Shown here: positions 1 through 64,000 of the stretch, in pieces
How the letters are laid out: each line of letters opens with the position of its first letter
How positions within the stretch are numbered: position 1 is the first letter of the stretch
Source: Saccharothrix sp. S26
GTDB lineage: Bacteria; Actinomycetota; Actinomycetes; Mycobacteriales; Pseudonocardiaceae
Assembly (NCBI RefSeq): GCF_021390395.1
Contig: NZ_JAJUWT010000009.1
Location: 1-64,000 of the forward strand
Length of the DNA stretch: 64,000 nt
Reading direction: 5' to 3'
Notes under the pieces: generated by a model
The model's input: the letters and a program-made list of their open reading frames with translations, nothing else
Told to the model about the DNA's origin: nothing
Databases searched by the model: none
Position numbers and translations under genes: made by a program

Positions 1-121
1 GCCCGGGGGGGGGGGGGCGGGGCACGGGTCCCCGCCCGCCGCCCCACGCCCATGGGGGAAGTACGGTGGTCGGCGCCGGCTCGCCCGACCGGCACCGCCG
101 CGGGTTCCCCGGAGGCAGTTC
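1..121. other. leader region with a 13-G run
   Basis: No gene is recognised here. Bases 5-17 are an uninterrupted run of 13 G, unusual even in this GC-rich DNA. A GGAGG Shine-Dalgarno sits just upstream of the ATG at 122. Confidence 0.5.
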
Positions 122-919
122 ATGACCGACGCGGTCGCGTCGCGGACGTCCGCGCTCGTGGTGGACGACGGCACCCGGATCGCCTTCCACCTCTGGGAGC
201 CGGCCGCAGGGGTGAAGCCGGATCCCGTCCCGGTGGTGCTCCAGCACGGGTTCTCCGCCCACACCCTGGTCGAGTGGGCGGACAGCGGCATGGTCGCGGC
301 GCTCACCGCGGTCGGGCGCAGGGTGGTCGGGATCGACGCGCGCGGGCACGGGTCGTCCGGGAAGTCGGCGGACCCCGCGCGGTACGGCGAGCCGCGGATG
401 GCGCGTGACCTGCGGGCGGTGGTCGGCGCGCTCGGGGTCACGGCGGTGGACGTGGTCGGCTATTCGATGGGCGCGGTGATCGCCCTGCTCACGGCGGCCG
501 AGGAGCCCGCGGTGCGCCGGTTGGTCGTCGGCGGGGTCGGTGCCGGGGTGGTCGAGGTCGGCGGCGTGGACACCCGCGTGCTGCCCAACGACGTCCTGGC
601 CGAGGCGTTCCTCGCCGACGGGCGCGGTCCCGTGCCGCCGGAGGTCGCGGGCATGGTCGCGTTCGCCCGGCAGGCGGGAGCGGACTTCCCCTCCCTGGCC
701 GCGCAGGCCCGCGCGGCGCACCAGGGCGGCGTCGACCTCGCGGCCGTCACGGCCCCGACGCTGGTGATCGTCGGTGACGACGACTCGCTCGCCCGACGTC
801 CCCAAGTGCTGGTCGACGCCCTCGCCGACGCCCGGCTCCACGTGGTGGCGGGCGATCACGGCACCGCGGTGGGCAGTCCCGCGTTCCGGGCGGCGGTGCT
901 GGACTTCCTCGCCAACTGA
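122..919 (+). CDS. alpha/beta-fold hydrolase
   Basis: A 265-residue cytoplasmic hydrolase with no signal peptide. The fold is shown by the oxyanion segment LQHGF near residue 40, the nucleophile elbow GYSMG with Ser115, an acid in VGDDD (around 219-220) and the catalytic His246 in GDHGT. The ATG at 122 follows a GGAGG Shine-Dalgarno. Its substrate cannot be read from sequence; this size class includes small-ester hydrolases, lactonases and C-C hydrolases. It is probably a separate transcription unit from the sugar dehydrogenase downstream, because the 369-base gap contains several operator-like palindromes. Confident for the fold, not for the function. Confidence 0.85.
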   Translation: MTDAVASRTSALVVDDGTRIAFHLWEPAAGVKPDPVPVVLQHGFSAHTLVEWADSGMVAALTAVGRRVVGIDARGHGSSGKSADPARYGEPRMARDLRAVVGALGVTAVDVVGYSMGAVIALLTAAEEPAVRRLVVGGVGAGVVEVGGVDTRVLPNDVLAEAFLADGRGPVPPEVAGMVAFARQAGADFPSLAAQARAAHQGGVDLAAVTAPTLVIVGDDDSLARRPQVLVDALADARLHVVAGDHGTAVGSPAFRAAVLDFLAN

Positions 920-928
920 TCACTGGGT

Positions 929-940
929 GTTAGCGCTAAC
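929..940. promoter_or_regulatory. LacI-type operator, perfect palindrome
   Basis: GTTAGCGCTAAC is a perfect 12-base palindrome lying nine bases after the hydrolase stop. Palindromes with a central CG of this type are typical LacI-family operators in actinobacterial glycan-use genes. A related copy lies at 1239-1254 and diverged copies lie upstream of the GH62 gene. Confidence 0.6.
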
Positions 941-1000
941 GATCCCTCGGTACCCGACCGTCGGTCTTGTCGACCGCGAACGCCGTGCGCTACGGTCGGC

Positions 1001-1016
1001 CTGGGAACGCTCCCAG
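1001..1016. promoter_or_regulatory. CebR-like operator
   Basis: CTGGGAACGCTCCCAG matches the CebR consensus TGGGAGCGCTCCCA at all but one base of the 14-base core. CebR is the LacI-family repressor of cellulose and cellobiose use in streptomycetes and relatives. The site lies 60 bases upstream of a small reading frame with a perfect Shine-Dalgarno and 273 bases upstream of the sugar dehydrogenase. Confidence 0.65.
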
Positions 1017-1075
1017 TCGTGCTGACCCGGCACTCGGCGACGACCGCAACGCACCTGCTCGCAAGGAGGCGAAGC

Positions 1076-1168
1076 ATGGTTTCACGTGCGCGTACCAGTC
1101 CCGGGTCGTTCCCGTTCCGCTCCAGACCCGGCCAGGTCCTGTCCGCGACCGCTGCCCGGCGCATCTAG
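1076..1168 (+). CDS. 30-residue reading frame with strong RBS (remnant or leader peptide)
   Basis: An AAGGAGG Shine-Dalgarno at 1063-1069 stands seven bases before an ATG that opens a 30-residue frame ending in TAG at 1166. The peptide begins MVSRARTSPGSF and ends SATAARRI. It is Arg-rich, like the n-region of a Sec or Tat signal peptide. Placed directly behind a CebR-like operator, it looks like the truncated start of a lost secreted glycosidase, with only promoter, RBS and signal-peptide n-region left. A true short leader peptide is the alternative. No family match can be claimed. Confidence 0.35.
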   Translation: MVSRARTSPGSFPFRSRPGQVLSATAARRI

Positions 1169-1238
1169 GAACAACTTCCGCTCGACCCCCCTTCGGTGCA
1201 CGTCGACCGCCATCGACGCGGCATTCCGCCGCCTCATT

Positions 1239-1254
1239 TTGTTAGCGATAACAA
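1239..1254. promoter_or_regulatory. LacI-type operator before sugar dehydrogenase
   Basis: TTGTTAGCGATAACAA has six-base perfect arms (TTGTTA/TAACAA) around GCGA. It lies 35 bases upstream of the ATG at 1289, where a repressor would block transcription or early elongation. It shares GTTAGCG with the site at 929-940. Confidence 0.6.
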
Positions 1255-1288
1255 GGCGATTGGCCTTGCCTTCCGTGAGAGGAAGACC

Positions 1289-3403
1289 ATGCGAGACCCC
1301 CTCGCGAGCAGGAAGAACGCCGCCCACCGCCCGCGCCGCCGAGCGGTCTGGGTGGTGGCGTTGTCGGTGCTCGGCGTCGTGCTCCCGGTCCCCGCGGCGA
1401 CGGCCGCCACCGTGGACACCAGCGCCTCGTACGTGCTGGTCAACCGCAACAGCGGCAAGGTGCTGGACGTGTACGGGCGCAGCACCGCGAACAACGCCCG
1501 GATCTCCCAGTACAGCCGCAACGACGGCGCCTGGCAGCAGTGGCAGTTCGTCGACTCCGGCGGCGGCTACTACCGGATCAGGTCCCGGCACAGCGGCATG
1601 GTGCTGAGCTTCCCGTCCACCGCAAACGGCGCCGGCCTGGTGCAGACGACCGACGCCAACCTCGCCGGGCAGCAGTTCCGGTTGGCCGACTCCGCCGGCG
1701 GCTACGTGCGCCTGCTCAACCGGGCGAGCGGCAAGGCCGTCGACGTGCTGAACTCCTCCACCGCCGACGGCGCGCGGATCGTGCAGCTGCCCGACACGGG
1801 CGGCGCCAACCAGCAGTGGCAGCTCGTCCGGCTGGGCACGGACACCACGCCGCCGACCGCGCCCGCCAACCCCCGCACCTCGAACCTGACCTGCACCGGG
1901 GTGACGTTCTCGTGGTCGGCGTCGACCGACGACGTCGGGGTGGCGTTCTACGACGTCTACCACGACGGGCAGCTCATGACCTCGGTGCCGGGCACCGCGC
2001 TGTCGGCGAACCTGACCGTCAGCCCCGGCGCCACCTGGGGCCTGTACGTCAACGCCCGCGACGCCGCCGGCAACGTCTCCCAGGCCAGCCCCACGGTCAC
2101 GATCACCGTGCCGCAGTGCCAGGCCGACACCACGCCGCCCAGCACGCCCACCGGCGTGACGGCGACCGCGTCGGGCACCTCGGTCATGGTCCGCTGGTCA
2201 CCCGCCACCGACAACGTCGGCGTCACCGGCTACGAGGTGCTGCGCGACGGCGTGCAGGTCGGCTCGACCAGCGGCGCGACCACGACGTCGTTCACCGACA
2301 GCGGCCTGGCCGCCAACACTCGCTACGAGTACCGGGTGCGGGCGCGCGACGCGCAGGCCAACCGCTCGGCCCTCAGCACGGCGGTCGCGGTCACGACGGG
2401 CGCCTCCTGCGCCACGGCGCTGTGCGCGGTCACCAGGGTGACCACCGAAACCGACCTGCCCTGGGGGCTGACCACCCTGCCCGACGGGCAGGTGCTGTTC
2501 GGCCGCCGCGACACCTTCGAGCTGGTCCGCCTCGACCCCGCCACCGGCGCGAAGACCGTCGTCGGTCGCGTGCCGAACGCGGCCGGGACCGACGGGGAGG
2601 GCGGGGTCCTCGGCATCGCCCTGGCCTCGGACTTCACCGCCGACCCGTGGGTGTACGTCATGCACACCAGCTCGACCGACAACCGCGTGGTGCGCATCCG
2701 CTACACCGACGGCGTGCTCGCGGGCACACCGCAGGTGCTGCTCACCGGCATCCCGCGCAACAAGTACCACAACGGCGGGCGGCTGCGCTTCGGGCCGGAC
2801 GGCAAGCTCTACATCGCCACCGGCGACGGGCAGAACGGGCAGTGGGCCCAGGACCGCGCCAACCTCGCCGGCAAGGTCCTGCGCATCAACCGCGACGGCA
2901 GCGTCCCGTCGGACAACCCGTTCGGCACGCCGGTGTGGAGCTACGGCCACCGCAACCCGCAGGGCTTGGCGTTCGACTCCCAGGGCCGGTTGTGGGAGCA
3001 GGAGTTCGGCAACTCCGTCATGGACGAGACGAACCTGATCGTCCGCGGCGGCAACTACGGCTGGCCCGCCTGCGAGGGCACGACCGGCAGCTGCGACGAA
3101 CCGGGTTTCCTCGCACCCAAGCGCACCTACCCCGTGGCCGATGCTTCGTGCAGCGGCATCGCCGTCGTCCGGGACGCGCTCTACATCGCCTGCCTGCGCG
3201 GCGCGCGGCTGTACCGGGCCGAGATCTCCGGCGAGAGCCTGACCAACGTCCAGCAGTACCTCACCGGCACCTACGGGCGGCTGCGCACGGTGGAGCCCTC
3301 GGCCGACGGCAACCTGTGGCTCACCACCAGCACCCGCGGTGACAAGGACAGCATCGCGAACAACAGCAACGAAAGCATCCTGAAGGTCGAACTCGGGCGA
3401 TGA
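1289..3403 (+). CDS. secreted ricin-lectin / FN3 / PQQ-type sugar dehydrogenase
   Basis: A 704-residue exported protein. The start at 1289 is chosen for its GAGAGGAAG Shine-Dalgarno and the following Arg-rich n-region, hydrophobic core and AATAA cleavage zone (residues 1-40). Domains in order are a ricin-type beta-trefoil (about 45-185, with repeated QQWQ motifs), two fibronectin type III domains (about 190-275 and 280-370, both opening DTTPP), and a C-terminal six-bladed GSDH/PQQ-dependent dehydrogenase domain (375-704) with YHNGGRLRFGPDGKLY near residue 494. Family knowledge: such enzymes oxidise sugars at C1 to lactones using PQQ; the AA12 pyranose dehydrogenases are relatives. Binding to plant or microbial polysaccharide through the lectin is inferred. 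It is followed at once by a lactonase, a logical product-processing partner. The upstream region carries CebR-like and LacI-like sites. Confidence 0.85.
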   Translation: MRDPLASRKNAAHRPRRRAVWVVALSVLGVVLPVPAATAATVDTSASYVLVNRNSGKVLDVYGRSTANNARISQYSRNDGAWQQWQFVDSGGGYYRIRSRHSGMVLSFPSTANGAGLVQTTDANLAGQQFRLADSAGGYVRLLNRASGKAVDVLNSSTADGARIVQLPDTGGANQQWQLVRLGTDTTPPTAPANPRTSNLTCTGVTFSWSASTDDVGVAFYDVYHDGQLMTSVPGTALSANLTVSPGATWGLYVNARDAAGNVSQASPTVTITVPQCQADTTPPSTPTGVTATASGTSVMVRWSPATDNVGVTGYEVLRDGVQVGSTSGATTTSFTDSGLAANTRYEYRVRARDAQANRSALSTAVAVTTGASCATALCAVTRVTTETDLPWGLTTLPDGQVLFGRRDTFELVRLDPATGAKTVVGRVPNAAGTDGEGGVLGIALASDFTADPWVYVMHTSSTDNRVVRIRYTDGVLAGTPQVLLTGIPRNKYHNGGRLRFGPDGKLYIATGDGQNGQWAQDRANLAGKVLRINRDGSVPSDNPFGTPVWSYGHRNPQGLAFDSQGRLWEQEFGNSVMDETNLIVRGGNYGWPACEGTTGSCDEPGFLAPKRTYPVADASCSGIAVVRDALYIACLRGARLYRAEISGESLTNVQQYLTGTYGRLRTVEPSADGNLWLTTSTRGDKDSIANNSNESILKVELGR

Positions 3404-3435
3404 ACCGGGCCGCCACCACGAAAGGGAGTCTCCCC

Positions 3436-4449
3436 ATGACTCACCGCACGACACCGCGCCGCCACCGCACGCGGACGCTCGCAGCGGCGGCGATCGCCAT
3501 CGCGGGCACGGTCTTGCCCGCCGTGCCCGGCGCGTCCGCCCAGGCCGCGACGGCCTGGCCGTGCACACCCGGCGCGGTCTACGGCCAGCCGCTGCCGTCG
3601 GCGTCGGTGACGGCCCAGCTCGTCCGGGGCGGGTTCAACTTCCTCGAAGGCCCCACCTGGGACCAGCGGACGGGCACGCTGTTCCTGTCCAACATGCAGA
3701 ACCCCACCGGCCCCCAGGGCGTGCAACCGTCCTCGGTGCTGCGGTTCACGCCACCCGCCACGTTCGAGACGTTCATCGCCAACTCCGGCAGCAACGGCCT
3801 CGCGATCGCACCCGACGGCTCGCGGCTGCTCGCCGCGACCCACGACAACCGCACCGTCTCCTCCTACACCCTGCCCGACCGCGTCCGCACCACGGTGGCG
3901 GCCAACTACCAGGGCCGCGCGTTCAACTCGCCCAACGACCTGACCATCGGCCAGGACGGCACGACGTACTTCACCGACCCCAACTTCCAGCGCGGCAACC
4001 GGGCCGACGAGCAGGGCGGTCGGACCAGCGTCTTCCGCGTCCGCAACGGCGTGGTCAGCCTCGTCGACGACACGTTGTCGCAGCCCAACGGCGTCGTCCT
4101 GTCCCCCGACGGCAAGACGCTCTACGTGGGCGGCAGCAACTCGATCGTGAAGTACGCCGTCGCGGCCGACGGCTCCACCAGCAACCGCACGACGTTCGCG
4201 AGCATCCGGACGCCCGACGGCGCGACCATCGACTGCGCGGGCAACCTGTACTGGGCGTCGTACGAGGAAGGGCTCGTGAGGGTCTTCTCGCCGTCCGGGG
4301 CCCGGCTGGGCACCATCTCCGCGGGCCGCAACATCACCAACGCGGCGTTCGGCGGTCCGGACGGTCGGACGCTGTACATCACGTCCGGTGTCCCGGGCTC
4401 GTTCGGCCTCTACCAGGTGCGACTCAACGTGCCGGGGAACCCGTACTGA
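3436..4449 (+). CDS. secreted SMP-30/gluconolactonase family lactonase
   Basis: A 337-residue exported beta-propeller. The ATG at 3436 is preferred because of the AAAGGGA Shine-Dalgarno and the signal peptide that follows (Arg-rich n-region, hydrophobic stretch, cleavage near ASAQA). Family metal and substrate motifs are visible in order: FLEGPTW, GLAIAPDG, NSPNDLTIGQDG with YFTDPN, QPNGVVLSPDGK, and DGATIDCAGN. SMP-30 lactonases use a divalent metal to hydrolyse sugar lactones. The stop of the upstream sugar dehydrogenase is only about 30 bases away, so the two are probably co-transcribed: the dehydrogenase would make an aldonolactone and this protein would open it, both outside the cell. 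A strong hairpin follows. Confidence 0.85.
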   Translation: MTHRTTPRRHRTRTLAAAAIAIAGTVLPAVPGASAQAATAWPCTPGAVYGQPLPSASVTAQLVRGGFNFLEGPTWDQRTGTLFLSNMQNPTGPQGVQPSSVLRFTPPATFETFIANSGSNGLAIAPDGSRLLAATHDNRTVSSYTLPDRVRTTVAANYQGRAFNSPNDLTIGQDGTTYFTDPNFQRGNRADEQGGRTSVFRVRNGVVSLVDDTLSQPNGVVLSPDGKTLYVGGSNSIVKYAVAADGSTSNRTTFASIRTPDGATIDCAGNLYWASYEEGLVRVFSPSGARLGTISAGRNITNAAFGGPDGRTLYITSGVPGSFGLYQVRLNVPGNPY

Positions 4450-4488
4450 GGGCTGTCGCCGATCTCGGCTGACGGGGAACGGCGTCGA

Positions 4489-4525
4489 CGAGAAGTCCAC
4501 TGTGGACCACACAGTGGACTTCTCG
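4489..4525. terminator. hairpin terminator after the lactonase
   Basis: A 16-base perfect stem (4489-4504 with 4510-4525) and a five-base loop, about 40 bases after the lactonase stop. There is no U-tract, as is common in actinomycetes. Confidence 0.75.
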
Positions 4526-4583
4526 CACGACAGCGGACATTTCACGACGTATGCCGCATACCGCGAGACGTCTTGACAACCGG

Positions 4584-4599
4584 TGTGGTCTAGTCCAAT
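4584..4599. promoter_or_regulatory. DasR-like site in chitinase promoter
   Basis: TGTGGTCTAGTCCAAT matches 13 of 16 positions of the DasR responsive element A(C/G)TGGTCTAGACCA(C/G)T. A TTGACA -35 hexamer lies at 4573-4578, so the site sits in the promoter. DasR is the GntR-family repressor of chitin and N-acetylglucosamine use. Confidence 0.6.
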
Positions 4600-4664
4600 T
4601 CTGGGGACCGGTCGCCACCGCCGGGCCCCACCGGGCCCGCGTCCCTTCCCCTGCTGGAGCGCAC

Positions 4665-6404
4665 ATGCGTCCGTCCAGAGCCCTGGTACTCCTGGTGGCC
4701 TTGCTCACCTCCCTGCCCCTCATCCCGACCACCGCCGGCGCGGCGGTCACAACGGCGGCCAAGCCGCTGCCCGACCGGGTGTTCGCGCCCTACTTCGAAG
4801 CCTGGACCGGCGAGAACCCGGCCACCCTGGCGCAGCAGTCCGGCGCGAAGTACCTGACCTTCGCGTTCCTCCAGACGGCGACCAAGGGCTCGTGCACGCC
4901 GTTGTGGAACGGCGACACCGGGATGCCGATCTCGTCGAGCGTGTTCGGCAGCGAGATCAACGCCCTGCGCGCGAACGGCGGCGACGCCATCCCGTCGTTC
5001 GGCGGCTACACCGCCGACCACACCGGCACCGAGATCGCCGACAGCTGCACCGACGTGGCCAAGATCGCCGCCGCGTTCCAGAGCGTCATCACCACCTACG
5101 ACGTGAGCCGGCTCGACCTGGACATCGAGGTCGAGTCGCTGGACAACGCGGCGGGCATCGACCGCCGCAACAAGGCGATCAAGCTGACCCAGGACTGGGC
5201 CGCCGCCAACGGCCGCAGCGTCCAGTTCTCCTACACCCTGCCCACCACCCCGACCGGCCTCGCGCCCAGCGGGCTGGCCGTGCTGCGCAACGCGGTCACC
5301 AACAACGCCCGCGTCGACGTCGTGAACCTGATGACGTTCGACTACTACGACGGCCGGCAGCACCAGATGGCCAACGACACCAAGACCGCCGCGCAGGGCC
5401 TGGTCAACCAGCTCGCCACGCTGTGGCCGGGCAAGACCGAGGCCCAGCGGTGGGCGATGGTCGGCGTCACGGAGATGATCGGCGTCGACGACTACGGCCC
5501 CGCCGAGACCTTCCAGCTCGCCGACGCCCGCACCGTGTACGACTGGGCGGTCGCCAAGGGCATCAACACCCTGTCGTTCTGGGCGCTCCAGCGCGACAAC
5601 GGCGGCTGCCCCGGCGGCGCGGCGGCGGACAACTGCTCCGGCATCGCGCAGGGCACGTGGGAGTTCACCCGGATCTTCGCGCCGTTCAGCGGTGGCGGGC
5701 CGCCGAACCCGGTCAACGACTTCGCCCTGGGCGTCACCCCGGCGGTCGCGGCGATCGACCCCGGCGGCTCGACCACCGCGACCGCGGGCACGACGGTGGT
5801 CTCCGGCACCGCCGAGACGGTGTCCCTGACAGCCGGCCCGGCCCACACCGGTCTTACCGCGACCCTGTCGGCCTCCAGCGTCACGGCGGGCGGTTCGGCG
5901 ACCTTGACCGTCGCGGCGGCGACCACCGCGGTGCCCGGTGACTACACGGTCACCGTCACCGGCACCACCCCTTCGGCCACGCACTCCGCCTCGTTCTCGG
6001 TGAAGGTCAAGGGCACCGTGCCGGACGGCGCGGTCGTCAACGGCGGCTTCGAGGACGGCACGCTGACGCCGTGGACCGCACCCGGTGACGCGATCGTCGG
6101 CACGCCGGCGCACTCCGGCACGCACGCGCTCCAGGTCACGCCGACCGGGTCGGGCAACGGCCAGGCGTCCCAGACGGTCACCCTGACCCCGAACAAGGCT
6201 TACACGCTCAAGGGCTGGGTGCGCGGCAATTACGCGTTCATCGGCGTGAGCGGCGGGGCGACCGCCGGCGCCTGGACGTCGGCGAGCGACTGGACGCAGC
6301 TGTCCGTGCCGTTCACCACCGGGACGTCCGGCACGGTCACCGTCTACGTGCACGGCTGGTACGGCCAGCCCGCCGTCTACGCGGACGACTTCACGATCAG
6401 CTAG
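4665..6404 (+). CDS. secreted GH18 chitinase with C-terminal carbohydrate-binding domain
   Basis: A 579-residue exported glycoside hydrolase family 18 enzyme. The start at 4665 has a GGAG ribosome site and opens a classic signal peptide (hydrophobic LVLLVALLTSLPLI, cleavage near TAGAA). The catalytic strand reads SRLDLDIEVE, with the general acid at Glu155 and Asp151/Asp153 before it; the first Asp of the usual DxxDxDxE is Ser148, as in the ChiD-like subgroup. The catalytic domain ends near residue 345. A Ser/Thr/Ala-rich Ig-like domain (about 350-455) and a CBM4/9-like domain starting VVNGGFEDG (about 460-579) follow. Chitin hydrolysis is expected. Regulation by N-acetylglucosamine through DasR is inferred from the upstream site. 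Confidence 0.9.
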   Translation: MRPSRALVLLVALLTSLPLIPTTAGAAVTTAAKPLPDRVFAPYFEAWTGENPATLAQQSGAKYLTFAFLQTATKGSCTPLWNGDTGMPISSSVFGSEINALRANGGDAIPSFGGYTADHTGTEIADSCTDVAKIAAAFQSVITTYDVSRLDLDIEVESLDNAAGIDRRNKAIKLTQDWAAANGRSVQFSYTLPTTPTGLAPSGLAVLRNAVTNNARVDVVNLMTFDYYDGRQHQMANDTKTAAQGLVNQLATLWPGKTEAQRWAMVGVTEMIGVDDYGPAETFQLADARTVYDWAVAKGINTLSFWALQRDNGGCPGGAAADNCSGIAQGTWEFTRIFAPFSGGGPPNPVNDFALGVTPAVAAIDPGGSTTATAGTTVVSGTAETVSLTAGPAHTGLTATLSASSVTAGGSATLTVAAATTAVPGDYTVTVTGTTPSATHSASFSVKVKGTVPDGAVVNGGFEDGTLTPWTAPGDAIVGTPAHSGTHALQVTPTGSGNGQASQTVTLTPNKAYTLKGWVRGNYAFIGVSGGATAGAWTSASDWTQLSVPFTTGTSGTVTVYVHGWYGQPAVYADDFTIS

Positions 6405-6420
6405 CGGATCGACGGGTGAA

Positions 6421-6459
6421 AACGGCGGGTGTGTCCTGGATCAGGGCACACCCGCCGTT
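6421..6459. terminator. hairpin terminator after chitinase
   Basis: A 13-base perfect stem, AACGGCGGGTGTG (6421-6433) with its complement at 6447-6459, and a 13-base loop, starting 16 bases after the chitinase stop. Confidence 0.75.
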
Positions 6460-6660
6460 CTCCGGTCATGTCCTTTTCTGTCGACAGTTCCCCTTCCCGG
6501 CCGACCATAAGTGCGGTGGATGCCCACCTTGAATGACCTTTCGAGTCGCGGACGCGCAATGGTGCAGAGGCGACCGGGTACGCGCACCCGGGCCGCCCGC
6601 GCGAAACCCGCCCTTCCCGGTGTCCGCGTGGTCCCTGTCGCGCGATCGAGAGGCAGACCC

Positions 6661-7749
6661 ATGAGAAGCGCTCGCCTGTTGAGCCGTGCCGCCGTCCTCG
6701 GCGCGGCCCTGGCGCTGGTGGCCGGTGCAGGGCACGACGCCTTCGCCGCGCCCGACGAACCGCCGGTGGAGGTGCAGGTCATCGGCGGCCACAACGCCAC
6801 CGAGGTCTACCCGTTCCACGCCCAGATGAGCAACGGCTGCGGCGGCAGCCTGGTGGCACCGCAGTGGGTCGTCACCGCGACGCACTGCGGCAGCGCCGGT
6901 TCGGCCCGGCTCGGGTCCAACACCCGCGGCTCCGGCGGCGAGGTCCGCGGCGTCGACCGCGTGGTCAACCGCCCGGGCACGGACCTGACGCTGATGCACC
7001 TGTCCCAGTCCTCGACCTACACCCCGGTCCGGATGGCCACCGCCAACCCGGCCGCGGGCAGCCCGGTGCGGCTGATCGGCTACGGCTGCACGAGCTGGCC
7101 CTCGTGCGCCAACCCGGTCACGCTCCAGGAGATCGACCTGACTGTCCTGCCGTCCAGCCGGTGCGCGGCGGGCGGCGGCACGGCCACCGACGTCTGCGTC
7201 TCCGGTGACCGCACGCACTCCGCGTGCCACGGCGACTCCGGCGGCCCGGCCCTGGTGGGCACGCGCGGCGACTGGACGTTGGTCGGCGAGACCCACGGCC
7301 CGGGTGACAACAACGGCGAGTGCGCCACGACCACCCTGTACACGGGCATCGCCGCGAACGTCGCGTGGATCAACCAGCAGACCGGCGGCACCACCCCGCC
7401 CGTGGGCAGGAAGTTCGAGAACACCGACAACCTCGACATCCCGGACTACGGCGCGGCCGTGACCAGCCAGGTCACCGTGTCCGGCCAGGCGGGCAACGCC
7501 CCGGCCGGGCTGAAGGTCAACGTGGACATCAAGCACCCGTACCGCGGCGACCTGGTCCTGGACCTGGTGGCACCGGACGGTTCCGCGTACCGGATGAAGT
7601 CCTCGTCGTCGGACTCGGCGGACGACGTCCTGACCACCTACACGGTCAACGCGTCGTCCGAGGTGGCCAACGGCGTCTGGCAGCTCAGGGTCCAGGACGT
7701 CGGCCCGCAGGACGTCGGCTACCTCGACGCGTGGAGCGTCGAGCTCTGA
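6661..7749 (+). CDS. secreted trypsin-like serine protease with C-terminal P-domain
   Basis: A 362-residue exported protease. The ATG at 6661 starts a signal peptide ending near DAFAA. A short propeptide leads to the mature start VIGGHNA, the classic chymotrypsin-fold N-terminus. The catalytic triad is visible as His in TATHC, Asp in GTDLTLMHL and Ser in CHGDSGGPAL. The serine protease domain ends near residue 240. A TPPVGRKFENTDNLDIPDYG linker opens a proprotein-convertase P-domain that ends YLDAWSVEL. Trypsin/P-domain proteins are common actinomycete exoproteases. It stands alone, closed by a bidirectional hairpin at 7757-7783. Confidence 0.9.
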   Translation: MRSARLLSRAAVLGAALALVAGAGHDAFAAPDEPPVEVQVIGGHNATEVYPFHAQMSNGCGGSLVAPQWVVTATHCGSAGSARLGSNTRGSGGEVRGVDRVVNRPGTDLTLMHLSQSSTYTPVRMATANPAAGSPVRLIGYGCTSWPSCANPVTLQEIDLTVLPSSRCAAGGGTATDVCVSGDRTHSACHGDSGGPALVGTRGDWTLVGETHGPGDNNGECATTTLYTGIAANVAWINQQTGGTTPPVGRKFENTDNLDIPDYGAAVTSQVTVSGQAGNAPAGLKVNVDIKHPYRGDLVLDLVAPDGSAYRMKSSSSDSADDVLTTYTVNASSEVANGVWQLRVQDVGPQDVGYLDAWSVEL

Positions 7750-7756
7750 GCACCGA

Positions 7757-7783
7757 GGGGCGGGGGCCCCGCGCCCCCGCCCC
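7757..7783. terminator. bidirectional terminator hairpin
   Basis: An 11-base GC stem (7757-7767 with 7773-7783) and a five-base loop, in the 41-base space between the convergent protease and SDR genes. Confidence 0.7.
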
Positions 7784-7790
7784 GGTGGGT

Positions 7791-8696
7791 TCAGAGGTAG
7801 CCGACGCCGGTCAGCTCCTCGGCCGCCGCCCAGAACCGCTTGCCGACGGCCGGGTCGGCGGCTTCCCGGCTGAGCCGGGCCTCGGTGACGCTGCCCCGCG
7901 TCTCCCAGAGCCCGGACGGGCCGAAGAACTGGCCGCCCCGCACACCGACCCCGGTCGCCGCACGCAACTGCGGCAGCGCGCCCTGCTCCACCGACTGGGT
8001 GGCCAGCAGACCGAGCCGCGCGATCACCCGCCCCAGCCGACCGCGGTGCTCCCAGGCACGCGGGGTCAGGTTGGTGCGGGTGAGGCCGGGGTGGGCCAGC
8101 ACGCTGAGGATCGGTGATCCGGCGGCGCGCAGGCGACGGTCCAGCTCGACGCCGAAGACCGTGGTGGCGAGCTTGGACCGGCCGTAGGCGGCGGTCGCCC
8201 GGTAGTCGCGCTCGGACATCAGGTCGTCGAAGTCCAGGTGCGCGGTCTTGTGGGTGATCGAACTGAGGTTGACCACCCGTGCTCGCGGCGCCGCGGCCAG
8301 GTTGTCCAGCAGCAGGCCGGTCAGCGCGAAGTGGCCCAGCGCGTTGGTGGCGAACTGCAGCTCGAAGCCGTCGGCGGAGGTGCGGCGCGGGCCGAGCAGC
8401 ACCACGCCCGCGTTGTTGACCAGCAGGTCGATCGCCGGGTGGTCGGCGGCCAGCTTCGCCGCGAAGGCCCGGACGGAGGCGAGGGAGGCCAGGTCCAGCT
8501 CGCGCACCTCGACGTCGCCCCCGATCCGGTGTGCGGCCCGTGCGCCGGCGGCGGTGTCGCGCACGGCCAGCACGACGTGCGCGCCCCGGCGGGCCAGCTC
8601 GGTGGCGGTGACCAGGCCGAGGCCGGAGTTCGCGCCGGTCACGACGGCGACCCGGCCGTGCTGGTCGGGGATGCGGTCGGCGGTCGGTTCGGTCAT
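7791..8696 (-). CDS. short-chain dehydrogenase/reductase
   Basis: A 301-residue classical SDR of the retinol dehydrogenase/protochlorophyllide reductase-like group. It shows the nucleotide-binding TGANSGLG (residues 20-27), the structural NNAG, a catalytic Ser in NLSS and the YGRSK catalytic pair. The start at 8696 (MTEPTADRIP) is preceded by AGGAGCAG; a much longer in-frame upstream extension is antisense to the regulator gene and is not coding. It is divergent from an MmyB-like regulator across 132 bases. That pairing is common in actinobacteria and suggests control by that regulator. The substrate is unknown. Confidence 0.88.
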   Translation of the reverse strand: MTEPTADRIPDQHGRVAVVTGANSGLGLVTATELARRGAHVVLAVRDTAAGARAAHRIGGDVEVRELDLASLASVRAFAAKLAADHPAIDLLVNNAGVVLLGPRRTSADGFELQFATNALGHFALTGLLLDNLAAAPRARVVNLSSITHKTAHLDFDDLMSERDYRATAAYGRSKLATTVFGVELDRRLRAAGSPILSVLAHPGLTRTNLTPRAWEHRGRLGRVIARLGLLATQSVEQGALPQLRAATGVGVRGGQFFGPSGLWETRGSVTEARLSREAADPAVGKRFWAAAEELTGVGYL

Positions 8697-8828
8697 CTGC
8701 TGCTCCTGGGGCTGGTCGGTGCGCTGCACCGCCGAAGCTAGGAGCGATTTGGGGCGGGTCGCTGGTCCTCGCCTGCCTGGGTCTGGGCGACCTACCTTCG
8801 GCCGTCGGGGCCGGGGCACACTGGCGGC

Positions 8829-9749
8829 GTGAGCAGTCCTCGTCCCCACGCCCGTGAGCTCGGTGACTTCCTGCGCGCCAGGCGCGGCCGGCTGCGCCCG
8901 CACGACGTCGGCCTGGAGCCGGGCGGCCGGCGCAAGGTCACCGGGCTGCGACGCGAGGAGCTGGCCCTGCTGGCGGGGCTGAGCACCGACTACTACCAGC
9001 GGATGGAGCAAGGCCGGGAGGTGCGCCCGTCCGACGACGTCCTGGACGCGCTCGCCGGCGCGCTCGGCCTCGACGACGAGGAACGCCGGCACCTGTTCGC
9101 GCTGGCCCGTGCCGCCCGCCGGCCGGTGCCCGCGCGGGTGGACCGCGACCCGGAACGGGTGCCGGACAGCACCCGGCGCCTGCTGCGGGTGATGGACACC
9201 CCGGCGGTCGTGCTCGGCCGGCACCTCGACCTGCTCGACTGGAACCCGATGGCACAGGCCCTGCTCGGCGACCCGGACGCCTACCCGTCCGACCGGCTCA
9301 ACATGCTCCTGCTGCTGTTCGACGACACGCTGACCGGCCGGCGGAGCTGCCCGGACTGGGAGCGGCAAGCCTTGGACTACATCGGCATGATGCGCACCGC
9401 CGTGGCCACCGACCCCACCCACCCCCGTGCCACCGCGATCGTCGGTGAGCTGAGCATCCGCAGCGCCGAGTTCCGGAGGCTGTGGGCCCGGCATGACGTG
9501 CGCGAGTCGGTCAGCGGCACCAAGACCTTCCGGGTACCGGAGGTCGGCGACATCACCCTGGACTGGGACACCTACCCGCTGCCGGGCAACCCCGGCCCGG
9601 TGATGCTGGTCTTCACCACCGACCCCGACAGCACCGACGCGGACCGCCTGCGCCTCCTGGCATCGCTGCACGCGACCCGCTCAGCGCTCCCCCACAACCA
9701 CTCCTCCCAGGCCGGCACCACACCCAGACCGTGCCGTGCCGACGGATGA
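8829..9749 (+). CDS. XRE-type HTH regulator with MmyB-like ligand-binding domain
   Basis: A 306-residue transcription factor starting at GTG. An N-terminal helix-turn-helix (about residues 35-85) contains TGLRREELALLAGLSTDYYQRMEQG, and the remainder is the PAS-like MmyB ligand-binding domain (family hallmark LDLLDWNPMAQALLGD near residue 135). MmyB-like regulators bind hydrophobic small molecules and are often encoded beside an SDR gene, as here. The likely target is the shared 132-base intergenic region. The ligand is unknown. Confidence 0.88.
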   Translation: MSSPRPHARELGDFLRARRGRLRPHDVGLEPGGRRKVTGLRREELALLAGLSTDYYQRMEQGREVRPSDDVLDALAGALGLDDEERRHLFALARAARRPVPARVDRDPERVPDSTRRLLRVMDTPAVVLGRHLDLLDWNPMAQALLGDPDAYPSDRLNMLLLLFDDTLTGRRSCPDWERQALDYIGMMRTAVATDPTHPRATAIVGELSIRSAEFRRLWARHDVRESVSGTKTFRVPEVGDITLDWDTYPLPGNPGPVMLVFTTDPDSTDADRLRLLASLHATRSALPHNHSSQAGTTPRPCRADG

Positions 9750-9761
9750 GCGGGCAAACCC

Positions 9762-10253
9762 AACCTCGCCGAGGTGTACCACGAAGTCGGCTACGTCCAC
9801 CGAGCGATCATGCTCAGCACGGAGGCGCTGCGGTCCATGGAGGAGACACCCGCGTCGACGGAACCCCGGTACGCGTGGATGCGCACGAACCTCGGCAGCA
9901 TGTTCCCTGGCCGCCGCCAGTGAGGCGTTGGCGGCGCTGTACGTGGACCAGCGCCGTCTCACCGACGCGGAAGCCGCGTCGCGGTCCGCGCTGGAGGTCC
10001 GCCGAAACGCCGGACAGGCCGAGAGCACGGCCTGTGCGGCCGGCATCGGCTCGCTCGCCAACCTGTACCTGAGCAGTGGGCAGCTCGACCAGGCGCGGCG
10101 CATGCTGCTGGAGAGCGATCCTCGACCGACAGGTCGGGCCCGTGCGTCCGGCCGGCGCCACGGTGCTCATCAACCTCGGCCACGTCCACGTGATGGAGGG
10201 TGATCTGCGCGGTGCTTTCGACCTGACCTTGCAGCCGAGGAAGCCCACTACGG
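9762..10253 (+). pseudogene. frameshifted TPR-protein relic
   Basis: Tetratricopeptide-like sequence can be read in three successive frames: NLAEVYHEVG to NLGSMFP (9762-9912), then LAALYVDQRRLTDAEA to SGQLDQARRMLLESD (about 9910-10122), then ATVLINLGHVHVMEGDLRGA (about 10155-10240). Three frames with continuous repeat character mean frameshifts in a once-intact gene, probably a TPR domain from an SARP/AfsR-type or NB-ARC regulator. No start or end survives. Confidence 0.6.
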
Positions 10254-10331
10254 GGCGCGGCTACACCTACCTGCACCCCGCGGTCGACGGCTTCTCCCGA
10301 CCGGACACCGAGGTCCTGCCGAGTACGCGAG
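10250..10331 (+). pseudogene. IS481-type transposase fragment
   Basis: The segment RGYTYLHPAVDGFSRPDTEV resembles the start of the DDE integrase core of IS481-family transposases (usual form GYxYLHxAVDxxSRxxxxE). It is joined directly to the end of the TPR relic, which suggests an insertion and deletion event destroyed that gene. Only about 27 residues remain. Confidence 0.5.
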
Positions 10332-10483
10332 ATCGCGCGGCTGTCCCTCCAGGTCGGCGGCGAGTCCGGCTTCGTCGCCGACCCGCCGACCGGGCGGGTC
10401 ATCCGTCGCTCAGATCGGGTGGCCGATGGCCTGCTCCGGGAGTTGTGCCGCAACCACATCGGAGCCGACACCGTGCTTCGCGC

Positions 10484-10978
10484 TCAGGTCGAGTCCACGA
10501 AGCGGGCGCCGGGGCCGGGCGTGCGGTGGATCGCGGACGGCGGCAGGTCCCGGTGCCCGGCCGCGCACTCCAGCGAGATCCGCACCGGTTCCTCGCAGGC
10601 GTGCTCGTCGTCGGCGGAGTGGTGGCGGACCACGACCGACGGTCCCTCCGGGTCGGCCAGGTACCGGTCACCCCATTCCAGCAGGGCCAGCAGCGTCGGC
10701 CGCAGGTCGAGACCGCGCCTGGTGAGGCGGTACTCGTAGCGCTGCCGGGTTCCCGGCTCCCGGTACGGGACGCGCAGCAGCACGCCGGCCGCGACCAGGC
10801 TGTCGAGGCGGGCGGCGAGCAGGTTGCCGGCGATGCCCAAGCGGTCGCGGAAGTCGTTGAACCGGGTCACGCCGTCGATGGCCTCGCGCACGATCAGCAG
10901 CGACCACCGTTCGCCGACCACCGACAGCGCACGTGCCACCGAGCAGTTGACCGGGTCGATGCGCCGTGTTCCGCCCAT
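10484..10978 (-). CDS. HxlR-family winged-helix regulator
   Basis: A 164-residue regulator. The family signature is clear: NCSVARALSVVGERWSLLIVREAIDGVTRFNDF (the Cys, GERW and FxDF motifs) followed by the recognition helix and a beta-wing containing YRLTRRGLDLRPTL. Residues beyond about 115 are a less conserved tail with CAAG and Pro-rich sequence. It is divergent from a tautomerase gene across 92 bases that hold a 15-base direct repeat, its likely operator. Some HxlR proteins sense aldehydes or quinones through a conserved Cys; here Cys12 is in the right place. Confidence 0.88.
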   Translation of the reverse strand: MGGTRRIDPVNCSVARALSVVGERWSLLIVREAIDGVTRFNDFRDRLGIAGNLLAARLDSLVAAGVLLRVPYREPGTRQRYEYRLTRRGLDLRPTLLALLEWGDRYLADPEGPSVVVRHHSADDEHACEEPVRISLECAAGHRDLPPSAIHRTPGPGARFVDST

Positions 10979-10990
10979 GGGCTCACCTCA

Positions 10991-11047
10991 CCGAGCCTGA
11001 GTTGACAACCTGCACTCAGCGATCGTAGCGTGCCGAGCCTGAGTTGA
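10991..11047. promoter_or_regulatory. tautomerase promoter with 15-base direct repeat
   Basis: CCGAGCCTGAGTTGA occurs at 10991-11005 and again at 11033-11047, 42 bases (four helical turns) apart. Between them lie TTGACA (11002-11007) and TAGCGT (11026-11031), an 18-base-spaced promoter reading toward the tautomerase. The repeats overlap the -35 element and the expected start point, as expected of HxlR repressor sites. Confidence 0.6.
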
Positions 11048-11070
11048 GAAAGTAAATCTAGGAGGCTCCC

Positions 11071-11580
11071 GTGCCGATGCTGGACGTCCACATCCCGGAA
11101 GGCACGTTCACGGCCGACCGCGAAACGGCGCTCATGAACCGGATCACCGAGATCCTCATCCGCCACGAGGGGTTCGACCCGACCGATCCGACCACGCGAT
11201 CGGTCTCCTGGGTCTTCCTGCACCGCCCGGCCGCCGTCTACGTCGGCGGCGCGCCCGCGGACGCGCCCCGCTACAAGGTGGTCCCCTCCGTCCCGGAGGG
11301 GCAACTGGACGCCGCCGCGCGTGCCGGAGTCGTCCGCGAGGTCACCGAGGCGATCCTCGACGCCGAGGAGGGCGCGTGGCCCCGCGACCCCGGCCGGGTC
11401 TGGGTGTTCCCCACCGAGATCCCCGAGGGTCACTGGGGCGGACGCGGCGAGATCACGCCGCTGGAGCGCATCCTCGGCCGACTGACCGGCGGCGACGCCG
11501 ACCTGGCGGCCGAACTCGCCGCGAAGCGCATCGCCGCCAGCCGCGCCGAACGCACCCGACTCCCCGACGGCCCTCGCTGA
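11071..11580 (+). CDS. tautomerase-superfamily protein (4-OT/MIF fold)
   Basis: A 169-residue protein starting GTG-CCG, so after Met removal Pro becomes residue 1, the catalytic base of tautomerases. The N-terminal beta-alpha-beta unit (MLDVHIPEGTF, ALMNRITEIL) and the middle VSWVFLHRPAAVYVGG fit the family. At 169 residues it is longer than single-unit 4-oxalocrotonate tautomerases and probably contains two units (second at about 70-110). AGGAGG lies eight bases upstream. Control by the divergent HxlR regulator is inferred from repeats overlapping the promoter. Confidence 0.75.
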   Translation: MPMLDVHIPEGTFTADRETALMNRITEILIRHEGFDPTDPTTRSVSWVFLHRPAAVYVGGAPADAPRYKVVPSVPEGQLDAAARAGVVREVTEAILDAEEGAWPRDPGRVWVFPTEIPEGHWGGRGEITPLERILGRLTGGDADLAAELAAKRIAASRAERTRLPDGPR

Positions 11581-11913
11581 ACCTCCGGTCCGCGGTCACG
11601 GAGCGGGCCCGTGGCCGGTCACCAGGCAGGCGACGGGGAACGGAACCGGTCGGAACGTCACTCGCCGATTCGTCAAGCGCTATTCCAATTCGATGCGATT
11701 GTCGCCGGGACGACCGGACGTCCCGCTCTCAGTGGACAATCCCGCGGTTGCCCCAATCAGCGGCACGTCGACCACCGCACTCCTTGTTGAAGTATTCGCG
11801 CAGACCTGCGCCCAGGGTGGCCGGCTGATCGGCTGGTGCCAGGCAGCCTCCGGCGCAATGGGGGAACTTGCGTCGATGGAATTGTCTCGAGATTGACTTG
11901 ACGCCCCCCGGGG
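11581..11913. other. no gene recognised
   Basis: I see no credible gene. A 67-codon plus-strand frame (11693-11896) has poor third-position GC and no family resemblance. This stretch leads into a protease fragment and is probably decayed DNA. Confidence 0.4.
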
Positions 11914-12060
11914 GTCACCCACGAAATGGGGCACACGCTCGGCCTGGGCCACAACACGTGGTCCGGGGACGTCATGCACTACGCGGCGAACATGCTTGAG
12001 GACATCGGCGGCGAGAACCCGGCGTTGTTGGCCTCGATCCACTCGATCTACCGCTGGTGC
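11914..12060 (+). pseudogene. zinc metalloprotease (metzincin) fragment
   Basis: The frame reads VTHEMGHTLGLGHNTWSGD, a textbook HExxHxxGxxH zinc site, followed by VMHYAANMLEDIGGENPALL, where a Met-turn-like Met follows. A stop codon at 11899-11901 just upstream in frame and the lack of any remaining N-terminal domain show this is a fragment of a matrixin-like secreted protease. The tail after about 12060 loses family character. Confidence 0.55.
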
Positions 12061-12434
12061 CGGGTCATCGACAGGGCGGCATCGGCTCGGAAGTCCGTTC
12101 CGGGGCGGGCTGCGGGTTGGTGCCCGCCTCCGCTGTCGTGGGCGTCGCGTCGTTCGGGCTGGTGACGCTGCGCAACCTGATCCGGCGGCGGCCGGGGCGC
12201 GGTTCGGGGTGCCGGTGGCGTCGGCCGACGGGGATTGATCATGCGCGGGCGATGCGGAGATCGCCTGCCGGGATCCTTCCTGGACAGCGGCCGCGCGGGG
12301 AGCACGGCCTCCGGCCGCACCTCCGAGGGCCGGGTGAGGTCGGCGCGTGCCCCGAAGTCCGCCCTCGTGGACGTCGACGTGTGGCGGTGGCGTGGGTAGG
12401 TTCGCCGGACCGCTTGAGGGAGGGGTGATCCACC
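12061..12434. other. decayed or non-coding stretch
   Basis: No gene is supported. Several overlapping frames exist on both strands but none has a ribosome site plus a recognisable domain. A GGGAGGGG ribosome site at the right edge belongs to the next gene. Confidence 0.4.
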
Positions 12435-13349
12435 GTGCTCGTGCGCGCGCAGGGACCGCAGACCCAGGGGTTGCACTACTACGAGGACACCAGGACGCCG
12501 GCGTCGATCTTCGACTCGATCGACGCCAAACCCGGCTGGTACCTGGACCTCACCAAGAGCCGGGAGGTGCGGTACCTGACCGACACCCACCAGTACCAGT
12601 TGGCCGGCGGGCTCTGGTGGGACCCGGTCCACGACCGGGAGTTCACCGAACAGGGTGGCTGGTACGCGGCCACCGACCAGTCCGGTGACTACCGCTACGA
12701 CGGAACGCACTACCGGTCACGGGTCGACCTCACCAAGGAGTGGCTCGCCGAGAACTTCGCCGACACGCGGTCGAAGGCCGTCCAGATGATCGGCGCGGCG
12801 CGCTGGTCGGACCGGAAGAAGGCGTGGGAGCTGCTGGACAACTGGAACTTCGCCTACCCGAACCAGTCGATCACCCCCGAGCAGGTCGAGCTCAAGGCCG
12901 CCGACCGGGCGCGTGACCTCGCCCAGGCGCCGCAGCCCGCGCAACCCGAGGTCCAGCTTCCCAAGTTCACCAGCCGGTCCTACCGGCTGCGGGACAAGCC
13001 GACGCCCGGTGCCCCGATCGACCTTCCCAGCGACCAGGAAGTCCAGGCCAACACCGACTTCTACTGGCGAGGCCGGGGTGACGAGATGGGCGGCGACGCC
13101 GCCGGGCGCAAGCAGGAGAAGCACGGCTTCGACCCGTTGGCGGGCTACCGGTTCGCTCGGCAGAACCGCGCGCGGTGGTTCGCGCAGCGGGGCACCAACC
13201 ACATCATCTTCCACAACTACCCCAACCCGGGTGGTGTAGTGCACATGGCGGTGTGGGACTGGACCACCGGGCAGATGGTGACCTACTACGACGTCGAGCC
13301 GAGCCGGGTGGGCGACGTCGGCCAGTACCTGAGGGACAAGGGGATGTAG
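12435..13349 (+). CDS. conserved-looking hypothetical protein, 304 aa
   Basis: I do not recognise this protein. It starts with GTG behind a GGGAGGGG ribosome site and has coding-like third-position GC throughout. It is rich in Tyr, Trp, Asp and Gln, with no signal peptide or membrane segment. The N-terminal half carries several Tyr/Trp-rich stretches (LHYYEDTRTP, GGLWWDPVHD, GGWYAATDQ). A Pro/Gln hinge lies near residues 170-180 (QAPQPAQPEVQ). The C-terminal part (from about 200) contains TDFYWRGRGDEMGGD and NHIIFHNYPNPGGVVHMAVWDW. The two-part layout with a hinge recalls polymorphic-toxin or immunity-type proteins, but that is speculation. Confidence 0.6.
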   Translation: MLVRAQGPQTQGLHYYEDTRTPASIFDSIDAKPGWYLDLTKSREVRYLTDTHQYQLAGGLWWDPVHDREFTEQGGWYAATDQSGDYRYDGTHYRSRVDLTKEWLAENFADTRSKAVQMIGAARWSDRKKAWELLDNWNFAYPNQSITPEQVELKAADRARDLAQAPQPAQPEVQLPKFTSRSYRLRDKPTPGAPIDLPSDQEVQANTDFYWRGRGDEMGGDAAGRKQEKHGFDPLAGYRFARQNRARWFAQRGTNHIIFHNYPNPGGVVHMAVWDWTTGQMVTYYDVEPSRVGDVGQYLRDKGM

Positions 13350-13407
13350 GCCGCGCTCACGATCCGGACCTCGCCCGCACAACGCGACTGACGCGTTCGT
13401 TCGGTGG

Positions 13408-13662
13408 TTGTCGGGAAAACCGCCTGATGGCAAGATCGGCCGGGCCGCCACCGCCGTCGTCGCGGCGGACGGCACCGCGAGCTACCGGACCGTGCAGGCC
13501 GCGGTGAACGCGGCCGGCGCCACGATCTCGATCGGCAAGGGCACCCACCGGGGGACGGTGACGATCCCGAGCGGCAAGACCGGCCTCACGCTCGTCGGCG
13601 CGGGGTTCCGACGGAGGGAACCCGGTCGGGTGACCGTGCCACCAACGAAGGCGGAGGGGTAA
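13408..13662 (+). pseudogene. pectinesterase N-terminal fragment
   Basis: The frame reads VVAADGTASYRTVQAAVNAA, then SIGKGTHRGTVTIPSGKTGL and TLVGAG. This is the start of the right-handed beta-helix of pectin methylesterases (family opening V(A)xDGSGxFxTVQxAVxA). It stops after 84 codons, where a full enzyme needs about 300, and lacks both catalytic Asp regions. The truncated end runs straight into the ribosome site of the next gene, so a deletion probably joined the two. Confidence 0.55.
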
Positions 13663-13664
13663 TC

Positions 13665-14516
13665 GTGCTGGGGAGAAGACTCGTCATCGGAGCCGCGGTC
13701 GCCGCGGTGTTGTCCGGCGGCGTCGCGGTCGCGACGGCGTCCGCGGGAACGGTCGGGCTCGGGCTCGACTACACCTGCGGACCCGGGGTCGTCGTGCACG
13801 CCGACGTCACGGCCGTTGTGCCCGACGAGGGGATGGCGGGCGGGAACGTCCCGTACCTCGAACCCGCGTACATCGACGTGGACGTGACGTTCGCCCTCGA
13901 CCGCGCGCCGGCCGGCGTCCGGATCGACGGTGACAGCACCGCGTCGCTGGCGGCGACCGTCGTCGGCCCCGCCGGGACCACGGCCACCGCGGCCGCGCTG
14001 AGCTTCGCGCCGACGCTGCTCACGTCGTCCGGCGGGTTGGTGAAGGCCGCCGGCGGGTTCCCGCAGCTGGGCCTCTACCCGGCCGGGGACTACGCGATCC
14101 ACCTGGGCGACCTCACGCTGTCCCTGCGGCCGGAGCGCGCGGACGGGACGCCTGCGGGCGCCGCCACCACCGTGACCTGCCGGCGCTCCGGTCCCGACGA
14201 CCTGCTGACCGTGGTCAAGTCCGAGTCGAGCATCATCGAGCACCCGGTGCGGCCGTCGCAGCTGCAGGTGACGGCCGTGACGCCGACCAGCGTCTCGCTG
14301 AGCTGGTACTCGACCTCGTGGTGGTTCCCCACGATCGGCTACGACGTGTTCCTGGACGGCGTGAAGGTCGCCTTCGTGACCGACAAGCAGGCGACGCTCA
14401 CCGGGCTGAGCCCCGACACCCAGCACCGCGTCAAGGTCACCACCAAGGATTCGTACGGCTTCTCGTCCCCGAAGAGCCAGGGGTTGGTCTTCGCGACGCC
14501 GCCGCGCGGCCGGTGA
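13665..14516 (+). CDS. secreted protein with C-terminal FN3 domain
   Basis: A 283-residue exported protein starting GTG after a GGAGGGG ribosome site. A signal peptide (MLGRRLVIGAAVAAVLSGG, cleavage near ASAG) is followed by a beta-rich region (LGLDYTCGPGVVVHADVTA onward, to about 190). This part resembles the DUF6801-type secreted domain of actinomycetes, with paired Cys (TCGPG and VTCRR). A fibronectin type III domain closes the protein (about 200-280, PSQLQVTAVTPTSVSLSW). The function is unknown; an envelope or spore-surface role is possible. Confidence 0.7.
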   Translation: MLGRRLVIGAAVAAVLSGGVAVATASAGTVGLGLDYTCGPGVVVHADVTAVVPDEGMAGGNVPYLEPAYIDVDVTFALDRAPAGVRIDGDSTASLAATVVGPAGTTATAAALSFAPTLLTSSGGLVKAAGGFPQLGLYPAGDYAIHLGDLTLSLRPERADGTPAGAATTVTCRRSGPDDLLTVVKSESSIIEHPVRPSQLQVTAVTPTSVSLSWYSTSWWFPTIGYDVFLDGVKVAFVTDKQATLTGLSPDTQHRVKVTTKDSYGFSSPKSQGLVFATPPRGR

Positions 14517-14862
14517 TCGTGAAGGGCCGGAGGAGCTAGACATAGCTGCCCTGGGCACGTCCTTTTAGCCGGCGGTCGCCGGTCGCGTTCCGACGCCACC
14601 GTCACGGTCTGCTCGCAGCGGTCGTGGAGCCGGGAGTCCTTCGCGGCCTCCCGCTTCGGCCACCGCGATCGCCGGCGGCGAGGTCGTGGGCCGGAGGCCG
14701 CCTCCGAAGTCCGCGCTCGGCTTCCCGGTCACCTCGATCGTCGCCGCGGTCCACCTCGACACCGTCGCGAGTCGCGCGACGCGGAGTGGCGGCCGGTCGG
14801 CGTGGTCGCCGCGCCGATCCCCGTCGTCCTCCGCGTCGCGCTGAACCTCCCGGCCGTACTGG
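14517..14862. other. intergenic, no gene recognised
   Basis: This 346-base stretch separates a plus-strand gene from the minus-strand flavoprotein that ends at 14863. I find no supported gene or clear hairpin terminator. Confidence 0.4.
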
Positions 14863-17499
14863 TCAGCGATTCCCCTGGTCCAGGGCTCGCCGTGCGTAGG
14901 CCCGCACGTCGGCGTCGCTGTCGGTCGCCGCCGCCGTGAGCCCGGACCGCACGGCGGGGACCCGGACCCACTCGGCCAGGGCACGCACTGCCGCCTTGCG
15001 CACGTCGCTGTCCCCGTCCGCCAACAGGGGCAGCACGGCCTCCGGCTCGTCCAGCGCCCAGGCCGCGCCCACGCGCACCTGCCAGGCCGGATCGGTCGCC
15101 GCCGTCCGCGCCGCGGGCTGGAGCACGGCGGGCCTGCCGATCCGCCCCGCCGCCTCCAGCGCCGCCGCACGCACCAACGGGTCACCGTCGTCCGCGAGCA
15201 CGCCCAACGTCGCCGCCGCGCCCCGATCGCCCAGGCTGCCCAGTCCCTTGGCCACCTCCACCCGCAGCTCGCGCCGGGGGTCACCGGCCAGCGACTCGAC
15301 CAGCCACCGTTCCCGCAAGGAGACCAGGCCGCGCAACGCCGCCGAGCGCACCTCGTGATCGGCATCGGCCAGCGCCGCCGCGTACACCTCCGCGGTGCCG
15401 AGCTTGAGCGCCCACAACACCTCCAAGGCCACCGACCGCGCGGGCGACTCCTCCAACGCCCGCCGCAGCGCGTCACCACGCGGCACGACCTCGACCAGCT
15501 CCCGCAACCCGGCCGCGGCCGCCGCGCGGACCGCCTCCTCCCCGTCCGACATGGCCCGCACCAGGGCGAACTCGAACCCCTCCGGCACGACCTCGGTCAA
15601 CGCCACCACCGCGGCCCGCCGCACCGCCGGGTCCGAGTCCGCCAGGTACTCCTCGAACCGCGCCAGCCCCGGCCGCTCCTCGGTCAGCGCCACCAGTTCC
15701 AGCACCCGACCGGACCCCGCCACCCCACCGCCCGCGCGGGTGCTCGTGACCGAGGCCGCGCGCACCGACAGCGTCCCGAGCTCCTCGACCTCGCCCGACC
15801 GGTGCTCCAGACCGTCCACCGGCACGAGGTACGGGTGCACCGGCCGCTTCACGAACTCCATCTCCCCCGCCGCGTTCTTGCGCAGGTTGAGGTGGTGGAA
15901 CCACTTCTCGTCGTCGCGGTCGGGCGTGTCGAGCCGGTCGTGGTAGAGACCCCACCGGCTCTCCGTGCGCACCAGGGAGGACGTGGCGGCCATCTCGGCG
16001 CAGTCGCGGATGAACGTGACCTCCGCGCACCGCATCAGCTCGTGCGGCGTCGTCGCGCCCATCGCCGCGATCTCGCCCTCCATGCGCGCGAACGCCTCCC
16101 GCGCGATCTCCAGCCTTGCCTCGGTCTTCGGCGGCGCCACGTAGTCGTTGACGAACCGCCGCAGCTTGTACTCGACCTGGTGCTGCGGCGGGCCGCCCGG
16201 GTTGCGCAACGGCCGGTAGACCAGTTCGTGCGCGGCGGCGACCTGATCCTCGGGCAGGGGTCCCGGCGGCACGCCGTGCGACGCCGCGTGCGCGCCCGCG
16301 AGGTCGCCGAACACGAACGCCCCGATCATGTAGTTGTGCGGCACGCAGGCCAGGTCGCCCGCCGCGTACAGGCCGGGCACGGTCGTGGCGCCGTGCTCGT
16401 CGACCCACACGCCGGACGCCGAGTGCCCACCGCACAACCCGATCTCGGAGATGTGCATCTCGATGTCGTGCGTGCGGTAGTCGTGCCCGCGGTTCGCGTG
16501 GAACGTGCCGCGGGTCGGCCGCTCGGTGGTGTGCAGGATGCCTTCCAGCGCCGAGATCGACTCCTCCGGCAGGTGCGTGACCTTGAGGTACACCGGCCCG
16601 CGCGGCGAGGCGATCTCCCGCGCCACCTCGGCCATCATCTGCCCGGACCAGTAGTCGCAGTCCACGAACCGCTCGCCGAGTCGGTTGACCTGGTAGGCGC
16701 CGAACGGGTTGCCGACGTACGCGCACGCCGGGCCGTTGTAGTCCTTGATCAGCGGGTTGACCTGGAAGCACTCGATGCCGGACAGCTCCGCGCCCGCGTG
16801 GTAGGCCATCGCGTGGCCGTCACCGGCGTTGGTGGGGTTCTCGTAGGTGCCGTAGAGGTAGCCGCTGGCGGGCAGGCCGAGCCGCCCCGCCGCGCCGGTG
16901 GCGAGGACGACCGCACCGGCCGAGACGGTGACGAACTCCCCGGTGCGGGTGTTGAACCCGGCCACGCCGACCGCGCGGCCGTCCGACACCAGGACCCGCA
17001 CCGGCATCACGCGGTTCTCGATGCGGATGCGGTCGCGCATCCGGCGTTCGCGCATCACCCGGTACAGCACCTTCTTGACGTCCTTGCCCTCCGGCATGGG
17101 CAGCACGTAGCTGCCCGAGCGGTGGACCTGGCGCACGTGGTAGTCGCCGTAGGAGTCCTTCTCGAACTTCACCCCGTACCGCTCCAGCCGCTGCACCATG
17201 TCGAACCCGCGGGTGGCGGTCTGCATGATCGTGCGCTGGTCGACGATGCCGTCGTTGGCCCTGGTGATCTCGGCGACGTAGTCCTCCGGGGTGGCCTTGC
17301 CGGGGATGACGGCGTTGTTGACGCCGTCCATGCCCATCGCCAACGCGCCTGAGTGCCGCACGTGCGCCTTCTCCAGCAGCAGCACGTCCTTGCCGTGCTC
17401 GGCGGCGGTGATCGCGGCCATGGAGCCCGCGGTGCCGCCGCCGACCACGAGGACGTCGCAAGACAGGTGCGTCCGCTCGACGAGGTCCGGGATCTCCAT
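14863..17499 (-). CDS. AprA/FrdA-type FAD flavoprotein fused to HEAT repeats
   Basis: An 878-residue cytoplasmic flavoprotein. The N-terminal 600 residues are a fumarate reductase/succinate dehydrogenase/APS reductase alpha-type domain: FAD-binding DVLVVGGGTAGSMAA near residue 15, GAVVLATGAAGRLGLPASG, and the C-terminal FAD segment PGLYAAGDLACVPH. Residues from about 615 to 878 are HEAT-like repeats with the recurring pattern DSDPAVRRAAVVAL, DADHEVRSAALRGL and DGDSDVRKAAVRAL. The start at 17499 overlaps the ABC ATPase stop in TGATG, so translation is coupled. The matching ferredoxin subunit is at 20338. AprA-like proteins with ABC importers suggest redox chemistry on an imported organosulfur compound; this is inference, supported by the Cys leader peptide. 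The fused repeat tail may recruit partner proteins. Confidence 0.8.
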   Translation of the reverse strand: MEIPDLVERTHLSCDVLVVGGGTAGSMAAITAAEHGKDVLLLEKAHVRHSGALAMGMDGVNNAVIPGKATPEDYVAEITRANDGIVDQRTIMQTATRGFDMVQRLERYGVKFEKDSYGDYHVRQVHRSGSYVLPMPEGKDVKKVLYRVMRERRMRDRIRIENRVMPVRVLVSDGRAVGVAGFNTRTGEFVTVSAGAVVLATGAAGRLGLPASGYLYGTYENPTNAGDGHAMAYHAGAELSGIECFQVNPLIKDYNGPACAYVGNPFGAYQVNRLGERFVDCDYWSGQMMAEVAREIASPRGPVYLKVTHLPEESISALEGILHTTERPTRGTFHANRGHDYRTHDIEMHISEIGLCGGHSASGVWVDEHGATTVPGLYAAGDLACVPHNYMIGAFVFGDLAGAHAASHGVPPGPLPEDQVAAAHELVYRPLRNPGGPPQHQVEYKLRRFVNDYVAPPKTEARLEIAREAFARMEGEIAAMGATTPHELMRCAEVTFIRDCAEMAATSSLVRTESRWGLYHDRLDTPDRDDEKWFHHLNLRKNAAGEMEFVKRPVHPYLVPVDGLEHRSGEVEELGTLSVRAASVTSTRAGGGVAGSGRVLELVALTEERPGLARFEEYLADSDPAVRRAAVVALTEVVPEGFEFALVRAMSDGEEAVRAAAAAGLRELVEVVPRGDALRRALEESPARSVALEVLWALKLGTAEVYAAALADADHEVRSAALRGLVSLRERWLVESLAGDPRRELRVEVAKGLGSLGDRGAAATLGVLADDGDPLVRAAALEAAGRIGRPAVLQPAARTAATDPAWQVRVGAAWALDEPEAVLPLLADGDSDVRKAAVRALAEWVRVPAVRSGLTAAATDSDADVRAYARRALDQGNR

Positions 17500-18164
17500 C
17501 ACGACCGCACCGCCGCCAGGATCGCCTCGCGCCGCACGTCGACCTCGCCCGTGCCGAGCACCACGACCCGGTCGCCCAGCCGCACGGCCTCGTCCACGTC
17601 GTGCGTGACGAACACCGTGGTCGTGCCCGCTTCGCGCAACACCTCCACCACCAACTCCTGCATGTCGGCCCTGGTCTGCGCGTCCAGGGCGGCGAACGGC
17701 TCGTCCATCAGCACCACTTTCGGTCGTTGGGCCAGCGTGCGCGCGAGCTGCACGCGCTGCCGCATCCCGCCCGACAGCTCGCGCGGCAGGTGCCGCTCGA
17801 AGCCGGCCAGGCCGACGCGGTCCAGCCACCGCCGGGCCGCGGCCCGCCACCCCGACCGGTCGACCCCTTGCAGGGCAAGGGGAAGCTCGACGTTGCGCTG
17901 CGCCGTGCGCCACGGCAGCAACCCGTCGTCCTGGAACACCATCGCCCGGTCCCGGGACGTGCCGCGCACCACCTGCCCGTCCACGACCACCCGACCCGCC
18001 GCGACCGGGACCAGGCCCGCGACCGCGCGCAGCAACGTCGACTTGCCGCACCCCGACGGCCCGGCGACGACCAGCAGCTCGCCGGTGCGCACGGCGAGGT
18101 CGAAGTCCCGCAGCACGACCGCGTCGCCGAAGCGCACGGTCAACCCCTCCACCAGGACGCTCAC
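17499..18164 (-). CDS. ABC transporter ATPase (SsuB/TauB type)
   Basis: A 221-residue ATPase with every hallmark: Walker [11 protein letters not shown]-loop [10 protein letters not shown], signature [14 protein letters not shown], Walker [13 protein letters not shown] and switch VTHD. The closest family by layout is the nitrate/sulfonate/taurine importer ATPases. The GTG start at 18164 overlaps the permease stop (GTGA), and its own stop overlaps the flavoprotein ATG. A long in-frame upstream extension covers the permease gene antisense to nothing real and is not used. Confidence 0.9.
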
Positions 18165-18931
18165 GCCGTCGCCTCCCTCGGCAGCCACCGGGTGGCGCGG
18201 CGGCCCGCCAGCTCCACCGCGGCGGACGTCACCCAGCCGAGCAGGCCGATCGTGACCATGCCGACGATGACGCCGGGGTAGTCCACGATCGTGTAGGCCT
18301 GCCAGGTGCGGTAGCCGACTCCGTACCGGCCGGAGATCATCTCGGCGGAGATCACGCAGATCCACGACACGCCCATGCCGACCGACAGGCCGCCGAACAC
18401 GCCGGGCAGGGTGCCGGGCAGCACGACGTTGAGCAGGACGTGCCGCCGGTCGCCGCCCATCGTGCGGACGGCGTCCTCCCACATGGTCGGCAGCGCCCGC
18501 ACCGCGTGCCGCGTGCTCACCAGGATCGGGAAGAACGCGGCCACGAAGGTGATGAACACGATGCCCTGCTCGTCGGTGGGGAACAGCAGGATCGCGATGG
18601 GCACCAGCGCGATCGCGGGGATCGGCCGCACCACCTCCAGCAACGGCTGGAGCACGTCGCCGAGCACCTTCGACCGCGCCACCACGATGCCGAGGGTGAT
18701 GCCCAGCGTGGCGGCGAGCAGGAACCCGACGGCGATGCGGCCCAGGCTCGCGGTCAGGTCGGTGTAGAACTCGGCGGTGCCTGCCTGCTCGACCAGCCGC
18801 TGCGCCACCTCCACGACGGTCGGCAACCGGTCGAACCGCAGCCACGCGGTCGTCCCGGTCGCGGTCAGCACCTGCCACAGCAGCAGACCGGCGGCCAGCG
18901 AGCCGATCCGCACCACCCACCGCGCGCTCAT
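18161..18931 (-). CDS. ABC transporter permease (SsuC/TauC type)
   Basis: A 256-residue inner-membrane permease with about six hydrophobic segments and the EAA-loop region [32 protein letters not shown], typical of the binding-protein-dependent family that imports sulfonates, taurine or nitrate. The start at 18931 ([15 protein letters not shown]) begins at the first membrane helix; an upstream in-frame extension is Arg-rich and unlikely. It lies 31 bases after the stop of the substrate-binding protein and overlaps the ATPase start. Confidence 0.9.
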
Positions 18932-18962
18932 GGCGCACCCGCCGCGGTGTCCACCCGGGCGC

Positions 18963-20312
18963 TCACGGCGTGCCCGCCGCGGCGAGGGCCTGCGCGTAGT
19001 CCAGCGCCCCGGCACCGGCGGCGGCCTTGGTCGTGTACGGCTTCAGGGTGCCGTCGTCCGCGCGGACCCAGTGCGCGTGGTCGGCGAACCACCGGGTGCC
19101 GGTCCCCGCGTCGGGCACGTAGGCCACGCGGACCTTCTTGCCGCTCTGGTTGATCAGCTTGAGCAGGCAGGTCGGGGTGGCGGCCGGGCGGGTGGCCTCC
19201 TCACCCTCGAACCACACCTCGCTCGCGGTCGCCGGGTCGGTCACCTCCACGCCGCACGCGGTGTCCGTGCCGGTGATCCGGGCCGGGTTGGCGGTGTCGG
19301 CGGTGCCTTCACCGACCGCGGCCTTGAGCGGGCCGTCGTCGATGAACCGGTCGACGTCGAGCTCCTCGATGTTGCCGATCGACTTCAGCAGCGGCACGTC
19401 CTGCTTCAACGCCTCGCGCAGCAGCGGCTTGAGGCTCAGGTCGAACGTCGCGATGCCGTTGGGGCCGTTGTAGAGGTACACGACCTCGACCGGCAGGCCG
19501 GTCGCCTTCGCCACGACCTGCGCCGCCTCCAATGGGTGCACGTGCAGGTCGCGGGTGGAGTCGGCCTGGGCGCGCAGGAACTCCGCGAGCACCTCGGGCT
19601 GCTCGCGTGCGAACCGGTTGCGCACCACGACGCCGTGCAAGGTCGGCAGGTTGAGCGCCGCGCCGTCGTAGAGCAGCTTGGCCTGCTTCGCGAACACCAG
19701 TTGGCCCGGCCACGCGACGAACTGGGACAGCGCGGCGACGTTGCCCGCCTGCAACGCGGACGTGCCGACGGAGGGTTGCTGGTTCTCGACGGTCACCTCG
19801 ATGTCGCCCAGCGCGCGCACGAGGGTGCCGTGCCCGGCGGAGCCGACGCTCGCCGACACCCGTTGCCCTCGGAGGTCTTCCAACGTGGTCGCGGTGGAGT
19901 CCGGCGGCACGACGACCATGTTGAGCGCGCCGCGGGCGTTGTAGCCGGTGATCGACACCATGCGGGTGCCGTCGTCGCCGAGACCCTGCGAGCGGGATCC
20001 GTTGATGAGCAACGGGTAGTCGCCCATGGAGCCGATGTCGATCTTCCCGGCCAGCATCTGCGCGGTGATGGGCGCGCCGGTGTCGTAGTCCTGCCAGGTG
20101 ACCTCGTACCTCTTGCCGGTGCGCGCGCCGAGGTCGGCGAGCCTGCGCTCGAAGTGGCCCTGCTCGCGCAGGAGCGTGCCCGCGGTGACGGTGTTGATGG
20201 TCTTGGACTGGTAGCCGACCACGACCGGCACCACGTCCGCGGACGCCGCGCCGACGGCGCAGGAGGACACCGCCGCGGCCACGAGCGCGGTGCCGAGGAT
20301 TCGCGTGAACAT
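18963..20312 (-). CDS. ABC transporter substrate-binding protein with C-terminal extension
   Basis: A 449-residue exported binding protein of the SsuA/NMT1 type. The start at 20312 has GGAAG nearby. The signal peptide ends near VSSCAVGAASAD, and the Cys may serve as a lipidation site. The periplasmic-binding core (to about residue 325) includes VGYQSKTINTVTAG, KIDIGSMGDYPLLING and GTLVRALGDIEVTVENQQP. An additional domain of about 110 residues follows with Cys-containing ACGVEVTDPATASEVWF and CLLKLINQSGKKV; most SsuA-like proteins stop before this. The ligand is unknown; a sulfur-containing solute is inferred from context. Confidence 0.85.
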   Translation of the reverse strand: MFTRILGTALVAAAVSSCAVGAASADVVPVVVGYQSKTINTVTAGTLLREQGHFERRLADLGARTGKRYEVTWQDYDTGAPITAQMLAGKIDIGSMGDYPLLINGSRSQGLGDDGTRMVSITGYNARGALNMVVVPPDSTATTLEDLRGQRVSASVGSAGHGTLVRALGDIEVTVENQQPSVGTSALQAGNVAALSQFVAWPGQLVFAKQAKLLYDGAALNLPTLHGVVVRNRFAREQPEVLAEFLRAQADSTRDLHVHPLEAAQVVAKATGLPVEVVYLYNGPNGIATFDLSLKPLLREALKQDVPLLKSIGNIEELDVDRFIDDGPLKAAVGEGTADTANPARITGTDTACGVEVTDPATASEVWFEGEEATRPAATPTCLLKLINQSGKKVRVAYVPDAGTGTRWFADHAHWVRADDGTLKPYTTKAAAGAGALDYAQALAAAGTP

Positions 20313-20337
20313 CGTTCTTCCTTTCACCCGCAACGGT

Positions 20338-20565
20338 TCAGCGCAGCAGGTAGGGCATGTTGACCTGGACGGCGCCCGTGGGGCAGCGCGCGGCGCACGG
20401 CCCGCAGTACCAGCACTCGTCGACGTGCATGAACGCCTTGCCGGTGTCGGGGTTGATCGCGAGCGAGTCCAGCGGGCAGATGTCCACGCACAGCCGGCAG
20501 CCCTCGATGCACAGCGACTGGTCGATGGTCACCGGCACGTCGGCGCGGTTGTTCACCAGAGCCAC
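20338..20565 (-). CDS. ferredoxin-type 2x[4Fe-4S] subunit
   Basis: A 75-residue iron-sulfur protein. Two cluster motifs are visible: CIEGCRLCVDICPLD and CWYCGPCAARCPTG. This is the AprB/ferredoxin pattern, and the natural electron partner for the AprA-like flavoprotein at the far end of the same operon. It starts with GTG behind an AGGAGA ribosome site and is the first large gene after the leader peptide. Only 25 bases separate it from the binding-protein gene. Confidence 0.9.
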   Translation of the reverse strand: MALVNNRADVPVTIDQSLCIEGCRLCVDICPLDSLAINPDTGKAFMHVDECWYCGPCAARCPTGAVQVNMPYLLR

Positions 20566-20650
20566 AGCGGTTCTCCTGGAAGTGGGCGTGACAGGACGGC
20601 TCCGCCCGGGTGGGCGCAGCTCGGGGGTTCGGCGTGAGGTCGGCGCGAGG

Positions 20651-20719
20651 TCAGCGACAGATGGCGCTGGCCTGGCGGCACAGGTCGACGTGCAGCCGGA
20701 ACCGCGGTGCGACGTTCAC
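20651..20719 (-). CDS. Cys-containing attenuator leader peptide
   Basis: A 22-codon frame starting GTG at 20719, which overlaps the GntR stop, and ending TGA at 20651. It contains RLHVDLCRQASAICR, which follows the R-x-HVDL-(x)R...SA-x-C pattern of actinobacterial leader peptides found before sulfur-metabolism genes; the two Cys codons sit near the end. The first structural gene follows 85 bases later. By analogy, ribosome stalling at the Cys codons when cysteine is low would change downstream RNA structure and raise operon expression. The analogy is family knowledge; action here is inferred. Confidence 0.7.
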   Translation of the reverse strand: MNVAPRFRLHVDLCRQASAICR

Positions 20720-21474
20720 CGCGCCTCCGACGGGTTTCGCACCAGTTCGGCGCGCATGGTGAGCCGGTCGCCGCGCATCCGGATGTACTCCAGGTCGACC
20801 GGGCGGCCGTCGGCGAAGTGGCTCAGGCGTTCCACGACCAGCAGCGCCGCGCCCTGCGGCACCTCCAGCACCACGGAGGCGTGCAGGTCGGCGTTGACGG
20901 CCTCCAGCGTCACCGCGGCGGTGCCGAGGCGTCGGCCGCTGGTGCGCTCGATGAGCGAGAAGATGTCGCGGTTCTCCAGGTCCTGCTCCAGCAGCGGCTC
21001 ACCGACGTCGCGCGGGAGGTAGGTGAGGTCGAGCGAGAGCGGCAACCCGTTGAGCCGTCGCAACCGTTCGATGTAGACGACCTGCTCCCCCTCGGCGAGG
21101 CGCAGCCGCTGCGCCACCGGGCCGGGCGGTCGGATCAGGCCGGCGGCCCGCACGTCGTTGCCGACCTCGCCGTGCTCGCGCAGGGTCTCGGCCAGTCCCA
21201 TGAGGTGGTTGAGGCCGTGCGCGTACTTCTCCGCCACCACGACCGTGCCGACGCCCGGCACGCGTTCGATGAGCCCTTCCTCGCGCAGGAGGTCGAGCGC
21301 TTGGCGGATGCCGTTGCGCGAGGCACAGAACTCGGCGGCGAGGAAGCGTTCGTCGGGCAGCACGCCGTTGGGGAACGCGCGCTGGACGACGAGTTGGCGG
21401 ATGACGTCGGCGGCCTGCCGCGCCCGGTCGGCGCGCAGGCGTCGCTCGGACGGGGCCGGTCGCGGGCTGCTCAC
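20716..21474 (-). CDS. GntR-family regulator with UTRA domain
   Basis: A 252-residue HutC-subfamily regulator. The N-terminal winged helix contains GVLPDERFLAAEFCASRNGIRQALDLLREEGLIERVPGVGT, and the UTRA ligand-binding domain follows (EGEQVVYIERLRRLNGLPLSLDLTYLP, then LEYIRMRGDRLTMRAEL at the end). The GTG start at 21474 begins just before the first helix; in-frame sequence upstream has no coding character. Its stop overlaps the leader-peptide start, so it may be part of, or sit at the head of, the sulfur-type operon it probably controls. The effector is unknown. Confidence 0.87.
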   Translation of the reverse strand: MSSPRPAPSERRLRADRARQAADVIRQLVVQRAFPNGVLPDERFLAAEFCASRNGIRQALDLLREEGLIERVPGVGTVVVAEKYAHGLNHLMGLAETLREHGEVGNDVRAAGLIRPPGPVAQRLRLAEGEQVVYIERLRRLNGLPLSLDLTYLPRDVGEPLLEQDLENRDIFSLIERTSGRRLGTAAVTLEAVNADLHASVVLEVPQGAALLVVERLSHFADGRPVDLEYIRMRGDRLTMRAELVRNPSEAR

Positions 21475-22035
21475 GCGGCACAGTCTGCGGTCTGCCGCCG
21501 AGATGCCGGGTAACGACCCGATTACGCCACCTGGAGCGGGGTGTTTCCTGCGACAACGGTGCCGTTCCGCCACCCGCGTCGCGGTCCACCATGTGGACTG
21601 CCGCGTTCCGCCCGCGATCACGCGACCGACCGGACCGCCATCCCGCCCGCCGCGAGCGATCCATCGGTGTGCGCAATGGTCGCACACCGATATTCGAACC
21701 GCCAGTGCCCGCACGCCCGTGCCCACCGCCCAACCGCGAGCAGGAGCGGACCGCGGTGCCGCAGCGGCGCACCACCGCACCTGGCCGGCGGGGATCGGGA
21801 CCGAGTCCGGAGTGTTTCCGGCCGACGAACAACGAGACCGACGTAACCGGGCGCGGATAAAATCCATTGGAGTGAATAGACCGGAAACCCCTCTGTCGCC
21901 GGGCGGAAGTTCCTCGCACCGGACGGTGTGCTCGTCCCATTCGGGTGCCCGACCGTAACTCCTTCGGTTGATTGTCGTCGCTCAGCGCACGTGGTCGGGT
22001 GGTCGTGGCTTGGCATCCGCGTGGGAGGAGACGTC
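21475..22035. other. divergent intergenic region, no gene recognised
   Basis: A 561-base region between the GntR gene and the molybdoenzyme side. It has a locally AT-richer patch around 21855-21885, where promoters for either direction could lie. I do not see a coding frame with a ribosome site or a named domain. Confidence 0.4.
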
Positions 22036-22279
22036 AGTGCCGATCCACCGGAACCCGGTGCACCGCCTGTCCTCGAACGGCTCGCACCGGGAACCGGCCG
22101 GCGGTGCGGTCACCAGCGCCACCGGCACGGCCACCAGCCTCGACGGCGTGCCCGACAACGGTCGCTCGCGCCGCGGACGATGTGCCGCAACAAGGGCTTG
22201 TCGTGCGCACCGGCCGATTCCAGGGGAAGCACCGGTGTCGGCGGTGCGAGCGATCGAGGCGATCAAGAGGCGGAGTTGA
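22036..22279 (+). CDS. possible small protein upstream of molybdoenzyme
   Basis: A GTG at 22036 follows a GGAGGAG ribosome site and opens an 81-codon frame that ends seven bases before the molybdoenzyme start. The first 48 codons have strong third-position GC; after about 22180 the codon bias collapses, and an adjacent frame (VPQQGLVVRTGRFQGK) looks better. It may be a frameshifted small gene or a translated leader. No family is recognised. Confidence 0.3.
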
Positions 22280-22285
22280 TGCACC

Positions 22286-24598
22286 ATGGAACAACACAGG
22301 TCGGTTGCGACGCACTGGGGCAGTTTCGTCGCCGTGGTCGATTCCGGTCGACTGCTGAGAATCGAACCGAGACCCGACGACCCCGCTCCCTCGCCCATCG
22401 GCCCCGGAATGGTGGCAGCCGCCGATGACAGCGCCCGGGTGTTACGCCCCGCGGTGCGCAAGGGCTGGCTGAACGGCGAACCGCGCACCCGCGGCGCCGC
22501 CAGGGGCACGGACGCTTTCGTGGAGGTGAGCTGGGACGATGCGATCACGCTGGTGAGCGATGAACTCCGCCGCGTCCGGTCACGGCACGGGGACAGCGCG
22601 GTGTTCGGCGGGTCCTACGGTTGGGCGAGTGCGGGCAGCTTCCACAACGCGCAGGGACAACTGCACCGGTTCCTGGCGCTGGACGGGGGGTACACCGACT
22701 CGCGCAACACCTACAGCACCGCCGCTTTGGAGGTCATCCTCCCCCACGTGATCGGCGGCCACCCGTGGAGCTACCAGAGCCGGATGCCGATGTGGGACGA
22801 GATCGCCGACGACTGCGAACTCGTGGTGGCGTTCGGCGGACTGGCCCTCAAGAACAGCCAGATCAACCCCGGCGGCCTGGCCAGGCACCAGACGCGGGAC
22901 CTGCAACGCCGCTGCCGTGACGCCGGGGTGGAGTTCATGAACGTCAGCCCCATCCGCAGCGACGTCGCCGACTTCCTCGACGCCGAGTGGCTGCCCGTCA
23001 CCCCGAACACCGACACCGCCGCGATGCTCGGCATCGCGCACACGATGCTGGTCAACGGGTGGCACGACGAGGACTTCCTCGACCGGTGCTGCGTCGGGTT
23101 CGACCGCTTCGCCTCCTACCTGGTCGGCGAACTCGACGGCGTCCCGAAGGACGCCGCCTGGGCCGCGAAGATCACGGGCATCGGCCGCGACGCGATCACC
23201 GACCTCGCCCGCCGCCTCACCACCCGACGTTCCCTCATCATGGTCAACTACGCGGTGCAACGAGCGGACCACGGCGAGCAGCCGATCTGGATGTCCGTCG
23301 TGCTGGCCGCCATGGCCGGCTCGATGGGGCGGCCCGGTGGCGGCTGGGGCGCGGGTTACGCGACCATGGACGCGACAGGTGTCGCCCCCGGACGCGCCTT
23401 CGTGGCGGGGATGCCGAAGGTTCCCAATCCGGTTCCGGATTTCATCCCCGTCGCGAGGATCGCCGATGCCCTGCTGCACCCGGGCGAGGTCATCGACTAC
23501 GACGGCAGGCGCGTCACGCTGCCCGACCTCCGCCTGGTCTACTGGTGCGGGGGCAATCCGTTCCACCACCACCAGGACCTCCACCGGTTGACCCGCGCCT
23601 GGCAGGTCCCCGACACGGTCGTGGTCCACGAAGCCTGGTGGAACACCTCGGCCAAGTTCGCCGACATCGTCCTCCCGGTCGCCACCACCCTGGAGCGCGA
23701 CGACTTCGCCGCCGGGTTCTCCGACCCCCACCTCGTGGCGATGCCGAAAGTCCGCGAGCCGGCGGGCGAGTCGCGCACCGACCACCAGATCTTCGCCGCT
23801 CTGGCCTCCAGGCTCGGGTTCGAGCGGGAGTTCACGGAATCGCGCTCGGAAGCCGACTGGGTTCGGCACCTCTACGAGCGGACCAGGGCCGGGCTCGGCG
23901 ACGACGCCTTGCCGAGCTTCGACGACTTCTGGCGGAACTCCACCGCCGAGCTGCCCGCGTTGAGCGGACCGTTCCCCGGGAGTTTCCAGGATCTCCGATC
24001 GGACCCCCGGCGCTTCCCGCTGTCGACGCCGTCGGGCCGGATCGAGATCTTCTCGGAGGAGATCGACTCGTTCGGCTACGACGACTGCGCCGGGCACCCG
24101 AGGTGGTTCGAGCCGACCGAGTGGCTGCACGCCGACCTGGCGGACCGGTTCCCGCTGCACCTGATCTCGAACCAGCCCGCCTCACGCCTGCACAGCCAGT
24201 ACGACAACGGTGGCCACAGCCTCGGTTCGAAGGTCCGCGGTCGCGAACCGGTAGCGATCAACCCGACGGACGCCGCGGCACGCGGCATCGAGAGCGGCAT
24301 GGTCGTGCGCGTCCACAACGACCGCGGCAGTTGCCTGGCGGGCGCGATCCTGTCGGACGACGTCATGCCGGGCGTCGTCCAACTGTCCACGGGCGCGTGG
24401 TGGGATCCGGTCCAACCGGGCCTGAGCGGAACACTGGACCGCCACGGCAACCCCAACGCCCTCACCGCGGACCGACCGTGCTCGCGCCTGTCCCAAGGAC
24501 CGAGTGCCCTCAGCGCGCTGGTCGAGGTCGAACCCCACGACGGCCCCGTTCCCGACGTACTCGCCTTCGCACCACCGGAGCTCGTGCCACCCGACTGA
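22286..24598 (+). CDS. molybdopterin oxidoreductase, biotin/TMAO sulfoxide reductase type
   Basis: A 770-residue enzyme of the DMSO-reductase family, length as for BisC/TorZ. It has no N-terminal [4Fe-4S] Cys motif and no Tat signal, as in cytoplasmic BisC. Motifs include GGSYGWASAGSFHNAQGQLHRFL early, the serine-ligand region RNTYSTAALEV, MVNYAVQRADHGEQPIWM, YWCGGNPFHHHQD and the C-terminal cofactor domain beginning LHLISNQPASRLHSQYD. Biotin sulfoxide and methionine sulfoxide reductases recover sulfur compounds. That fits its place divergent from the sulfur-type operon, though the exact substrate is unknown. The first Met at 22286 is used; GGAG lies nearby. Confidence 0.87.
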   Translation: MEQHRSVATHWGSFVAVVDSGRLLRIEPRPDDPAPSPIGPGMVAAADDSARVLRPAVRKGWLNGEPRTRGAARGTDAFVEVSWDDAITLVSDELRRVRSRHGDSAVFGGSYGWASAGSFHNAQGQLHRFLALDGGYTDSRNTYSTAALEVILPHVIGGHPWSYQSRMPMWDEIADDCELVVAFGGLALKNSQINPGGLARHQTRDLQRRCRDAGVEFMNVSPIRSDVADFLDAEWLPVTPNTDTAAMLGIAHTMLVNGWHDEDFLDRCCVGFDRFASYLVGELDGVPKDAAWAAKITGIGRDAITDLARRLTTRRSLIMVNYAVQRADHGEQPIWMSVVLAAMAGSMGRPGGGWGAGYATMDATGVAPGRAFVAGMPKVPNPVPDFIPVARIADALLHPGEVIDYDGRRVTLPDLRLVYWCGGNPFHHHQDLHRLTRAWQVPDTVVVHEAWWNTSAKFADIVLPVATTLERDDFAAGFSDPHLVAMPKVREPAGESRTDHQIFAALASRLGFEREFTESRSEADWVRHLYERTRAGLGDDALPSFDDFWRNSTAELPALSGPFPGSFQDLRSDPRRFPLSTPSGRIEIFSEEIDSFGYDDCAGHPRWFEPTEWLHADLADRFPLHLISNQPASRLHSQYDNGGHSLGSKVRGREPVAINPTDAAARGIESGMVVRVHNDRGSCLAGAILSDDVMPGVVQLSTGAWWDPVQPGLSGTLDRHGNPNALTADRPCSRLSQGPSALSALVEVEPHDGPVPDVLAFAPPELVPPD

Positions 24599-24733
24599 CG
24601 CACGCCCTGGCCGACGTGCCGATCCGGTCGACCCACCACCGACGGGCGCGCCGTCACTCGAACGAGTGATCAATCTTCTCGGTGGTCGCGTCGCCTTGGT
24701 TATGCGGCGATTGCCTTACTACGTTGCGCAACC

Positions 24734-25285
24734 ATGACAGGAGTTCGGGAGCTCAAGTACCGCCAGTGGTTCAAGGGCGCGGACGTCGACGGCGACGGGG
24801 TGATCACCCGTGAGGACGTCCGGTTGATGGGCGAGCGCTACATCGCGGCCCGCGAAGCCGGGCCGGGGTCCGAGACCGCCCGCCGGCTGACCGACGGGTT
24901 GGACGCGTTCTGGACCACCGTCATCGCGCCGATGGACCAGGACGGCGACGGGCAGGTCGACCTGCGGGAGATGACCGAGGGGTTCCGGCGGGCGCTGGCG
25001 GATCCCGCCCTGTACCCGCAACAGGTCGGACCGGTGGCCGACTGCTACTTCGACCTGATCGACCTCGACGGGGACGACAGGGTCGACCAGGCGGAGTTCG
25101 GGGAGATCTTCGGCCTGGCCGGCAACGTGTCCCCGGAGGACTGCGCCGAGGTCTTCGACGCACTGGACCTGGACGGCTCGGGCGGCCTGAGTCGCACCGA
25201 GTTCCACCAGGCGCTCGCGGAGTTCTTCTACGGCGACGACCCGAACGCCCCCGCCGCACACCTGTTCGGCAGGTTCGCCGACTGA
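24734..25285 (+). CDS. calerythrin-like EF-hand calcium-binding protein
   Basis: A 183-residue cytoplasmic protein with four EF-hand loops: DVDGDGVITRED (17-28), DQDGDGQVDLRE (68-79), DLDGDDRVDQAE (110-121) and DLDGSGGLSRTE (145-156). Spacing and length match the calerythrin/sarcoplasmic-type proteins of actinomycetes, which buffer or sense Ca2+. No clear Shine-Dalgarno precedes the ATG, so the mRNA may be leaderless. There are no obvious functional partners nearby. Confidence 0.92.
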   Translation: MTGVRELKYRQWFKGADVDGDGVITREDVRLMGERYIAAREAGPGSETARRLTDGLDAFWTTVIAPMDQDGDGQVDLREMTEGFRRALADPALYPQQVGPVADCYFDLIDLDGDDRVDQAEFGEIFGLAGNVSPEDCAEVFDALDLDGSGGLSRTEFHQALAEFFYGDDPNAPAAHLFGRFAD

Positions 25286-25309
25286 CCGACCGGCGCGCCT
25301 CCCCGGCCC

Positions 25310-25600
25310 TTATGCCGGTTCCAGCTCCCACTCCTGCCCGTCGTAGCCGGGCTGCGAGCCGCGCTGTTCGACGGACGCGGAGCCTCGGGAATCGACGTGC
25401 AGGATCAGGCCGCTGTCCCGGTTCGCGATCCGGTACACCGGAGCGCCGGTGCTCGCGGAGGTCACCGGGAGCAGCCGCCACTGCTGGTGCCGTGCGCCGG
25501 CACAGGTGCGTGCTGCTGCGGACGTTGATCCACGAGACCACGGTGCCCGAGGCGGGCAGCCCGGCGTCCTTGGCCGCGGTGATCCTCACGATCCGCCGAA
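25310..25600 (-). pseudogene. ricin-lectin protein relic
   Basis: Reading the minus strand, one frame gives RIVRITAAKDAGLPASGTVV and SWINVRSSTHLC. A shifted frame continues with HQQWRLLPVTSASTGAPVY, RIANRDSGLILHVDSRGS and DGQEWELEPA, then a TAA stop at 25310-25312. The QQW and QEWEL motifs are those of ricin-type beta-trefoil lectins. A frameshift at about 25505 and the missing N-terminus mark it as a broken secreted lectin gene. Confidence 0.5.
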
Positions 25601-25610
25601 CCCGATGACA

Positions 25611-25644
25611 GGACTCCGGGACACGGCGCTGTGCCCTGGAGTCC
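25611..25644. terminator. hairpin terminator after secreted beta-rich protein
   Basis: Arms 25611-25624 and 25631-25644 form a 14-base stem with two mismatches and a six-base loop, 16 bases past the stop of the minus-strand gene at 25660. Confidence 0.6.
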
Positions 25645-25659
25645 CGTTCCCGCGTCGGG

Positions 25660-26367
25660 TCAGCCGTTCCTGAGCCGCCAGGTCTCGAGCCTGGTCGGGG
25701 CCAGTGTGCTCTGCGGGTAGTAGCCCCACTCCTCGCAGCCGGCCGTGCCGGGAGCGGGCGGAGGCGCCGCGACGGCCACCGGCCCGCGCCACCGCCACGC
25801 CTCGATGTAGTAGGTGACCTGGTAGACATCGGTGCCGTACTCGGCGATCAGCCGGGTGCGCGGCGGGACGACCGTGGAGAAGGTCACGCCGATCTGGGTG
25901 GTGACGCTGGACTCGATGGAAGTGCTGACGTTGAAGTTGAGGAAGTCCTTGACCTTCTCCGCCGACACCCCCGTCGTCGCCGAGATCTTGTAGGTCTTCG
26001 ACACCGACGAGGTGACGGAGTAGCTGACGGGTGCGTCCGTGCCGTTGTCCAGTGCCCGGCCGTCACTGACCAGGAACTGCGGCACCGCGGACACGAGCGT
26101 GTAGCGGTAACCCTCCCAGAGGTTGCGCCAAGGCGGAGCGCCCGAGGGAGAGGCTTCGGTGTCGAGCGAGCCCTTGGGATCCTGGAAGCCCTTGGGACGG
26201 ACCCCCGCCAAGAGCTTCCACTCGGTGATGCCGGACGGACAGGCGACGATCGCACCGGCGCTGGCCACGCCGGGAGCGATCACCACGAAGAACCCCGACA
26301 ACAGGGCGCCGATCGCGGCCAGGGCAACGGGCCTGCCCTCCTGCCGTTTTCTCGCGAACCACAGCAT
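25660..26367 (-). CDS. secreted beta-strand-rich protein (possibly aerolysin-like)
   Basis: A 235-residue exported protein with an AAGGAGTC ribosome site. The signal peptide spans LAAIGALLSGFFVVIAPGVASA. The middle has long stretches of alternating polar and Ser/Thr residues (VSYSVTSSVSKTYKISATTG, then FLNFNVSTSIESSVTTQIGV). This pattern is seen in the insertion hairpins of aerolysin/ETX-MTX2 beta-pore-forming proteins. The C-terminal part (RTRLIAEYGTDVYQVTYYIE) is also strand-like. A pore-forming role is a structural guess, not a family match. Confidence 0.65.
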   Translation of the reverse strand: MLWFARKRQEGRPVALAAIGALLSGFFVVIAPGVASAGAIVACPSGITEWKLLAGVRPKGFQDPKGSLDTEASPSGAPPWRNLWEGYRYTLVSAVPQFLVSDGRALDNGTDAPVSYSVTSSVSKTYKISATTGVSAEKVKDFLNFNVSTSIESSVTTQIGVTFSTVVPPRTRLIAEYGTDVYQVTYYIEAWRWRGPVAVAAPPPAPGTAGCEEWGYYPQSTLAPTRLETWRLRNG

Positions 26368-26675
26368 GACGACTCCTTGTCTCGTCGGATCGCACCGGAT
26401 GGGGTGAGGCGGCGGGCGTTCCCTGACCGGGAGCTTCGGCTACGTCTCTGGAAGGGGAATGGACGCGGACTGGACGGGAACCGGTCGGCGCGCGACTCGA
26501 CCTCGGCGAGACCGGGGCGTCCGTCGAGGTCCTGCACCCCCTGTCCCGGGTGAGTGCGAATCACGCGGGCGGTGTCGCCCGCGCAGCCTGATCGACCCCG
26601 ACGAGTCCACCGCCCGCGAGATCGCCGCCGGTCCGCGCGCAGCGCCGTCGTCGCACCGAGACGAGCAGCACGGTC
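26368..26675. other. intergenic, no gene recognised
   Basis: A 308-base region between the start of the secreted minus-strand gene and the stop of the WYL regulator. It must contain the promoter of the secreted gene, but I cannot assign hexamers with confidence. Confidence 0.4.
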
Positions 26676-27626
26676 TCAGCCGTACCGTTCGACGAGTGCC
26701 TTGCCGATCGAGGCCAGTTGGATTCGCACGCCCGGAGGGCCGGTCACCTCGATCCACTCGACCAACCCCGCGAGCTCGCCGGCGAGCGCGTACTCGTTGT
26801 AGCCGCGAATCACGACCTCGACGCGGCCGTCGGTGGTGACACCTCCCACCTTCAGCCGGTCGCCGAGCACCATCCGGAGCCGGGCCATCCCGTCGGGTGC
26901 GCAGGTCGCCTGGATCTCCAGGGGCGTCCGCCTGCGGTCGACCTCGTCGGTGATCTCGCGCCAGCTCGCGGCGAGGTCGAAGTCGTCGGGTCGGTGCACG
27001 GGATCGCCGGTCGGGTCGGCGGACGACACGCGGTCGATCCGGAAGGTCCGCCGGCCGGCCTCGGTGGTGCAGACGAGGTACCACCACGGGCCTTTGGCGA
27101 CGATGCCCAGCGGGTGGACGGTTCGCTCGGTTCCGGCGCCGGTGCCGTCCACGTAGCCGAGCCGCACCCGGACGCCGCGGATCACCGCGTCCTGGAGCTC
27201 GTCGAGGAAGCGGGGCGGCGGCCGGCGCTCGACCCGGCTCGACCCCCACCGTTGCGGGTCCAGCACCAACGACGACGCTGCCGCCTCGGCCTGCACCCGG
27301 AAGGGCTCCGGCAGGGCGCGGACGAGCTTGCGCAGCGCTGCTTTCGCGGCCGGCGTCGCAGCCGAAGCCGGGCCGGCGACCAGGAACAGGGCGCGGGCCT
27401 CACCCGCGGTCAAGCCGGACAGGTCGGTGCGGGCGCCGCCCACGAGGCGCCAGCCACCGCCCCGGCCTTGTCTGGAGTACACCGGCACCCCGGCCATGGC
27501 CAGGGCGTCGAAGTCGCGGCGGGCGGTGCGCTCGGACACTTCCAGCTCCCGGGCGACGTCCGCTGCCGTCAGCTGCTCGCGCTGTTGCAGCAGCAGGAGG
27601 ATGGCCATCAGCCGGTCGGCTCGCAC
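26676..27626 (-). CDS. WYL-domain transcriptional regulator
   Basis: A 316-residue regulator starting GTG. A DeoR-like winged helix opens it (RLMAILLLLQQREQLTAADV, then ARELEVSERTARRDFDAL). The central WYL domain (about 140-205) reads RVRLGYVDG, HPLGIVAKGPWWYLVCTTE and RTFRIDRVSSA, with the family W-Y-L as WWYLV. A WCX-like C-terminal domain completes it. WYL regulators bind nucleic acid or small ligands. It is divergent from an epoxide-hydrolase-like gene across about 120 bases with a perfect inverted repeat, so it likely controls both. Confidence 0.9.
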   Translation of the reverse strand: MRADRLMAILLLLQQREQLTAADVARELEVSERTARRDFDALAMAGVPVYSRQGRGGGWRLVGGARTDLSGLTAGEARALFLVAGPASAATPAAKAALRKLVRALPEPFRVQAEAAASSLVLDPQRWGSSRVERRPPPRFLDELQDAVIRGVRVRLGYVDGTGAGTERTVHPLGIVAKGPWWYLVCTTEAGRRTFRIDRVSSADPTGDPVHRPDDFDLAASWREITDEVDRRRTPLEIQATCAPDGMARLRMVLGDRLKVGGVTTDGRVEVVIRGYNEYALAGELAGLVEWIEVTGPPGVRIQLASIGKALVERYG

Positions 27627-27646
27627 ACCGGCAACACTCCCACAGC

Positions 27647-27671
27647 AAACCGGTCACGGGGTGACCGGTTT
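27647..27671. promoter_or_regulatory. perfect palindromic operator
   Basis: AAACCGGTCAC (27647-27657), GGG, then GTGACCGGTTT (27661-27671): an 11-base perfect inverted repeat with a three-base spacer. It lies 21 bases upstream of the WYL regulator start and 79 bases upstream of the hydrolase start, placed to govern both. Confidence 0.65.
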
Positions 27672-27749
27672 CGGTCGGCACGATGGCGACATGACCGCAT
27701 CGGCCGTCGACTGCTTCGACGCCGACGCCCCCACGACAGAGGAAGTGCG

Positions 27750-28700
27750 ATGTTCGATCCGACCGACTTTCCCGACCCCACCTTCGTCTCCGTCAACGGT
27801 GTGGAGCTCGAGGTCTTCGAAGCGGGCCGTGAGAACGCGGGAAAGCCCATCGTGCTCTGCCACGGCTGGCCGGAGCACGCCTTTTCCTGGCGTCACCAGG
27901 TGCCGGCCCTGGCCGCGGCGGGCTACCACGTCATCGTCCCGAACCAGCGGGGCTACGGCAACTCGTCCCGTCCGACCGCAGTGACGGACTACGACATCGG
28001 ACACCTCACGGGTGACCTCATCGCACTCCTCGACCACTACGGCTACGAGGACGCCACCTTCGTCGGCCACGACTGGGGCGCGTTCGTCGTCTGGGGCCTG
28101 ACCCTGCTGCACCCGAACCGGGTGAACGGCGTGGTGGCGCTGAGCGTGCCTTACCAAGAACGCGGAGAGGTGCCCTGGATCGAGTCCATGGAGGCCGTGC
28201 TCGGCCCCGACTTCTACTTCGTCCACTTCAACCGGCAGCCGGGCGTCGCGGACGCCGTGCTCGACGAGCACGCGGCCCGGTTCCTGCGCAACCTGTTCCG
28301 GAAGGACGAAACGCCGAAACCGCCTCAGCCGGGTATGGCGATGATCGAGCTCGCCAAAGCGGAGACACCCCTCGGCGAGCCCGTCATGAGCGACGGTGAA
28401 CTGGCCGTCTTCGTCTCCGCCTTCGCGTCGACGGGCTTCACGGGCAGCATCAACTGGTACCGCAACCTCGACCGCAACTGGCACCTGCTGGCCGACGTGG
28501 ACCCGGTCATCCGACAGCCCGCGCTCATGATCTACGGCGAGCGTGACGCGGTCCTGAGGTCTGCGCGGCTGGCGGAGTTCGTGCCCGAGGTGGAAGTGGT
28601 CAGCCTGGACTGCGGGCACTGGATCCAGCAGGAGAAGCCGGACGAGACGAACCAGGTGATCCTGAGGTGGCTGGACCAGCGGGATGGGACGATCAATTAG
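27750..28700 (+). CDS. epoxide-hydrolase-like alpha/beta hydrolase
   Basis: A 316-residue hydrolase. The ATG at 27750 has GAGGAAG upstream. Motifs are the oxyanion HGWPEH (about 46), the nucleophile elbow VGHDWGAF with Asp as nucleophile, typical of soluble epoxide hydrolases and haloalkane dehalogenases, and the late catalytic His in LDCGHWIQQEKP. A lid Tyr region (FTGSINWYRNLDRNW) supports epoxide hydrolase over dehalogenase. The sequence just upstream is antisense to the WYL regulator and not coding. It is likely controlled by that regulator. Confidence 0.9.
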   Translation: MFDPTDFPDPTFVSVNGVELEVFEAGRENAGKPIVLCHGWPEHAFSWRHQVPALAAAGYHVIVPNQRGYGNSSRPTAVTDYDIGHLTGDLIALLDHYGYEDATFVGHDWGAFVVWGLTLLHPNRVNGVVALSVPYQERGEVPWIESMEAVLGPDFYFVHFNRQPGVADAVLDEHAARFLRNLFRKDETPKPPQPGMAMIELAKAETPLGEPVMSDGELAVFVSAFASTGFTGSINWYRNLDRNWHLLADVDPVIRQPALMIYGERDAVLRSARLAEFVPEVEVVSLDCGHWIQQEKPDETNQVILRWLDQRDGTIN

Positions 28701-28917
28701 CCGGAGGACGATCACTTCCGATGCAGCGATTTCGACCATTCATTCCCGGCGGCGCGGGCTATATGCGGAGTGTTACCGGTCGCCCGCCGGGGACCGGCGG
28801 CATCGCTCAATGGGGTGCGGTGAGCTGAGCGGACGACCTATGGCCGGCCTGCCGACCACCGGCGAGGTACGGTGTTCGGGTCAGCATTTTCCTTTACCCA
28901 CAGGAAGATGATCGCCC
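28701..28917. other. intergenic region before small secreted proteins
   Basis: A 217-base gap that is locally less GC-rich around 28880-28915. No terminator hairpin or gene is evident. Confidence 0.35.
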
Positions 28918-29313
28918 ATGCGTTTTCCTGTCTGGCTCGGCGCGCTGATCATGACGTCGGCGTTGGCGGCCGGTCCGACCGCGGCGTCCGCCGAGCCCAT
29001 TCACGGCCCGGGTGACGCACCGGGTGCGGAACGGGATGATTCCTGCTTCGCGAAACTGAAGGACTGGGCTCCCCTCTACCGGAGTTGGTCGGACCCCGAG
29101 GCCGGCAAGTGGGGCTACTACGAGGCGGAAAAACGACCTCCGAGAACTTGCCTGCCCAAGTGGACCTCCTATCATGAAGGTCGGTTCGAATACGACGCAT
29201 CGACCCAGAGGTTCACCGCGGTGGGGCGGCCCTGGGGACAGTACGAATATTTCTACACCATGCGCACGTTCAACAACCTGGTCTTCAACTCCCGCGACGT
29301 GGAGTGGCAGTAG
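28918..29313 (+). CDS. small secreted protein, 131 aa, unknown
   Basis: An exported protein I do not recognise. The signal peptide (FPVWLGALIMTSALAAG) has a cleavage site near ASAEP. The mature part is rich in aromatic residues (WAPLYRSWSDP, KWGYYEAEK, GQYEYFYTMRTFNN) and has two Cys (DDSCF and RTCLP), which could form one disulfide. Codon third positions are noticeably less GC-rich than in neighbours, a mark of acquired DNA. Another small secreted protein follows, and a P450/peptide cluster lies 800 bases downstream. Confidence 0.65.
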   Translation: MRFPVWLGALIMTSALAAGPTAASAEPIHGPGDAPGAERDDSCFAKLKDWAPLYRSWSDPEAGKWGYYEAEKRPPRTCLPKWTSYHEGRFEYDASTQRFTAVGRPWGQYEYFYTMRTFNNLVFNSRDVEWQ

Positions 29314-29404
29314 CCCTGCCGGCATCGACGATCACCCGAACCAGGAGCGGATCTTGAGCGGATCGGGTGTTCGGAATGAGTTTCCGGGCCACCAGGAGAT
29401 GTCA

Positions 29405-29806
29405 ATGACAAAGAGGATCGCCGAAATCCTTCCCATTGCCATTGCGGCATTGTTGATCACAATGTTCACCGTGGCCGCGGAGGCTTCGGCGGCCGTTTCG
29501 ATGCACGCATCGACGGTCGCGCACAACGCCACCGTGAACCAGCAGGAACCCCCGTGCCCGTGGAAAGCGGGCTGCCACCCGCCGGATGGCGAACTGTGCC
29601 CCCCGGGCAGCAGCAACGCCGGCAACGTGGGGAAGCAGCGCCGCGTCACACTGGAAAACGTGAAAGTCGCCCAAGGTCAGTGGCGGCTCATGTGGTGGGA
29701 CAACTGCAGGGATTTCAAGGACAACTTCTGCCACAACATCTGCTTCAACTACCCGGAGTTCGCGGGAAGTTACTGCAAGAAATGCCTGGGAGGCGGGCCG
29801 TTCTGA
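29405..29806 (+). CDS. small secreted Cys-rich protein, 133 aa, unknown
   Basis: An exported protein starting at the second ATG (29405), which stands seven bases after CCAGGAG; the ATG at 29399 is too close to that site. The signal peptide contains ILPIAIAALLITMFTVAAEA. The mature protein has eight Cys (PPCPWKAGC, GELCPPG, DNC, NFCHNIC, SYCKKC), enough for four disulfides, and ends LGGGPF. Such small Cys-rich secreted proteins may be inhibitors or antimicrobial proteins, but no family is recognised. Codon use is less GC-biased, like its upstream neighbour. Confidence 0.65.
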   Translation: MTKRIAEILPIAIAALLITMFTVAAEASAAVSMHASTVAHNATVNQQEPPCPWKAGCHPPDGELCPPGSSNAGNVGKQRRVTLENVKVAQGQWRLMWWDNCRDFKDNFCHNICFNYPEFAGSYCKKCLGGGPF

Positions 29807-29825
29807 ACTTCCCACCGCACTCCCC

Positions 29826-29965
29826 GGGCTTGTTGCCCAACTCCGGGCTGCCCGACATCACGAGCACCGACGAGGCCGAGCTGGTCGCCGCGCGTCGACG
29901 GATCGCCGCACTCGAGGCCGCGGTGATCGCCCCGGAGGGCCGGCCCATCCGACTCGCCCGTGCGT
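29826..29965 (+). pseudogene. transposase OrfA-like fragment
   Basis: The frame reads LPDITSTDEAELVAARRRIA followed by ALEAAVIAPEGRP. This resembles the C-terminal coiled coil of IS3-type transposase OrfA proteins (…DEAELAAARRRIAELE…). No HTH domain remains upstream. It marks an old insertion between the secreted proteins and the P450 cluster. Confidence 0.4.
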
Positions 29966-30103
29966 GGCCGGAACATCCGAGTCCGACAGGCATTCCCTCA
30001 CCACACGGCCCACCGGGGGGCCGGCCATTCGGTGGCTTGCGCTGACGGCACGCGCGGCGCGAAGCTGCTGTGGTCCGCGAAAACCGGCCGGGTGGGGCGA
30101 CGA

Positions 30104-31215
30104 GTGGACGAGCTGGAGACCTTAGACGATCTTCGTGCCCGTCACGGGCCATCTTCCGACGCAGACCGGGTGTGCTCTACGTGGGCGAACCGGCCGAGGC
30201 GAAAGCCGTTCTCGCCAACACCGGGTCGCGTTACCGCGAGCATTCGGACTTCTTCCAGACCAGCAAGGGAATCCTCGGGCCGCGCTCGACGCAGCAGGAG
30301 ATCGGCCGGACGGCGCGGAACCTGCTGCGGGATCACTGGGTCGCCCAGGCAGACCGACTGGCGGCGACCGTCGAACGGGAGATCGGGCCTCACAGCCGGT
30401 GGCCTGACGCGGGGAACCTGTTGCTGTACAGGTGCTTCCGCGACGTGCTGGCGCCGGGAGGCGAGTTGCGCCGGCTCGTCGACCAGGTGGTCCGGCACGC
30501 GGTGCGGGCCGGTGCCCGGGATCGGCGGTCGGTGCTGTCGCGGGCCGTGCTGCGGGGCAGGGTCCGTCGCGCCCTGGTCGCCGAGTTGTCCCGCCGGCGC
30601 ACGCGGGGCGTGCGGACGCCGGGCGACTTGCTGGACGTCCTCGCCACCGCGGCACCGGACGCTTCCTCGCGCGTGGCGCTGGTGCGCTTGGCGGAGGTGT
30701 TCCTGTCGTTCCTGTTCGCCGTCACGGGGTCGACGGGGTTCCTGCTGGGCTGGTCGGTGTACCTGCTGGGCACCCGGCCCCAGGCGGGCGGCGACCCGGC
30801 CGGTGTGGTGCGCGAGGCGCTGCGCCTCTGGCCGGTCGCCTGGAACTTCGGCCGCACCCCGGTCGAACCCCACCGACTGGCCGGAACCGAGGTCACGGCG
30901 TCCGACGAGGTGGTCGTGTGCAGCTACCTCGTGCACCGGGACAGCCGGTTCTGGCCCGACCCCGACGAGTTCCTCCCGCAGCGGTGGTCGGCCGGCATGC
31001 CGCGGGGCGGTGCGGAGGCGTTCATCCCGTTCGGTTGGGGAGCCCACACCTGCGTGGCGGCGGGTTTCGCCGTCCAACTGGTCGAAGACGTCCTGCGGCT
31101 GCTGCCGCCGGCCGAGCGGTGGCGGGTCGAGGCCCACGGGCACCGGCCGCACGTCGCGGCCGCCCTCGCGCCACCGGATTTCACCCTGCGCACGAACGGT
31201 GCCCGCGCACGTTGA
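30104..31215 (+). CDS. cytochrome P450 of a RiPP cluster, N-terminal frame disrupted
   Basis: A heme monooxygenase of about 370 residues. The main frame (from about 30172 to 31215) contains LYVGEPAEAKAVLANTG, I-helix LFAVTGSTGFLLG, K-helix EALRLWPVAWN and the heme loop FIPFGWGAHTC, with the Cys codon at 31051. Upstream of 30172 this frame is Arg-rich and not P450-like, while the neighbouring frame reads DELETLDDLRARHGP and SSDADRV, a good P450 N-terminus. Joining them needs a loss of two bases or gain of one near 30170-30174. This is a real mutation or a sequencing error. The gene ends 11 bases before the precursor peptide. In atropopeptide and related clusters such P450s form C-C, C-N or C-O crosslinks between aromatic side chains. 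Confidence 0.75.
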
Positions 31216-31226
31216 GGGAGGTGAAC

Positions 31227-31316
31227 ATGGCCAAGATCATCCACGCCGCACTGGTGGCGCTTAACATCCGCAAGAGCGACTCCCAGTACCGCTGGTACTT
31301 GTACCACCACATCTGA
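31227..31316 (+). CDS. 29-residue RiPP precursor peptide with aromatic core
   Basis: GGGAGG stands a few bases before the ATG at 31227. The encoded peptide opens MAKIIHAALVALNIRKS and ends YRWYLYHHI, with TGA at 31314. The first part is a short amphipathic leader; the last nine residues hold one Trp, three Tyr and two His, the residues that P450s crosslink in tryptorubin/atropopeptides, biarylitides and cittilins. It is sandwiched between two P450 genes with no other maturation enzyme nearby. All of this is visible; crosslinking of the product is inferred from the family. Confidence 0.8.
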   Translation: MAKIIHAALVALNIRKSDSQYRWYLYHHI

Positions 31317-31324
31317 CCGGTGCG

Positions 31325-31354
31325 GGTGGGGAGCACAGCCACACGCTCCCCACC
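31325..31354. terminator. attenuator hairpin between precursor and second P450
   Basis: GGTGGGGAGC (31325-31334) pairs perfectly with GCTCCCCACC (31345-31354) across a ten-base loop. Partial terminators here are common in RiPP operons and allow more precursor than enzyme mRNA. Confidence 0.55.
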
Positions 31355-31371
31355 TTCGGGGGAGGCACACG

Positions 31372-32619
31372 ATGACCCAACGCGACGACCCGGACCTGCT
31401 GGCGGACCTGCGTGCCCCCAACGCCGAGCACGACGGTGTCTTCTGGCACGGCGACCAGCGGCTGATGGTGTTCGACGCCGACGCGGCGAGCCGGGCCAAC
31501 GCCGAGAACTTCGCCGACCTGACGCTCCCCGACCGGTTCGTCGACCGGGTCCGCGGCCGTCGCAGCCCGGCCGTGTCGTGGCGGCAGGTGCGCTCGCTGT
31601 GGCTGTCCCGGATGCGGGTGCTCAGCGAGGAGAACCGGCTGCGCGAGCTGACCGACCGCATGGCCGCGATCCTGGACCACCGCCGCGACCAGCACGTGGA
31701 CTTCGCGTGGCTGGCGCACGAGGTGACGTTCCGCGCCCTGGTGCCCGTGGTGCTCGACGGACTGTCCACTTCGGATCAGGCGTGGCTCAGCCGCGACGCG
31801 ATCGCGAAGCTCACCCGGCTGGACGCGGGACCGGGTGGTCAGACCCGCCGGCAGAGGTGGGAGTCCGTCGTCGCCCAGTTGCACGTCGGTCGGGTCGTGC
31901 GCGCGGAGCTCCGCCGTCGGACGCGTCACGGGCGGACCCGCATCGACCTCACGCAGCCCATCGTGGACCGGTTGCTGCCCTCCCTCGGCCCCGACCGCGC
32001 GGTGGAGGCGGTCACGACGGTCCTCACCGCGATCGCCGGGCCACCAGGCGCGGTCGCCGGCTGCCTGATGTACGAACTGGCGAAACGGCCCGAGTGGGCG
32101 GCCACGCTGACGGAGGAGTTCGCGTCCGGTCCCGCCGAGCTGCTGCACCGGACCGGCACCAGGTCCGCGCCGACAGCGCACCAGTTCGTGAAGGAGGTGC
32201 TGCGGATGTGGTCGGCACCGCTGCTGATGACCCGCAGCGCGCGGGTCCCCCTGACGATCCGCGGCCACCGGCTCGCCGTGGGCCGGCACTTCCTGGTGAG
32301 CCCTTACCTGGTCAACCACGATGAGCGCCACTGGTCCGACCCGGACGTGTTCGACCCGAACCGGTGGTCGGCCGGAGCGGCCCACCGTCCGCCCGGAGGG
32401 AACCACTACGTGCCGTTCGGCTGGGCACCCACCGCGTGCATCGGCGCCGGGCTGGGGAGCATCCAACTGGTCCTGCTGACGTACCTGCTGTGCACCCGAT
32501 TCCGGCTGGAGCTGCGCGCACCCGATGCCGCTCGGGTATCCCTGGGCGCGGTGCCCCGGCCCCTGGACTTCGACGGGTGGGTTCGCCGTCGGGAACCCGC
32601 TCGGACCAAAGCCGCGTAG
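31372..32619 (+). CDS. second cytochrome P450 of the RiPP cluster, atypical motifs
   Basis: A 415-residue P450 opening MTQRDDPDLLADLRAP. The K-helix KEVLRMWSAPLL and the PERF-like FDPNRWSAG are present. The heme loop reads YVPFGWAPTACIG (Cys at residue 356), where the usual FGxGxxxC has Ala in place of the second Gly and Thr in place of the usual His/Arg. The I-helix reads TAIAGPPGAVAGC and lacks the conserved acid-Thr pair that normally guides oxygen activation. Such divergence is seen in P450s that crosslink peptides rather than hydroxylate. It ends before a bidirectional terminator. Role inferred: crosslinking of the precursor core. Confidence 0.88.
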   Translation: MTQRDDPDLLADLRAPNAEHDGVFWHGDQRLMVFDADAASRANAENFADLTLPDRFVDRVRGRRSPAVSWRQVRSLWLSRMRVLSEENRLRELTDRMAAILDHRRDQHVDFAWLAHEVTFRALVPVVLDGLSTSDQAWLSRDAIAKLTRLDAGPGGQTRRQRWESVVAQLHVGRVVRAELRRRTRHGRTRIDLTQPIVDRLLPSLGPDRAVEAVTTVLTAIAGPPGAVAGCLMYELAKRPEWAATLTEEFASGPAELLHRTGTRSAPTAHQFVKEVLRMWSAPLLMTRSARVPLTIRGHRLAVGRHFLVSPYLVNHDERHWSDPDVFDPNRWSAGAAHRPPGGNHYVPFGWAPTACIGAGLGSIQLVLLTYLLCTRFRLELRAPDAARVSLGAVPRPLDFDGWVRRREPARTKAA

Positions 32620-32649
32620 GACGTTGACGACTTGCGTGAGTCCGAGGCG

Positions 32650-32686
32650 GGCGCCCCTCACCCCCGGTCGTGGGGTGTGGGGCGCC
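32650..32686. terminator. bidirectional terminator
   Basis: Arms 32650-32664 and 32672-32686 form a 15-base stem with one mismatch and a seven-base loop, between the second P450 and the convergent GH62 gene. Confidence 0.7.
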
Positions 32687-32716
32687 GGCTCGATCGGATG
32701 AGGCTGCGTCAGGCGC

Positions 32717-34144
32717 TCAGCGTCGCAGCGTCAGCAGGCCCGGTCGGTAGGGCAGCAGGCCGTAGTCACCACCGGAGTTGGGGCTGCGGCCCTGGTAGAG
32801 CAGTTGCAGGTTGCAGGGGTCGATGGTCTTGGTCTGGTCGGGGTTGGCGCGGATCAGGTCGCCGTGGCTGATGTCGTTGGTCCAGGTCGCACCGCTGTTG
32901 GCCTTGCCCGCGAACGGGTTGCTCTCGGTGGCGGCCTGCGGGGTCCAGTTGCCGCTGAGGCTGCTGGAGGTGAACGAGCGGAAGTAACGGCCGTTCGCGC
33001 CGATCGCCTCGACGATCATCAGGTACTGGTTCTGACCCTGCACCTTGTACACCTCGACCGCCTCGAACAGGTTGTTCGTGGTGTCGCTCATGATCGTGGT
33101 GTAGGACGAGCCGAAACTGCCCGGGAAGTTCCCGATCGGCATCACCTGGCGGTAGATCTTGCCGTTGTCACCGGCGAAGAACAGGTACATGTTCTGACCG
33201 TCACCGATGATCGTCTGATCGATCGGACCCGTGCCCGAACCGCTGATGCTCGCCGTCGAGAGCACCTGCGGCGACGACCAGCCGTTGGGGTTGGTCGGGT
33301 CGGTCGACGTCCGGTAGCTGAACGCCGTCCCACCCCACTGGTACGCCAGCACCCAGATGTTCTTCGGCGCGAAGTAGAACAACGTGGGCGCGACGGTGCC
33401 GCTGTTCATGGCCTGCTGCGGCGCAGACGCCATCTCCGACCAGTTGCTGAACAGCCCGAAGTTCATCGAACCCCAGCGCGTGCCCGTGTCGTGGGTCGTG
33501 GCGTAGACCAGGTGCTTGCCGTTGTAGGGCACGTAGGTGAAGTCCTTCAACGACACCCACCCGGACCTCGGCTGGGCCAACGCACCGGTCGAAGTCCAGC
33601 GGTAGGTCGACGGGAGCGAGCAGCCACCGCCCGGCTGGGTCGTCGTCGTGGTCGTGCTCGTGGACGTCGTGGAGGTCGTCGAGGTCGTGGTTGTCGTGGT
33701 CGTGTCACCGGTGCACGCCACGCCGTTCAGGGCGAAGCTCGTCGGGACCGGGTTGCTGCCCGTCCACGACCCGTTGAAACCGAACGACACCGAACCGCCG
33801 GTCGGGACCAAGCCGTTGTAGCTCACGTTCTTCGCCGTCACCGCCGAACCGCTCTGCGTCAACGACGTGCTCCACGACTGCGTCACCGCCTGCCCCGCGT
33901 CGAACGACCACGTCAGCGTCCACCCGTTCAGCGGATCACCCAGGTTGGTGATCGACACGTTCGCGCTGAACCCACCCTGCCATTGCGACCCCACGGCGTA
34001 GTTCACCGAACAGCCCGCGGCCGCGGCACCGGCGGGCACCGCCACGAGAACCGTCGCCGAAGCGAGCAGTGCGGCGCTCACCGCGGCGACACCGACCGTG
34101 CTCGATTTGAATCTGGTCATGAAGTTGCGTCGTTGCACTGACAT
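32717..34144 (-). CDS. secreted GH62 alpha-L-arabinofuranosidase with N-terminal CBM2
   Basis: A 475-residue exported hemicellulase. The start at 34144 has a GGAGAGAAG ribosome site. Signal peptide to about residue 43; CBM2 (cellulose/xylan binding) from [20 protein letters not shown] to about 145 with conserved Trp; a Thr-rich linker; then a GH62 domain (from [18 protein letters not shown] to the end) with FNEARG-type features FVYAPKNI-like [34 protein letters not shown] and [19 protein letters not shown]62 removes arabinose side chains from arabinoxylan. The upstream region has two LacI-type operator copies related to those before the sugar dehydrogenase. Confidence 0.9.
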
Positions 34145-34400
34145 GACTTCTCTCCTCTGCATGTGGGCGTTGCGCGACCTGCCGTCCGTGCGCGTGACCT
34201 TCGGCAACGGCGGGAATCGAGCCGTGCGTCGCCATGGCTTGCAGTGTCGCACCACGATGTTCACGCTCACAAGACTCCGCACGGTACGAACGTCCGATTC
34301 GCCGGTGCGAAAGAATTGCGACGCGAATCCCATGGCTTCATGCAGGTAATTCGATAGTATTCGACCACAGGCTTTCGAACGGCGGCGCTAAAGTTATCGC
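34145..34400. promoter_or_regulatory. GH62 control region with two LacI-like sites
   Basis: GTTCACGCTCAC at 34259-34270 and GTTATCGCTCAC at 34393-34404 differ at two positions, and the second differs by one base from the reverse complement of the 1241-1252 site. The second is enclosed by a GCTAAAG/CTTTAGC inverted repeat (34387-34413). The stretch around 34345-34375 is AT-richer, as a promoter would be. A common LacI-type repressor for both loci is inferred. Confidence 0.5.
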
Positions 34401-34760
34401 TCACATCTTTAGCTCGTGCCCGGGCACCAAGGGCACAACGGAGGCGTCGATGTGAATGGGCGCGTGGCCGGTGGTGTCGAGGACGTGGACCCGGTAGTCG
34501 CCGCCGAGGTTGAGGCTGCTCGGTGTCGTGGTCGGGGTTGTAGAGGCAGTCCAGCAACCGCGGCTTTGGAGCGCTGATCCACTTGGCGCCGCGCCGGAAG
34601 CAGTCCACGAGCAGGGGGCCGGTAGGCTCGAAGTAGCGCGACCTCCAGGCCGCGAAAGGGCGGCGGTGGTCCACCGGTTACGGGCGGACGACTCGCACGG
34701 CCCTGGGGACGTCAGCAGCTCGGCGAAGGCGTCCAGCTCGTCGGCCGCGCTCGACGTGCT
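34401..34760 (-). pseudogene. amidinotransferase relic
   Basis: Minus-strand frames read ELDAFAELLTS, then VDHRRPFA, WRSRYFEPTGPLLVDCFRRG and AKWISAPKPRLLDCLYNPD, then in another frame NLGGDYRVHVLDTTGHAPIH. These are StrB/VioH-type amidinotransferase motifs (L-arginine to inosamine-phosphate or glycine, seen in aminoglycoside-type pathways). The middle of the protein is missing between PFA and WRSRYFEP, and frames change, so it is a remnant. Confidence 0.55.
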
Positions 34761-35196
34761 CCGCCGGGAACCCCGACCCGCCTGCCCGGGCCGGGTGCTC
34801 ACCGAACCGCTCCAGGCCGTCGGGGGTGCGCAGCAGGGCGTCCCGGGTGGCGTCGTCGCCGGTGCCGGTCGACCTGCCGACGCCCAGGTCGATGCGGCCG
34901 GGGTGCAGCGCCTCCAGCGTGCGGAACTGCTCGGCCACGTGCAGCGGCGCGTGGTTGGGCAGCATGATCCCGCCGGAGCCGACGCGCAGGCGCGTGGTGC
35001 GGTCCGCGATGTGGCCGATGACGACCTCCGGCGCGGCGACGGCCATGTTGCGCACGCCGTGGTGCTCGGCGAGCCAGTAGCGGGTCAGGCCGATCTCGTC
35101 GGCCAGCCGGGCCAGGTCCACCGTGTGCCGCAGGGCCTGCGACGGCGGGGTCTCCTCGGACACGGGTCCTTGGTCGACCAGGGAGAGAGCGACCAC
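34678..35196 (-). pseudogene. truncated luciferase-like monooxygenase
   Basis: The first 135 residues are a typical F420/FMN luciferase-like fold start: SLVDQGPVSEETPPSQAL, LARLADEIGLTRYWLAEHHG, RLRVGSGGIMLPNHAPLHVA and GRIDLGVGRSTGTGDDA. The full enzyme should be about 330 residues. Here the frame runs into sequence belonging to the amidinotransferase relic and stops at 34678, so a deletion fused the two. GTG start at 35196, one base after the previous gene's stop. Confidence 0.65.
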
Positions 35197-35197
35197 G

Positions 35198-36529
35198 TCA
35201 CACCCCCACCGCGGTACGGCGGCGGACGGCCGGCAAGGGCAGCCCGTGGTGCTCGCGCAGGGTGCGGCCGCGGTATTCGGTGCGGAAGATGCCCTTGCGC
35301 TGCAGGATCGGCACCACGTGGTCGACGAAGGCGGGCAGCCCGTCGAACGTCACGTCGGGCATGATCGTGAAGCCGTCGACCGCGCCCGCGCGGAACCACG
35401 CTTCGATCCGGTCGGCCACCTGCTCGGGCGACCCGACGCCGAGGACGTGCCCGCTGCCGCCGCCGCGGGCGATGATGTCGCGCACGGTCAGGCCGGACTT
35501 CGCCAGTGCGACGGCGTGCCCGCCGTGCCCGGACGGCACGGGCAGCGCCTCGCGCAACGACTCGGGCACGGGCCGGTCCAGCTCCAGCGCGTCGGGTGGC
35601 AGGCCGAGCCGGGCCGCGACCCACCGGACCTGGTCGGTCACGTTCGCCAGCTCGTCGAGCTCGCGGCGGCGGCGCAGCGCTTCCTCCTCCGTGCCGCCGA
35701 GGGTGGTGATGAAGCCGGGCAGGAACAGGAACGAGTCCGGCGCCCGGCCGAACCGCACGGCCCGCGCGCGGATCTCGGCCAGGTCGGCGGCGGCGGCGTC
35801 CACGTCGACCACGGCGGTGAACATGGCTTCCGCGGTGCGCGCGGTGAGCGTCCAGACGTCGTCGGACACACCGGCGTGGTAGATCACCGGGTGGCCCTGC
35901 TCCGACGGCGGCAACGTGATCGGGCCGCGCACGTCGAAGTGCCGTCCGTGGTGGTCGATGGGCGCGATGGCGTCCATGTCGGCGTAACGACCCGCCTCGA
36001 CGTCGAGCACGAGCCCGTCGTCGCCCCAGCTGTCCCACAGCCGGCGCACGACCAGGACGAACTCCTCGACGCGCTCGTAGCGGGTCCGGCCGTCCGGCTC
36101 CTCGGCCACGAAGTTGGCCGCGACCCGCGGGCCGGAGGTGGTGACGGCGTTCCACCCCGCGCGACCGTGGCTGATCAGGTCCAGCGCGCGGAACCGGCGG
36201 GCGATGTTGTACGGCTCGTTGAACGTGGTGGAAGCGGTGCCCACCAGGCCGACCCGCTCGGTGACCACGGCCATCGCGCTCAGGATCAGCGTGGGCTCCA
36301 GGCCGTTGACGATCGGGTAGTCGGTCAGGTCGGCGTGCAGGCCGGGCACGTCGGCGAGGAAGATCGCGTCGAGCAGGCCGCGCTCGGCGACCCGCGCCAC
36401 CTCCAGGTAGCCCTCGACGCGGGCGAACGAGACGGGGTCCGCGCCCGGCCACCGCCATGCACCGGGGTGGTTGCCCGCCCCCACCGGGTGCACGTTCAGG
36501 TGCAGTTCCCGGACGTCCGGACGACTCAC
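35198..36529 (-). CDS. FMN-dependent monooxygenase, NtaA/SnaA/DszA family
   Basis: A 443-residue flavin-dependent monooxygenase starting GTG behind GGAGGAG. Family motifs: GAWRWPGADPVSFARVEGYL near the start, LDAIFLADVPGLHADLTDYP, TASTTFNEPYNIARRF, the flavin-site HGRAGWNAVTT and VIYHAGVSDDVW. NtaA/DszA-type enzymes use reduced FMN to cleave C-N or C-S bonds (nitrilotriacetate, dibenzothiophene sulfone, sulfonates). With the truncated luciferase-like gene next in line, this could have been a desulfurisation operon. Substrate unproven. Confidence 0.88.
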   Translation of the reverse strand: MSRPDVRELHLNVHPVGAGNHPGAWRWPGADPVSFARVEGYLEVARVAERGLLDAIFLADVPGLHADLTDYPIVNGLEPTLILSAMAVVTERVGLVGTASTTFNEPYNIARRFRALDLISHGRAGWNAVTTSGPRVAANFVAEEPDGRTRYERVEEFVLVVRRLWDSWGDDGLVLDVEAGRYADMDAIAPIDHHGRHFDVRGPITLPPSEQGHPVIYHAGVSDDVWTLTARTAEAMFTAVVDVDAAAADLAEIRARAVRFGRAPDSFLFLPGFITTLGGTEEEALRRRRELDELANVTDQVRWVAARLGLPPDALELDRPVPESLREALPVPSGHGGHAVALAKSGLTVRDIIARGGGSGHVLGVGSPEQVADRIEAWFRAGAVDGFTIMPDVTFDGLPAFVDHVVPILQRKGIFRTEYRGRTLREHHGLPLPAVRRRTAVGV

Positions 36530-36705
36530 TGGCTCTCCTCCCGTGACACGCGACGTCCCGGTCGAGACGTCGCCGCGACCTTGGCAGCGGGCGCTAAAGC
36601 CGCTCTTGGGTGTTCAAGGGGTGGACGGACTTGCCAGGCCGAGGCAGCCTCGGGTTAACTGCCGGAGATAGATCGAGGCGGTCTCGACTTAAGGAGTTCT
36701 CCATC

Positions 36706-38130
36706 ATGACCACCAAGGCCGGCACCGGGGCCGACGCCCGCGCGGCGTCCACCTCGCCGTGGGGTCTCGCGCTGGCGGCCATCGTCGGCGCCGAGTTCCT
36801 GCTGCAACTGGACGGCACGATCGTCAACGTGGCCCTCCCGTCCCTGCGCGCCGACCTGGGCGTGGACGTGGCCGCGGCGTCCTGGGTGCTCAACGCGTTC
36901 TTCGTCGCCTTCGGCGGCCTCCTCCTGCTGGCCGGGCGACTCGGCGACGTGCTCGGCCACCGCAAGGTGTTCCTGTCCGGGATCGCTCTGGTGACCGTCG
37001 CCTCGCTCGTCGCGGGCCTCGCGCCGACGTTCGAGGTCCTGGTGGTCGGCCGCGTGCTCCAAGGCGCGGGCGCGGCCATCGCGGGCCCCACCGGGCTGGC
37101 CCTGCTGGCCATCCTGTTCCAGGGCGAGCGGCAGGCGAAGGCGTTCGGCCTCTACTCGACGGTGACCGGCCTCGGCGCGGCGTCGGGCATGATCCTGGGC
37201 GGTCTGCTCACCGCGGCTGGCGACTGGCGGTGGAGCCTGCTGGTCAACGTGCCCATCGGCGTGGTCATCATCGCGCTCGCGCTGCGCGCCGTCGGCACCC
37301 GCGACGACGGCACCCGGACCCGCTCCCTGGGCGCCCCCAGCGCCGTGCTCGTGACCCTGGCCCTGGCTTCCGGCGTGTACGGGCTGGTCCGTGCCGCCGA
37401 GCACGGCTGGCTGCACACGTGGACGCTGATCCCGCTGGCGGTGGCGCTGGTGCTCATCGCCGTGCTCGTGGTGGTCGACGGGCGGGCCGCCGAGCCGCTG
37501 CTCCCCCGGCGGATCTTCGCCAGCCGTGCCCGGATCGGCGGGTTCGTCAACCTGCTGCTGCTCGCCTCGGTGCTGACCGGCTTCCTGTTCTACGCCAGCC
37601 TGTACCTCGCCGGACCGCTCGGCCTGGACCCGCTGCGCACGGGCCTGGCCATCCTGCCGTTCGGCCTGGCGCTGCTGGTCACGACGCAGGTGCTCACCAA
37701 GTACGTGGCCGGGCTGCGCCTGGAGGTGCGGGCGATCATCGGGCTGGTGCTGGTGATCGCGGGCTTCGCGTGGCTGTCCCGGTTGGACGGCGACAGCACC
37801 TACGCCGTCGGCGTGCTGCCCGCGATCGTCGTGCTCGGCGTCGGCGTCGGCCTGGCGATCATCCCGTTCAACATGATCGTGCTGTCCACTTCGGACCCGG
37901 CCGACACGGGCGTCACCGCGGGCATCCTCCAGACCTCCCTGACCGTCGGCGGGTCGATCGGCCTGGCCGTGCTGCTGCTCCCGTTCTCCGCGGGCACCGG
38001 CCGGATCGACGACACCATCTCCTCGGTGTTCGCCTGGAGCACGGCGATCGCCGTCCTGGGCGTCCTCGTGTCCCTCGTGTTCTGGTTCGGTCCGGGCACC
38101 CGCAAGGCTCCCGGCGCCCAGCAGGGCTGA
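36706..38130 (+). CDS. MFS drug-efflux transporter, DHA2 (14-helix) type
   Basis: A 474-residue membrane protein with roughly 14 hydrophobic segments. The DHA2 motif LDGTIVNVALPSL lies in helix 1, motif A GRLGDVLGHRKVFL after helix 2, and motif C-like LQGAGAAIAGPTGLALL in helix 4-5. The ATG at 36706 is chosen for AAGGAG upstream. DHA2 exporters use the proton gradient to expel drugs or own metabolites. It heads an operon with a TetR regulator and an SDR. Confidence 0.92.
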   Translation: MTTKAGTGADARAASTSPWGLALAAIVGAEFLLQLDGTIVNVALPSLRADLGVDVAAASWVLNAFFVAFGGLLLLAGRLGDVLGHRKVFLSGIALVTVASLVAGLAPTFEVLVVGRVLQGAGAAIAGPTGLALLAILFQGERQAKAFGLYSTVTGLGAASGMILGGLLTAAGDWRWSLLVNVPIGVVIIALALRAVGTRDDGTRTRSLGAPSAVLVTLALASGVYGLVRAAEHGWLHTWTLIPLAVALVLIAVLVVVDGRAAEPLLPRRIFASRARIGGFVNLLLLASVLTGFLFYASLYLAGPLGLDPLRTGLAILPFGLALLVTTQVLTKYVAGLRLEVRAIIGLVLVIAGFAWLSRLDGDSTYAVGVLPAIVVLGVGVGLAIIPFNMIVLSTSDPADTGVTAGILQTSLTVGGSIGLAVLLLPFSAGTGRIDDTISSVFAWSTAIAVLGVLVSLVFWFGPGTRKAPGAQQG

Positions 38131-38137
38131 ACCCGCC

Positions 38138-38174
38138 GTGGCGCCGCCCGACATCCTCGGCCGGGCGGCGCCAC
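38138..38174. terminator. intra-operon hairpin
   Basis: GTGGCGCCGCCCG (38138-38150) pairs perfectly with 38162-38174 across an 11-base loop, between the transporter stop and the TetR start. It may attenuate regulator expression relative to transporter. Confidence 0.5.
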
Positions 38175-38195
38175 CCCAGCCGGTTGGAGGCACTC

Positions 38196-38777
38196 GTGAC
38201 GGCCTACCTGGCCCGACGGCCCAAGCGCGCGGACGGGCGGCGCAACTACGACCGCATCCTGGAAGCCGCTCGGGAGGCGTTCGACGCCCGCGGCACGGAC
38301 GCCGCACTGGAGGACATCGCCCGGGCGGCGGGTGTCGCGATCGGCACCCTCTACGGCCACTTCCCCACCCGCGAGACCCTGATCGAGGCGTCGGTGCGCG
38401 AAGGTCTGGACGCCTTGCGCGCCAGCGCCGAGCACCTGGCCGCGGCCGACGACCCGGTCGGCGCGCTCACCAGGTGGGTCCACCAGACCGTGGCGCATTG
38501 CAGCACCTTCCGCGGCCTGGTCGGGTTCCTCGCGGCCAGCACCTACGACGAGGGCACGCCGCTGCACCACTCGTGCGTGGAGATGCACGCCGGCGGCGGC
38601 ATGCTGCTCGCCCGCGCCCAGGGGGCGGGCCTGGTGCGACCGGACCTCACCGCCGAGGAGCTGTTCGCCGCCATCACCTCGGCCGCGTGGGCGCGGGAGA
38701 ACTCACCGCCGGGCCACGACCACAGCGCCCGGCTGATCGAGCTGCTGATCGACGGGTTCCGGACGGGTGCCCGATGA
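38196..38777 (+). CDS. TetR-family regulator
   Basis: A 193-residue repressor starting GTG after TTGGAGG. The N-terminal HTH reads RRNYDRILEAAREAFDARGT, then DIARAAGVAIGTLYGHFPTR. The C-terminal ligand domain is all-alpha and includes STFRGLVGFLAASTYDEG. It presumably represses the upstream exporter and itself. Its stop overlaps the SDR start (ATGA). Confidence 0.9.
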   Translation: MTAYLARRPKRADGRRNYDRILEAAREAFDARGTDAALEDIARAAGVAIGTLYGHFPTRETLIEASVREGLDALRASAEHLAAADDPVGALTRWVHQTVAHCSTFRGLVGFLAASTYDEGTPLHHSCVEMHAGGGMLLARAQGAGLVRPDLTAEELFAAITSAAWARENSPPGHDHSARLIELLIDGFRTGAR

Positions 38778-39526
38778 GCCTGCTCGCCGACAAGGTCGTG
38801 CTGGTGACCGGCGCCAGCAGGGGCATCGGCGCCGAGGCCGCCCGGCTGTTCGCCGCCGAAGGCGCGCACGTCGTCCTCGGCGCCAGGGGCCGGGAGCGAC
38901 TGTCCGAAGTGGCCGCGCACATCGACGGCGCGGTGACCGTGCCCGGCGACCTGAGCACCGCCGAGGGCGTGGACCGGCTCGTCGATGCGGCCCTGCGTCG
39001 GCACGGCCGCATCGACGGCGCCTACCTCAACGCCGCCGTGGGCCACGCCCACGCGGGCACGCTCGCCGAGCTGACCGAGGCCCAGTGGGACGAGGTGCAC
39101 GCGACCGGGCTGAAGGGCGTCTGGCTGGCCCTGCGCGCCCTCGTCCCGCACCTGGTCGGACGCGGCGGGTCGGTGGTGGTGGCGGGCAGCGTCGCGGGCC
39201 TGGCCGGTGGCATCGGCGACGCCGGCTACCAGGCCGCCAAGCACGGCGTGATCGGCCTGACCCGCGCCGCGGTCGCCGAGTTCTCGCCGGCGGGCGTGCG
39301 GGTGAACGTCGTGGCCCCCGGCGCGATCCTGACCGAGAAGGTCCGCCAGGACTTCGCCGCGATGCCGCACGCGCGCGAGGCGTTCGAACAGCACACCCCC
39401 ATGCGCCGTCCCGGCGTGCCGACCGAAGTCGCGGAAGCCGCGGCGTGGCTGCTCAGCGACCGCTCGTCCTACGTCACCGGCGCGGTGCTCCCGGTCGACG
39501 GCGGCCTCACCGCGACCCGCCTCTGA
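38774..39526 (+). CDS. SDR-family oxidoreductase
   Basis: A 250-residue classical [21 protein letters not shown] (cofactor), [10 protein letters not shown] in place of NNAG, catalytic Ser in [14 protein letters not shown] (Tyr-Lys) and the C-terminal [18 protein letters not shown]. Translationally coupled to the TetR gene by a four-base overlap. The Asn-Ala-Ala variant of NNAG is mildly unusual. Substrate unknown; possibly acts on the compound that the exporter handles. Confidence 0.88.
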
Positions 39527-40530
39527 GACCGAGGGGAACAGCTTTTCGTCTGGCCGGCGAACACGTCGCCGCGGATGGCGTGCGGATCCCAGATCACGGG
39601 AGCACCTGCCAATCCGTTGCCGTTGTACTTGCTGCCCAAGGCATAAATGTCCACCCACGTGGAGGCGAGGACACCGTGCCCCTCGGAGCAGTAGTCGTGC
39701 ACGATCGCGTAATCGTCGTTGCTGCCGCCGCCCGGCGCGCCTTCGCCGTAATCGACGAACTCGACCGAACCGCAGCCGTCCAGCGTCCACACCTCGAAGC
39801 CGTCGTCGTGAGCGGCCGAGGCCGGGCTCGCCGCCTGGGCGTGCAGCAACGGGGCCGAGGTCGGGTCGACCCCGCGCAGGTTCACGTAGAGCTGCCCGTC
39901 GGGGAAGTGCCCAGCGTTGCGGTGCGCCCAGTGCAGCGCCAGAGCGGTCTTGCCCACGCCCGCCATCCCGTCGATCACGGCCGTCGGCGTGTCGTGCAGC
40001 AACACGTCGAGCGCGTCCAACTCGGCGTGCCGCCCGCTGAACCGCGGGCTGTGCCGCACGACCTCGTCGTGGAACCAGTCGGAGACGACCAGCACGAGCG
40101 GTGCGGTCGACTCGCCGAGCGCGGCCTTCACCGGTGGGGCGTCGAGCAAGCGGAACGCGTGGTTGACCGCGACCCCGACCACCCCGTGGTCGTCGAACTG
40201 CACCTCGCCCGCGTGCACCGCCACCCGCAGCCGCATCCGCCCCGCGGCCCCGCGCCCGGCGTCGTGCCCGCGCACCTCGGCCAGCAGAGCGTCCGGCAAC
40301 ACCTCCGTGAACAGGCCCTTCACCACGTCCGGCGGGGCCGGCACGAGCACGCCGTCACCCCGGTCCTCGTGGTGGCACGCCTCCCACGGGATGCCGCACG
40401 CCCGGAACGCCGAGAGCAAGGCCGAGTACAGCCCGTCGCGCACCGCGACCCGGTCGCGGTTGGAGCGGCCCTGATCGCCGAAGCCGGCGACGTCGACAGC
40501 CGGCACGGTGCGGTGGACGGCAGGCTTCAC
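39469..40530 (-). pseudogene. chimeric relic: cyclase-like/NB-ARC N-terminus joined to secreted-protein tail
   Basis: From GTG 40530 the frame reads [20 protein letters not shown] and [20 protein letters not shown], a nucleotide-cyclase-like domain common in actinomycete NB-ARC regulators, followed by the P-loop [18 protein letters not shown] and YVNLRG. At about residue 245 it changes abruptly to [20 protein letters not shown] and [15 protein letters not shown], which looks like the mature part of a small secreted protein beginning just after a signal-peptidase site. The rest of NB-ARC and any effector domain are gone. The end runs antisense into the SDR gene by 58 bases. A deletion fused two genes. 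Confidence 0.6.
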
Positions 40531-40637
40531 ACTCGCACTATCGGCCCACCCGGGCACCGCGTTCCCGACGAGGCGGTCTGGCACCGCGGTGCCGGGTGTC
40601 GCTCGCGCCGTACGGGGACGGGTGACAGGGTGGACCG

Positions 40638-41396
40638 GTGTTGAACGAGGTGGCGGACGGTGTCTGGGACCGGCAGAGCGGGTGGGTGTGGAGCAACGCC
40701 GTCGTGGTGCGCGGGGAGGGCGGGTTGGTCCTGGTCGATCCCGGCATCGACGGGGCCGACCTCGACCAGCTCGCCGATGACGTGGACCGGCTCGGGGTGC
40801 CGGTGGTCGCCGGGTTCTCCACCCATCCCCACTGGGACCACCTGCTGTGGCACCCCCGGTTCGGGGACGTGCCGCGTTACGCCACCGCAGCGTGCGCGCA
40901 GGTGGCCGGTGAGGCTCGGGAGCGGGCGCGGGACATGGCCGCGCGGAGCGCGGAGGGCGTCCCGCTCGACCTGATCGGGCGCCTCACCCCGCTGCCCGCG
41001 GACGGTGGGCCGGTGCCGGGTGAGGTCGTCGAGCACCAGGCGCACGCCGTCGGCCACGCCGCGCTGCTGCTCGCCGACCGCCGCGTCCTGATCGCCGGTG
41101 ACATGCTCTCCGACGTCCTGATCCCGCTGCTGGACCCCCGCCGGTCCGGTCAGGTGGAGGTCTACGCGGCGGCGCTCGACCGGTTGGGCGAGGTCGCCCG
41201 GCAGGTCGACGTCGTGGTCCCGGGGCACGGGTCCGTCGCCGAGGGTGCCGAGGTGGCGGCCCGCGTCGCGGCCGATCGCGCCTACGTCGAGGCGTTGCGG
41301 CGCGGCGAGGAGCCGGTTGACGTGCGGCTCGAACAGGAGTGGCTCGCCGCCGCGCACCAGGCGAACCTGCACCAGGCTCGACGCTCCGTCGGGTAA
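40638..41396 (+). CDS. metallo-beta-lactamase-fold hydrolase
   Basis: A 252-residue MBL-fold protein. The metal site [14 protein letters not shown] gives HxHxDH; a later His in [22 protein letters not shown] with its Asp, and PGHGSV, complete it. VLVDPGIDG is the family's first strand motif. No signal peptide, so a cytoplasmic thioesterase, lactonase or phosphodiesterase-type hydrolase is more likely than a beta-lactamase. GTG start at 40638, divergent from the chimeric relic. Confidence 0.88.
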
Positions 41397-41458
41397 TGAC
41401 CTCCGGTGACGGTCCGGGGCACGCCCCGCGGGACGGCCCGGGTGCGGGGTGACGGGGG

Positions 41459-42733
41459 TCAGGCCAGGCGCGGCCACAGGTGGGCGAGGGTGGCGGCTCC
41501 GGCGAGCAGCACGTCGACCGACACGCGCTCGTCGCTGTCGTGCCACCGGTCTTCGGGCAGGCCGGTGCCGAAGAACACGACCGGCGCGTCCAGGCTCCGC
41601 GCCAGCAGTTCCGCCGGCCCGCCGCCCGCGTTGCCCATGCGGCCCGGTGGGGCGCCGAACCCGTCGTGGACGGCGGCGGCGAGGGCGTCGAGCGCGGGGT
41701 GGTCCTCCGGGGTGCGGTACGGCTGCTGCCCGTTCTCCTCGGCGACGGTCAGCTCGTGGCGCACGCGGTCGCTGAGGTGCTCGGCGACCCAGTGCCGAAG
41801 CTTCGCGGCCACGGCGGCGACCGTCTGGTCGGGCACCGTGCGGATGCTCAGGTCGGCGACGGCGACGGCGGGGGTCGCGGCCCTCGGCACGCCGACCGGG
41901 TCACCGGCGACCACGGTGAGCACCTCGGCCGCCGGTCGCGCCCACAGCCGTTCCAGCACCGTGAACCCCGCCTCGCCGCCGACGCTGCGCGTGTCGGACC
42001 GGGCCGGCCAGTCCTCGGTGAACGGCAGCGCGGCCAGGTCCGCGCGCACCCGATCGGACGGGTGCACCACGTCGTCGTAGAACCCGGGCAAGGCGATGCA
42101 CCCCTTGTCGTCGTGCAGCCGTCCGAACAACTTGCACAGCTCCTCGACGGGGTTGGGCGCGGGCCCGGACACCGCGCCGCTGTGCACGTCGCGCACCGGG
42201 CCGTGCACCTCCAGGTAGGCGTTGACCTGCCCTCGCACGCTGGTGCAGATCGCGGGGTGGTCGGCCCGCCACAGCAGGGTGTCGGAGAACACCACCAGGT
42301 CGACGTCGAGCCGGTCGCGGTGGTCCTCGACCAGCCGCGCCAAGTGCGGTGACCCGGCTTCCTCCAAGCCCTCGACGAGGAACTTGAGGTTGACCGCGGG
42401 TGCGCCGCGACCGGTCGCGGCCAGGTGGGCCCGCACACCCCAGAGGTGGGCGAGAACATGTCCTTTGGCGTCGGAGGCTCCTCGCCCGTAGAGGCGTCCG
42501 TCGCGCAGCGCCGGTTCGAACGGCGGTGTCTCCTCCCACTGCGCGTAGACCGCGGGCCCGGTGTCGCGCAGTGCCGCGGCGAGCCAGTTCGCCGACCGGA
42601 GCAGGTCGATCCCGTGCTCGGGCACCCCGGCGACCGAACGCGGGCGCACCCACCCGATGAGCTCCTCGACGATCCGGTCCCGGTGCTCGGCCAGGTAGTC
42701 GTGCACGCGGCTGTTCGGCCTCGCGGGTGCCAT
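41459..42733 (-). CDS. M20-family peptidase missing its first metal-binding segment
   Basis: A 424-residue M20/ArgE/CNDP-type dipeptidase by its motifs PPFEPALRDGRLYGRGASDAKG, LVEGLEEAGS (catalytic Glu) and a late His in LPEDRWHDSDERV. In relatives, a strand ending GHxDVxP supplies the first zinc His and a catalytic Asp between the VYAxW motif and the WE-PPFEP motif. Here AVYAQW runs directly into EETPPFEP near residue 66, so about 20-25 residues including GHxDV are absent. Reading frame is kept. The protein is probably inactive or has a changed role. Start 42733 chosen for GAGGA upstream; an earlier ATG at 42793 is possible. Confidence 0.8.
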   Translation of the reverse strand: MAPARPNSRVHDYLAEHRDRIVEELIGWVRPRSVAGVPEHGIDLLRSANWLAAALRDTGPAVYAQWEETPPFEPALRDGRLYGRGASDAKGHVLAHLWGVRAHLAATGRGAPAVNLKFLVEGLEEAGSPHLARLVEDHRDRLDVDLVVFSDTLLWRADHPAICTSVRGQVNAYLEVHGPVRDVHSGAVSGPAPNPVEELCKLFGRLHDDKGCIALPGFYDDVVHPSDRVRADLAALPFTEDWPARSDTRSVGGEAGFTVLERLWARPAAEVLTVVAGDPVGVPRAATPAVAVADLSIRTVPDQTVAAVAAKLRHWVAEHLSDRVRHELTVAEENGQQPYRTPEDHPALDALAAAVHDGFGAPPGRMGNAGGGPAELLARSLDAPVVFFGTGLPEDRWHDSDERVSVDVLLAGAATLAHLWPRLA

Positions 42734-43121
42734 CGGCTCATCCTCGTCACGAAACCACCGGACAGCTGGACGGAGGAGCCCGTGATCATCCACAACCGTC
42801 GTAGGAGCGCTGGAATACCACCATCCGACCTGCGCAAACCGGTTTCGGGCGGTGTGCTCAGCGGCGCTGGTCGGTGGTCGCCGGTAGGCTCGTGGCGTTG
42901 CGCGCCGACGTCGTCACCGGTCACGTAGAACCGGAACCACAGCATGCCGCGCACGCCCAGTTCACCGGCGTCCGGCCAGGTCCTCGTGCCGACCGCGCCC
43001 CCCGCTGACGCCACCCACCGCCGGACTCCAGTCCTCGAAGGGCTGCTCCACGTGTCAACGCTGTTCACCCGAAGCCCTCGACGCCTGGGGTTTCCACGAT
43101 CACGCGGCGAGGGGACCGGGC
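42734..43121. other. mostly non-coding, possible relic
   Basis: A 388-base stretch. A minus-strand frame around 42890-43050 contains GGAVGTRTWPDAGELGVRG and MLWFRFYV, faintly like the end of a secreted glycosidase, but no start or domain is defined. Otherwise nothing recognised. Confidence 0.3.
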
Positions 43122-43364
43122 TCACCTGCCGCCGTGGCCGGGCTCCGGGCGGCGCTTCGGCACCCGCACGTTGACGATGTTGGCGGTGTCCAGCACGGAG
43201 GTGGTCCGGTCGGGCCGCATCACCGGCACCCACTCGTGCCCGGTCTGCGGGTCGACCACGTGCGGGCCGGTGACGATGCCGCGCACGTAGACGGTCGGGT
43301 GCATGACGTCGGGGTTGAGGTAGGTGACGATGGCGCCGCGGGCGGGGCACGGGGTGGGGGCCAT
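43122..43364 (-). CDS. hypothetical protein, 80 aa
   Basis: An 80-codon frame with strong third-position GC, containing GAIVTYLNPDVMHPTVYVRG, HVVDPQTGHEWVPVMRPDR and TANIVNVRVPKRR. It is strand-rich and basic at the C-terminus, with no signal peptide. No ribosome site is obvious at ATG 43364, so the start is uncertain. No family recognised. Confidence 0.45.
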   Translation of the reverse strand: MAPTPCPARGAIVTYLNPDVMHPTVYVRGIVTGPHVVDPQTGHEWVPVMRPDRTTSVLDTANIVNVRVPKRRPEPGHGGR

Positions 43365-43445
43365 GGCGGGTCCAGTGGTCGGACGGGTCGCCGGCTGTTC
43401 GACGTGCCGCTGGAGTACCCCGACCGGACCGGTGAAACACCCGAT

Positions 43446-43484
43446 CGTGGCCCGACCCCTCGAACGATCGGGGGTCGGGCCACG
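43446..43484. terminator. hairpin terminator
   Basis: CGTGGCCCGACCCC (43446-43459) pairs perfectly with 43471-43484; 11-base loop. It lies 24 bases beyond the stop of the 48-residue gene and would end minus-strand transcripts. Confidence 0.65.
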
Positions 43485-43507
43485 TCGGGCGGGCGCCGCC
43501 GGCGGGT

Positions 43508-43654
43508 TCAGCTCGGTGGCGAGGTCTGGTCGTCCGGGCTGTCGCTGGGCGGCCGTTCGGACACCTCGCGCTCGGTGTCGGTCAGTGGTGTGCCGCTCGC
43601 CTCTTCCGCCGCGCCGCGTTCCACGGTCTCTTCATCACGCCGGGGTTCGGTCAT
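43508..43654 (-). CDS. 48-residue acidic, disordered small protein
   Basis: An AAGGA ribosome site precedes ATG 43654. The 48-residue product opens MTEPRRDEETVERGAAEE and ends SDSPDDQTSPPS; it is highly acidic, Pro/Ser-rich and certainly unstructured alone. Codon bias is coding-like, and a terminator follows its stop. Function unknown; small acidic proteins of this kind are often overlooked. Confidence 0.5.
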   Translation of the reverse strand: MTEPRRDEETVERGAAEEASGTPLTDTEREVSERPPSDSPDDQTSPPS

Positions 43655-43748
43655 CGCAGGTCCTTCGTTCACGGGTCCGGACCGACCGGCTACCCCGTTC
43701 CCGGGGCGGCAACCGGATCGCCCGTGGCGGCGAGCGGCAGGGCGGAGG

Positions 43749-44192
43749 TCACCACCAGGCGGTGGCGTTGTTCGCGGTGCAGGTCCCGTTCGGGTCGGCC
43801 ACGTAGCAGGCGCGGAAGGCCCTGTTCGGGTCCGTGCTCGTCGGGTAGGCCTGCGTGTAGTTGCGGCTGCCCGCCGTGTAGGTGGAGAAGTCGTCCGCGA
43901 TCCGGTCGCCGTTCAGGTCGACCTCGAAGCGGATGAACTCCGGGCCGGTGTAGTCGAGGATCCGGCCCCAGCCGTACTGCGCGCCGCCGCAGTTGCCGTA
44001 GCGGACCTGGACGACCCGGTTGTCGACGGTGCGCTGGACCGCGGTGAGCGGGTTGGTGCACGTCGCGGGGTCGCTCCACCACGGTGCGGCCGCGGCGGCC
44101 GAGGCCGAGGCGGACCCGGCCGTGGCGGCGAGCAGCGCGGTGGTCGTGGCGGCGGTGGCCAGGACGGCGGCCACCTTCGTCGTGTTCCTCAT
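43749..44192 (-). CDS. secreted protein, 147 aa, unknown
   Basis: An exported protein. ATG 44192 follows AGGGGGAA. The signal peptide (VAAVLATAATTTALLAATAG) is cleaved near ASASA. The mature part has four Cys (ATCTNP, GNCGG, ACYVAD, GTCTAN) and strand-like VVQVRYGNCGGAQYGWGRI, EFIRFEVDLNGDRIADDF. It ends in NATAWW. I do not recognise the family; it resembles small Cys-stabilised secreted actinomycete proteins. Confidence 0.65.
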   Translation of the reverse strand: MRNTTKVAAVLATAATTTALLAATAGSASASAAAAAPWWSDPATCTNPLTAVQRTVDNRVVQVRYGNCGGAQYGWGRILDYTGPEFIRFEVDLNGDRIADDFSTYTAGSRNYTQAYPTSTDPNRAFRACYVADPNGTCTANNATAWW

Positions 44193-44532
44193 CGTTCCCC
44201 CTGGTGTCGTTTCGACGGGGCGGTCGGCGCTCGGCAACTCGGCGCTCCGGCACAGCCCGTGTCGTCGCTCCCCCGCCGACACGAGCGCTTCACCGCCCGT
44301 CCCCATAGTCGCACCACTACGGGAGGATTGACACCAACACGATCGGGTGAATGTGGCCGCTTCTTGCTGCGCAGCGCTACCACAGTGGGGGCCGGCGATC
44401 CCGACCGTCCACATTGGACTCTTTCACCGGATCGGAACGGCGAAGGGATGCGGCGGACGGGCGTTGCGCGCGTTCGCGGGCGGCCGTTAGCGTGCCGAGA
44501 ATGCTCGCCGCCCTTCGTCACGGAGGAGAACA
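44193..44532. other. divergent promoter region of two secreted-protein genes
   Basis: A 340-base region between divergent secreted-protein genes. TTGACA occurs at about 44327 reading toward the CBM2 gene, but no good -10 follows at the right distance. No CebR-like palindrome is seen here. Confidence 0.35.
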
Positions 44533-44964
44533 GTGGAGCTCAAGAACGCGTTGTCGGCCGTCCTGCCGGCCGTGGCCGGTGTGATCGCGCTGTCCACCAC
44601 GGCTGCCGCCGCGCCCGAGCCCGGGAACGTCCGGGCCCAAGCCCAGTTCGAGTGCCGCTTCGAGTACACCATCCAGGATTTCGGGTTCGGCTTCAACGCC
44701 CTGCTGAAGGTGACCAACAACGGCCCGGACCCGGTGAGCGGCTGGTGGGTCGAGTTCGACCTGTCCCCCGACGCCCTGATCCAGACCACCTACGGCGGCC
44801 GGTTCACCTCCTACACCGGCCACATCCAGGTCAACTCCCCCGACTGGCTGCCCACCCTGGCCCCCGGCCGGTACGCCAACGTCGGGTTCAACGGCCGCAA
44901 GCCCGTGGGCACCAGCGTCACGGCCACCAACGTCACCCTCAACGACGTGCCCTGCACCGCCTGA
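44533..44964 (+). CDS. secreted stand-alone CBM2-like carbohydrate-binding protein
   Basis: A 143-residue exported protein starting GTG after GGAGGAG. The signal peptide ends near TTAAAAP. The mature part is a CBM2-like beta-sandwich: CRFEYTIQDFGFGFNALLKV, TNNGPDPVSGWWVEFDLSPD, INSPDWLP-like VNSPDWLPTLAPGRYANVGFNG and a closing Cys in VPCTA pairing with the first. There is no catalytic domain; free CBMs can loosen or tag cellulose or chitin. It ends nine bases before the convergent reductase gene. Confidence 0.75.
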   Translation: MELKNALSAVLPAVAGVIALSTTAAAAPEPGNVRAQAQFECRFEYTIQDFGFGFNALLKVTNNGPDPVSGWWVEFDLSPDALIQTTYGGRFTSYTGHIQVNSPDWLPTLAPGRYANVGFNGRKPVGTSVTATNVTLNDVPCTA

Positions 44965-44973
44965 CGCCGGAAC

Positions 44974-45918
44974 TCACAGGTCGAGCACCAGCCGAGGGCC
45001 GCGCGACCTCGACACGCAGATCATCATCACGTCGCAGGCCACCCGCTCCTCGGCGTTCAGCACGGAGTCCCGGTGGTCCGGAACGCCTTGCAGCACAACG
45101 GTCTCGCACGTGCCGCAGGTCCCTTCCCGGCACGAGGACAGCACCGCGACCCCGGCTTGTTCCACCGCGTGCAGGATCGACCCACCTTCCGGCACCACCA
45201 CGGTCCGACCCGACCGGGCCAGCTCGACCTCGAACGACGTGCGCTCGCCGTCGTCGGCCTCGGGCGTGAAGCGCTCGACGTGCAGCCGGGCCGGTGCACG
45301 CCGCTCCACGGCGGCGAGCAGGGGTTCCGGCCCGCAGCAGTAGACCTCGGCGTCGGCCACCAGGAACGAGTCCAGGTCCAGCAACCCGGACTCGTCCTGT
45401 GGCCGCACGAGCACCCGTTCGCCGTACCGCTCGCGCAGTTCGGCGGCGAACGCCATGGACGACCGCGTCCGCCCGCCGTACAGCAACCGCCACCACGCGC
45501 CACGAGCCGCGACGGCCTCGACCATGGGCACGAGCGGCGTGATGCCGATGCCGCCCGCGATGAACAGGTAGCGTTCGGCCGCCACCAGCGGGAAGTGGTT
45601 GCGGGGCCCGCGGACGCGCACCGTGCGACCTTCGGCGAGCGCCGCGTGCACGTGCCGGGAACCGCCGCGCCCCGCGGGCTCGTGCAGCACCGCCACCTGG
45701 AACACCGAGCGGTCCGCCGGGTCGCCGCACAGCGAGTACTGGCGCACGAGGTCCGGCGCGAGCACCAGGTCCACGTGGGCGCCGGGTTCCCAGGCGGGCA
45801 GCGGTTCGCCGCGCGGGTGGCGCAGGGTCAGCCGCACGACGCCGTCGGCGACGACCTCCTTGCGCTCCAGCAGCACGTCGAACTCCACCAGGGCACGCGG
45901 CTCGGCGGACACGGTCAT
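44974..45918 (-). CDS. PDR/VanB-type oxygenase reductase (FMN, NAD, plant-type [2Fe-2S])
   Basis: A 314-residue electron-transfer protein. Order of domains: flavin-binding with RQYSLCGDP; nucleotide-binding with FIAGGIGITPLVPMVE and YCCGPEPLL; C-terminal [2Fe-2S] with SSCREGTCGTCETVVLQG and a later Cys. This is the vanillate demethylase/phthalate dioxygenase reductase architecture. It is last in an operon with a Rieske oxygenase, to which it passes electrons from NADH. Confidence 0.92.
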   Translation of the reverse strand: MTVSAEPRALVEFDVLLERKEVVADGVVRLTLRHPRGEPLPAWEPGAHVDLVLAPDLVRQYSLCGDPADRSVFQVAVLHEPAGRGGSRHVHAALAEGRTVRVRGPRNHFPLVAAERYLFIAGGIGITPLVPMVEAVAARGAWWRLLYGGRTRSSMAFAAELRERYGERVLVRPQDESGLLDLDSFLVADAEVYCCGPEPLLAAVERRAPARLHVERFTPEADDGERTSFEVELARSGRTVVVPEGGSILHAVEQAGVAVLSSCREGTCGTCETVVLQGVPDHRDSVLNAEERVACDVMMICVSRSRGPRLVLDL

Positions 45919-45930
45919 CGGGTCTCCTGT

Positions 45931-46152
45931 TCAGACGAGGGCGCCGGCCGGCCGCCGGTCGGGTGGCGGTGGCGCGGCCACCGGCGGTCGGTGGCCCTCC
46001 GGGTGGGCCAGCAGCCAGTCCCACAGCTCCACCGGGTCCTCCGAGTCGTGCTCGGCTCCGCAGTGGCACACGCCCACCAGCAGGTCGGTGCCCAGCTTCC
46101 AGTGGACGCGGTAGACCGCGTCGCCGCGCAGCATCGCGACCCGCTCGTTCAT
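45931..46152 (-). CDS. 73-residue CHCGA-containing protein between Rieske oxygenase and reductase
   Basis: A small protein opening MNERVAMLRGDAVYRVHWK and containing VGVCHCGAEHDSEDPVELWD, with a Pro-rich tail. Its ATG overlaps the stop of the Rieske gene (ATGA) and it ends 13 bases before the reductase start, so it is co-translated with both. The CxC pair plus His could bind a metal. It may be an accessory or assembly factor. No family recognised. Confidence 0.65.
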   Translation of the reverse strand: MNERVAMLRGDAVYRVHWKLGTDLLVGVCHCGAEHDSEDPVELWDWLLAHPEGHRPPVAAPPPPDRRPAGALV

Positions 46153-47201
46153 ACCGCGACGCCCTTCGCGGGGTCGTCGGCTTCGGCCGCCATGCGCTTG
46201 AGGATGCGGCGCGCGGCGAGCCCGCCGGTGTCGATGTTGATCGACAGCTCCTGGTAGTCCGGCGGCTCGGCCTGGATCACCCGCTCCAGGATGTCGAGCG
46301 CGGTGACGTCCTGGAGCACGACCGTGCGGTTGCTCTCCCGCAGGAAGTCCGACACCTCCTGGTCGTCCAGCGCGAAGTCCCGTGCCACGGCCCAGAAGTC
46401 GTGCGTGCTGTGCTCGGTCTCCGGCGTGATGGCGTAGACGACCTCGACGTGGAAGCCGTGCGGGTCCGAGCCGTCGGCCTCGGGCAGCACGCCGACCGGC
46501 GCGACCCGGCTGTGCAGCAGGTACAGGCACGGCGGGTGGTACTCGATGTCCTGCCAGCGCGTGATGCGGCCGTCGATCCCGGTGGACTTGGCGTAGAACG
46601 GCGGGCACGCGGCGTCGGCCATGTGCCTGCTGACGTAGATCACCCGGTTGTCCTCGTCGACCTCGGTGGTGATGGGCGTGTTCGCGACCTCGGGCGTGCC
46701 GATGTACCCGCCGTGCAGGTAGGTCTCGTGCGACAGGTCCATCAGGTTGTCCACCAGCAGCTCGTACCGCGCCGCCAACGGCTCCATCCCGCTGACCGTC
46801 GTGTAGGCGGGGTCGGCGAGCCAGGGCGCGCGCGGGATCAGCGCCCGGTCGGCGCGGTCGCGGTCGCCGATCCACACCCAGACGAACGAGTCCTGCTCCA
46901 CCACCGGGTAGGACGGCACCCGCGCGGTGCGCGGGATGAGGGCCTGGCCCGGCACGAAGACGCAGCTGCCGGCCTTGTCGTAGGTGAAGCCGTGGTAGCC
47001 GCAGACGATCGTGTCGCCTTCCAACCTGCTCTCCGAGAGCGGGTAGCGCCGGTGCACGCACCGGTCGGCCAGCGCGACCACCTCGCCCGCCTCGCTGCGG
47101 TAGAACACCAGCGGCTCGCCCAGGATCGTCCTGGCGAACAGCTCGCGGCCGATCTCGCGGCCGTAGGCGGCCACGTACCACTGGTTACGCGCGAACGTCA
47201 T
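46149..47201 (-). CDS. Rieske [2Fe-2S] aromatic-ring oxygenase/O-demethylase subunit
   Basis: A 350-residue VanA-type oxygenase. The Rieske motif is CVHRRYPL ... CGYHGFTY (about residues 48-72). The mononuclear-iron site contains DLSHETYLHGGY in the family place. Vanillate O-demethylase-type enzymes and related ring oxygenases share this size. Its partner reductase is in the same operon and an acyl-CoA ligase is upstream, suggesting breakdown of a methoxylated aromatic acid such as a lignin-derived compound. The exact substrate is not readable. Confidence 0.9.
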   Translation of the reverse strand: MTFARNQWYVAAYGREIGRELFARTILGEPLVFYRSEAGEVVALADRCVHRRYPLSESRLEGDTIVCGYHGFTYDKAGSCVFVPGQALIPRTARVPSYPVVEQDSFVWVWIGDRDRADRALIPRAPWLADPAYTTVSGMEPLAARYELLVDNLMDLSHETYLHGGYIGTPEVANTPITTEVDEDNRVIYVSRHMADAACPPFYAKSTGIDGRITRWQDIEYHPPCLYLLHSRVAPVGVLPEADGSDPHGFHVEVVYAITPETEHSTHDFWAVARDFALDDQEVSDFLRESNRTVVLQDVTALDILERVIQAEPPDYQELSINIDTGGLAARRILKRMAAEADDPAKGVAV

Positions 47202-47222
47202 GACTGGTGGTCCTCCTGGGGG

Positions 47223-48749
47223 TCAGCTCCCGCCGTAACGGGCGCGCACGAGCTTCTTCAGCAGCTTCCCGGTGGCGCTGTGGGGCAGTTCGTCCACGAA
47301 CACCACGGATTTCGGGATCTTGTAACCGGCCAGCCGGTCGCGCAGGAACGCCAGGACGTCCGGCGCGCTGGGCTCCTCCGCACCGGGCTTCACGGTGACG
47401 ACCGCCCGGCCCACCTCGCCCCACCGGGCGTCGGGGACGCCGATCACGGTGCACTCGGCGATCGCGGGGTGCTCGTGCAGGGCGCTCTCGACCTCGGCGG
47501 GGTAGATGTTCTCCCCGCCCGAGATGATCACGTCCTTGAGGCGGTCGACCACGGCGATGTAGCCGTCCTCGTCCGGTGTGGCGATGTCGCCGGAGTGGAA
47601 CCAGTCGTCGGGGCCGAACGCCCGCTCGGTCTCCGCGGGGCACTGCCAGTACCCGCGCATGACCGTGGGACCGCTGATGACGATCTCGCCCTTCTCACCG
47701 GGCGCGACCTCGGTCAGGTCCGGTCCGACCACGCGCACGTCGGTGAAGAAGTGCGGCACGCCTGCGGTGCCCGCCTTGGCGCGGCTCATCTCCTTGGTCA
47801 GGTAGAGGGCGCCGGGCGAGGTCTCGGTCATGCCGTAGCCCTGGCTGAAGGACAGGCCGCGTCGCTGGTAGGTGCGGATGGTCGACTCCGGCACGGGCGC
47901 GCCGCCGCAGTTGACCTGCCGCAGGCTCGACAGGTCGGCGTGCTCCCAACGCGGGCTGGCGGCGATCGCGTTGTACATGGTGGGCACGCCGAACATGTAG
48001 GTGACGCGGTGGGCCTCGATCCGGTCGAGCACCTCGGCGGCGTCGAAGGCGGGCATGAGGACGACCGTGCCGCCCTTGATGAGGGTGGGCAGGCAGGTCA
48101 TGTTCAGCCCGGCGGTGTGGAACAGCGGCGCGACGACCAGCGTCACCTCGTCGGCGGCCAGGTCGACGTCGACCAGCACGTTGACGGTGTTCCAGGTGAT
48201 GTTGCCGTGGGTCAGCATCGCGCCCTTGGGCCGACCGGTCGTGCCCGAGGTGTACATGATCAGGCAGAGGTCGTCGAGGGTGACCGGCTCGTCGATCGGG
48301 TCGGTCGGGGAGGAGGCGATGACGGCCTCGTACGAGGTCTCGCCTTCGGCGGGCTCGTCGAGCGCGATGAGCCGCAACGGCCCGACCTCGCCGCGCAGCG
48401 CCTGGACGAGGGACGCCTGCTCCGGGGCGTGCACCAGCACGTCGCTGCCCGAGTCGGTCAGGACGTGCGCCACCTCCGCGGGCGCGAGCCGCGTGTTGAG
48501 CGGGACGAACACCGCGCCCAGCACGCCGGCGGCGAACAGCGTCTCCAGGAAGGCGGGGTGGTTGGGCCCGAGGTAGGCGACCCGGTCGCCGGGGCCCACA
48601 CCCATCCCGCGCAGGCCGTGCGCCAGCCGGAGCACCCGTTCGTGCAGTTGCCGGTAGGTCCACCCGCGGTCCCCGTGGATCACCGCCACCTTCTCCGGCG
48701 TCTTGCGGACCCGACGGGCGGTCCACGAGCCGATGCCCTGGTTGCGCAT
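47223..48749 (-). CDS. AMP-dependent acyl/aryl-CoA ligase
   Basis: A 508-residue adenylate-forming enzyme. The AMP/P-loop motif is LIMYTSGTTGRPKGAMLTH; later core motifs YGMTETSPG, DWFHSGDIATPDEDGY, RLKDVIISGGENIYPAEVE and the lysine motif SATGKLLKK are present. It fits fatty-acid or feruloyl/coumaroyl-CoA ligases. As first gene of the oxygenase operon it probably activates an aromatic or side-chain acid with CoA. ATG 48749 follows GAAGGGG. Confidence 0.9.
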   Translation of the reverse strand: MRNQGIGSWTARRVRKTPEKVAVIHGDRGWTYRQLHERVLRLAHGLRGMGVGPGDRVAYLGPNHPAFLETLFAAGVLGAVFVPLNTRLAPAEVAHVLTDSGSDVLVHAPEQASLVQALRGEVGPLRLIALDEPAEGETSYEAVIASSPTDPIDEPVTLDDLCLIMYTSGTTGRPKGAMLTHGNITWNTVNVLVDVDLAADEVTLVVAPLFHTAGLNMTCLPTLIKGGTVVLMPAFDAAEVLDRIEAHRVTYMFGVPTMYNAIAASPRWEHADLSSLRQVNCGGAPVPESTIRTYQRRGLSFSQGYGMTETSPGALYLTKEMSRAKAGTAGVPHFFTDVRVVGPDLTEVAPGEKGEIVISGPTVMRGYWQCPAETERAFGPDDWFHSGDIATPDEDGYIAVVDRLKDVIISGGENIYPAEVESALHEHPAIAECTVIGVPDARWGEVGRAVVTVKPGAEEPSAPDVLAFLRDRLAGYKIPKSVVFVDELPHSATGKLLKKLVRARYGGS

Positions 48750-48846
48750 GACGCCCCTTCAGTGCTCGAACCGACCTCGCTCGAAGTTAGGCTGGTTCGT
48801 GTCAGCCGTCAAGTTTTTGCCCAATGTCCAGGCGTGAAGGGGCGTC
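48750..48846. promoter_or_regulatory. promoter of the ligase-oxygenase operon flanked by a 12-base inverted repeat
   Basis: On the minus strand, -35 TTGACG (48812-48807), a 17-base spacer and -10 TAACTT (48789-48784) form a good promoter about 35 bases upstream of the start codon. Copies of GACGCCCCTTCA at 48750-48761 and its exact reverse complement at 48835-48846 flank it symmetrically. The downstream copy overlaps the ribosome site. Confidence 0.6.
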
Positions 48847-48887
48847 GAGGGCGCTGGAGGGACGGTCGGCGTTCGGCTACCCCGTGG

Positions 48888-49985
48888 TCACGGGTTGACG
48901 GCGAGGAACAGGAACGCGGCCAGCAGCACCAGGTGCACGCCGCCCTGCAGCCGGGTGGCACGTCCCGGCACGACGGTCAGCACGCTCACCACGACGGTGA
49001 GGAGCAGCAGCACCATCTGCGTCGACCCGAGGCCGAGCACGAGCGGGCCGTCCAGCCAGATGGTCGCGAGCGCGATCGTGGGGATGGTGAGGCCGATGCT
49101 CGCCATCGCGGAGCCGTAGCCGAGGTTGAGGCTGGTCTGGACGCGTTCGCGCAGGGCGGCCCGGGCGGCGGCGATGGTCTCCGGCAGCAGCACCAGCAAC
49201 GCGATCACGACACCGACGAACGACGGCGGGAACCCGGCGGCGCGCACGCCCGCCTCGATCGCCGGCGACTCGACCTTCGCCAGGCCCACCACGGCGATCA
49301 GCGCGACGAGGAGCAGCACGAGGCTCGACAGGGTCGCGCGACCGGTCGGCACCGGGGCGTGCTCCTCGGACTCCACCACGCCGTCACCGGTGACCGGGAG
49401 GAAGAAGTCGCGGTGCCGGATGGTCTGGGTGAACACGAACATCCCGTACAGCGCGAGTGAGGCGAGCGCGGCGAACACGAGCTGCGCGGGGGAGAACTCG
49501 GGCCCCGGGTGGCTCGTGGTGAACGTCGGCAGCACGAGGCTCAGCGTCGCGAGGGTGGCCACCGTGGCGAGCGCGGCACCGCTGCCCTCGGGGTTGAACA
49601 GCGTGACGCCGTAGCGCAGGGCACCGAGCAGCAGCGAGATGCCGATGATGCCGTTGGTCGTGATCATGACCGCCGCGAACACGGTGTCCCGCGCCAGCGA
49701 CGCCGTCTCGGGTCCGCCCGACACCATCAGCGTGACGATGAGCGCCACCTCGATCACGGTCACCGCGACCGCGAGCACCAACGAGCCGAACGGCTCCCCC
49801 ACGCGCAGCGCCACGACCTCCGCGTGGTGCACCGCGGCGAGCACCGTGGTGGCGAGGACCACGGCCACGAGCGCGACCAGGAAGCCTCCGGGGTCGCGGC
49901 CCCACGTCGCGGCGAGCACCACAACGCCGAGCAGCGGCGCGATCGTCGTCCAGGACAGCAGCGGCGAGCGAGCGGTGGCGACCAT
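48888..49985 (-). CDS. chaA: Ca2+/H+ antiporter (CaCA family)
   Basis: A 365-residue membrane protein with about ten hydrophobic helices. Two CaCA repeats are visible: GEPFGSLVLAVAVTVIEVAL and GVVIALLVLLPETIAAARAA, each with the acidic residue (Glu) typical of ChaA-type antiporters. A central hydrophilic loop has VVESEEHAPVPTGR. The ATG at 49985 has AAGGTGAGG upstream; the GTG nine bases earlier lacks spacing. It probably exports Ca2+ or Na+ in exchange for protons. Confidence 0.88.
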   Translation of the reverse strand: MVATARSPLLSWTTIAPLLGVVVLAATWGRDPGGFLVALVAVVLATTVLAAVHHAEVVALRVGEPFGSLVLAVAVTVIEVALIVTLMVSGGPETASLARDTVFAAVMITTNGIIGISLLLGALRYGVTLFNPEGSGAALATVATLATLSLVLPTFTTSHPGPEFSPAQLVFAALASLALYGMFVFTQTIRHRDFFLPVTGDGVVESEEHAPVPTGRATLSSLVLLLVALIAVVGLAKVESPAIEAGVRAAGFPPSFVGVVIALLVLLPETIAAARAALRERVQTSLNLGYGSAMASIGLTIPTIALATIWLDGPLVLGLGSTQMVLLLLTVVVSVLTVVPGRATRLQGGVHLVLLAAFLFLAVNP

Positions 49986-50369
49986 GATCCTCACCTTCGC
50001 ACATCACGCGGCACGTCGCCCATCAGCGGCAACGCATCTCACAGCGACCGCTTGGCGCACCCGACGGGCAAGCACGACGGCACCGACATCCCGGGGCCGA
50101 GGGTCGAGATCCGCGACCCGATGGTGCACACGCAAGCCCCGGTGCCGGCTCCCGTGGCGTGCCCGGAACGTGAAGGGGCCATCCGTCCGGTGAGACCTTC
50201 CGACGGGTGACGTGGCGGTGACGCCGACACCCGCTGTTCCGCCAATGTGGACGGTCCGACACTTTCGCGTGCACCTCGGCCTGCGCGGGTTCGTCGAGGC
50301 CGTCCGAGGAATCCCGCGCTGCGGGTCGGTGGACCCGACGCGACACCCGAAATCGATCAGGAGGACACC
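49986..50369. other. intergenic, no gene recognised
   Basis: A 384-base divergent region between the antiporter and a small secreted protein. No supported gene. A GGAGG ribosome site at 50360-50364 belongs to the next gene. Confidence 0.4.
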
Positions 50370-50681
50370 ATGCGCTTCGCGCTCGTCACCGCCGTAGCGG
50401 CCGCCGCTCTGCTCGGCGGAACCGCGTCACCGGCCAACGCCGATCCGGACCACGTGACCCTGTACAGCGGGACGGAGACGGTCGACGTGCCCGTCCAGCC
50501 GTACCGGTGCGTGACGCTGGACAAGCCGGTCCGCACGCATCACGCCCGCAACTCCACCGACTACCCTGCGGGCCTCTACACCGGACCGGACTGCACGGGT
50601 CCATCGAGGTTCATCGACCCGCACAGCGCCGAGTTCCTGGACGGCGCGTGGGTGGGATCGGTCATCGTCGGATGGGGCTGA
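50370..50681 (+). CDS. small secreted protein, 103 aa
   Basis: ATG 50370 follows GGAGGACACC. The signal peptide (FALVTAVAAAALLGGTAS) is cleaved near ANADP. The mature part holds two Cys (YRCVTLDKP, GPDCTGPSR) and strand-like SVIVGWG at the end. It recalls beta/gamma-crystallin-like or inhibitor-like secreted proteins (tripeptides such as YTGPDCTG), but no firm family. Closed by a strong hairpin. Confidence 0.65.
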   Translation: MRFALVTAVAAAALLGGTASPANADPDHVTLYSGTETVDVPVQPYRCVTLDKPVRTHHARNSTDYPAGLYTGPDCTGPSRFIDPHSAEFLDGAWVGSVIVGWG

Positions 50682-50698
50682 TCGGGTAAGGACCGCGT

Positions 50699-50735
50699 GC
50701 GCGACGGCTCTCGCCCGTGGCGAGGGCCGTCGCGC
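50699..50735. terminator. hairpin terminator
   Basis: Arms 50699-50714 and 50720-50735 make a 16-base stem with one G-U-type position and a five-base loop, 17 bases past the secreted-protein stop. Confidence 0.75.
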
Positions 50736-51393
50736 GCCACCGGCCCGACAGCGCGGTACCTACTCCGCTGAGGAATCGTCCGGTTCGCCGCGGAAGCGTG
50801 GTCGCCCCGGTCCACGCAACCGTTGCACCGCCGGCGGCCCAGCAGTTCGTCGTACCGATCCCACCGGAGGGTTCAACGGTCAGGACTTGTCGGTCGGGGC
50901 CCGGATCCTGACCTCGCAATACATGCATACATCGCAATATGCATGTCGAGGGGTGCTCCTCGATGGGACACGACCGGGAACATCACCGTGCGCGCCGCAC
51001 ACCTGGAGGTGCCGTCCGACCTGCCGGGTTCGCTCGGCGTGCCTCGTCAACGGCCTGCTCACGCCGCTGTTCGGCCGGCGCCACTCGGACCCGGTGATCA
51101 GCCTGGTCGTCCTGCCCCGCGTGCGCCGGGGTGACCGGCCGAGATCCCCGGCGTCGTCGATCCGCACGACGTCCGGGTGTCAACGCCGACCCCGGCATGG
51201 TGGTCGCACCCCGGGGTCCGGCTCGTGGAGTCGCGGTGGATGATGCCCAGCCGTGACCCGGTACAGGTCACGGCCGCTGCGCAGGGGTGCGCTACCGTGG
51301 ACGGGACGGCGGTGTTCAAACCAGCAGCATCCCGGATTCCGTCCCAGCGCCGGCCCCGCCGCCGCACGGGGAACGCCTGTCGAGGAGCCGTTG
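50736..51393. other. long intergenic region with an AT-rich repeat
   Basis: No gene recognised over 658 bases. TCGCAATACATGCAT (50914-50928) and TCGCAATATGCATGT (50932-50946) form an imperfect tandem repeat, strikingly AT-rich for this DNA. A plus-strand frame fragment near 51050-51110 (NGLLTPLFGRRHSDPVISLV) has some protein character but no start. Confidence 0.4.
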
Positions 51394-52266
51394 ATGTTGC
51401 GTGATCCGGATGTGCTGGTCCGCGTGCGCAGGTCAGGCTTGGTGGACCGGACGTCCGGCCTGGGACCGCACGACCACGTGTGCTGGCGGTACACCGCCCC
51501 CGACGAGCTCCGCGAACGCGCCCGCGACTTCCTCGCCGACGGCCTCGCCCGCGGGCTCCAGGTCTGGTACGTCGCCCCCGGCGCGGCCGCCGACCTGGCC
51601 CGGGACCTGCGCGGGGTCGACGCGCTCGACACGGGGCTGCGGACCGGGGCCGCCCGGGTGGTGTCGCTGGACGCCACCTACCCGATGGGCGCGGTCGTCG
51701 AGCCCGACGCGCAGGTGCGCGCCTACGCCGAGGCCACCGAGGCCGCGATCGCGGCGGGGTTCGCCGGCCTGCGCGTGGCCGCCGACTGCACCCCGCTGGT
51801 GGGCACCCCGCGGCAACTGGCGGCGTTCGCCCGTTACGAGCACCGCATCGACCGCTACATGGCCGACCAGCCGTTCTCGGCGCTGTGCGCCTACTCCACC
51901 GCCGAGGTGGACGACGCGGCGTTCGCGCAGCTGGCCTGCATGCACCCCGGCGCCAACAGCGACCTGCCGGGGTTCCGGCTGCACGGCGCCGGCGGCCGGT
52001 CCACCGCCCTGGGCGGCGAGCTGGACCTCGGCAACGAGGAGCTGTTCGCGCTGGCGCTGGAGCGCGCGCAGCTGCGCCCGCACGACGGGCTGCTGGAACT
52101 CGACGCGACCGGCCTGGTCTTCCTCGACCACCGCGCTCTGACGCGGCTGTCCGAGCACGCCGCCGCCCTCGGCGCGACCGCGGTGCTGCGCACGTCGTGG
52201 CCCGGCGCGGCCAAGCTGGTGGACCTGCTCGACCTGACCAACATATACGTGGAGTGCGCCCCATGA
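51394..52266 (+). CDS. MEDS-STAS signalling protein
   Basis: A 290-residue cytoplasmic protein. The start at 51394 follows CGAGGAG. Residues about 20-175 are a MEDS (DcmR-type) sensory domain: GLGPHDHVCWRYTAPDELR, ARDFLADGLARGLQVWYV, and CAYSTAEVDDAAFAQLACMH. Residues about 205-290 are a STAS domain: LLELDATGLVFLDHRALTRL, as in anti-sigma-factor antagonists. Such proteins link a small-molecule or light-type signal to partner-switching of sigma factors. Its stop overlaps the next gene's start (ATGA). Confidence 0.87.
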   Translation: MLRDPDVLVRVRRSGLVDRTSGLGPHDHVCWRYTAPDELRERARDFLADGLARGLQVWYVAPGAAADLARDLRGVDALDTGLRTGAARVVSLDATYPMGAVVEPDAQVRAYAEATEAAIAAGFAGLRVAADCTPLVGTPRQLAAFARYEHRIDRYMADQPFSALCAYSTAEVDDAAFAQLACMHPGANSDLPGFRLHGAGGRSTALGGELDLGNEELFALALERAQLRPHDGLLELDATGLVFLDHRALTRLSEHAAALGATAVLRTSWPGAAKLVDLLDLTNIYVECAP

Positions 52267-53207
52267 CGATCAACGACGTGGCGACTCCGGGCGACTTCGT
52301 CCACCCCGCTGTGTTCTACGGCTCCGACGAGCAGTACCTCGACCTGCTGGTGCCCTTCGTCACCGACGGCCTCGCCTTGGGCCACGCCGTGGCCGCCTCG
52401 GTGCCCAGCGCGCGGCTGCGGCTGCTGCGCGAGGCCCTGGGCGATGCCGCCGACGACGTGCTGCTGCTGGACATGGAGGCCGAGGGCCGCAACCCGGGCC
52501 GCATCATCCCCGGGGTGCTGCGCCACTTCGCCGACGCCCACCGGCACACCCACGTGCGCATCATCGGCGAACCGATCTGGCCCAGCCGCACCGACACCGA
52601 GTACCCCGCCTGCGTCCAGCACGAGGCGCTGATCAACCACGCCTTCGCGGGCCGCGACGTCACCATCGCCTGCCCCTACGACACCGCGGCGCTCACCGAC
52701 CGCGCCCTGGCCGACGCGCTGGCCACCCACCCGCTGGTGTGGGACGCCACCCGGCGGTTCGACAGCGACCGCTACGCACCCGACGCGGTCGTCGAGCGCT
52801 ACAACCTCCCCGTCACCCCCGCCGCGGACGGTTGCGTGCTGCCGGTCGCCACGACCGCCGAGATCCGCGACGCCCGCCGGCTCGCCACCGCCGAGGCGCA
52901 CCGCCACGGCCTGTCCGCCGAGCGCACCGCGAACCTCGCGCTCATCGCCACCGAACTGGTCACCAACAGCCTCCGGCACACCGACGGCGGCTGTCGCCTG
53001 ACCCTGTGGCGTGACGCCGACCACGTCGTCTGCACCGTCGAGGACACCGGCCGGCTGACCGACCCGCTGGCCGGGCGCCACCCGGCGAGCCCCGACCAGT
53101 ATGGGGGTCGCGGCCTGTTGATGGTCAACGCCCTCGCCGACCTGGTCCGCCTGCACACCACCCCGCACGGCACCGCCGTGCACGCCTTCATGCGCCTCGC
53201 CCCGTAG
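52263..53207 (+). CDS. MEDS-HATPase (RsbW-like) signalling protein
   Basis: A 314-residue protein. The MEDS domain (about 10-180) has HPAVFYGSDEQYLDLLVPFV, and the C-terminal 130 residues are a histidine-kinase-like ATPase of the RsbW type: NLALIATELVTNSLRHTDGG (N-box), VEDTGRLTDP (G1-like) and GGRGLLMVNALAD (G2). RsbW-type ATPases are anti-sigma kinases. It is translationally coupled to the MEDS-STAS gene, forming a matched antagonist/kinase pair with a shared sensor fold. Confidence 0.88.
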   Translation: MTINDVATPGDFVHPAVFYGSDEQYLDLLVPFVTDGLALGHAVAASVPSARLRLLREALGDAADDVLLLDMEAEGRNPGRIIPGVLRHFADAHRHTHVRIIGEPIWPSRTDTEYPACVQHEALINHAFAGRDVTIACPYDTAALTDRALADALATHPLVWDATRRFDSDRYAPDAVVERYNLPVTPAADGCVLPVATTAEIRDARRLATAEAHRHGLSAERTANLALIATELVTNSLRHTDGGCRLTLWRDADHVVCTVEDTGRLTDPLAGRHPASPDQYGGRGLLMVNALADLVRLHTTPHGTAVHAFMRLAP

Positions 53208-53855
53208 CCCGACGGATCTCCGTCGCCCCCCGCGCACCGGAGGCGGCACCAACGCGAACGCCGCACTACCACCTGCACCTCCGTGCCGGAACTCGCAGGC
53301 ACGTCGAAAACCAACGGATCGAGAAGGTCATCAGGCATGGCGAGGGATGCGGATCCGCTCCGGGAGGTCCCCGGCCGCGTCCGGGGCGGGCGGTGGGTGC
53401 CGCCGGACCCGAACGGCGCAGGTCAGGCAGCGCGCGGGTGGTCGTCGTCGCACCGCTGGAAATCGGATGGTTGGGTTCGCGGGGATCGGGGTAACCGACC
53501 GATCACCGTCAGCGCGCGTTGTCTGCACGGTAGGACCAATCCCCCGGGGGCGGTCCGGGCCGGACCGGCCGGAATGTTGATCGCACAGCACCCGCCCCGG
53601 TCCGGCCTTGTCCTGCCTCCACCACCGCTTCCGGCCGCCGCACGGGGTGGCCGACCGTCGCTGGTGGCATCGGACGTGATCGGGTACGCAGGGGCGCGGG
53701 GTTCGGCACGGGGTCCAGGCCGGTCGGGTGTGGACTGCGGGGTGTTCGGCGCACCGGGTGGAGGTAGACTGGCTCGTTCGGCACCCAGCTTGCAGGGCAT
53801 CCGTCACGCGGTCGGGCTGTTCGGTCGTGCACAGGGTCGGGACGGGGGTTGACGG
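53208..53855. other. intergenic, no gene recognised
   Basis: A 648-base gap before the SpoIIE phosphatase. Plus- and minus-strand frames of 100-190 codons exist but lack ribosome sites and family resemblance. I read nothing functional here beyond a presumed promoter near 53760-53850. Confidence 0.4.
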
Positions 53856-55073
53856 ATGGATGAGCCGCAGAGCGCGCGGATGCGGCTGCGCGCGTTGGAA
53901 GCCGTGACCGACAGCTCCCTGCGCGAACTCGACGTGGACAAGCTGTTCGAGGTGCTGCTGTGGCAGGTGCGCGACCTGTTCGAGGTCGACACGGCCACCG
54001 TCCTGCTGACCGACGTCACCGGCGAGCAGTTGGTGCCCACGGCGACCTGCGGCCTGGAGGAGGAGGTCTTCCAGGGCGTGCGGATCCCGGTGGGCGCGGG
54101 CTTCGCCGGCCAGGTGGCCCAGCGGCGGACCCCGGTGCAGATCAACCGGGTGGACGAGTCGACGGTGGTCAACCCGCTGCTGTGGCAACGGGGCCTGCAC
54201 TCGTTGCTCGGGGTGCCGATGATCGCGCAGGGCGACCTGACCGGTGTGCTGCACATCGGCAGCATCGTGACCCGCCGGTTCAGCGACGAGGACATCGCCC
54301 TGTTGCAGCTGTTCGCGGACCGGCTCGCCATGGCGGCGCACGTGGACCGGTCGCACTCCCTGCGCGCGGCGGCCTCCGTCCTGCAGGACAGCCTGCTGCC
54401 GGGGCTGCTCCCCGCCACCGAGGAGTGGGGGATGGCCGGCCGTTACGTGCCCGGCACGGACAGCGGGGTCGGCGGCGACTGGTACGACGTGTTCCACCTG
54501 CCCGGCGGGCGCATCGGCCTGGTGATCGGCGACGTGGTCGGCAACGGCCTGTCCGCGGCGATCGTCATGGGGCGTCTGCGCAGCGCGTTGCGCGCCTACG
54601 CCCTCGAGTTCATCGACCCCGCCGAGGTGCTGGGCAAGCTGGACCGCAAGGCCAGCCACTTCGAGAACCACCACATGGCCACGGTCGCGTACACGGTCAT
54701 CGACACGGCGAACGGCCGGATGGACCTCGCCCTGGCCGGTCACCTGCCTCCGGTCCTGGCCGTGCCCGGGCAGCCGAGCGCCTTCGTGGACGCCCCGGTG
54801 GGGCCGCCCATCGGCTACAACCTGGCCGTCACCGGGCGTCAGGGCATCAGCGTCGACATGCCGGCCGGCGCGCTGGTCGCCCTCTACACCGACGGCCTGG
54901 TGGAGCGTCGCGGCCTCGACCTGGACGAACGCCTGGAGATGCTGCGCGACGCCGTGGCGGCGGTGCCGGCCGAGGCGGCGTGCGTCCGGATCATGGCGGC
55001 CCTGGTCGGCGACCAACCCAGCCCCGACGACGTCGCCCTGCTCACGATCCGCCACAACCCCGTGTCCGGTTGA
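53856..55073 (+). CDS. GAF-SpoIIE (PP2C) phosphatase
   Basis: A 405-residue cytoplasmic phosphatase. N-terminal GAF domain (about 15-165): LFEVDTATVLLTDVTGEQLV, VGAGFAGQVAQRRTPVQIN, GVLHIGSIVTRRFSDED. C-terminal SpoIIE/PP2C domain with metal-binding VGGDWYDVFHLPGG, IGDVVGNGLSAAIVMGRLRS, LALAGHLPPVL and LYTDGLVERR. Such RsbU-like enzymes dephosphorylate STAS antagonists in partner-switching. The MEDS-STAS protein upstream is a plausible target. Closed by a 17-base hairpin. Confidence 0.92.
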   Translation: MDEPQSARMRLRALEAVTDSSLRELDVDKLFEVLLWQVRDLFEVDTATVLLTDVTGEQLVPTATCGLEEEVFQGVRIPVGAGFAGQVAQRRTPVQINRVDESTVVNPLLWQRGLHSLLGVPMIAQGDLTGVLHIGSIVTRRFSDEDIALLQLFADRLAMAAHVDRSHSLRAAASVLQDSLLPGLLPATEEWGMAGRYVPGTDSGVGGDWYDVFHLPGGRIGLVIGDVVGNGLSAAIVMGRLRSALRAYALEFIDPAEVLGKLDRKASHFENHHMATVAYTVIDTANGRMDLALAGHLPPVLAVPGQPSAFVDAPVGPPIGYNLAVTGRQGISVDMPAGALVALYTDGLVERRGLDLDERLEMLRDAVAAVPAEAACVRIMAALVGDQPSPDDVALLTIRHNPVSG

Positions 55074-55079
55074 CCCGGT

Positions 55080-55117
55080 GACGCCCCGGGCAGCGACGAG
55101 TCGCTGCCCGGGGCGTC
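55080..55117. terminator. bidirectional terminator
   Basis: A 17-base perfect stem (55080-55096 with 55101-55117) and four-base loop, between the convergent phosphatase and the sigma-partner gene. Confidence 0.8.
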
Positions 55118-55143
55118 GCCGGCGGGGCCGGTCGCCGGTGAGG

Positions 55144-55782
55144 TCAGTTGCCGCCCACCTCGACGGTGCCCGCGGCGGGCTCACCGGACGGGGACTCCTG
55201 CCGCTGGTCCAGCGAGCCGCCGGCGGGCAGCGTCGGCGCGCTCACGCACTCCGGCGCGTCGCCCTTGATCAACGCGGCGGCGAGGGTGACGCTCGTGGTC
55301 GACTGGGAAGCCGCCAACACCAGCGTGTCGCCCTCGGGGATGGCGTCGGGGTCGAACTTCAGCGCGCCGGTGCCGCCCCCGCCCGTGACTTCCATCGCCG
55401 ACACCCCGCTGCCCCGGCTGTCGGTGTCCACCGGCAGGCTGCTCATGCCGGTGCACCCGGCGCGCATCGGCACCGCGACCGCGCGCACGCCCAGCCTGCG
55501 CAGTTCCTCGTTCGCGCCGGTCACGCCGGTGAGGTCGGTGATCGACACGGTCACCGCGCCGTCGGCTCCCGTGGTGACCGCGTAGGCGGCGGGTGCGCCG
55601 CCGGTGACCACCGTGCCGGTCAGCGCGATCACGCCGGCCGCGCCCAGCACGGTGCCGCCGATGCCGAGCGTGCGCCCCACCCCGCGCCGACGGGTCGCCG
55701 TGCGGACCGGCACGTCGTCCAGTGCCGACCCGTGCTCGCGCATCAGGTCGTCGAAGAGCTGATCCTCGAACTTGGCCATCAT
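55144..55782 (-). CDS. single-pass membrane protein, likely sigma-factor partner
   Basis: A 212-residue protein. An N-terminal cytoplasmic part (KFEDQLFDDLMREHGSALDD, basic RTATRRRGVGR) is followed by one membrane helix (LGIGGTVLGAAGVIALTGTV) and an extracytoplasmic part with two Cys (RAGCTGM, APECVSA). It overlaps the ECF sigma gene at ATGATG, so the two are co-translated. The layout is that of an anti-sigma or signalling partner, but it lacks the HxxxCxxC zinc motif of ZAS proteins. No direct family match. Confidence 0.65.
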   Translation of the reverse strand: MMAKFEDQLFDDLMREHGSALDDVPVRTATRRRGVGRTLGIGGTVLGAAGVIALTGTVVTGGAPAAYAVTTGADGAVTVSITDLTGVTGANEELRRLGVRAVAVPMRAGCTGMSSLPVDTDSRGSGVSAMEVTGGGGTGALKFDPDAIPEGDTLVLAASQSTTSVTLAAALIKGDAPECVSAPTLPAGGSLDQRQESPSGEPAAGTVEVGGN

Positions 55783-56366
55783 CGTCGTTCCCCTGTCGTC
55801 TTCCGGAGTTTCGCCCGGGCCCGGAACAACCGGACGCGCACCGCGCCCGCCGAGACGCCCAGCGCCTCGGCGGCTTCCTTCGGGCTCAGGCCGTCGAGGT
55901 CCACCAGCTCGACGACCTCGCGGTCGAGCCGGGGCAGCCGGGCCAGCCTGGCCAGCAGCGCCGCCCCGGGCCGCTGCGCGTCGATCCGGTCGACCAGGTC
56001 GTCCACCGCGTCGGCGTCGAGGACCCGCTGCCCGGCGATGCGCCGCACGCCGTGGCTGCGCTGGGTGTGCGCCTCGCAGTGCGCGGCGAACACCCGGCTC
56101 GCGATGCCGATCAACCAGGCCCGGGGGCTGCCCCGGACCGGGTCGAAGGTGGCGAACGACGTGATCGCCCGGACGAAGGTGTCCGCGGTCAGGTCGGCCA
56201 CCGTCTGCGGGTCACCGCTGCGCCGCGCGAAGTAGGCCGTGACCAGGCCGACGTGGGCCCGGTAGACCTTCTCGAACTCGGCCGCCGCGCCCGCTCGTTT
56301 CCGGGGTGGGGGGTGCCGGAGCGGCTCCACCTGGTCCGCCACCGCGTCTGCCACTGTCTCGCTCAC
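55779..56366 (-). CDS. ECF-type sigma factor
   Basis: A 195-residue sigma-70 family factor. Region 2 reads YRAHVGLVTAYFARRSGDPQ, DLTADTFVRAITSFATFDP, RGSPRAWLIGIASRVFAAHC; region 4 reads LARLPRLDREVVELVDLDGL and SPKEAAEALGVSAGAVRVRLFRARAKL. It starts at ATG 56366. Next gene is its probable membrane partner; target promoters unknown. Confidence 0.92.
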   Translation of the reverse strand: MSETVADAVADQVEPLRHPPPRKRAGAAAEFEKVYRAHVGLVTAYFARRSGDPQTVADLTADTFVRAITSFATFDPVRGSPRAWLIGIASRVFAAHCEAHTQRSHGVRRIAGQRVLDADAVDDLVDRIDAQRPGAALLARLARLPRLDREVVELVDLDGLSPKEAAEALGVSAGAVRVRLFRARAKLRKTTGERR

Positions 56367-56414
56367 ACCAGGAGGTTGCGCGGATCCGGCGATCCCGTTA
56401 CACGGCAGGTCGGC

Positions 56415-57812
56415 TCAGCGGGCGGGTGTCGCGATCCCTTGCAGGGTGAGCAGGAGGTCGCGGACGTCGGTCGCGGCGATCCGGCCCGTCTTCTCCACGG
56501 TGTCCGGCACGACAGGGCTGGAGCACAACAGCACCGGGCCGTCCGCGGCACGGTCCGGGAGCCGGCCGTGGCTGCCGCGCACGCAGGTCGGGTCGAGGGG
56601 CACGACGTTCATCGCGTAACGCAGCCCCAGCTTCTTGCGGGCCAGGTTCAGGCCGGCCTTGGCCTTGGCCAGCCGGTCGGCCGGGTCGAAGAACAGCTCG
56701 GCCGGGTCGTAGCCGGGTTTGCGGTGGATGTCCACGCCTCGGGCGAAGTCCGGGGCGCGGTCGTCGTCGGTCCAGTAGTAGTAGGTGAACCAGGCGTCCG
56801 GCTCGGCCACGACGACCAGTTCGCCGGAGCGCTCGTGGTCGAGGTGGACGGCCGCTTGTGCTTCCCGGTCGAGCACCGCGTCCACGCCGGGCAGGTCGGC
56901 CAGGACCGCCCGCGCGCGGGGCACGTCGGCCGGGTCGGCGACGTAGACGTGGGCGAGCTGGTGGTCGGCCACGGCGAAGGCGCGCGAGGTCCACGGGTCC
57001 AGCAGCTCCATGCCGGCCTGGGTGTAGACCTCCAGCAGCCCGGCCCGGCGCAGCGCGCGGTTGACGTCCACCGGCCGGCGCGCCTCCGTGATGCCGTACT
57101 CCGACAGCGCCACGACGGTCGCGCCGGCCGCGTCCGCGTCGGCCAGGAGCGGGGCGAGGGCGGCGTCCACCTCGGCTGCCGCCCGAGCCGCCTCCGGACC
57201 GGACGGGCCGAACCGCTGGAGGTCGTAGTCGAGGTGGGGCACGTAGACGAGCAGCAGGTCGGGCCGCTCGGAGGCGAGCACGCGGCGGGCCGCGCCCACG
57301 ATCCACTCGCTGGACTTCAGGGCCGCGGTCGGTCCCCAGTACTGGAACAGCGGGAAGTCGCCGAGCTCGCCGACCAGCTCGTCGTGCAGCGCGGGCGGGC
57401 GCACGTAGGCGTCGGGCGACTTGCGGCCGTCGGCGTGGTAGATCGGGCGCGGCGTCACGGTGATGTCGGTCGAGGCGCCCATGGCGTACCACCAGCAGAT
57501 GTTCGCGGCGCGGTAGCCGGGGTGCGCGCGGCGGGCGGTCTCCCACAGCTTCTCCCCCTGCACGAGCCGGTTGTGCTGGCGCCACAGGTGGACCTCGCCG
57601 AGGTCGCGGAAGTACCAGCCGTTGCCGACGATGCCGTGCTGGGCCGGGGTGAGCCCGGTCAGCAGCGTGGACTGGGCGCTGCACGTCACGGCGGGCAGCA
57701 CGGTGCCCAGCTCGGCCTGCCAGCCCCGGCGACCGAGCCGGGCGAGGTTCGGCATGTGCGGCAGCAGGGCGGGTGTCAGGCCGACCACGTCGATGACCAC
57801 CAGGGGGTTCAT
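56415..57812 (-). CDS. eboF: EboF-like alkaline phosphatase/nucleotide pyrophosphatase
   Basis: A 465-residue type I phosphodiesterase/nucleotide pyrophosphatase-fold enzyme. The nucleophile Thr lies in the AVTCSAQSTLLTGLTPAQHG region; metal-binding VVIDVVGLTP, LLVYVPHLDYDLQ and VADHQLAHVYV motifs follow. It is the last gene of a six-gene Ebo operon and starts one base after the preceding stop. In the cyanobacterial system the equivalent EboF belongs to a set needed to move scytonemin precursors to the periplasm; its role in actinomycetes is unknown. Confidence 0.8.
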   Translation of the reverse strand: MNPLVVIDVVGLTPALLPHMPNLARLGRRGWQAELGTVLPAVTCSAQSTLLTGLTPAQHGIVGNGWYFRDLGEVHLWRQHNRLVQGEKLWETARRAHPGYRAANICWWYAMGASTDITVTPRPIYHADGRKSPDAYVRPPALHDELVGELGDFPLFQYWGPTAALKSSEWIVGAARRVLASERPDLLLVYVPHLDYDLQRFGPSGPEAARAAAEVDAALAPLLADADAAGATVVALSEYGITEARRPVDVNRALRRAGLLEVYTQAGMELLDPWTSRAFAVADHQLAHVYVADPADVPRARAVLADLPGVDAVLDREAQAAVHLDHERSGELVVVAEPDAWFTYYYWTDDDRAPDFARGVDIHRKPGYDPAELFFDPADRLAKAKAGLNLARKKLGLRYAMNVVPLDPTCVRGSHGRLPDRAADGPVLLCSSPVVPDTVEKTGRIAATDVRDLLLTLQGIATPAR

Positions 57813-57813
57813 G

Positions 57814-58920
57814 TCACGCTCCGTTCGCGAGGTGGTCGGTCGCCCAGCGCAGTTCGGCGGCGATGCCCGAGGCCAGGTCGGGGCCCGCGCCGGGCAGGAC
57901 GGTCCAGGTGTAGGTCTCGACCTCGACGTGCGGCATCGCGCCCGCGCCCGCCCGGACCGCCTCGACCGCCGTCAGCAGCACGTCGGTGGTGGAGGTGAGC
58001 GGGGCGGCGGGGCGGGCGTGCAGCGGCACGTGGAAGTGCACCCGCCACGGGTGCGTGGCGGGCAGGTCGTCGAGCGCCTCGGGCAGGTCGTCGGCCGCGA
58101 GCACGCCCTCGGGCGCGTTCTCGCGGACCTGGTGCAGGTAGCGGGGCTCGACGAACGCGGCGATGGCCTCGCGGCCCTCGTCCGTGCCCGGTTCGGCGAC
58201 CTCCAGGGCGGCCGACGCCTGCACCTTGACCACGGACAGCCCGCTGCGGTGGATCGCCGCGACCGCCTCCGCCGGGTCGGCGAACGACACGGCGAGGTGG
58301 CAGGTGTCGAGGCAGAGGCCGACGTGGTCGTGGTCGACGCGGCCGGCCAGCCAGTCGACCGCGTCGGCGACGGTGTCGAGCACGCACCCCGGCTCCGGTT
58401 CGACGGCGAGCCTGATCGGCCGACCGTGCCGTGCGGCCTGCGCGCGCAGGAACCGGGTCAGCTCGTCGAACGAGTCCCGCGCCCCCGCGTCGTCGTCGCT
58501 CGTCCACGGCTCGCGCCAGGCCAGCGGCAACGTCGAGATGCTGCCGTAGGACGCGGAGTCGGGCAGCAGGTCGGCCAAGGCGGTGGCGCACGCGATCGTG
58601 TACGACAGGCGTCGCGGGTCGGTCCAAGTCGGGTGGTAGACGGAGTGCTTGACCACCTCGTGGTGGAACCCGCCGTACGGGAACGCGTTGAGGGTGCTCA
58701 CCTCCAGTCCCCTGGCCCGCAGCTCGCCCGCCAGCCGGAGTCGGGCCGCCGGGTCCTCGGCGAGGCCGCGGGCGACCGGTTCGGCGAGCCACAGGCCGAG
58801 CGCGAGCACGTCCGCGCCCAGCTCCTCGCGCACCGGGACGGCGTAGCGGTCCAGCTGCGCGACCACCCCGGCCAGGTCTTCGGCCGGGTGGACGTTGGTG
58901 CAGTAGGCGATGGGCGTCAC
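57814..58920 (-). CDS. eboE: EboE-like TIM-barrel metabolite-traffic protein
   Basis: A 368-residue xylose-isomerase-like TIM barrel. Motifs: IAYCTNVHPAEDLAGVVAQL at the start, VSTLNAFPYGGFHHEVVKHS, RLAVEPEPGCVLDT, VGLCLDTCHLAVSF and VHFHVPLHARP, with metal-site Glu/Asp/His in the expected places. This matches the EboE family. The GTG start at 58920 overlaps the EboB stop (GTGA), giving coupled translation. A sugar-phosphate or related compound may be the substrate; no reaction is established. Confidence 0.82.
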   Translation of the reverse strand: MTPIAYCTNVHPAEDLAGVVAQLDRYAVPVREELGADVLALGLWLAEPVARGLAEDPAARLRLAGELRARGLEVSTLNAFPYGGFHHEVVKHSVYHPTWTDPRRLSYTIACATALADLLPDSASYGSISTLPLAWREPWTSDDDAGARDSFDELTRFLRAQAARHGRPIRLAVEPEPGCVLDTVADAVDWLAGRVDHDHVGLCLDTCHLAVSFADPAEAVAAIHRSGLSVVKVQASAALEVAEPGTDEGREAIAAFVEPRYLHQVRENAPEGVLAADDLPEALDDLPATHPWRVHFHVPLHARPAAPLTSTTDVLLTAVEAVRAGAGAMPHVEVETYTWTVLPGAGPDLASGIAAELRWATDHLANGA

Positions 58921-59768
58921 GGGCGCTCGCCCCGCAGCACGGAGTTGCCGGCGAAGGTCTCCCCCGGCGTGACGTCGTCGAGCACGAGCCGTCCGCTCTG
59001 GCCGTAGAAGTCGAGCGGGTTGCGCCACAGCACCTGGTCCACGGCGGCCTCGTCGAACCCGGCCGCGAGCATGGCCAGGCCGGTCTTGTGCGTCTTGAGC
59101 GGGTCGGACCGGCCCCAGTCGGCGGCGGAGTTCACCAGCACCCGGTCGGTGCCGTACTCGCGCAGGATGGCGACCATGCGCTCTTCGTCCATCTTGGTGT
59201 CCGGGTAGATGGAGAAGCCCATCCAGCACCCGGAGTCGGCCACGGCGCGGACCGTCGTCTCGTTCAGGTGGTCCACGAGCACGCGTTCGGCCGGGAGTCC
59301 GGACTCGCGGACGAGGTCGAGCGTGCGCGCGGTGCCGGCGGCCTTGTCCCGGTGGGGCGTGTGCACCAGGGCGGGCAGCTCGTGGCGGATGGCGAGTTCC
59401 AACTGGCGCGCGAACGCCTCGTCCTCCTCCGGGGTCATCGAGTCGTAGCCGACCTCGCCGACCGCGACCACGCCGTCCTTCTCGAGGTAGCGGGGCAGCA
59501 CGTCCAGCACGGGCGCGCAGCGCGGGTCATTGGCCTCCTTGGGGTTGAGCGCGAGGGCGCAGTGGTGCCGGATGCCGAACTGCGCGGCCCGGAACCTCTC
59601 CCAGCCGATCAGCGAGTCGAAGTAGTCGGTGAACGACCCGACGTTCGTGCGCGGCTGGCCCAGCCAGAACGCGGGCTCGACCACCGCCCGCACGCCGGCG
59701 GCGTGCATCGCCTCGTAGTCGTCGGTGGTGCGGGAGGTCATGTGGATGTGCGGGTCGAAGATGCGCAT
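58917..59768 (-). CDS. eboB: TatD-like metal-dependent hydrolase (EboB)
   Basis: A 283-residue TatD-family amidohydrolase. It opens MRIFDPHIHMTSRT with the metal-binding HxH; VGEVGYDSMTPEEDEAF carries the Glu ligand; LVHTPHRDKAAGT and VLVDHLNE supply His; NSAADWGRSDPL supplies Asp. The start overlaps the EboA-fusion stop (TGATG). Known as EboB in Ebo operons. The physiological substrate is unknown. Confidence 0.88.
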   Translation of the reverse strand: MRIFDPHIHMTSRTTDDYEAMHAAGVRAVVEPAFWLGQPRTNVGSFTDYFDSLIGWERFRAAQFGIRHHCALALNPKEANDPRCAPVLDVLPRYLEKDGVVAVGEVGYDSMTPEEDEAFARQLELAIRHELPALVHTPHRDKAAGTARTLDLVRESGLPAERVLVDHLNETTVRAVADSGCWMGFSIYPDTKMDEERMVAILREYGTDRVLVNSAADWGRSDPLKTHKTGLAMLAAGFDEAAVDQVLWRNPLDFYGQSGRLVLDDVTPGETFAGNSVLRGERP

Positions 59769-61180
59769 CAGTCTTGGCTCCTCAGCAGGTAGAGCGCGTC
59801 GTCGGGCACCGTCCGCCCGGCGGCCCGGCGTTCCTCGGCGAACGCGGCGACCATGCGCTCCAGTTCGGCGTCCGCGCGCCGGTCGAGCCCGGCCACGGCG
59901 GCGAGGGGAATGCCGAGGAACAGGCACTTGAGCACGCCGTGCCGCCACGTGTGCGCGTCGAGGTGGGTCGCGGCGAACGGCCCGAGTGCCGCCGCGACCA
60001 GCCGGGTGTCGTTGCTGCGCAACGCGTCCTTGACCAGGTCGACGCCGGCCTCGGGTACCTCGTCGCCCACGGAGGCGAGCGCGCGCAGGACACCGCGCCG
60101 TTCGGCGTCGTCGCCGTGGCGGTACAGGTCGGTCAGCTCGGCGGCCAGCTCCTCCGGCCCGGTGACCGCGGCCAGGGCCGCCAGCAGCCTGGTGCGGGCC
60201 CGGTCGTCCACGGTTCCGCGCACGACACCGTGCGGGTCGGAGTCGGGGCTCACCGGAGTGCGGCCGACCTTCCGGCCGACCGCGGGGAAGAGCGTGCGGA
60301 CGGTCGTCGGGTCCGACCGCACCGAGCGCACGGCGTCGGCCAGCCACGGGTGCGGTAGCGCGGCTCGCAGCGCGCTCAGGGCCCGGCGTGCCACCTCGGG
60401 TGCGGCGTGGCTGTGCCGGGGCAGTTCGACGGCGGCCAGCCCGGTGTAGCCGATCTCCTCCAGCGCGGCGAGGGTGGCGGGCAGGTCCAGCGAGCCCTCG
60501 CCGAACTCCAGGTGCTCGTGCACGCCGGGCAGCATGTCGTCCAGTTGCACGTTGAGCAGCAGGTCGCCCGCGCGGCGGACGCAGTCGGCGGCGTCACGCG
60601 GTTCGACCGCGACGCAATGGCCCACGTCCAGGGTGATGCCGAGCAGGGCGGGCGAGCCGAGTTCCTCGCGCAGTCGCAGCGCTTGGTCGAGGCGTTCCAC
60701 CAGCATGCCGGGCTCGGGCTCCAGCGCGAGCGGCACGCCGTGCCGGGCCGCGCCGTCCAGCACCGCGGTGACACCGGCCTTCATCCGCTGCCACGCCTCG
60801 TCGTCGTCCACGCCGGCGGGCACGATGCCGGACCAGAACGAGACGCAGTCCGCGCCGAGGTCGGCCGCGATCTCCAGCGCCCGGAGCAGGAAGTCCACCC
60901 GGACGTGCTGCTCGTCGCTGACCATGGTCGGGTGGTGCTTGCGCCGCCGGTCGAGCAGGAACCGCGCCCCGGTCTCCACCACGACGCCCAGGCCCAGGCT
61001 GTCCAGCCGGGCGGCCACCTTCTTGACCTGCCGGCCGACATCGGGTGCGAACGGGTCGAGGTGGTGGTGGTCGAGCGTGAGCGCCACCCCGGTGTAGCCG
61101 AGGTCGGCGATCACCGAGAGCGCGTCGTCCAACCGGTGGTTGGCGAACCCGTTCGTGCCGTAGCCGAGGTAGAACGTCAT
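59768..61180 (-). CDS. eboA: sugar-phosphate isomerase-like TIM barrel fused to EboA
   Basis: A 470-residue two-part protein. Residues 1 to about 295 form a xylose-isomerase/AP-endonuclease-2-like TIM barrel: FYLGYGTNGFANHRLDDALS, GVALTLDHHHLDPFAPDVG, LALEPEPGMLVERLDQAL, LGITLDVGHCVAVEPRD and VQLDDMLPGVHEHLEFGEGS. Residues about 310-470 are EboA-like, all-alpha: RLLAALAAVTGPEELAAELT, LVAAALGPFAATHLDAHTWR and HGVLKCLFLGIPLAAVAGLD. In cyanobacteria EboA is a separate protein. Fusion to a second EboE-like barrel implies the two act together. The start overlaps the prenyltransferase stop (ATGA). Confidence 0.8.
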   Translation of the reverse strand: MTFYLGYGTNGFANHRLDDALSVIADLGYTGVALTLDHHHLDPFAPDVGRQVKKVAARLDSLGLGVVVETGARFLLDRRRKHHPTMVSDEQHVRVDFLLRALEIAADLGADCVSFWSGIVPAGVDDDEAWQRMKAGVTAVLDGAARHGVPLALEPEPGMLVERLDQALRLREELGSPALLGITLDVGHCVAVEPRDAADCVRRAGDLLLNVQLDDMLPGVHEHLEFGEGSLDLPATLAALEEIGYTGLAAVELPRHSHAAPEVARRALSALRAALPHPWLADAVRSVRSDPTTVRTLFPAVGRKVGRTPVSPDSDPHGVVRGTVDDRARTRLLAALAAVTGPEELAAELTDLYRHGDDAERRGVLRALASVGDEVPEAGVDLVKDALRSNDTRLVAAALGPFAATHLDAHTWRHGVLKCLFLGIPLAAVAGLDRRADAELERMVAAFAEERRAAGRTVPDDALYLLRSQD

Positions 61181-62031
61181 GTGGGGCCTACTTTCCGGCT
61201 CAACGCGCGGGCGAGGGGCAGGACGAGCGCGAGCGCCGCGGCGGCGCGCGGCGAACCGCCCCTGGCCGCGAGGGCGCACTGCAACGGCACCATGCCGTGG
61301 ATACCGGTCTTCGTGGCGGAGCGGACCGCGGTCGCGCCGGGGTCGCGCACGGCGGCCAGTTGGGCGCGGCCGACCGTGGCGGCGTACGCGGCGGCGCCGA
61401 CGACCGCGCCCAACCGGTCCCGCCAGGTCCGGCCCGGTCGGGCGAGGACGGCCGCGGTGGTCGCCGCGGTGCCGCCGAGCACCGCCTTGGCCGTGCCCGC
61501 CGCCGCGCCGTGCACCTCGCCGCAGGACAACACCGTGACGCCGAGGGTGTGACCGGCCATGACGGCGGCCGCGGGCAGCGCGCTCGCCGCCCGTTCCCGG
61601 CCCGCGCCCAACAGCACGTCCAGCCCTCGGCACGCGGCCATCGCCAGCGGTCCGGCGGCGGTGTCCTTCAGGACCGTGTCGTAGGACCACACCGCCGCCG
61701 CCAACGGCACCGCGACCGCCAGCGAGTCACGGCCGCCCGCCCACGCGGCCAACCCCAATCCGGCCGCGCTGAGCGCGGTGGCGGTGGTGAGCGCGGCACG
61801 TGGGCTGATCCGGCCGGAGGGGATGGGCCGCTCGGGGCGTTCGGTCGCGTCCAGCGCGCGGTCCGCCCAGTCGTTGAGCGCCATCCCGGACCAGTACAAC
61901 GCCACCGACGACAGCGGCAGCAGCAAGCGCCTGCCGCGCAACGGCGCACCGGACGCCGCCGCACCGGCCAGGGTGTCCCCGAGCACGGTCAGCGCGGCCG
62001 GCGCCCGGACCAGCTCCGCGTAGGCCCTCAC
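61177..62031 (-). CDS. eboC: EboC-like UbiA-family prenyltransferase
   Basis: A 284-residue membrane enzyme with about eight hydrophobic segments. The UbiA Asp-rich motif is present as ALNDWADRALDATERPERPI (NDxxDxxxD), with a second acid-containing region SYDTVLKDTAAGPLAM. This is the SCO3242/EboC family. Family members transfer a prenyl group to an acceptor in the membrane. The GTG start overlaps the inositol-phosphate-synthase stop. Only one strong hydrophilic loop motif is clear, so activity is inferred. Confidence 0.82.
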   Translation of the reverse strand: MRAYAELVRAPAALTVLGDTLAGAAASGAPLRGRRLLLPLSSVALYWSGMALNDWADRALDATERPERPIPSGRISPRAALTTATALSAAGLGLAAWAGGRDSLAVAVPLAAAVWSYDTVLKDTAAGPLAMAACRGLDVLLGAGRERAASALPAAAVMAGHTLGVTVLSCGEVHGAAAGTAKAVLGGTAATTAAVLARPGRTWRDRLGAVVGAAAYAATVGRAQLAAVRDPGATAVRSATKTGIHGMVPLQCALAARGGSPRAAAALALVLPLARALSRKVGPT

Positions 62032-63185
62032 GCCAACTCCCCCGCCCACCGGTACAGCTCGCGGGTCTGCTCGGCGAACCGGTGCTCGTCGCTGCCCAGC
62101 GGGTCCTTGAAGAAGAAGCCGAGCGCCCCCAACGCGCCCACCCGGCCGGCCGCGTGGGCCGCCGCGACCAGCCGGGTCAGGTCCAGCACGAGCGGCGCGG
62201 CCAGTGCGGAGTCGAGCCCCGTCCAGGTCAGTTGCAGGGACATGCGCGCGCCGAGGAACCCCTCGAACGACACGTGGTCCCACGCCGTCTTCTGCTCACC
62301 GAGGTCGGGCACGTTGTCGATGTGCAGCGGTGCGGTGACGCCCTCGCCCAGCAACACGGCCAGCCCGCGGGCCTTGGACTCCAGCTTGCTGCCGGCGTGC
62401 GCCGGGTCCTCCAGCGTCGCGCCGTCACCGCCGCCGAGCAGGTTGGTGCCCGACCAGGACCGCACCCGCAGCGCCCGCGCGGTGAACATCGGCGCGAGCA
62501 CGGTCCTGAGCAGCGTCTCCCCCGTCTTGCCGTCACGTCCCGCGTACGGCAGGTGTTCGCGGCGGGCCAGCTCGTCCAACGCGGGCAACGCCACGCCGGT
62601 CGACGGGGTGAAGTCCACGAACGGGCACCCGGCCGTGAGCGCCGCGTACGCGGCCACCGAACTGGGCGGCAGCACCGACCGCGCCGGGTCGGCCAGGGCC
62701 TGCTCCAACGCGGCCAGGTCGCCGTGCTCCGGCGCGACCGGCACCGGCGGCTCGGTCGAGGACACGTTGACCACGACCACGCGGGCCAGGCCGTGCCGCT
62801 CGCGGAAGTCGGTGATGTCGGCGGCGAGCCGGCGGGCCGCCTCCGCCTGGCTGCCCCGGTGGGTCACGGGGTGGTAGCCGGGGCGGATCTCGGCGTCGGC
62901 CGCGTTCAGGCCGTCCGCGACGGCGGCGAGCAGCCGGTGGGGCAGCACGCCGCCGGCGACGAGCTGCTCGGCGCGCTTGAGCAGCGGTGTGTCGACCACG
63001 TCGTGCCCGCCGACGACCAGGTGGTGCCAGCCCGGCATGGGCACACCGGCCAGCTCCGGTCGTTCGGTGACGCACCCGGTCGGCGGCGCCAGGCCCGCCC
63101 GCAACGCCAGCAGCCCGCTCGTCGCCGTCGTCGCGACCGATCCGCGTGCCCCCATCAGCCACAGCCCGGTGGGTTCGTCCGTCAT
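62028..63185 (-). CDS. myo-inositol-1-phosphate-synthase-like protein of the Ebo operon
   Basis: A 385-residue protein of the inositol-3-phosphate synthase family: NAD-binding GLWLMGARGSVATTATSGLL near the start, ADGLNAADAEIRPGYHPVTH, NVSSTEPPVP, FVDFTPSTGVALPALDELA, GRDGKTGETLLRTVLAPMF and SKLESKARGLAVLLGEG. True synthases have SNHLGNNDG after the KTG motif; here it reads LRVRSWSGTNLLGGGDGATL, a variant. In the cyanobacterial operon this position is taken by EboD, a sugar-phosphate cyclase; this gene likely fills that role with a different cyclase. ATG 63185, first gene of the operon. Confidence 0.85.
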   Translation of the reverse strand: MTDEPTGLWLMGARGSVATTATSGLLALRAGLAPPTGCVTERPELAGVPMPGWHHLVVGGHDVVDTPLLKRAEQLVAGGVLPHRLLAAVADGLNAADAEIRPGYHPVTHRGSQAEAARRLAADITDFRERHGLARVVVVNVSSTEPPVPVAPEHGDLAALEQALADPARSVLPPSSVAAYAALTAGCPFVDFTPSTGVALPALDELARREHLPYAGRDGKTGETLLRTVLAPMFTARALRVRSWSGTNLLGGGDGATLEDPAHAGSKLESKARGLAVLLGEGVTAPLHIDNVPDLGEQKTAWDHVSFEGFLGARMSLQLTWTGLDSALAAPLVLDLTRLVAAAHAAGRVGALGALGFFFKDPLGSDEHRFAEQTRELYRWAGELA

Positions 63186-63225
63186 TGGCCACCCTCCTCC
63201 GCCCGCTCACTCACGAATCCGGTCA

Positions 63226-63265
63226 CCGGCCGGTGCCGGGACGCGGACGTCCCGGCACCGGCCGG
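63226..63265. terminator. strong hairpin terminator
   Basis: An 18-base perfect stem (63226-63243 with 63248-63265) and a four-base loop. It lies downstream of the minus-strand gene ending at 63339 and 40 bases upstream of the Ebo operon start, insulating the two. Confidence 0.8.
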
Positions 63266-63338
63266 GTGGGGTGCGGTCCGGCAACCGCCCCCACGTCCAG
63301 CCGGCCGGAGCCACACCGGCTCCGGCCACTGCCCTCGG

Positions 63339-64000
63339 CTACCTCACCTGCCCGCGCAGCGCCGCGATCACCACGTCGGTGTCGGCGACGAGCAGGTCGC
63401 GCACGGTCCGGTCACCCACCTTGCGGGAGACCGAGGTGCGGAAGCCCTCCAGCTTGTCGATCGCCTTGGCCGTCTTGCCGTCGAACAGCAGCCGGCGGGC
63501 GTCGTCCAGGTCGCGGTCGAGCCCGCGCGCGGTGGACGACGGGATTCGCCGTTCCGCCGCGAACCGGTCGACCAGGGCCTGCAGGTCGGGCAACGAGGTG
63601 GTGACCGTGAACGACACCACCACGTCCCGCTTGTTGCCCGCCTTGTCCGTCGCGGTCAAGGTCAGGGCGTGCGCGCCGAGCGCGAGCGTGTGCAGCGCGA
63701 CGCTCGTGCCCGACGTGATCGGCTTGCCGTCGAGCGCGGCGGTGACCGAGGCGACCCCGGAGACGGTGTCGTCGACCTGCCACGCGACGACCCGGTCCTC
63801 GGCGTGGCCGTAGCTCACCCCGTCGTGCAGCCCGGTGACCTTCACCGCCGGCGCGCTCGCGTCGACCTTGACCGACACCGAACCGGCCGCCGACCGGTTG
63901 CCCCGCACGTCGGTGGCCCGGTACTCCACCGCGTGCGTGCCGTCCCCGGTCACCCGCACCGGCGCGGTGTAGGGCCGCCAGTCGCCGCCGTCGACCCGGT
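63339..64000 (-). CDS. C-terminus of a large secreted protein with OmpL47-like and FIMAH domains (partial)
   Basis: The gene enters from the right edge; 220 residues are visible. They contain Ig/OmpL47-type repeats (VEYRATDVRGNRSAAGSVSV, DDTVSGVASVTAALDGKPIT, LTATDKAGNKRDVVVSFTV) and then a C-terminal all-alpha FIMAH domain (LQALVDRFAAERRIPSSTAR, KAIDKLEGFRTSVSRKVGD, LVADTDVVIAALRGQ). FIMAH domains close many secreted actinomycete enzymes that act on sugars or nucleosides. The catalytic part lies outside the window. Confidence 0.8.
   Translation of the reverse strand, partial: RVDGGDWRPYTAPVRVTGDGTHAVEYRATDVRGNRSAAGSVSVKVDASAPAVKVTGLHDGVSYGHAEDRVVAWQVDDTVSGVASVTAALDGKPITSGTSVALHTLALGAHALTLTATDKAGNKRDVVVSFTVTTSLPDLQALVDRFAAERRIPSSTARGLDRDLDDARRLLFDGKTAKAIDKLEGFRTSVSRKVGDRTVRDLLVADTDVVIAALRGQVR

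Follow-up and report, generated by a model that had tools for sequence, protein, structure and literature searches.

The locus at positions 30104–32619 of the window (the whole 64,000-nucleotide stretch of Saccharothrix sp. S26 DNA analysed here) is very likely a minimal RiPP cluster of the hyalucidin A family, in which a short precursor peptide is oxidised by two P450s. Judged from its sequence, the peptide is very probably cross-linked into a rigid structure by these two enzymes.

Organization of the three-gene locus

The locus comprises P450-1, the peptide gene and P450-2, which lie in that order on the + strand. The peptide gene (31227–31316) starts with an ATG at 31227 and ends with a stop codon at 31314–31316, giving 29 codons, and a ribosome-binding site, GGGAGGTGA, is located immediately upstream at 31216–31224 (+). 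A preliminary description of this DNA had placed a 29-codon peptide gene with a strong ribosome site between two P450 genes, and this holds, as both flanking genes match Pfam PF00067. The same description called the two P450s divergent, which is true of their sequences (29.6% identity over the aligned part) and not of their orientation, since both genes are on the + strand. In 22 of the 23 other loci described below, GGAGGTGA lies directly 5′ of the start codon of the peptide gene, the exception being locus G1333b. No promoter was detected in a sigma-70 scan, and the single terminator-like site compares with 0.8 in shuffled sequences.

On the 5′ side of the cluster, an ORF at 29252–29806 (+) encodes a probable secreted, cysteine-rich small protein with no Pfam match. 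The gene adjoining the cluster at 32717–34333 (−) encodes a glycoside hydrolase of family 62 with a cellulose-binding domain, by its domains an ordinary secreted enzyme. A luciferase-like monooxygenase ORF at 34678–35196 (−), 2 kb 3′ of P450-2, covers only profile positions 12–110 of 314 and is apparently truncated or frame-broken.

The precursor peptide and its conserved tail

The 29-residue peptide matches the NCBIfam model NF053510.1 (hereafter NF053510; "hyalucidin A family RiPP precursor") with 72.7 bits, the cut-off being 35, and the match spans profile positions 1–29 of 29. Its C-terminal tail, WYLYHHI (31293–31313, +), recurs with little change, in that all 24 precursors collected, the window included (19 of them distinct, 28–30 residues in length), end in WYxYHH[IL]. 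Specifically, R22, W23, Y24, Y26, H27 and H28 are invariant at 18 loci, where position 25 is occupied by L, V, W or Y and position 29 by I or L. At the six loci from another genus, the residues up to the Trp differ (YFW, QFW, IHW) and WYLYHHI is kept. Conservation of the aromatic, His-rich tail, the lack of which the preliminary description had named as speaking against it, was thus checked and found in every precursor.

Unlike the tail, the leader and the pre-core residues vary across loci. Because the tail is conserved and the residues preceding it are variable, we would take WYxYHH[IL] as the putative core, possibly with one to three of the preceding residues. The tail codons are almost fixed (TAC, CAC) at the 18 loci, so that synonymous change adds little evidence in this part of the gene. 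The exact letters of the tail are absent from the open-access papers searched, most subscription journals lying outside that search.

GC-rich DNA contains many small ORFs by chance, and 89 ORFs of at least 25 aa overlap positions 27000–36000; the peptide could on this ground be taken as a chance reading frame within a two-P450 operon and not as a RiPP precursor. This reading, to which we give practically no credence, is contradicted by the NF053510 match, the conserved tail and the co-occurrence of the peptide with P450-2.

Distribution and co-occurrence of the trio

Among 390 genomes of the taxonomic family of the window, the NF053510 profile identifies the peptide in 18, the window's own genome included, which belong to 4 of 46 genera. 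The 8 matches found in an earlier sample of 60 relatives, again including its own genome, are all among these 18. In the class sample (1 of 394) and the phylum sample (1 of 296), its own genome is the sole match to NF053510. Additionally, 5 of 295 genomes of another genus match the profile, at six loci, and 0 of 3 genomes of a third genus do so. Genome G1333 carries two hyalucidin-type loci (L053 and L055) with different pre-core residues, the precursors ending in VIHWYLYHHI and EYFWYLYHHI.

The order P450-1, peptide, P450-2 is kept in all 17 relatives from the taxonomic family, although P450-2 of G656 runs off its contig, and in all six loci of the other genus, whose P450s are 41–48% identical to those of the window. 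The trio recurs in 23 other loci from 22 genomes, and hence in 24 of 24 loci with the window, all of which were recruited through the family model of the peptide itself. Searching with P450-2 provides the independent test: at E ≤ 1e-40, it retrieves from the 390 family genomes the same 18 genomes as the peptide model. The preliminary description had named P450 pairs lacking such a peptide as the observation that would speak against it; at this threshold, every genome with a P450-2 relative carries the peptide. The relatives named in the P450-2 search, Saccharothrix sp. NRRL B-16348, S. tamanrassetensis, S. algeriensis and Actinosynnema sp. ALI-1.44, are loci already among those counted and are not added again. 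That the peptide, its tail and its position between the P450s recur in 24 of 24 loci is more than expected by chance.

Beyond the P450s, no ORF cluster is common to more than two of the 18 loci in a neighbour test that took ORFs of at least 80 aa with high GC3 within ~5 kb, a rough gene call which missed P450-1 of G656 and G510 and which covered the 18 loci of the window's taxonomic family. In line with the earlier statement that no other maturation gene is present, no further gene is common across the 18 loci. Since the gene order is conserved and the neighbours are unshared, the trio constitutes the conserved unit. Plasmid or phage carriage shows no sign in the collections searched: 202 records of the plasmid collection match P450-2, all at <60% identity and with less than 80% of the query covered, and the phage collection yields no matches.

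The two P450s belong to separate groups

P450-2 (31372–32619, +; 415 aa), which carries the heme motif FGWAPTAC and the sequence EVLR, matches PF00067 with 84.1 bits, and P450-1, when read in the frame that opens at 30070, matches it with 70.3 bits. Aligned to four relatives, P450-1 is 82–85% identical and P450-2 is 83–87% identical. In addition, P450-1 shares 38.6% identity with the aligned part of PDB chain 9ulw, annotated "Cytochrome P450". In a tree of 47 rows, from which the P450-2 of G656 was left out as incomplete at the contig end, P450-1 (24 rows) and P450-2 (23 rows) form separate groups, each with 100/100 support. Regular expressions missed the heme or the ExxR motif in 16 of the 47 rows, and the 11 rows that were re-examined carry both in variant form (e.g. 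FGHGPHACTG). The predicted structure of P450-1, which was built on a 5-row alignment and has a pLDDT of 34.5, carries no substrate-binding argument.

The bodies of both P450s are under purifying selection. Compared with seven relatives, dN/dS is 0.18–0.39 for the window P450-1 (from GVLYV on) and 0.27–0.48 for the window P450-2, and the values for P450-1 among the relatives themselves (0.25–0.53, five pairs) are comparable with those of the window copy.

A frame break in the 5′ part of P450-1

In the window, the codons at 30104–30148 (+), which form the 5′ end of P450-1, are in a different frame from the rest of the gene (from ~30151), so that the frame is broken at ~30149–30151. The gene body (30151–31215, +), with the heme motif FGWGAHTC and the sequence EALR, follows the frame of the ORF opening at 30070. 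The start given in the preliminary description, a GTG at 30104, is out of frame with the gene body, and translation from it gives no Pfam match. The sequence VDELETLDDLRARHG at 30104–30148 matches the in-frame start of P450-1 in L008–L011, G017 and G011, and in the four aligned relatives, L008–L011, the region is uninterrupted and in a single frame (4/4). One other P450-1, that of G561, is broken near residue 75; including the window, 2 of 24 are thus broken, and the other 22 match in one frame.

The break may be real, or it may equally be an assembly error. Because the body of P450-1 keeps a low dN/dS, the break is either very recent or an error in this 54-contig draft. The luciferase-like gene at 34678–35196 also appears to be cut short, which makes sequence errors or local decay in this region more likely.

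A decayed cluster, with P450-1 as a recent pseudogene and either P450-2 acting alone or no product being made, would be compatible with membership in the hyalucidin family, and we regard such decay as a serious though somewhat doubtful possibility. It is suggested by a frame that is broken here and intact in all four aligned relatives, and by the second broken P450-1 among the 24 loci. The low dN/dS of the gene body, however, means that any decay would be very recent, and an alternative in-frame start exists, the GTG at 30070, but its use replaces the conserved N-terminus. Moreover, a sequencing error in the draft genome is at least an equally good explanation, for which there is a precedent in the lau cluster, where P450 fragments are described as a sequencing artefact in PMC11450843. 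If the break is real, the cluster in Saccharothrix sp. S26 may be silent or altered.

An intergenic hairpin between the precursor gene and P450-2

Between the stop codon of the precursor gene and the start of P450-2, a hairpin is located at 31324–31355 (+), with an 11-pair stem that includes one G-T pair and a 10-base loop. In the window, this stretch folds with −28.4 kcal/mol (z −2.12), and 7 of 200 shuffles fold equally well. When 18 loci are aligned, pairing holds in 96.4% of cells, compared with 93.6% in column shuffles, versions of the hairpin slid by 1 to 3 columns pair in at most 65.3% of cells, and 3 of 11 pairs are changed on both sides. The count of further pair types in this alignment is not above that in shuffles. 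Seven of the nine double-sided changed cells represent a single exchange of C-G for U-A, mostly among close relatives, and the covariation is therefore modest. A stem of at least 7 pairs, with G-T allowed, is present in 23 of 24 loci, the exception being G1333a with 6 pairs. The number of single-base shuffles, out of 200, that fold equally well is 118 for G1333a, 19 for G1119, 17 for G031 and 8 for G019; the window has 5 such shuffles, and each of the remaining 19 loci has 0 to 2. The hairpin probably serves to keep the precursor mRNA abundant relative to that of P450-2.

Comparison with known P450-modified RiPPs

Hyalucidin A is, according to the title of the paper by Yin et al. (Angew. Chem. 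2026, cited in PMC13417212), a RiPP with a benzofuranoindoline structure that arises through tandem P450 catalysis. The locus resembles this family in two respects: the window precursor scores above the NF053510 cut-off along all 29 profile positions, and two P450s stand beside the precursor in the window and in the 23 other loci, a criterion taken from that title. The preliminary description had proposed a P450-modified RiPP with a possibly undescribed product. A two-P450 RiPP cluster with a conserved tail is indeed what we find, but "undescribed" does not stand at the level of the family, for which NF053510 exists and, by that title, biosynthesis of a RiPP by tandem P450s has been published.

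The layout had earlier been likened to that of atropopeptides and biarylitides. The likeness extends to P450s beside a peptide with an aromatic tail; it fails in the leader motifs of the former and in the precursor length of the latter. As in atropopeptides, a short leader–core precursor with an aromatic C-terminal core lies beside a P450 (PMC11450843). A genuine atropopeptide cluster of the tryptorubin type with an extra P450 would resemble the lau (laurentirubin) pathway, a two-P450 atropopeptide system in which coexpression suggests that LauB2 acts after LauB1 and adds a further bridge, the second P450 being 28% identical to TryB (these points as given in PMC11450843). The existence of such a cluster with a later-acting second P450 lends the comparison some force, as do the KS at residues 16–17 of the precursor in the window, close to where PMC11450843 puts the leader motif (17–20), and the letters RWYLYH, which fit xWxxYx. 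The atropopeptide core pattern, with a conserved W2, is usually xWxxWx and in some cases xWxxYx. However, none of the six KSLK-type leader motif variants given in PMC11450843 and no W..W core occurs in the 24 precursors (0/24 for each), and the window precursor has an NCBIfam family of its own, NF053510. Also unlike atropopeptides, the precursors have one conserved Trp and a His-His near the end, and two P450s are present in 24 of 24 loci. The distinction is drawn by features of the precursor and the number of P450s, and not by P450 sequences, and we consider an atropopeptide identity highly improbable.

In biarylitides, a P450 joins aromatic and His side chains, and residues of both kinds are found in the tail described here, yet the biarylitide precursor has five residues (PMC13417212, in its account of this class) compared with 28–30 in 24 of 24 loci. 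Neither P450 of the window reaches any NCBIfam cut-off. The best model for both is that of the aminopyruvatide P450 ApyO (NF050147), with 68.1 and 64.9 bits where the cut-off is 525, which sets them apart from ApyO; this enzyme is described in PMC13192836 as joining the two Tyr residues of a YLY motif, a sequence that is also part of the window tail.

Proposed biosynthesis and implications

For the hyalucidin A-family cluster, we propose the following course. In the 29-residue precursor made by the ribosome, the first ~20 residues would be the leader, and the core would be WYLYHHI, possibly extended by one to three preceding residues. Guided by the leader, the precursor would bind to the enzymes, and the two P450s of separate clades would act on the core one after the other, linking Trp and Tyr side chains by oxidation, as the title on hyalucidin A suggests. 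Because no further gene is common between the loci, the leader would presumably be removed by host proteases encoded outside the cluster. The hairpin after the precursor gene would leave more precursor message than P450-2 message.

A bolder extension, which we think unlikely, is that the strictly conserved His-His takes part in a further cross-link, giving a scaffold beyond the published benzofuranoindoline from a core YRWYxYHHI, and that the hairpin is a dedicated regulator of the precursor-to-enzyme ratio.

For the hyalucidin family, a young group of RiPPs, the analysis provides a map of 24 loci, of which 18 are in the taxonomic family of the window and 6 in another genus. The near-fixed core, together with the varying leaders and pre-core residues, provides a natural series for assigning the role of each P450, and as a bare three-gene unit without shared neighbours, the cluster should be easy to transfer into a laboratory host.
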